IMG/VR virus record: IMGVR_UViG_3300048798_000003
Coordinates: 1 to 20,633 of that record
DNA length: 20,633 nucleotides
Origin: a virus
Reading direction: 5' to 3' (one strand)
Under the pieces are notes generated by a model. That model made no database searches. It saw nothing but the letters and a program-made list of their open reading frames with translations, and was not told the DNA's origin. Shown piece after piece: positions 1 to 20,633 of the stretch (position 1 is its first letter; each line of letters opens with the position of its first letter). The position numbers and the translations under genes are program-made.

Positions 1-1
1 C

Positions 2-118
2 TTTGACTACCAGTCCGCAGTTTGGGAATGCAACTACACCAAACCTATTTGCCATATGGGGATTGACCATAAAGGTTTCATCCCATAAAAGTGCATAAAT
101 GGTATGCCTATATCGCAT
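2..118 (-). CDS. Partial hypothetical protein (N-terminal 39 residues, continues past the left edge)
   Basis: The reverse strand has an open frame starting at the ATG at 118-116 and running without a stop off the left edge. It begins MRYRHTIYALLWDETFMVN. An AAGGA-like ribosome site lies about 9 nt upstream of the ATG, and the frame starts 21 nt after the stop of the leftward gene at 140-331, so the two look like one leftward operon. I do not recognise the product; 39 residues are too few to assign a family. The start is inferred from the ribosome site and the open frame only. Confidence 0.45.
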   Translation of the reverse strand, partial: MRYRHTIYALLWDETFMVNPHMANRFGVVAFPNCGLVVK

Positions 119-139
119 ACCTAATGTCCTTAAGTCAAA

Positions 140-331
140 TTATGTCTTTTTCAGGTATTCAAACACTTCCATATTGCGATATGAAGGATAATCAATGTTG
201 AATTGATCTAATGCCTTCTTAGCATCAGCATACTCAACATAAGCCAAATGGAATTGCTTATATTCGACTATAAGTTTTCCATTATCATAGTTGAAAAACT
301 TGTTACCTTGCTGAATGAATACTTTAGCCAT
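140..331 (-). CDS. Small hypothetical protein (63 aa)
   Basis: This is a leftward 63-residue frame starting MAKVFIQQGNKFFNYDNGK and ending EYLKKT. It is rich in aromatic and charged residues (many Tyr, Phe, Lys), soluble in character, with no signal peptide or membrane segment. The N-terminal part looks like a short beta hairpin (KVFIQQGNKFFNYDNGKL) followed by a helical part. No family is recognised. The ribosome site is weak. It is the first gene downstream of the leftward promoter at 1221-1248, with an unusually long untranslated stretch of nearly 0.9 kb between them. It may belong to the early region, by inference from position only. Confidence 0.6.
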   Translation of the reverse strand: MAKVFIQQGNKFFNYDNGKLIVEYKQFHLAYVEYADAKKALDQFNIDYPSYRNMEVFEYLKKT

Positions 332-753
332 GATGACACCATTTGATGATTACTACAAAATCGCTACTCCCTTAACGATCCTATATTATCCCATATGCAG
401 ATATGTAAGTCAAATCAGTGACTTATGGCCTATTTCAATAGCTTAGCATATACAGATGTAAGCATAGGTGTATTGTAACGGCAGGATCACATGAAGGAAT
501 AGCGATTTAAGGCTGCTCTGATAGCTCTATCTATATGCTCAGCTACCCTAGTAGCCTAAATGCCTACATATGAACGTAGCGCCCTCAGAATAGCCCTATG
601 ACGATTACATTGTATTAAATCTGTAACCCTCAAATATAATATTACCCATAAGAGCATAACCTAAGGTAGAATAACATTTAAGCCATTGATTATGGTGATA
701 TTTTTGTATAAATGTAACAATAACCATTAAGTTAAACACTAAAGGTCATGCAA

Positions 754-817
754 TAATCATGCCAACTAATACTTCCTTTAGCTGTTAACCATTAAGTAAT
801 CATGCCAACTAATACTT
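754..817. repeat. Two exact 21-bp direct repeats
   Basis: The 21 bases at 754-774 (starting TAATCATGCCAAC, ending TAATACTT) recur exactly at 797-817, a 43-nt period. The second copy is directly preceded by TAACCATTAAG, and the same 11 bases also lie upstream of the first copy (721-731), although 22 nt further from its unit. Two copies are too few for a CRISPR array. They could be binding sites for a phage protein or the remains of a duplication. Confidence 0.7.
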
Positions 818-875
818 TCCGAATACTCAACAATATGGTTGAATATAGCAGAAACACTAGGGTTTTACTTGATAA

Positions 876-933
876 TGCCGTTAGGCAATAGTGATAAATT
901 TGTCACAAGGGAGTGGCTAAAGGGCCATGCCAC
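876..933. promoter_or_regulatory. Cluster of three small hairpins or palindromes
   Basis: Three dyads lie within 58 nt. They are TGCC-GTTA-GGCA (876-887); the near-perfect 16-nt palindrome GTGATAAATTTGTCAC (891-906, whose only imperfect pair can form as G-U in RNA); and GTGGC/GCCAC with an 11-nt loop (913-917 with 929-933). The middle one has the size and symmetry of an operator for a dimeric repressor. Together they could also be a structured leader of the leftward transcript. No function is demonstrated. Confidence 0.35.
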
Positions 934-1220
934 CCATGATGAAGTTCGTATAGGCACCCATTAAATTTTACCTAAAATGAAAAATTAACAATAAAATCAA
1001 TGGCTTACCATAAGCAATATTCGGAATATTTCAGCATAAAATCGTCTCTAAAATTATAAAAAATCTAGTTTCTGTTGTTAACCATTAGCCTTAAATCGCT
1101 ACACCTAGATGTAGACCCTAAATGCCGTACCATTATGGCCGTACCTTAATCGCTACACATTAATGGATATCCCTAATACAAAATAGTATATAGGTTTACC
1201 CCTGACTGCACAATTATTGT

Positions 1221-1248
1221 TTTATAATAAAAAAAATTCATTTGTCAA
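1221..1248 (-). promoter_or_regulatory. Leftward sigma-70 promoter
   Basis: Read on the reverse strand, TTGACA (1248-1243) is followed after 16 nt by TATAAA (1226-1221). The -35 box is perfect and the -10 box differs from TATAAT at one base. It faces away from the rightward promoters starting at 1260, so host RNA polymerase would transcribe both ways from this point. Confidence 0.65.
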
Positions 1249-1259
1249 GCATTTTTTTA

Positions 1260-1288
1260 TTGACAAAGTTGAAAAATAACTCTATAAT
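1260..1288 (+). promoter_or_regulatory. Rightward consensus sigma-70 promoter 1
   Basis: TTGACA at 1260-1265 and TATAAT at 1283-1288 are separated by exactly 17 nt, a full match to the consensus of host housekeeping sigma factor. It lies about 80 nt upstream of the first rightward gene and is followed by a second promoter, so it probably drives early rightward transcription. Its sequence resembles the promoter inside capsid intron 2. Confidence 0.85.
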
Positions 1289-1316
1289 AAAAAATAGAGG
1301 ATTAGAAAAATAATCC

Positions 1317-1344
1317 TTGACACATTGAAAAATTTGAGTATAAA
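1317..1344 (+). promoter_or_regulatory. Rightward sigma-70 promoter 2
   Basis: TTGACA at 1317-1322 and TATAAA at 1339-1344 are separated by 16 nt. Transcription would start near 1350, leaving a short leader before the ATG at 1366. With the promoter at 1260-1288 it forms a tandem pair in front of the rightward gene set. Confidence 0.75.
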
Positions 1345-1365
1345 ACTATAGGAAAGCGTATAGAT

Positions 1366-1614
1366 ATGATTTTTAAGTGGAAAAAAGCACAATTTACTAA
1401 TGCGATTGATTTATTAATTCATCTAATTAAAATTGATGAAGAAAAGTTTCCTTTTTATTTGTTTCCTCACAGTCACTTCTTCTACATAAGAGTAGCCCTA
1501 CAAGATCGATTGAAAAGAGAGCTTACTGCTAAAGAAGAACGACAAATAAGGTATTTCTTGTATAAAGACTACAAACATTTCAAAAAAGATAAAGTAGAAA
1601 ATCGTGTTGACTGA
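1366..1614 (+). CDS. Small hypothetical protein (82 aa), first rightward gene
   Basis: An 82-residue basic, aromatic-rich soluble protein (MIFKWKKAQFTNAIDLLIH...), mostly helical in character, ending in a lysine-rich tail. I recognise no family. It is the first gene after two tandem host-type promoters, so it is expected to be expressed immediately after infection. Small basic early phage proteins often bind host proteins, but nothing in the sequence shows that here. An AGGAAAG element lies about 11 nt upstream of the ATG. The downstream gene starts inside its last codons, suggesting translational coupling. Confidence 0.65.
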   Translation: MIFKWKKAQFTNAIDLLIHLIKIDEEKFPFYLFPHSHFFYIRVALQDRLKRELTAKEERQIRYFLYKDYKHFKKDKVENRVD

Positions 1615-1921
1615 ATCTCAATCCATAGTAATCGAGACTATGAAAGAATCTAAAAAAGGTCTACGAATATATCTCTCTGAAATTAGCGCAGAGGATATTA
1701 TCCGAGATAGTCGTACCAAAGCTAAAGAACGACATATGTGTACCTTAAAGGAAGGTCTTAATGACATCCCTAATGACGTGGTAAAGCTCCTACAACTATT
1801 GTTCAATGAATGCGGAATCCCTTACACCATTAGAGAAGAATCTGTATCTTCTGATATTAAATTAAAGCTCTTAACACAAACCTTAAAGAACATGAAACTG
1901 ATTGATAATGCTAGCCCCTGA
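1604..1921 (+). CDS. Small hypothetical protein (105 aa)
   Basis: The frame opens at a GTG (1604) that overlaps the end of the previous gene by 11 nt. An ATG at 1640 would give a 93-residue protein and is a possible alternative; neither start has a clear ribosome site. The product is charged and soluble with a central segment containing KAKERHMCTLKEG and a helical C-terminal half (NDVVKLLQLLFNECG). No family is recognised. It belongs to the same early-type operon as its neighbours. Confidence 0.6.
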   Translation: MLTESQSIVIETMKESKKGLRIYLSEISAEDIIRDSRTKAKERHMCTLKEGLNDIPNDVVKLLQLLFNECGIPYTIREESVSSDIKLKLLTQTLKNMKLIDNASP

Positions 1922-2072
1922 ATTTGTAGCCGCTGAGGTACAAGAATGGATTGATGGATATCCTTCTGTAACTAAGGAAACGAAAGAATTACTTATTGAA
2001 TTATCCAAACGTATTGTTTCTTCATATGAATATTACAAGCAAAAAGTAAATGTCCAAAAGTTGGAAGGATAG
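1908..2072 (+). CDS. Very small hypothetical protein (54 aa)
   Basis: ATG at 1908, stop TAG at 2070-2072. It starts MLAPEFVAAEVQEWIDG and is acidic and helical in its first two thirds, ending in KVNVQKLEG. It overlaps the preceding gene by 14 nt and the next small frame by 23 nt, a packing typical of early phage operons. No family is recognised. Confidence 0.5.
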   Translation: MLAPEFVAAEVQEWIDGYPSVTKETKELLIELSKRIVSSYEYYKQKVNVQKLEG

Positions 2073-2193
2073 ACCAGAAAAATATCAAGATAAATATAAA
2101 AATGTTCGAAAGCCTAAAGAGAAAAGGTTTGTCCCTTCTAAGGGGCGATCAAAAGAAAACATCAAACGAAATCTTGAGAAATATGAAGATTAA
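2050..2193 (+). CDS. Very small basic hypothetical protein (47 aa)
   Basis: ATG at 2050 opens a 47-codon frame beginning MSKSWKDRPEKYQDKYKNVR and ending NLEKYED, stop at 2191-2193. It is extremely rich in Lys, Arg, Glu and Asp, consistent with a disordered nucleic-acid- or protein-binding peptide. It overlaps the preceding frame by 23 nt and the sulfotransferase start (2183) by 11 nt. Choosing this frame as coding is part of the reason for starting the sulfotransferase at 2183 rather than at the upstream ATG at 2102. Confidence 0.45.
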   Translation: MSKSWKDRPEKYQDKYKNVRKPKEKRFVPSKGRSKENIKRNLEKYED

Positions 2194-2965
2194 TTTCCTT
2201 ACTGGTTTCCCTCGATCAGGGACCACATTACTGGCCGCATTACTAAGACAAAATCCTAAATTCTATTCTTCTATTAGTTCTCCTTTATCTGATCTATTTT
2301 ATGCCAATGAATTAGCTATGGCACAGAATAAAGAAACTGGATTATTCATTAAAGATGAACTAAGAGATAAAATTCTCAAGAATCTATTTAATTCATACTA
2401 TGAAGATTTTCCTGAAGTAGTCTTTGATAATTCTCGCCTATGGTCAGCACGCCTACCAATTCTCTCTAAGTTATTCCAAGAAGCTAAGTTCATAGTTTGT
2501 GTTAGAGAATTAGGTTGGGTGGTAGATTCATTTGAGAGACTTTATCGTAAGAATGGAATGGCCCCAAACGCCATCTATTCATGGAGTAATTCAGGCACAG
2601 TCTTTGAACGGGCCAAGACAGTTACAGCATCAGAAGGTGTTGTAGGTTTTGCTCTTAATGCAGTACAAGAAGCCGTAGCTTCAGAGGAAGCTTCTAAGAT
2701 ATTACTCCTTGATTACGAGAATATTTGTAAGTATCCTGAAGGTGTAATGAAGAAATTATATGAATTTGTAAATGAACCATATTTTGAACACGACTTCGAA
2801 AACTTCAATTATTCAGAAAATGAATTTGATCTAAGGCTAGGCGCAAGGGGATTACATAATGTAAGTGGACCTATAGTATGGCAACCTAGAAATACAATAC
2901 TCCCATTATCACTATTTCATGATATAAATAAAAATAACTTTTGGCGGAAAAATAATGCAAGTTGA
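2183..2965 (+). CDS. Sulfotransferase family protein (auxiliary gene)
   Basis: A predicted 260-residue PAPS-dependent sulfotransferase. Sulfotransferases move a sulfuryl group from 3'-phosphoadenosine-5'-phosphosulfate to an acceptor hydroxyl or amine. The 5'-phosphosulfate loop is clear at the N-terminus (GFPRSGTTLL, residues 8-17) and the 3'-phosphate site follows (IVCVRELGWVVDSF, with Arg108 and Ser116). The start is placed at 2183 because the P-loop-like motif normally lies about 10 residues from the start and a GAG precedes this ATG; an ATG at 2102 would add 27 residues. The acceptor is unknown: host surface glycan or a virion protein are both possible. It is not a phage core function. 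Its place just upstream of virion and fiber-like genes is suggestive only. Confidence 0.85.
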   Translation: MKINFLTGFPRSGTTLLAALLRQNPKFYSSISSPLSDLFYANELAMAQNKETGLFIKDELRDKILKNLFNSYYEDFPEVVFDNSRLWSARLPILSKLFQEAKFIVCVRELGWVVDSFERLYRKNGMAPNAIYSWSNSGTVFERAKTVTASEGVVGFALNAVQEAVASEEASKILLLDYENICKYPEGVMKKLYEFVNEPYFEHDFENFNYSENEFDLRLGARGLHNVSGPIVWQPRNTILPLSLFHDINKNNFWRKNNAS

Positions 2966-3227
2966 TGTAGACTATATTTGTAAAGTTCCTGATTATATGA
3001 TTGCTATCGTAAAAGAATGGGATAAAGGCGATGCTAAAGATTCAGACCGCATTAAGCAATTAATTAAAGACTCTGTAGATAATAAAGATTGTGCTATTGG
3101 TCAAGATTTTGTTGCAGAGACAGTAAGCACTGTTTATCATGGCTATTTTGATGTTGTTTTAGTTCATCCTATTGGTGATGAAAATGGTCCTAAAGCCTAT
3201 ATTGTAATTAAGACACAAGATAGCTGA
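2955..3227 (+). CDS. Hypothetical protein (90 aa)
   Basis: A 90-residue acidic soluble protein (MQVDVDYICKVPDYMIA...). It has a helical first half and a strand-rich second half (STVYHGYFDVVLVHPIG), ending IVIKTQDS. It starts inside the last codons of the sulfotransferase (11-nt overlap) and is followed one base after its stop by the next ATG, so the three genes look translationally coupled. No family is recognised. Confidence 0.65.
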   Translation: MQVDVDYICKVPDYMIAIVKEWDKGDAKDSDRIKQLIKDSVDNKDCAIGQDFVAETVSTVYHGYFDVVLVHPIGDENGPKAYIVIKTQDS

Positions 3228-3228
3228 A

Positions 3229-3492
3229 ATGATTCTTCGTAAAAAAGATACTCACTACGAAGTTGAAATGTTCAATGTAGTAAATCTCAGTAAAGATCAT
3301 CCAGAGAAAGCCTGGGAACAATATTTAATTAAGATCACTCAAGAATTTTTACAAGAATTAAATACTTCAAGGTTTGCAGTAAAGAATAATATTCCATATG
3401 TACCTGTAACTAGCAGCCACCATGTAGTCCTAGATGGAGCCAAAGAATTAAAAGTTCCAGGTACAGATATTATTCATACAAAAGATATTTAA
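3229..3492 (+). CDS. Hypothetical protein (87 aa)
   Basis: An 87-residue soluble protein starting MILRKKDTHYEVEMFNV, one nucleotide after the preceding stop, with the next gene starting directly after its own stop. The middle is helical (EKAWEQYLIKITQEFLQEL) and the end holds a His-His pair in VTSSHHVVLDG. No family is recognised. The tight spacing makes it a member of the 2183-3912 gene string. Confidence 0.6.
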   Translation: MILRKKDTHYEVEMFNVVNLSKDHPEKAWEQYLIKITQEFLQELNTSRFAVKNNIPYVPVTSSHHVVLDGAKELKVPGTDIIHTKDI

Positions 3493-3912
3493 ATGAATAG
3501 CCTAGAGAATAAAATTCAGTCTCGCTACGATGAATTAATGCAAGAAGGTAAGCATGGGCATTATGAGTCTATGTTTCAAGTCTTCAGGGAGATGACTTCG
3601 GGCCGGGAAGAAGAAATGGGCCTTGAGAGGCTTATCACCATTACAGTACAAGATGCATTTAAGCAGGGTCTTACTACGATTAATGAAGTATCAGGTTGGA
3701 TGCTAAAACAAATTCTTCCTGTAATGGAAAAAGAGTTCAATCGAGAAATTAAAGATTTACACACACGAATTAACATATTACAAGATCAAGAATTAGTCAG
3801 AGTTTTTGATGAATTAGAATTACGAATAAAGGATTTAGAAAATGGCAAAGATGGGGGGCTTTCGAAGCCCAAAGGGCGTACAGTCTCCAAGTCTACCGGG
3901 AATGTCCAGTAA
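3493..3912 (+). CDS. Hypothetical helical protein (139 aa)
   Basis: A 139-residue, mostly alpha-helical protein. Residues 1-75 are compact and amphipathic; residues about 78-115 read as a coiled coil (EKEFNREIKDLHTRINILQ and following heptads). The last 25 residues are Gly/Ser/Lys-rich and are encoded in the region shared with the overlapping basic protein that starts at 3842. The start abuts the previous stop. No family is recognised; a small structural or oligomerising role is a guess. Confidence 0.6.
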   Translation: MNSLENKIQSRYDELMQEGKHGHYESMFQVFREMTSGREEEMGLERLITITVQDAFKQGLTTINEVSGWMLKQILPVMEKEFNREIKDLHTRINILQDQELVRVFDELELRIKDLENGKDGGLSKPKGRTVSKSTGNVQ

Positions 3913-4021
3913 GGGCAAGGTACAAGCCCCTAATCCAGGCATGAGTGCATCTCCTAATATGGGATTTGCTAAAGGGGGTTTGGCCAAGAAAAAGGTTGGC
4001 GGAAAACGGAAGAAGAAGTAA
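3842..4021 (+). CDS. Small basic Gly/Lys-rich protein (59 aa)
   Basis: ATG at 3842, TAA at 4019-4021. The product starts MAKMGGFRSPKGVQSPSLPG and ends in a strongly basic tail (AKGGLAKKKVGGKRKKK). It overlaps the preceding gene by 71 nt in another frame, and its stop abuts the next ATG (TAAATG). Composition (Gly, Lys, Pro, Met) resembles the other tiny basic proteins at 6727-7255, and such proteins are common among virion genes of this kind of phage. Function unknown; a nucleic-acid-contacting virion component is an inference. Confidence 0.6.
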   Translation: MAKMGGFRSPKGVQSPSLPGMSSKGKVQAPNPGMSASPNMGFAKGGLAKKKVGGKRKKK

Positions 4022-4615
4022 ATGGCATTATCTAATGTTATTGGAAATACTGGCGGTCTTACTACTACTATTTCTGTAACACCAACAATTACAGCATCAA
4101 ACGCCTATGGCACCAATTATGTTATTGGTGGTCTTTTAACATTTAATAATGCTTTTACGGTAACTGGTTCAGGTATTATTGAATCTGTTTGTGTAATGAT
4201 GAAGGATGCTGAAACATCTGGCTTTACGTTTATTCCTTTTAGTTCTAATCCTTCTAATACTACTTGGACGGATGCTGCTGTAGCTGCAATAAATGCCGCT
4301 GATGTATTTAAGGTTTTACCTCCTGTAATCCTTACTGCTAATTCTCAATTGGCTTCTACTGTTTACACATGCTATTATGCTTATGGTTTGGGTTTAGCTG
4401 TTAATACTACTGCCGTACAAGGAGTTCCGACCACTACTGGTACACCTAATGGTGGAAGCAATCAAGGTGTCCCTAATCCTGGTGGGACAGAGACATTCAC
4501 TAATACAACTAATCTTCCTTTATATGGTGTATTACTTGCTAATGCTGCATTAACTAATAATTTTGCTGGTACTTCTGATATTCAAGTAAGTGTAACCATA
4601 TTACAAGATGCCTAA
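4022..4615 (+). CDS. Probable virion structural protein (197 aa)
   Basis: A beta-strand-rich, Thr/Ala/Asn/Gly-rich protein starting MALSNVIGNTGGLTTTISV. It has almost no charged residues, as in capsid-decorating or tail-associated phage proteins. Residues about 36-95 form the densest folded-looking part (TFNNAFTVTGSGIIESVCV; TTWTDAAVAAINAADVFKV). A Gly/Thr/Pro loop at about 138-160 (TTTGTPNGGSNQGVPNPGG) reads like an inserted flexible loop. The end, SDIQVSVTILQDA, is strand-like. No signal peptide. The next gene starts within its last codons. The exact virion role is not known. Confidence 0.65.
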   Translation: MALSNVIGNTGGLTTTISVTPTITASNAYGTNYVIGGLLTFNNAFTVTGSGIIESVCVMMKDAETSGFTFIPFSSNPSNTTWTDAAVAAINAADVFKVLPPVILTANSQLASTVYTCYYAYGLGLAVNTTAVQGVPTTTGTPNGGSNQGVPNPGGTETFTNTTNLPLYGVLLANAALTNNFAGTSDIQVSVTILQDA

Positions 4616-5669
4616 TAGGAATAGAAATAGATTATTGTGTTATAAGCAAGTACCTAATTGGGTGCTTCAAGGAAATGGTGTACCTGCATCTTTAGATTTT
4701 AATTTTGCACAGGGCTTGTATTATCAAGCAAGTAGACCTACTTTACCTTTATTGGGTCTAATTACTACTACAAGAACATCCACTGGAACTAATTTACTTC
4801 CAACTTCTCCTTCTGGTTTTGCATATACCACATTTGCAAATAACATTCCTAGAACACTTATTGGCTCGGGGTTAATTGTTGAACAGGCAAGTACGAATGT
4901 ACTCCTTCATAGCACAGCACCTGCAACTCAAACTACAGGCTCTCTAGGTACAGGCTCTTGGACTCTTTGGATTAATGGCACTGGCTCCGCAACGAGTTCT
5001 GCTGGTACTGCTACAGGTACAGGCTTTGGTGCTGCAACACAGGGTTCTCCTAACACATTTAGCATTTCAAGTGGAGGCACTGTAATAGTTACAGTTAGTG
5101 GTTCTTTACAGGCCTTTCAATTAGAAAATTTATCTTTTGGCACTTCTTTCATTATTACATCTGGGTCTACAGCAACTAGACAAAATGATCTTATAGTTGT
5201 AACCAAAGCTCCAGTATTTGGTCTAATGTATAGTACTTATATTAGTGGTATACCATTAGCAGCAACATCTGCAAGTACCCTTCAAGTTGCATTAGGCGTA
5301 GATGATGGCACGTCAAATAATAAAGCATTAATATATCGCGGCGGTAGCGCTTCAAACAATGTTTATGGTGAGCTTGAAAAGAGCGGATCGGTCATTTGGA
5401 GTGGAACAGGTGCCAATTGGTTACAGAATTCTTTTGGAAAAGCGGCCATGAGTTTAGCCAACAGTGCTCATACACTTGTTTTTGATGCCGGTAGTCCTGT
5501 TACTAATTCTACAAGCGGTGCCTTACCTTCTCCTACAGCTATTCATTTAGGTTGTGGGCCTACAGGGGGCAGTCCTTGGAATGGTGTGATTACAAGAGCA
5601 GCCATTTGGCCTAGTACAGCGTTGTCTTTAAGTAATCTTACATCTGTAACCAATGGTTCCAGCCCCTAA
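4608..5669 (+). CDS. Fiber-like virion protein with LamG/ConA-type domain (353 aa)
   Basis: A probable receptor-binding or tail-associated protein. It is dominated by Ser, Thr, Gly and Ala. Residues about 83-101 hold the phage adhesin signature read here as RTLIGSGLIVEQASTNVLL, corresponding to the common 'GLLVEEARTNLL' element. Residues about 200-345 look like a laminin G/concanavalin-type sandwich ending in PWNGVITRAAIWPSTALS, the usual last strands of that fold ('LNGYIRRLRYYPRALS'). Such domains bind glycans on the cell surface. It overlaps the preceding virion gene by 8 nt. The family call rests on recognised motifs, not a search. Confidence 0.7.
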   Translation: MPNRNRNRLLCYKQVPNWVLQGNGVPASLDFNFAQGLYYQASRPTLPLLGLITTTRTSTGTNLLPTSPSGFAYTTFANNIPRTLIGSGLIVEQASTNVLLHSTAPATQTTGSLGTGSWTLWINGTGSATSSAGTATGTGFGAATQGSPNTFSISSGGTVIVTVSGSLQAFQLENLSFGTSFIITSGSTATRQNDLIVVTKAPVFGLMYSTYISGIPLAATSASTLQVALGVDDGTSNNKALIYRGGSASNNVYGELEKSGSVIWSGTGANWLQNSFGKAAMSLANSAHTLVFDAGSPVTNSTSGALPSPTAIHLGCGPTGGSPWNGVITRAAIWPSTALSLSNLTSVTNGSSP

Positions 5670-5683
5670 TGACTCAAACTTTG

Positions 5684-5710
5684 TCTGAAATGGGTTCAGA
5701 TATTTTATAA
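5684..5710 (+). terminator. Weak candidate terminator
   Basis: A 6-bp perfect stem TCTGAA/TTCAGA (5684-5689 with 5695-5700) with a 5-nt loop is followed by an AT-rich stretch (TATTTTATAAATTT) in the gap between two virion genes. The stem is short and the U-tract broken, so any termination would be partial. Confidence 0.25.
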
Positions 5711-5731
5711 ATTTAAAGGAAACACTAAAAT

Positions 5732-6724
5732 ATGGCCTCACAAACACTCTCTCCTATTGATCACGTAGTAGAACCAAACGCTGCCACAGCGATTGATAAG
5801 CTTGGTGTGGTCATGACTAATGCAGGTATCGGTTCTACTGGTGTAATTACTGGTGGTGCCTTTAATGGTACTGTTGGCGCAACTTCAGCCTCTACTGGTG
5901 CATTCACTACTCTTGTAGCATCTAGTGGTCTTGATACCACTGTAATTGGTGCTAATACTCCTGAAGCTATTACTGGTACTACAATTACTGCTAATACAGC
6001 TTTTTCAGGCCCAACTACTGGTGTAACTTCTGGTGCTGGTGCTGCGGCCGGTAAAGTTGGTGAAACTATTGGTGATATGGTATTCGGTAGTGGCACTACT
6101 GCTACTATTACAGTCACTATTGCTGCTCCTGGTGTTGTCACATGGACAGGTCATGGCTTTTCTACTGCAATACCTCAACCAGTTGTATTTACTACAACAG
6201 GTGCTCTACCTACTGGTATTACTTCTGGCACAGTTTATTATACTATTCCATCGACTGTAACTACAAATACATTTGAGATTGCCACCACTGTAGCAAATGC
6301 CTATGCAGGCACAGCTATTACTACTTCAGGCACACAATCAGGCACACAGACTGGTACTGCGGGGTGTGCTCTCGCTAATACTACTGTTGCTGATGTTACC
6401 GGACTTTCTCTTACAGCAGGAGATTGGGATGTTTGGGGCGAGATTGTATGGACCCTTGGCTCAACCACAACTTGGACTAAGCTTGAATCTTCAATCAGTC
6501 AGACAACTGCAACTCTAGCTACTCCTGGTACAGATCGAGGAACATCCTATAATTTACAGGCCCAGATATCTGCTGCTGCAACAAATGGTACAAGCACTTC
6601 TATTCTTACCCAAACATACGTTAATGTAAGTAGCACAACTACAATCTTTATGCCAGTTAAGGCTACATTTGCTATTTCAACAGCCAATGCTGCTGGCTTT
6701 ATTATGGCAAGGCGTCGGAGGTAA
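5732..6724 (+). CDS. Fiber-like virion protein (330 aa)
   Basis: A Thr/Ala/Gly/Ser-rich phage virion protein. The N-terminal 100 residues contain stem-like repeats (GTVGATSASTGAFTTLVASS; ITGTTITANTAFSG) of the type that precede tail-fiber or tail-spike domains. Residues about 124-200 read as a small all-beta module (GVVTWTGHGF ... FTTTGALPTGITSGTVYYT) seen repeatedly in phage structural proteins. The C-terminal 115 residues (LSLTAGDWDVWGEIVWTLGS) look like a trimeric TNF-like or fiber head with a basic end (ARRRR). An AAAGGA ribosome site lies 5' of the ATG. Strong codon-composition bias makes the reverse frames look open, but they are shadows. Confidence 0.7.
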   Translation: MASQTLSPIDHVVEPNAATAIDKLGVVMTNAGIGSTGVITGGAFNGTVGATSASTGAFTTLVASSGLDTTVIGANTPEAITGTTITANTAFSGPTTGVTSGAGAAAGKVGETIGDMVFGSGTTATITVTIAAPGVVTWTGHGFSTAIPQPVVFTTTGALPTGITSGTVYYTIPSTVTTNTFEIATTVANAYAGTAITTSGTQSGTQTGTAGCALANTTVADVTGLSLTAGDWDVWGEIVWTLGSTTTWTKLESSISQTTATLATPGTDRGTSYNLQAQISAAATNGTSTSILTQTYVNVSSTTTIFMPVKATFAISTANAAGFIMARRRR

Positions 6725-6726
6725 TT

Positions 6727-6903
6727 ATGGCTGAAAAAAGCAGCGATGCATATCGTAAAGATAGTTCTCCTAAAGTATTGAATTGGGAAAGGGGGGCACC
6801 GCCTAAAGGTTCTAGTCCAGGTAAGAGTAAAGACGCACCTAAAGTTGGTAAAATCAAGGATGCAAGCTTTGGCTTCTGCAAACCTAAATTTTCTGTGCCC
6901 TAA
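6727..6903 (+). CDS. Tiny basic hypothetical protein (58 aa)
   Basis: ATG at 6727, two bases after the fiber-like gene stop; TAA at 6901-6903 overlaps the next start (TAATG). It begins MAEKSSDAYRKDSSPKVLNW and is rich in Lys, Pro, Ser and Gly, probably disordered. No family is recognised. It opens a run of three tiny genes linked by TAATG junctions. Confidence 0.55.
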   Translation: MAEKSSDAYRKDSSPKVLNWERGAPPKGSSPGKSKDAPKVGKIKDASFGFCKPKFSVP

Positions 6904-7100
6904 TGTTAAAAGATAAGATCGGCACTAACGGAATGGCAATTCAAGGTTACGAAAGTAAGCCAAGTCCTGCTGTCCCACCAATTAAGAAAGCCAAAGATAA
7001 TTGCGCTCCTTGTGTGACCAATTGGGGTAAATCTACTAGTGGTACAGATAGTCGTCCTCTAAGGGCTGGTAATTCTGATCCTTATGATAAGCAAAAGTAA
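6903..7100 (+). CDS. Tiny hypothetical protein with CxxC motif (65 aa)
   Basis: It starts at the ATG of a TAATG junction and ends in another one. The sequence is hydrophilic and Pro/Gly/Lys-rich, with a single CAPC motif (residues about 39-42) that could bind metal or form a disulfide, though one CxxC pair alone is weak evidence. No family is recognised. Confidence 0.55.
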   Translation: MLKDKIGTNGMAIQGYESKPSPAVPPIKKAKDNCAPCVTNWGKSTSGTDSRPLRAGNSDPYDKQK

Positions 7101-7255
7101 TGGCAAAATCTCATCCAGGCTTTAAGGCCGTACAATCAAAGATTGAAGGAGAAGGATATTCTGCAAAGACAGCAGGAGCAATTCTTGCATCTAAAACTAG
7201 AGGCGCATCTAAGGCAGCCAAGAAAAAGAATCCTCGTCTAAAGCGAGTAAAGTAA
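7100..7255 (+). CDS. Small basic phage protein (51 aa)
   Basis: ATG at 7100 in a TAATG junction, TAA at 7253-7255. It reads MAKSHPGFKAVQSKIEGEGY, then an Ala/Gly/Lys helix (SAKTAGAILASKTRG), then a basic end (AAKKKNPRLKRVK). I recognise the general pattern 'KSHPGFKAVQxKI...AGAILAS...KKNPRLKRV' from small phage proteins of unknown function, so it is likely a conserved gene. The length is normal for that pattern. Its role is not known; the basic tail may contact DNA or RNA. Confidence 0.65.
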   Translation: MAKSHPGFKAVQSKIEGEGYSAKTAGAILASKTRGASKAAKKKNPRLKRVK

Positions 7256-7259
7256 AACA

Positions 7260-7646
7260 ATGAATGAGGATTTCTATTGTTTAAAATATTGGAATCCTGA
7301 AGAATTAAATAAAGAGTCTTGGGTCGATCGCTTAAAGATTCTATTTAATTTTGTTGATGCTATTACTAGAACAGCGGATTTTCGTTATCCTCAGGATCAT
7401 GTCACAGGTGGGCTATCAAGTGCAGCAACATATTGGCATCAAGACTTAAATGGCGAAGATGTATGGATGATTATATGGGCCAATATTCATCCCACAAAAG
7501 TAAGAAAGAACAATACAGAATTGTCCCTAAAAGAAAAACACATATATATGTTTAAGAACATGAATTATGAACATATGCTCCCATTAGAGGCCCTAAACAC
7601 AGAAAGATACTTTGCAAAGTGTCATTTAAAAGATGTGAGCCTATAA
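7260..7646 (+). CDS. Hypothetical protein (128 aa)
   Basis: A soluble, mixed alpha/beta 128-residue protein rich in Trp, Tyr, Asn and His (MNEDFYCLKYWNPEEL; ATYWHQDLNGEDVWMIIWAN). No signal peptide or membrane segment and no family recognised. It starts four bases after the preceding stop, and its TAA overlaps the next ATG. Confidence 0.6.
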   Translation: MNEDFYCLKYWNPEELNKESWVDRLKILFNFVDAITRTADFRYPQDHVTGGLSSAATYWHQDLNGEDVWMIIWANIHPTKVRKNNTELSLKEKHIYMFKNMNYEHMLPLEALNTERYFAKCHLKDVSL

Positions 7647-7768
7647 TGGACGATCCACAAATACAGCAAATAGTATTCGATCCTCATGTGGCCTCTGCAA
7701 TGATTTGTATTTTATTTTCTATTGTTGGGCTTGTATTATTGTCATTATGGAATATAGAATCTAAATGA
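7646..7768 (+). CDS. Very small single-pass membrane protein (40 aa)
   Basis: ATG at 7646 in a TAATG junction; TGA at 7766-7768 overlaps the next ATG (ATGA). The first 15 residues are polar (MDDPQIQQIVFDPHV) and the rest is one hydrophobic helix (SAMICILFSIVGLVLLSLW). Coupled to another small membrane protein, it could be part of a lysis or membrane-modifying cassette; no family is recognised. Confidence 0.5.
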   Translation: MDDPQIQQIVFDPHVASAMICILFSIVGLVLLSLWNIESK

Positions 7769-7968
7769 AATACTGGCAAATCTATCTTGTAATATTTTTG
7801 ATTATGTTTCTTGTACCTGAAGCATATGCTCAAATTACAAAAAAGATGGCACCATTAACGCAATTTGTAAGGGTTTCAACAAAGCGTCATTTAGCCATTA
7901 TTTTTCTTCTAGGAGAACTTTGTGGATGGGCATTGATGCATTTTTGGGGTGGGGGTTGGTGTGGATAG
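7765..7968 (+). CDS. Small membrane protein (67 aa), possible holin-like
   Basis: Sixty-seven residues with two hydrophobic segments: residues 4-18 (WQIYLVIFLIMFLVP) and residues about 43-60 (LAIIFLLGELCGWALMHFW), joined by a basic loop with KRH. The first segment is followed by EAYAQ, which could be a signal-peptidase site. A two-helix small membrane protein coupled to a one-helix protein fits a holin-type pair, but no endolysin is present in this window, so lysis is only a guess. Confidence 0.55.
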   Translation: MKYWQIYLVIFLIMFLVPEAYAQITKKMAPLTQFVRVSTKRHLAIIFLLGELCGWALMHFWGGGWCG

Positions 7969-8416
7969 CCAAGAACATTTAAGACATGGCGTTGAACGCA
8001 GTCCTGAATGGCATAAAATAGAGAAAGCATTCCTATTAAAGAATCCTAATTGCGCTGCCTGTAATACTACATATTCGTCCGTTCAAGTGCATCATGTATT
8101 TCCTTTTCATTATTGTATTCTTTTAGGTAGACCAGATTTAGAACTTGACCCACGAAATTTAATTACTTTATGTGAGACTACACATACTTGTACTTCAAAT
8201 GATCATCATTTATTACTTGGTCATTTTGATGACTTTAAGTCAGCTAATCTTAATGTTCGCTCAGATGTATTGAAATATAAGGGTTGGACACAAACTAGCA
8301 TCAAGAATAATATTGAATGGCAAGATAATATAGTAAATAAATTAAAGCCTTATGATGAGATGTCTGATGAAGACAAAGAACAATTCAAAGAACTAATGCA
8401 GAAAACTTATGGCTGA
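7961..8416 (+). CDS. HNH endonuclease next to the terminase genes
   Basis: An HNH-type nuclease of about 151 residues. The zinc-ribbon-like pair CAAC is followed by VHHVFPFHYC (the His-His of the HNH core) and LDPRNLITLCE (Asn and the second Cys), then CTSNDHHLLLGHFDDF. HNH proteins beside terminase genes help cohesive-end packaging in some phages; others are free-standing homing endonucleases. The start is uncertain. GTG at 7961 has a G-rich stretch upstream and is preferred here; GTG at 7949 would add four residues. Both overlap the membrane-protein gene. Its stop overlaps the small-terminase start. Confidence 0.75.
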   Translation: MDSQEHLRHGVERSPEWHKIEKAFLLKNPNCAACNTTYSSVQVHHVFPFHYCILLGRPDLELDPRNLITLCETTHTCTSNDHHLLLGHFDDFKSANLNVRSDVLKYKGWTQTSIKNNIEWQDNIVNKLKPYDEMSDEDKEQFKELMQKTYG

Positions 8417-8807
8417 AACTAAAGAAATAGTATTATCAGATCGTGAAGAAACCTTCATTAACAATCTCCTTGAGGGACAGAATTTAGAGACTGCGGCAGA
8501 GAATGCCGGCTATAGTGCAGGATATGGTTATCTTCTAAAGAGGCGCTTAGCTAAGCACATTGTAGAGGCTGCTGAGAATAATCTTGCAATGCACGCCATT
8601 AAGGCTTCTCGTAAAGTGGTGAGTTCAATTGATGCTGAAATGCCTAACCCCATTCATCTACAAGCGGCGAACTCCCTATTGGACAGAGTTGGGATTATTA
8701 AAAAGGATAACATTCCTGTGGCTACCATAAAAGCCAACATCTTTATTCTCCCTGAAAAGCAAGAATCTAGAATCGATAATCAAGGTATAACCATTGAAAA
8801 TAATTAA
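8409..8807 (+). CDS. terS: Small terminase subunit
   Basis: A 132-residue DNA-recognition subunit of the packaging motor. The N-terminal part has the typical terminase-small-subunit helix-turn-helix (LSDREETFINNLLEGQNLET, AAENAGYSAGYGYLLKR), followed by a helical oligomerisation segment (AEMPNPIHLQAANSLLDRVG) and a polar tail. Order and size fit: it precedes the large subunit by one small gene and overlaps the HNH gene by 8 nt. The call rests on motif recognition and context. Confidence 0.8.
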   Translation: MAETKEIVLSDREETFINNLLEGQNLETAAENAGYSAGYGYLLKRRLAKHIVEAAENNLAMHAIKASRKVVSSIDAEMPNPIHLQAANSLLDRVGIIKKDNIPVATIKANIFILPEKQESRIDNQGITIENN

Positions 8808-8849
8808 ATATGTCCTTAGACGCGGCCTAAAGAGTACGGCACCAGATTA

Positions 8850-9086
8850 ATGAGTAAAGCAGAACCATTCGGTTTCTATAAGGATGAACAAGGAAATAAA
8901 CTCGCAATACCAGATCAATTAGATGCCCTTAAGCAAGCAGAATATTATATTAAACAAGGGTGCACAATGCGATCTGTACGAGATTGGTTAGTACAAAAGA
9001 CTGGACGAGATATTTCTACTCCTGGATTATTAAAAGCAATACGGTATGATAAAACCAAAAAGAACGCCGAAACAGCAACGAATTGA
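8850..9086 (+). CDS. Small helix-turn-helix-like protein between terminase genes (78 aa)
   Basis: A 78-residue protein with the pattern PFGFYKDEQGNKLAIPDQL then AEYYIKQGCTMRSVRDWLV and KTGRDISTPGLLKAI. This resembles the 'recombinase-like' helical segment found in small genes just upstream of large terminase genes in several short-tailed phages. The arrangement (long helix, turn, second helix) could bind DNA. It overlaps the large terminase start by 41 nt. Function is not established; a packaging accessory role is an inference from position. Confidence 0.65.
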   Translation: MSKAEPFGFYKDEQGNKLAIPDQLDALKQAEYYIKQGCTMRSVRDWLVQKTGRDISTPGLLKAIRYDKTKKNAETATN

Positions 9087-11688
9087 CACCTTAAAGAATA
9101 CTAAAGGCACACCTGCATTAAAATTCAAGGAAAAGATTACAGGAGACTTTAGATCAACTTCAAAGACATCTAATATTGTTACAGATAAAGAGATCGATGC
9201 CCTTCCAGCACAAATTAAAGATGATATCCTTGAAGAAGATGTAAACATTGTCTTTAGGCCAAATCCAGGGCCACAGACTGAATTTCTTGCGGCCACTGAA
9301 ACTGAGGTCCTATATGGTGGTGCTAGAGGTGGTGGTAAGGGGGGACGCTATGTATCTGAAATCATTACACCTTTTGGAAAACGAAAGATGGAAGATATTC
9401 ATGTTGGAGACATAATATCTAATCCTGATGGAAGTCCACAAAAGGTAATTAAAGAAACAGAGTTAGGCGTAGTCCCTGTATATAGATTTCATTTTATAGA
9501 TGGCTCAACCACAGAAGTTTCTGACGATCATTTATGGTTAATCCATAAAACTTGCAGAGCATCTAAATTAAAAAACTACTCTGAAGGTTTTTTTAAAGGT
9601 GAGATATATACTACTAAAGAAATAAGAGAGTGGCTAGATAGAAAAAATAGTGCATTAGATAATCAGACCATAAAGCAACAAAACTTAATTATCCCATTAT
9701 GCCGACCTATTCAATTTACTAAATCTTATAAAGTAAATCCTATTGATATTCATCCTTATGTTTTAGGATGCCTATTGGGGGATGGCTGTATGACAAAAAA
9801 AGAAATCACTATTGCCTCAGCAGATATAGAGTTAGTAGATAGAATTAGAGAATTAGGGTATAATGTAACTTCATATGAAAACAGTATTACTCATAGATTT
9901 ACAACAGCAAATAATTTAGATGATAAGCTCCAAAAACTTAAATTATTAGGTAAGCATTCTTATAATAAATTTATTCCAGAATATTATAAGTGGGCTTCTA
10001 TAGAAAATAGATTTGAATTAATACGTGGATTAATGGACACTGATGGTTACGCAGATGATAGAGGCCATTTAGAATATTGTACAATAAGTAAACAATTGGC
10101 GCAAGATATTAAGTGGGTATTAAAAAGTTTAGGGGCAAAAGTTACCATACAAGAAAAAATACCGACCTATACCTATAAAGGTGAAAAAAAACAAGGACAA
10201 TTAGCATACATCCTTTATATTCAGTCAGATCATAATGAGAAGTTCTTCTGGCTAGATAGAAAAGTAAAAAGATGTGAACATAAAAAATATAATGGGGGAC
10301 ACGGGGATTTAGGATTACGCATTGAGAAGGTCGAATATATAGGAGATCATAGATGCAAATGTATAACTGTTCGTAATTCAAATGGGCTATATTTACAAGA
10401 TGACTTTATTGTAACCCACAATAGTTACAGCCTCTTAGTTGATCCTTTAAGATATTGCCACAAAGCTCAGCATAATGCTGTAATCATTCGGCGTACAATG
10501 CCAGAACTAAGGGATTTAATTAATCATTCAAGGGCATTATATCCAAAAGCATTTCCAGGAGCCAAATATTCAGAAGTAGGCAAAGAATGGAGATTTCCTT
10601 CCGGTGCCAGAATTGAGTTTGGTTATTTAGAAACACAAGCAGATGTTCTACAATTCCAGGGCCGAGCTTATTCTTGGGTGGGAATCGATGAGATAGGACA
10701 ATTTGCAGAATATAATATAATTAGAGATTTACTAGGATCATTGCGATCCGTTGATATAACAATACCGACGTTCTTTCGTTGTTCAGCCAACCCAGGTGGC
10801 ATAGGAAGCCATTGGATAAAGGAACATTTCATTGATCCAGCACCGCCCAACACGCCTTTTTTTGTGCCTGTTGATCCTGACGATCCAAATAGCGACACCA
10901 TATCACGGAGATTTATCCCCGCTCGATTATATGATAATCCTTATCTAACGCAAACTAAGGCATATGAAAATATGCTTAAATCTCTCCCTGAGAATAAACG
11001 CAAGATGTGGCTTGAGGGCCGATGGGACATTATTGAAGGCGCTGCATTTGAAGAATTTGATCCTAGAGTTCATGTAGTAGAACAGTTCGATATTCCTTCA
11101 AATTGGCCTAAATGGCGCGCGGCCGATTGGGGTTTTTCCAGTCCTTTTTGTGTACTTTGGATGGCAGCAGACTACGATAATAATATTTATGTGTATAGGG
11201 AGTTTTATGGGAAAGGGTTAACTGCTGATATTTTTGCTCAGAGAGTACGAGCATTAGAGCAAGGAGAGACCGTTAATTACGGCGTTATGGATAGCTCTAC
11301 TTGGAGTCGAAGGGGCGACGTTGGACCAGCAGTACCAGAGATTATGAGACAACATGGTTGTGTATGGAGACCTAGTGATAGAAGTCCTGGTAGTCGTCAC
11401 AGCGGTAAGATGGAAGTTCATAGACGATTAAGAGTTATTCCAGGCCCTAATGGCCCTACAGCAAAATTAAAGATATTCAAGAATTGTAGAAACTTAATTC
11501 AACATCTTCCGGCGCTCCCTGTTGATCCTAATGATTCAGAAGATGTTGACACCAAAGCTTTAGACCACTCCTACGATGCTTTAAGATATGGATTAATGAG
11601 TAGACCAATGGATGCCTTAAAGATGGATATGTATAAACAAATGGATAGATATACTACATGGCGTCCTGCAAATAAAGTTGGATATTAA
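9046..11688 (+). CDS. terL: Large terminase subunit interrupted by a class 3 intein
   Basis: An 880-residue precursor, giving a 519-residue mature packaging ATPase/nuclease after removal of the intein (residues 99-459). Joining the exteins restores the Walker A motif GGARGGGKS. Walker B is WVGIDE (Asp548, Glu549). The C-terminal RNase H-like nuclease has its acidic residues in RAADWGFSS (Asp694), YGVMDSS (Asp749) and LDHSYDALRY (Asp840/Asp844). It motors DNA into the procapsid through the portal and cuts concatemers. The start at 9046 overlaps the preceding gene and has no strong ribosome site, so a slightly later start is possible. The insertion splits the essential P-loop, so the motor should be inactive until protein splicing occurs. 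Confidence 0.95.
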   Translation: MIKPKRTPKQQRIDTLKNTKGTPALKFKEKITGDFRSTSKTSNIVTDKEIDALPAQIKDDILEEDVNIVFRPNPGPQTEFLAATETEVLYGGARGGGKGGRYVSEIITPFGKRKMEDIHVGDIISNPDGSPQKVIKETELGVVPVYRFHFIDGSTTEVSDDHLWLIHKTCRASKLKNYSEGFFKGEIYTTKEIREWLDRKNSALDNQTIKQQNLIIPLCRPIQFTKSYKVNPIDIHPYVLGCLLGDGCMTKKEITIASADIELVDRIRELGYNVTSYENSITHRFTTANNLDDKLQKLKLLGKHSYNKFIPEYYKWASIENRFELIRGLMDTDGYADDRGHLEYCTISKQLAQDIKWVLKSLGAKVTIQEKIPTYTYKGEKKQGQLAYILYIQSDHNEKFFWLDRKVKRCEHKKYNGGHGDLGLRIEKVEYIGDHRCKCITVRNSNGLYLQDDFIVTHNSYSLLVDPLRYCHKAQHNAVIIRRTMPELRDLINHSRALYPKAFPGAKYSEVGKEWRFPSGARIEFGYLETQADVLQFQGRAYSWVGIDEIGQFAEYNIIRDLLGSLRSVDITIPTFFRCSANPGGIGSHWIKEHFIDPAPPNTPFFVPVDPDDPNSDTISRRFIPARLYDNPYLTQTKAYENMLKSLPENKRKMWLEGRWDIIEGAAFEEFDPRVHVVEQFDIPSNWPKWRAADWGFSSPFCVLWMAADYDNNIYVYREFYGKGLTADIFAQRVRALEQGETVNYGVMDSSTWSRRGDVGPAVPEIMRQHGCVWRPSDRSPGSRHSGKMEVHRRLRVIPGPNGPTAKLKIFKNCRNLIQHLPALPVDPNDSEDVDTKALDHSYDALRYGLMSRPMDALKMDMYKQMDRYTTWRPANKVGY
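9340..10422 (+). mobile_element. Class 3 intein with LAGLIDADG endonuclease, in terL
   Basis: 361 residues, Gly99 to Asn459 of the precursor. Residue 1 is Gly, not Cys/Ser/Thr, so the standard first step is impossible. Instead the class 3 Trp-Cys-Thr triplet is present: Trp164 two residues after the block B His162 (DHLWL), Cys439 in block F (CKCITV), and Thr457 in the C-terminal THN. The penultimate His458, terminal Asn459 and the +1 Ser460 of the extein complete the set. Block A is ITPFGKRKMEDIHVGD. The endonuclease core has both motifs with acidic residues, LGCLLGDG (Asp246) and IRGLMDTDG (Asp331/Asp333), so homing activity may be intact. Class 3 inteins are known from phages and phage-derived genes. 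Confidence 0.93.
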
Positions 11689-11709
11689 TATTGAAAAGGA
11701 ATATTTAAA

Positions 11710-12000
11710 ATGGGTAAACCAGAACTTGATAAACTAATTATGGACCAAGAGAAGGTTTGGGGTGGAAATTATAATAACACTACTGAAGGATGCAGTCATG
11801 ACAGTTCCGATGACAAGATTGACCCCAAGATTGAGGGCCGCGATGTTACTGTAAATATTATGGCGAAAATGGATTCTCCCCATCCTAAATTAGATTCACA
11901 AAATCCAGGATTAGATAAGAGCTTCTGGGCTAAAGCTAATCCTACAACCGACACTGTTGAGGGCTTTAAGCTTACTCGCGCACTGAAGGACAAGAAATAA
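11710..12000 (+). CDS. Hypothetical protein (96 aa) between terminase and portal
   Basis: A 96-residue hydrophilic protein (MGKPELDKLIMDQEKVWGG ... KLTRALKDKK), rich in Asp, Lys, Asn and Pro, probably partly disordered. An AAAGGA ribosome site precedes the ATG. It sits in the packaging block between the large terminase and the portal, 21 nt after the terminase stop and 8 nt before the portal. No family is recognised. Confidence 0.65.
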   Translation: MGKPELDKLIMDQEKVWGGNYNNTTEGCSHDSSDDKIDPKIEGRDVTVNIMAKMDSPHPKLDSQNPGLDKSFWAKANPTTDTVEGFKLTRALKDKK

Positions 12001-12008
12001 TTTAACAT

Positions 12009-14144
12009 ATGGCAGACGACTATAGCCTGACAGATAATAGTGTATCTTCCTTAGGGGAGAATGCTAAATCTTCATTTGATAAGACATTAAAAGCATTAGG
12101 GGACCAATCAAAGGATGCTCCTAGTGATGAAATGGCTGTCACAGGCTTAGTTGCTGATATCCTAGCTAAATATGAACGGTGCAAAACTGAACGCCTTCCC
12201 CATGAGCAGCGTTGGTTACGCCAATATCATAATTTCCGTGGGCTATATCAGGCCGATACTCAATTCAGGGACTCTGAACAATCTAAAGCATTCGTAAAAA
12301 TAACCAAAACTAAGGTTATGGCTGCCTATGCACAGATCATTGATGTACTCTTTCAAGGAGATAAGTTCCCCTTAGCGGTAGAACCTACAAAGAAACCACA
12401 AGGTATCGAGGAATATGCACACCTAGAGCCAGCAAATCCTAATCCAACACCAATGGTCTCAACTAAAACAGATGTTATTGGTTGGTACGGCGATGGAAAA
12501 GAAATTGCTCCTGGTACTACATACTATGATTTACTTGGTGGTCTCAAAGATGAATACCAAAATGCTCCTTTAGTGCCTGGTCCAGCACCAGATGCATCTA
12601 AGATGCCACAAATAGAGCCTGCTGAGATAGCTGCTGAGAATATGGAAAAGGCTATCCTTGATCAAATTGATCAAACAGACGGTCATATATGGCTCCGTAA
12701 GACTATCTTTGAGATGTGTTTACTTGGCCAAGGTGTCCTTAAGGGGCCTTTTACCACAGAAAAGACTATGCATGATTGGAAACTTGATCCAGATACCAAG
12801 AAAAGAACATATACCCCGATATATCAGAAGGTTCCTGGCATAAGTCATGTCTCTACATGGAATTTCTTCCCCGATCCTGATGCAAAGATCATGAAAGAGG
12901 CGGAATTTACCATTGAAAGGCATAAATTAAGTCGTTCTGAGCTTCGTGCCCTTGCAAGACGCCCTTTCTTTCGTCCAGATGCTATTTCTAAGGTCTGTGA
13001 TAATGTTCCCAACTATGTAGATCAATGGTGGGAGTATGAATTAAGGGATTCTCCTGTAAATGTTAGTCGCAGACGCTATGAAGTTATTGAATATTGGGGC
13101 CTTGTAGACAAACAGTTAATAGAATCCACTGGTTTAGACATTGGGATGGATTTAGATGATCTTGATGAAGTACAAGTTAATGTTTGGCTCTGTAATCATG
13201 AGATTTTAAGGTGTGTCCTAAATCCATTTACTCCTGCATATATACCATACCACTCATGTCCCTATGAAGAACATGAATATCAAATGTGGGGCATTGGTGT
13301 GGCTGAGAATATGGAGGATTCTCAAGATATCATGAATGCATTTGCTAGGTTGGCTATAGATAATGCAGCCTTAGCAAGCAATCTCGTCTTTGATGTTGAT
13401 GAAACCTCATTGGTTCCTGGACAAGACTTTAAGATGTATCCAGGAAAAGTCTTTAGGAGACAAACAGGACAACCAGGACAGGCTGTATTTGGTTTAAAGT
13501 TCCCTAATGTATTTCCAGATGCCATGAATGTCTTTGATAAATTCAGACAATTGGCTGATGAAAGTACAGGTATCCCCTCTGTAATGCACGGCCAAACAGG
13601 TGTTACAGGTACAGGACGCACTTCATCTGGTCTATCAATGATACTTGGTGGTGCCGATAAGAACATTAAGGCCGTAATCAAGAATATTGATGATTTCCTT
13701 CTTCAGCCTCTTGGGGAGCTATTCTTTAATTGGAATATGCAATTCAATGAAGATGAAAGCATTGTAGGTGATCTGAATATTAAGGCTAGAGGCACATCTG
13801 GTCTTATGGCTAAAGAAATTAAGAGCCAACGATTAATGCAATTCCTACAAACTTGTGCTAATCCTATGCTTGCACCATTCGTTAAATTTGAACATATAGT
13901 CAAGGAAATCGCCAAGGCCCTAGAGTTAGACCCTGAAGAAGTAACTAATGATCCAACTACTGCTGCTATATATGCACAAATGATTGGCACTGCTGGTGGA
14001 TTAGGCAATTCAGGTAGTCCCCCTGGACTTGATATGAATGGTACTGGTGGAGGAAATATAGGCACTGGTTCTGTACCACAGCAGGGAATGTCAGGCTTTA
14101 CAGGTAGTGGATCAAGTGCCAATGCTGAAAGCGCGAACGCTTAG
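12009..14144 (+). CDS. Portal protein
   Basis: A 711-residue portal, the ring at the capsid vertex through which DNA is packaged and to which the tail attaches. The size and location (between terminase and scaffold/capsid) fit. Residues about 90-125 (SKAFVKITKTKVMAAYAQI, DVLFQGDKFPLAVEPT) match the N-terminal clip/wing pattern of podovirus-type portals. The middle (YHSCPYEEHEYQMWGIGVAE, then the long helix MEDSQDIMNAFARLAIDN) is the crown-proximal portal core. The C-terminal 60 residues are Gly/Ser/Asn-rich and low in complexity. The gene is uninterrupted. The large reverse-strand open frames within it are shadows. Confidence 0.85.
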   Translation: MADDYSLTDNSVSSLGENAKSSFDKTLKALGDQSKDAPSDEMAVTGLVADILAKYERCKTERLPHEQRWLRQYHNFRGLYQADTQFRDSEQSKAFVKITKTKVMAAYAQIIDVLFQGDKFPLAVEPTKKPQGIEEYAHLEPANPNPTPMVSTKTDVIGWYGDGKEIAPGTTYYDLLGGLKDEYQNAPLVPGPAPDASKMPQIEPAEIAAENMEKAILDQIDQTDGHIWLRKTIFEMCLLGQGVLKGPFTTEKTMHDWKLDPDTKKRTYTPIYQKVPGISHVSTWNFFPDPDAKIMKEAEFTIERHKLSRSELRALARRPFFRPDAISKVCDNVPNYVDQWWEYELRDSPVNVSRRRYEVIEYWGLVDKQLIESTGLDIGMDLDDLDEVQVNVWLCNHEILRCVLNPFTPAYIPYHSCPYEEHEYQMWGIGVAENMEDSQDIMNAFARLAIDNAALASNLVFDVDETSLVPGQDFKMYPGKVFRRQTGQPGQAVFGLKFPNVFPDAMNVFDKFRQLADESTGIPSVMHGQTGVTGTGRTSSGLSMILGGADKNIKAVIKNIDDFLLQPLGELFFNWNMQFNEDESIVGDLNIKARGTSGLMAKEIKSQRLMQFLQTCANPMLAPFVKFEHIVKEIAKALELDPEEVTNDPTTAAIYAQMIGTAGGLGNSGSPPGLDMNGTGGGNIGTGSVPQQGMSGFTGSGSSANAESANA

Positions 14145-14250
14145 TTGGAAATATCATAATCTATTAATAATGCTGTATCAACGATGGATACATTTATATA
14201 TTTTAAAGATAGGCTTTTGGCTATTGGGGGATTGATGAGTGGGATTATTA

Positions 14251-14472
14251 ATGGACAAACGATTTTGTAATGATGCAGCGCCGCTTGTTAAAAATATGGC
14301 TGCATGGAATGCCCTAATGATGATCATAAATCATCTTAAAGAAAAGACAGCAAATAAGCTTGCTGGTAAACCCACTACTGAAGAATTATTGAGACTTAGT
14401 GGAGAATATAATATGCTTCTCCTATTAGAAAAACAACAAGATAATATATTATTCGCTGAGAAAGATTTGTAA
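14251..14472 (+). CDS. Hypothetical helical protein (73 aa)
   Basis: ATG at 14251 with GGA six bases upstream; a GTG at 14239 would add four residues. The product is helical and amphipathic (AAWNALMMIINHLKEKTANK, TTEELLRLSGEYNMLLLLEK), a possible small coiled coil. Its TAA overlaps the next ATG (TAATG). No family is recognised; the location suggests a head-assembly accessory. Confidence 0.6.
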   Translation: MDKRFCNDAAPLVKNMAAWNALMMIINHLKEKTANKLAGKPTTEELLRLSGEYNMLLLLEKQQDNILFAEKDL

Positions 14473-15770
14473 TGTCAGATGTAGATAATGCAGTAACACC
14501 AGGATCAACCTCTGCTCAACCTCAGCAGAATCAGGCTAATGGCACTACAGGTACTTTTGGTACAAACAATCCAGGTACTACAACTACGCCAATGCCGTCT
14601 GTAACACCAATTCAATACCCTTATCAATTTAATTCAAATCAGCAATTAGGCCAGGGTGGTGGAAATTCAAGTTCATCGTCTTCAGGAGGCAATCCTGCTG
14701 GTTATATTGGTGCCGCTGAAAGTGCAGTTGGTGCTGCCTCTAGTGCCGGTGGTGGTGCAGGTATTATAGGATTACTTGGTGCGCTATTTGCAGATGGCGG
14801 ACTTGTAGGGGACGGTAAAAATGGTTTCGCTCAAGGTGGACCAACAGGACAGACTTCAAGTGATCCCCATGTAAAGGCTGCTGGCGTTAAAGGATACCTT
14901 ATCGGTGCTCTACATCAACAGAAATATGGTGGAACTGCCGATACGCTCGGTAAAGCTGCCCAAGAAGTAAAACAAATGCTTATGGACAAATTAGGCCCAC
15001 AACCAGGACAATCGCAGAATACAGCACAAGGACAGCCAGGATTTGCCTCTGGTGGTGAAGCAGCATCAAATCAGCCTACAAATACAGATGATGCTCAATT
15101 AGTTACTCAGGCCATTCAGCAATCTTTGGGTATTAATCCTAATCAGAATACTCAGAATACAGCTACTACTGTACCCTCACAGCAAACACCACAGACTATT
15201 GCTACAAATGCACAGACTGCACCACAACAGGTTAATCCAAGCAACCCTAACGGCGATCAAGCACAAAATAACCCTAGTGTCCTAAATCAAGTAATTCCTC
15301 CTGTACAACAGGCTAAGGGCGGCTTCATGCAACATTTAGATGCTGGCGGGCCTCCAATACCACAGCCTCAGGGTGCAGGCGCACAAATGCCCGGAGGAAG
15401 CCCACAAGGACCGCCTCCGTTACAACCAGGACAAGTATTTCAAGGGGATGGCTCTGTAAAAGGCCCAGGAACAGGTCAATCAGATAGCATTCCTGCAAAG
15501 CTCAGTAATGGTGAGTTTGTTATGAGCCAGCCTGCTGTTCAATTCTTTGGCGTTGATAAATTGGTCAAAATGAATGAGCAAGGCAAACAAGGCTATATGC
15601 AAGCCATAGGCCAGGTACAGCAGAATCAGCAACAACAGGGACAGCCACAAGGAGCGCCTCCAATGGCAGCACCACAGGCTCAACCTCAACAACAGCCCCA
15701 AATGCCCCCACCTACAGCAGCAGCTAAAGGTGGTATGATGCAGAAACGCACCGGATTTATGGGGATGTAA
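14472..15770 (+). CDS. Gln/Gly/Pro-rich virion-associated protein (432 aa)
   Basis: Low-complexity protein with long Gln, Pro, Gly and Asn tracts and a short Gly/Ala hydrophobic helix near residues 75-115 (AAESAVGAASSAGGGAGIIG, then FADGGLVGDG). Residues about 331-375 hold the phage element GPGTGQSDSIPAKLSNGEFV, close to the 'GPGTGTSDSIPARLSDGEYVV' motif found near the ends of phage tape-measure-like and internal virion proteins. It lies between the portal and scaffold genes, unusual for a tail protein, so an internal or ejected head protein is an alternative. The reverse-strand frame in its Gln-rich part is a shadow. Function not established. Confidence 0.65.
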   Translation: MSDVDNAVTPGSTSAQPQQNQANGTTGTFGTNNPGTTTTPMPSVTPIQYPYQFNSNQQLGQGGGNSSSSSSGGNPAGYIGAAESAVGAASSAGGGAGIIGLLGALFADGGLVGDGKNGFAQGGPTGQTSSDPHVKAAGVKGYLIGALHQQKYGGTADTLGKAAQEVKQMLMDKLGPQPGQSQNTAQGQPGFASGGEAASNQPTNTDDAQLVTQAIQQSLGINPNQNTQNTATTVPSQQTPQTIATNAQTAPQQVNPSNPNGDQAQNNPSVLNQVIPPVQQAKGGFMQHLDAGGPPIPQPQGAGAQMPGGSPQGPPPLQPGQVFQGDGSVKGPGTGQSDSIPAKLSNGEFVMSQPAVQFFGVDKLVKMNEQGKQGYMQAIGQVQQNQQQQGQPQGAPPMAAPQAQPQQQPQMPPPTAAAKGGMMQKRTGFMGM

Positions 15771-15842
15771 ATTAATTCAAGCCAGCAGGATACCCTTATT
15801 CTAAGGCCCCTGTATTAACCACTCTCGAAAGGAGACCTTAAT

Positions 15843-16625
15843 ATGGCAGAAGCAAACCGTCGTCTATATCAGGCGGCGTACCGAAACGAACTAGAGGATA
15901 ACACTTCAGATTCTCCGCCTGTTGGACAAGACGTTGATGCCAACAATACCGAAGATACGAACCTATCTCCAAGTGAAGTTACGTGGAAGCAACGTTATGC
16001 TGATTTACGTCGGCATGATACATCTTTAACACAGCGCGTTAGAGAACTAGAACTACAACTACAAGCATCTCAAAAGAAGGATATTAAAATTCCTTCTACG
16101 CCACAGGAAATTGAGACATTTGCAAAGAGTTATCCTGATGTATTCAGGCATATTCGATCAATTGCTTTAACTGAACTTATGGCGGAAAGAGAACATATTT
16201 CTCAGCAAACCCAAGTTGTCACTGAAGACCTTGAAAGGCTTAAGCGAGAACGAGGAATGCAAACAATCCTTAAGGCCCATCCTGATTTTGATGACTTAAA
16301 TTTGTCTGAAGAATTTCATACATGGGCAAGATCACAACCAAAGCAGATACAAGATTGGGTTTACGAAGAAGGTGATCCTGAATTATGTATTAGAGGTATT
16401 GATCTATATAAGGCGCATACGGCTGCAAAAGCCAAAGTAACTCGCCCATCAACTGCTGATGTCCAGGTTCGTCCTAGGGGATCAGTCGATATTCCTCTGG
16501 AAACAGATGGAAAGCGTATTTGGAAGGCAAGTGAAATTCAGCGAATGCATCCTAAAGCATATGAGCAATATGAGACTGAAATTGAGAATGCACGTAGAGA
16601 AGGTAGACTAGACCTTAACGCCTAA
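15843..16625 (+). CDS. Capsid scaffolding protein
   Basis: A 260-residue, highly charged, mostly helical protein directly upstream of the major capsid gene. Residues about 48-80 give a coiled coil (KQRYADLRRHDTSLTQRVRE), followed by PSTPQEIETFAKSYPDVFRH, then ILKAHPDFDDLNLSEEFHTW and QIQDWVYEEGDPELCIRGID, a pattern I know from podovirus scaffolding/capsid-assembly proteins. The basic C-terminal helix (EQYETEIENARREGRLDL) is where scaffolds contact coat subunits. A strong AAAGGAG site precedes the ATG. It guides procapsid assembly and leaves before or during packaging. Confidence 0.85.
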   Translation: MAEANRRLYQAAYRNELEDNTSDSPPVGQDVDANNTEDTNLSPSEVTWKQRYADLRRHDTSLTQRVRELELQLQASQKKDIKIPSTPQEIETFAKSYPDVFRHIRSIALTELMAEREHISQQTQVVTEDLERLKRERGMQTILKAHPDFDDLNLSEEFHTWARSQPKQIQDWVYEEGDPELCIRGIDLYKAHTAAKAKVTRPSTADVQVRPRGSVDIPLETDGKRIWKASEIQRMHPKAYEQYETEIENARREGRLDLNA

Positions 16626-16643
16626 TTTCAGGAGAAAACTGAA

Positions 16644-18669
16644 ATGGCATTCCAAGTTGCTGCCGGTTGGCAGAATCTTCCGAATGGCAATTTCGTTCCA
16701 CAGATTTTCTCGCAGAAGGTGAATTTTCGCTTTCTTTAAATCGGGCTAATTGCTGGAAACCCCAATAATTGGGCAATCAGCAGCCGACTTTTCTAAATAT
16801 AAGATGGCAGCTTTAAGCAGCTCTATATTATCATTAAAGTGTCCTATACCAAAATTACATTTAGTGCATAAAAGACCACTCTTATTATTTGAAAATGGGT
16901 TCATCGACTAGCTGTAAAGCGTACATTCAAGTGAATGGAAACCCCCGACATTATATATAAGTATACCATAAAATTGACGTTAAGTCAAATATATAATGAA
17001 GATATAGTCAAGTCTGCATGGTAACATGCAGCAGTTCATAAGAGAACGGTATTAGATTAACGACCTAGTATGAATATAAACGACAAAAATTCTTTCGGCG
17101 AGAATCCGTAGTTGAAGCAATTACCAACACGGATTACTATGGCGAAATTTCTGAGTACGGCGATACCGTATATATCATCAAAGAACCAGTAATCACAGTT
17201 GCTCCGTAAATAAATCGATGCTCGCGGAACAGTGATTCTACCTCAAGCATTAGCAGACGATGAGCTAACGCTTATTGTAGATCAGGCCAATTATTTTGGC
17301 TTCCAGGTTAACGTTAGCCTGGGTAACATTAGGTGAATTGTCTGGAAACTCCTATTATCCAACATTTTTCTATTGACAAAATTGTAATATAGTGCTATAA
17401 TTAAGATAGACAATAACAATAAAAAAATAGGAACATGAGTAAAAAAATATACGAAGACACAAGAGAAAGATTTAAAGTTTATAATCAAAAACATAAAGAG
17501 AAACGTGCACTAGATAAAAAGAACTATCTATCAACATTAAAAGGTAGATTAATGGATTTAGTTAATAAATGTTCTAATCGTGCTCTAAAGAAACAGTTTG
17601 AATGTAATATTGATTTTGATTTCTTATTATCTTTATGGAATGGCCAAGGCGGAAAATGTGCTGTAACTAATCTTGATATGAGCTTAATGTCTGGAACACC
17701 ATTAAAGAAAAATGGTTTTATTGTCTCTGTTGATAGGAAAGATTCTTCTAAAGGGTATACTAAAGATAATGTACATTTAGTATGCTTTGCTGTAAATCAA
17801 ATTAAAAGTAATTTTACTGATGAAGAATTTGAATTTTGGATAAGGACAATCAGCAGCCAAGCCTTTAATTAGGAAGGTTCAACGACTATCCCGAAAGGGA
17901 GTACATCCAAGTGGATGGAAGCGCCTAACTTCTAAGTCTGGTATAAAAATACTTAGAATGAAGATATAGTCTGGACTGCATAGTAATATGCAGCAGTTCA
18001 TAAAAGAACGGTATTAGCTTAACGACCTAATATGAACACAAATGTGACGATATTGAAAATAAACAATCTCATGTAAATTGGGAAGAACTTGCTACTAGCT
18101 CAGGTGCGTATAGCTTGAAGGATACTTTCGACAAGGAAGTCCTTCTATATATGACCGGGCAGGTTAGCACATCTAATCCTAACATGACTCTCGGTACTAC
18201 TGGTGCCCCCCTTACTGTTGGCTTTGCCAGTGGTAATACAAGCCCATTATATGTCCTAAATCGTCTGTCTCGTTTCCTAGACGAACAGAATATCCCTTCA
18301 GATAATCGTTGGTGTGTAGCGCCCCCGGTTTTTTGGGAAAAGGTTCAGGATGAAAGTTCTAAGTTGATCGGCGTTGATTGGCAGTCTTCTGCTTCCGATC
18401 AGTCAATCCTCCGTAATGGCCGTGTCCTTAATGGTATGGTTCGTGGGTTTGATTGTTTCCGAAGCAATAACATGCCTCTTGATAGCTCAAGCAACTATCA
18501 GCTTATGGTTGGACATATGAGTTCAACTGCATCTGCATCACAGATTGCTAAGGTTGAAAAGTTCCGTTCCCCAACATCCTTCAGTGACGTTGTTCGTGGT
18601 CTTCATATGTTTGGTCGTAAAGTATTGCGTCCAACCGCTATGGGCCTCGCACACTTCCTGGTCAGCTAA
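16644..18669 (+). CDS. Major capsid protein, three exons split by two group I introns
   Basis: Exons 16644-16720, 17083-17308 and 18045-18669. Splicing yields QKV-QKFFRRESVVEA across junction 1 and YFGFQV-DDIENK across junction 2, both as expected for podovirus coat proteins. An AGGAG site lies 9 nt upstream of the ATG. The exons total 928 nt, one more than a multiple of three. The cause is a 10-nt insertion at about 17208-17217 in exon 2, after EPVITVAP, which places TAA codons in both relevant frames. Skipping it gives CCG TAT GCT CGC and an intact 305-residue protein (918 nt). The C-terminal exon is uninterrupted (GAYSLKDTFDKEVLLYMTG ... GLAHFLVS). It builds the icosahedral shell. Whether this allele makes full-length product depends on that insertion. 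Confidence 0.85.
16721..17082 (+). ncRNA. Group I intron 1 in the major capsid gene (362 nt)
   Basis: The 5' splice site is set by P1: exon bases 16714-16720 (AGAAGGU) pair with 16729-16735 (GCUUUCU) through an 8-nt loop, ending in the required U-G wobble. The intron ends in G (17082). Core landmarks are CAATCAGCAGCC (near 16775), a CATTC-AAGT-GAATG hairpin (16924-16937), GATATAGTC of the P3/P7 region (17001-17009), and the P8-like hairpin CTGCATG-GTAA-CATGCAG (17014-17031). The 3' part is closely related to intron 2, with compensatory changes in both hairpins. It has no forward ORF; a reverse-strand endonuclease remnant lies at 16746-16904. Confidence 0.9.
16746..16904 (-). pseudogene. Degenerate endonuclease VII-type homing gene remnant, antisense in intron 1
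   Basis: On the reverse strand an open frame of 52 codons (ATG at 16904-16902, TAG at 16748-16746) encodes SGLLCTKCNFGIGHF then NDNIELLKAAILYLEK at residues 9-39. This is the C-terminal signature of the T4 endonuclease VII (His-Me finger) family: 'GLLCxxCNxGLGxFxDNxELLxxAIxYL'. The second CxxC is present, but the upstream part with the catalytic Asp-His-x-His and first CxxC is missing; an in-frame TAG stands just before the ATG. The last 13 codons run into the intron core. It is best read as a truncated homing endonuclease gene once carried on the opposite strand. Confidence 0.75.
17207..17219 (+). other. Frame-breaking 10-nt insertion inside capsid exon 2
   Basis: After GTT GCT CCG the frame meets TAA (17207-17209). 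The capsid sequence resumes one frame later at GCT CGC GGA (from 17220, product ARGTVILPQALADDEL), and that frame has its own TAA at 17211-17213. Removing AAATAAATCG (17208-17217) restores P-Y-A-R-G-T. No group I or group II features fit in 10 nt. A GCT codon occurs on each side (17201 and 17220), the matched take-off/landing pair that translational bypassing would need, and TCCG/CGGA can form a stem around the segment. Sequencing error is equally possible. Confidence 0.7.
17373..17401 (+). promoter_or_regulatory. Consensus sigma-70 promoter for the intron endonuclease
   Basis: TTGACA (17373-17378) and TATAAT (17396-17401) are separated by exactly 17 nt, 34 nt upstream of the endonuclease ATG. 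The spacer matches the rightward promoter at 1260-1288 at 11 of 17 positions. It would let host polymerase express the endonuclease early, independent of late capsid transcription. Confidence 0.8.
17435..17872 (+). CDS. HNH homing endonuclease in capsid intron 2
   Basis: A 145-residue HNH homing endonuclease. The N-terminal 60 residues are basic and helical (YNQKHKEKRALDKKNYLSTL), likely DNA-binding. The nuclease core reads GGKCAVTNLDMSLM, then FIVSVDRKDSSKGYTKDNVH and LVCFAVNQIKSNFTDEEF. This matches the phage intron HNH pattern 'GGKCALTG...SIDRIDSSKGYTxDNVxxVC..xNxMK'. Such enzymes cut intronless capsid alleles so that the intron is copied in. An AGGA lies just 5' of the ATG. The last codons overlap conserved intron core sequence, so protein and RNA structure constrain each other. 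Confidence 0.88.
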   Translation: MSKKIYEDTRERFKVYNQKHKEKRALDKKNYLSTLKGRLMDLVNKCSNRALKKQFECNIDFDFLLSLWNGQGGKCAVTNLDMSLMSGTPLKKNGFIVSVDRKDSSKGYTKDNVHLVCFAVNQIKSNFTDEEFEFWIRTISSQAFN

Positions 18670-18682
18670 TAGGAGTATTTAA

Positions 18683-19189
18683 ATGGCAACATATTATCCA
18701 AAATACTACTATCATGACGCTGTTGGAATGGCGGCTAGCGAGACTCAACCAGTATTTCATAGTCGCTTAGTTGACTTTGCCGTAAGGAATGTTACTTCAA
18801 GTGATACTCTGTATGCGCTGGCAATTCCAGCCTATACTCAGATTTTAGGTTGTAATTATCAGACTATTACTACTGTAACTGGTGGTAGCCTTACTATTCT
18901 CAGTAATACTGCAAGCATTACTTATGTATCCAGTGCTAGTGCTGTAGCGGCAGGTTCCTATGGAACACCAGCTACTATCTCTGCTAGTACTGCTCAGAAG
19001 TGGTATTCTGCTGATGATGATATTGTTATGACTGTTTCAAGTACTACTTTTTCTGCGGGTCAGATTAAGATATTTGCACTCATGCTGTATCCTCAGCCAT
19101 ATACCTACACTGATGTTGATGGTACTGTACATACTTCGACTTTTACAGATCGTAATAATTGGGTCACAACGGCCCCAACGATCCCCTAA
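18683..19189 (+). CDS. Virion protein downstream of the capsid gene (168 aa)
   Basis: A 168-residue, Thr/Ser/Ala/Tyr-rich protein with little charge and a beta-strand pattern (SRLVDFAVRNVTSSDTLYAL, QTITTVTGGSLTIL). It starts MATYYPKYYYHDAVGMAAS, with an AGGAG ribosome site before the ATG, 13 nt after the capsid stop. Its place right behind the major capsid gene and before a strong terminator fits a capsid decoration or head-surface protein, but I recognise no specific family. Confidence 0.65.
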   Translation: MATYYPKYYYHDAVGMAASETQPVFHSRLVDFAVRNVTSSDTLYALAIPAYTQILGCNYQTITTVTGGSLTILSNTASITYVSSASAVAAGSYGTPATISASTAQKWYSADDDIVMTVSSTTFSAGQIKIFALMLYPQPYTYTDVDGTVHTSTFTDRNNWVTTAPTIP

Positions 19190-19199
19190 TATTAATTGT

Positions 19200-19230
19200 G
19201 GAGGGTACTCGAAAGGGTATCCTCCCTTTT
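19200..19230 (+). terminator. Strong rho-independent terminator after the capsid genes
   Basis: An 11-bp stem GGAGGGTACTC / GGGTATCCTCC (19200-19210 with 19215-19225, two G-U pairs) closed by a GAAA tetraloop and followed by CTTTT. It lies between the head genes and the adaptor gene. As with T7 T-phi after gene 10, it would let capsid transcripts exceed tail transcripts. Confidence 0.88.
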
Positions 19231-19248
19231 ATCTTATAGGAATAATTA

Positions 19249-20280
19249 ATGGCATATAAAACCTACATTGATCTTGTAAATGCTGTAAGGACACGCTTTA
19301 ATGAGCCTGATCTTACTACAGCTACATTTACGGCTACTGTGGGTTTCGATCAATTTACTAAAGATGCAGTAAATTACGCGTACCATGATATCCTTAATTC
19401 TGAAATGGAATGGCCTTTTCTTCATCAGGTTGGCTCTATAAAGACTACCCCTGGTGTACAATTCTATACCATTTCTCCTACTTCGCCTTCAGGATTCACA
19501 TCTCCTGCTGAAATTAAGACAATCGATTGGGATAAGTTCTACATTTCACAGAATGCTACCCAAGCAACAATTACAAATGAAGTCGATACTATTCCCTCTG
19601 CAAGTCCCTACACAATTACAGTACAAAATACCACATCATGGAGTAGCGATTTAGGGGTTAAATATCAGTCTGGTGGTACTGCCCTTACGCCTGTTATTGG
19701 TGATCCTTTAGCAGGGCAATACACAATTGTAGCTGTTAATAATAGCTCTCAGGGTACTTATGTATTTAATGCATCTGATGCTGGTAAAGCAGTAGAAATA
19801 TCATATACTACATCTGTACAAGCACAAGCATCCACCCTTACAAATACTCAATTCCTTCAATATATTGATTATGATTTCTGGGTACAGAATTTTCTACAAT
19901 CGGATATGAACTCTGTAGAACAAGATTATGCTTTACCTAATTATGTATTCAAGACACAACAATATGCAGAACTAGGTATTAGTCCTGTACCTGATAAAAT
20001 CTATCAAATCAATTATGAATACTGGCTTGATGGGCTTGATATGACCAACACTTCAGATACAACCTTATTGCCAAGCCATTTCACCCAAATCATCTTAGAT
20101 GGTGCACAGAAGTATTGTTATGAGTTTCGTGAAGACGCTCAATTGGCACAGCTTGCAGATGCGAGATTTAAAGCCGGCATTACACGCCTCCGTATAGAGA
20201 CCATTAATAGGGCTTACACCATGAATGCCGGCTTCAATTGGGTAAGAGGGACCGGATATGCTAGTCCGTTTGTATTTTAA
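19249..20280 (+). CDS. Head-tail adaptor protein with inserted beta domain (343 aa)
   Basis: A probable podovirus adaptor (T7 gp11/P22 gp4-like), which binds the portal and forms the base of the tail. The N-terminus (YIDLVNAVRTRFNEPDLTTA, DAVNYAYHDILNSEMEWPFL) and C-terminus (LPSHFTQIILDGAQKYCYEF) follow the adaptor pattern of helices around a short strand region. Residues about 106-190 look like an extra beta module: TIPSASPYTITVQNTTSWSS ... GTYVFNASDAGKAVEISYTT. This is similar to the small accessory domain 'TVTVxNAxxFxxDLGVxY ... GxYxFxAADAGxAVxISYTY' seen inserted in various phage proteins. The terminator upstream separates its expression from the head genes; a GG-rich ribosome site precedes the ATG. 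Confidence 0.75.
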   Translation: MAYKTYIDLVNAVRTRFNEPDLTTATFTATVGFDQFTKDAVNYAYHDILNSEMEWPFLHQVGSIKTTPGVQFYTISPTSPSGFTSPAEIKTIDWDKFYISQNATQATITNEVDTIPSASPYTITVQNTTSWSSDLGVKYQSGGTALTPVIGDPLAGQYTIVAVNNSSQGTYVFNASDAGKAVEISYTTSVQAQASTLTNTQFLQYIDYDFWVQNFLQSDMNSVEQDYALPNYVFKTQQYAELGISPVPDKIYQINYEYWLDGLDMTNTSDTTLLPSHFTQIILDGAQKYCYEFREDAQLAQLADARFKAGITRLRIETINRAYTMNAGFNWVRGTGYASPFVF

Positions 20281-20301
20281 ATAATTTTTAAAGTCACTTA
20301 A

Positions 20302-20633
20302 ATGCCTCAGAGTCCAGTATTTCCATTAAGGTACGGCCTACAAATTCCTACCCAGGAAAACATGAAGGCTGTGGAAGTGTTTTCGGAAGGCGGTTTGGAC
20401 TTAACGCAGTCAATTATTGAAAATCGTCCTGGATGTGCTGCTGATTTAGTTAATTTCGAGGCTTCTCTTACTGGTGGCTATCAACGTATCCTTGGCTTTG
20501 AGAAATATTCCACTACAGTAGTACCAGGACAGGGAGATATACTTGGTGCCTTTGTATTATGGCCCAATCAAGTAATTGCTGCTCGTCAGGATGCCACTCA
20601 TTCAGGCTTTTATAATATTTATTATGGTAGTGG
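20302..20633 (+). CDS. Tail protein, gp12-like (partial, N-terminal 110 residues)
   Basis: ATG at 20302, still open at the window end. It starts MPQSPVFPLRYGLQIPTQ, then EGGLDLTQSIIENRPGCAAD, LVNFEASLTGGYQRILGFEK. This follows the opening of podovirus tail-tube/nozzle proteins: 'GLNxxxDVIxLxPGEAxxLxNFExxxxGGYRRIxGYE'. Such proteins form the beta-propeller nozzle below the adaptor, and the position right after the adaptor agrees. The C-terminus is outside the window. Confidence 0.7.
   Translation, partial: MPQSPVFPLRYGLQIPTQENMKAVEVFSEGGLDLTQSIIENRPGCAADLVNFEASLTGGYQRILGFEKYSTTVVPGQGDILGAFVLWPNQVIAARQDATHSGFYNIYYGS

Follow-up and report, generated by a model that had tools for sequence, protein, structure and literature searches.

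A LAGLIDADG intein with a class 3 signature in the ATP-binding loop of a phage large terminase

What kind of element parts the lysine from the serine in the Walker A loop of a phage large terminase subunit (TerL), and how unusual is it to find it there? This question is raised by a viral DNA stretch of 20,633 nucleotides (IMG/VR record IMGVR_UViG_3300048798_000003, positions 1 to 20,633), hereafter the window, for which all coordinates refer to the plus strand. Positions 9046..11688 form a single uninterrupted frame of 880 amino acids. Its product matched the PHROG terminase large subunit (1.5e-43) and was 54% identical to the TerL of Pelagibacter phage HTVC033P, and we annotated the gene as terL, encoding a TerL precursor with an intein. 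A Pfam Terminase_6N search of the whole virus record gave no match, in keeping with how easily intein-split terminases are missed when annotating viral metagenomes.

Eight intein-free TerLs, among which that of HTVC033P was the nearest, aligned along both halves of the protein and delimited an insert of 361 amino acids that parts Lys98 from Ser460 within the Walker A motif. The N-extein (residues 1-98; 9046..9339) ends in the N-terminal part of this motif, YGGARGGGK (9313..9339), and the C-extein (residues 460-880; 10423..11688) opens with the partner serine, Ser460, as its +1 residue. Between them, the intein (residues 99-459; 9340..10422) starts with Gly99, its residue 1, and ends in Thr457-His458-Asn459. 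Its junctions were backed by the intein-free homologues and by structural alignment with solved class 3 inteins. The G+C content of the intein was 31.6%, versus 40.6% for the exteins. Excision in silico left 519 amino acids with the loop restored (GGARGGGKS, within YGGARGGGKSY), and the spliced product reads EVLYGGARGGGKSYSLLVDPLRY. The homologue alignment bore out the placement claimed in the original prediction, with GGARGGGK separated from S, and the translation reproduced the residue numbers that it gave (Trp164, Cys439, Thr457 and Ser460) as well as the 519-residue length of the product. With the Lys and the Ser of the ATP-binding loop kept apart by the insert, it is sound to expect that the unspliced terminase should be inactive and packaging dependent on splicing.

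Class 3 inteins are defined by the triplet Trp B:12, Cys F:4 and Thr G:5 (PMC3196547, PMC5050341), which is complete in the window intein. We examined these positions in a 29-row alignment (A2) and in 107 distinct inteins, namely that of the window and 106 viral relatives; the relatives were gathered from IMG/VR using window-intein peptides, mostly of the endonuclease domain, with three more from named phages. Block B comprises His162-Leu-Trp164 (intein residues 64-66; 9529..9537), in which His B:10 was invariant and Trp B:12 nearly invariant in A2. Tryptophan occupied intein position 66 in 96 of the 107 inteins and phenylalanine in six more, a regularity that is partly built in, as Trp spacing was one of the guides for placing the N-junctions in the second batch; in the first batch, with junctions set by P-loop inspection, nearly all rows had Trp at the same position 66. 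Cys439 (block F:4; 10360..10362), the presumed first nucleophile and branch point, showed no variation in A2 and was present in all 107 inteins, and its neighbour Cys437 was not conserved in the 29 rows. The Thr457, His458 and Asn459 columns of block G (10414..10422) were likewise invariant in A2, all 107 inteins ended in THN, and the +1 residue after Asn459, Ser460, is nucleophilic. Position 1 carries no Ser, Cys or Thr. A glycine start is uncommon, yet not odd, since 9 of the 107 inteins have one (8 of the 106 relatives plus the window's). The signature therefore supports a class 3 assignment of the window intein, at the level of sequence. This agrees with the class originally proposed from Gly1, Trp164, Cys439, Thr457-His-Asn and the +1 Ser, and the alignment check suggested at that time, run on 29 sequences, placed Trp164 and Cys439 in blocks B and F.

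An AlphaFold2 model of the intein, flanked at either end by five extein residues (mean pLDDT 87.7, pTM 0.89) gave a compatible picture. PI-SceI and similar intein endonucleases matched the model over its whole length (Z about 28). When only splicing-domain structures are considered, the class 3 DnaB intein 6bs8 was the best match (Z 19.1, 1.5 A over 123 residues, 28% identity) and led together with two others of this type, 6riy and 6rix; Gly1 and Asn361 of the model coincided in the alignment with the two terminal residues of the solved class 3 inteins. Since class 3 structures lead class 1 mini-inteins only narrowly (Z 19 versus Z 18), the predicted fold, a HINT domain plus a LAGLIDADG domain, confirms an intein, and the class is set by the signature and not by the fold alone.

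The endonuclease domain also appears intact, as had been claimed. Both LAGLIDADG motifs retain their acidic residues: VLGCLLGDG (9760..9786), for which Gly148, Asp153 and Gly154 of A2 were conserved, and LIRGLMDTDG (10018..10047), detected by Pfam, with an invariant Asp240-Gly241 in A2. The domain matched Pfam LAGLIDADG_3 with E = 2.1e-12. The idea that the site is targeted because the DNA around it is conserved finds only partial support in the sequences compared: the 12-codon tract centred on the insertion point ranked 128th of 420 for conservation among relatives, and the tract encoding residues 87-98, just upstream, ranked first.

All these data are almost certainly best explained by a class 3 LAGLIDADG homing intein in the TerL P-loop. 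Its splicing chemistry can be drawn by analogy from the class 3 mechanism (PMC3196547, PMC7664689). Cys439 would attack the Lys98-Gly99 bond to form a thioester-linked branched intermediate, from which the N-extein would be transferred to Ser460; Asn459 would then cyclise, and an O-to-N shift would join Lys98 to Ser460 and restore GGARGGGKS. The endonuclease, for its part, would cleave terL genes lacking the intein close to the conserved P-loop codons, leading to the copying in of the intein.

Three other readings of this locus deserve consideration. The insert might belong to another class, either class 1, if its N-terminus had been placed wrongly, or class 2, with the +1 Ser attacking the N-junction directly. 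Gly1 by itself would be compatible with class 2, and the model was matched nearly as well by class 1 mini-inteins. However, the homologues fix the N-junction between Lys98 and Gly99, with no Ser, Cys or Thr present, the Trp/Cys/Thr triplet is complete with a Cys439 invariant among relatives, and class 2 is known from KlbA only (PMC3196547), all of which makes a different class very improbable. We give equally little credence to the view that the intein has decayed and lost its ability to splice, leaving the contig with a dead terL. Such decay has a precedent in the class 3 pseudogene intein Arsp-FB24 Arth_1007 (PMC3196547), and a frameshifting 10-nt insertion in the contig's major capsid gene is a sign that some damage or assembly error is present. 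Nevertheless, the terL frame runs for 880 codons without a stop despite its low G+C, and it keeps all catalytic positions as well as both endonuclease motifs. In addition, terL is normally essential.

The intein might also be a regulator as well as a mobile element, with oxidative or other stress delaying Cys439-dependent splicing and, with it, packaging. Stressors do affect the splicing of mycobacterial DnaB inteins (PMC6195587), H2O2 inhibits N-cleavage of the class 3 MchDnaB1 intein (PMC7664689), and placement in the P-loop would result in an on/off switch. Nothing in the window locus points to regulation, however, and the empty site in close relatives better suits a parasitic element; moreover, the phage TerL inteins tested so far splice fast (PMC5050341). 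A regulatory role is thus unlikely, if somewhat less so than another class or decay, and we retain the homing intein with class 3 chemistry as the preferred explanation.

How unusual is such an element? A tblastn search with the intein matched 651 phage records, 531 of them over at least 80% of its length, which excludes chance; the best match had E = 2e-62 over 98% of the intein. When the proteins hosting the related inteins were scanned with PHROG, about 26 further terminases or terminase-like proteins proved to harbour class 3 LAGLIDADG inteins, with the insertion at the P-loop Lys in nearly every case. These proteins include L022, L152-L159, L162, L169, L177, L194, L198, L216, L220 and L230, and the same Walker A insertion between Lys and Ser/Thr occurs in L022, L154, L156, L157, L194, L216 and L220. 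Named carriers are Acinetobacter phage TaPaz, for which the GenBank record describes TerL as intein-containing, Parabacteroides phage PF672P2 and the uncultured crAss-like phage cr111_1. In large phages, helicases and further P-loop ATPases are also common hosts of related inteins. The window intein is therefore ordinary, an insert of a type already common at this place in phages, and it leaves the knowledge of intein chemistry unchanged. The original prediction had presented a terminase P-loop example with a complete endonuclease as a useful data point, a value that now looks overstated given how numerous class 3 inteins are at exactly this TerL position and given an earlier experimental precedent, the Baka TerL1-b intein.

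We then compared the history of the intein with that of its host gene. Peptide patterns derived from the single spliced TerL of 519 amino acids were too specific and found no relatives among viral contigs; TerL relatives were retrieved with an alignment query (A1). The Walker A motif was uninterrupted in 84 of 88 close TerLs by a strict pattern or inspection, and in 88 of 88 by a looser pattern, these intein-free TerLs being the top of a ranking that possibly favours uninterrupted genes and hence giving no unbiased frequency. Inteins at this site are sporadically distributed. The closest intein, that of L002, was 44% identical to the window's, and its host TerL only 13% identical. In turn, the IMG/VR TerLs L216 and L220, which belong to the same family as the window's TerL (45% identical), carry class 3 inteins at the identical Lys-Ser point that share only 34% identity with that of the window. 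A careful tree paired the window intein with L002 (96/69) and then with L152 (94/87), both TerL-hosted, and not with L216 or L220. This disagreement between intein and extein relatedness, with the nearest intein in a TerL of 13% identity versus 34% for the inteins within the family, fits horizontal acquisition by homing, as far as sequence comparison goes. On the intein trees, TerL hosting was clustered (5 changes versus 18 in shuffles for 53 rows; 8 versus 24 for 94 rows), with a weakly supported backbone and a 16-row core clade including L216 that the AU test neither demonstrated nor rejected (p-AU 0.45). It is conceivable, at a little less than even chances, that the window intein belongs to a class 3 lineage which is specialised in the TerL P-loop and moves among terminases of almost no identity because its endonuclease reads mainly the glycine-rich P-loop codons and not the host gene at large. 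Beyond a catalogue entry, the interest of this locus lies in the evidence of inteins at the P-loop site moving among very distant terminases.

Other insertions were found on the same record. The major capsid gene is split into three exons (about 16644-16721, 17090-17330 and 18048-18669) by two group I introns at 16652-17031 and 17713-17993 (Rfam, 82.5 and 63.9 bits); it is unbroken in the related phages HTVC033P, CRP-212 and HTVC115P. Inside the second intron, an HNH/endonuclease VII-like gene (17435-17872; phrog_3322, 5.5e-22) is likely an intron homing endonuclease. The middle exon contains the ten-base insertion AATAAATCGA (17209-17218), where relatives read V-x-x-Y-A-R-G; it stops or breaks the capsid frame, and an assembly error, a mutation, the remnant of another element or ribosome bypass are all candidate explanations. 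A second HNH endonuclease-like gene (7949-8416; phrog_144, 1.8e-10) lies just upstream of the packaging genes, and a sulfotransferase-like gene (2102-2965; Pfam Sulfotransfer_3, 9e-14) shares the contig with the phage structural genes.

A different element occurs in the TerL Walker A codons of Rhizobium phage RHph_N3_13, whose TerL belongs to the same family as the window's: a group I intron (704-921 of L069, 60.7 bits), located upstream of the window's intein site by a few codons. In the record of this phage, terL is annotated solely downstream of the intron. Together, the inteins of the window, L216 and L220, which are not each other's closest relatives, and this intron suggest repeated invasion of the P-loop codons within one terminase family, in one case by a group I intron. 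This should help annotators of terminases in viral metagenomes, and the known phage carriers of class 3 inteins in the packaging ATPase now include HMO-2011/HTVC033P-like podoviruses.

Among known systems, the mycobacteriophage TerLs, which have seven intein insertion sites, two of them in the P-loop, offer the closest experimental parallel (PMC5050341). The Baka TerL1-b intein (gp6) splices and cuts intein-free terL DNA (PMC5050341), and its sequence carries the class 3 signature (HLW, TRCIQV and THN followed by S), so that an experimentally active class 3 intein in the TerL P-loop already exists, its class being read from its sequence. Like the window intein, it combines this signature with a LAGLIDADG domain in the TerL Walker A loop, but it differs in its position, one residue away from the TerL1-a site, in its intein identity (26%) and in the actinobacterial hosts of its phages. 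The TerL1-a intein shares the point of insertion, after the Lys and before, in this case, a Thr. TaPaz, PF672P2, cr111_1 and many IMG/VR contigs resemble the window in their Lys-Ser/Thr insertion point, Trp/Cys/Thr signature and endonuclease type, whereas their inteins are 31-44% identical to the window's and their host TerLs mostly less than 35% identical. The Mycobacterium class 3 DnaB1 inteins (6bs8, 6rix and 6riy) share the splicing fold and the triplet (28% splicing-domain identity), but they are mini-inteins without endonuclease and reside in a helicase. Finally, in Delta-group crAss-like phages TerL inteins occur together with group I introns in capsid genes (PMC7886860), the same pairing as in the window, where the introns are in the major capsid gene, although in an unrelated phage group and with Hint-Hop inteins reported for one genome (PMC7886860).
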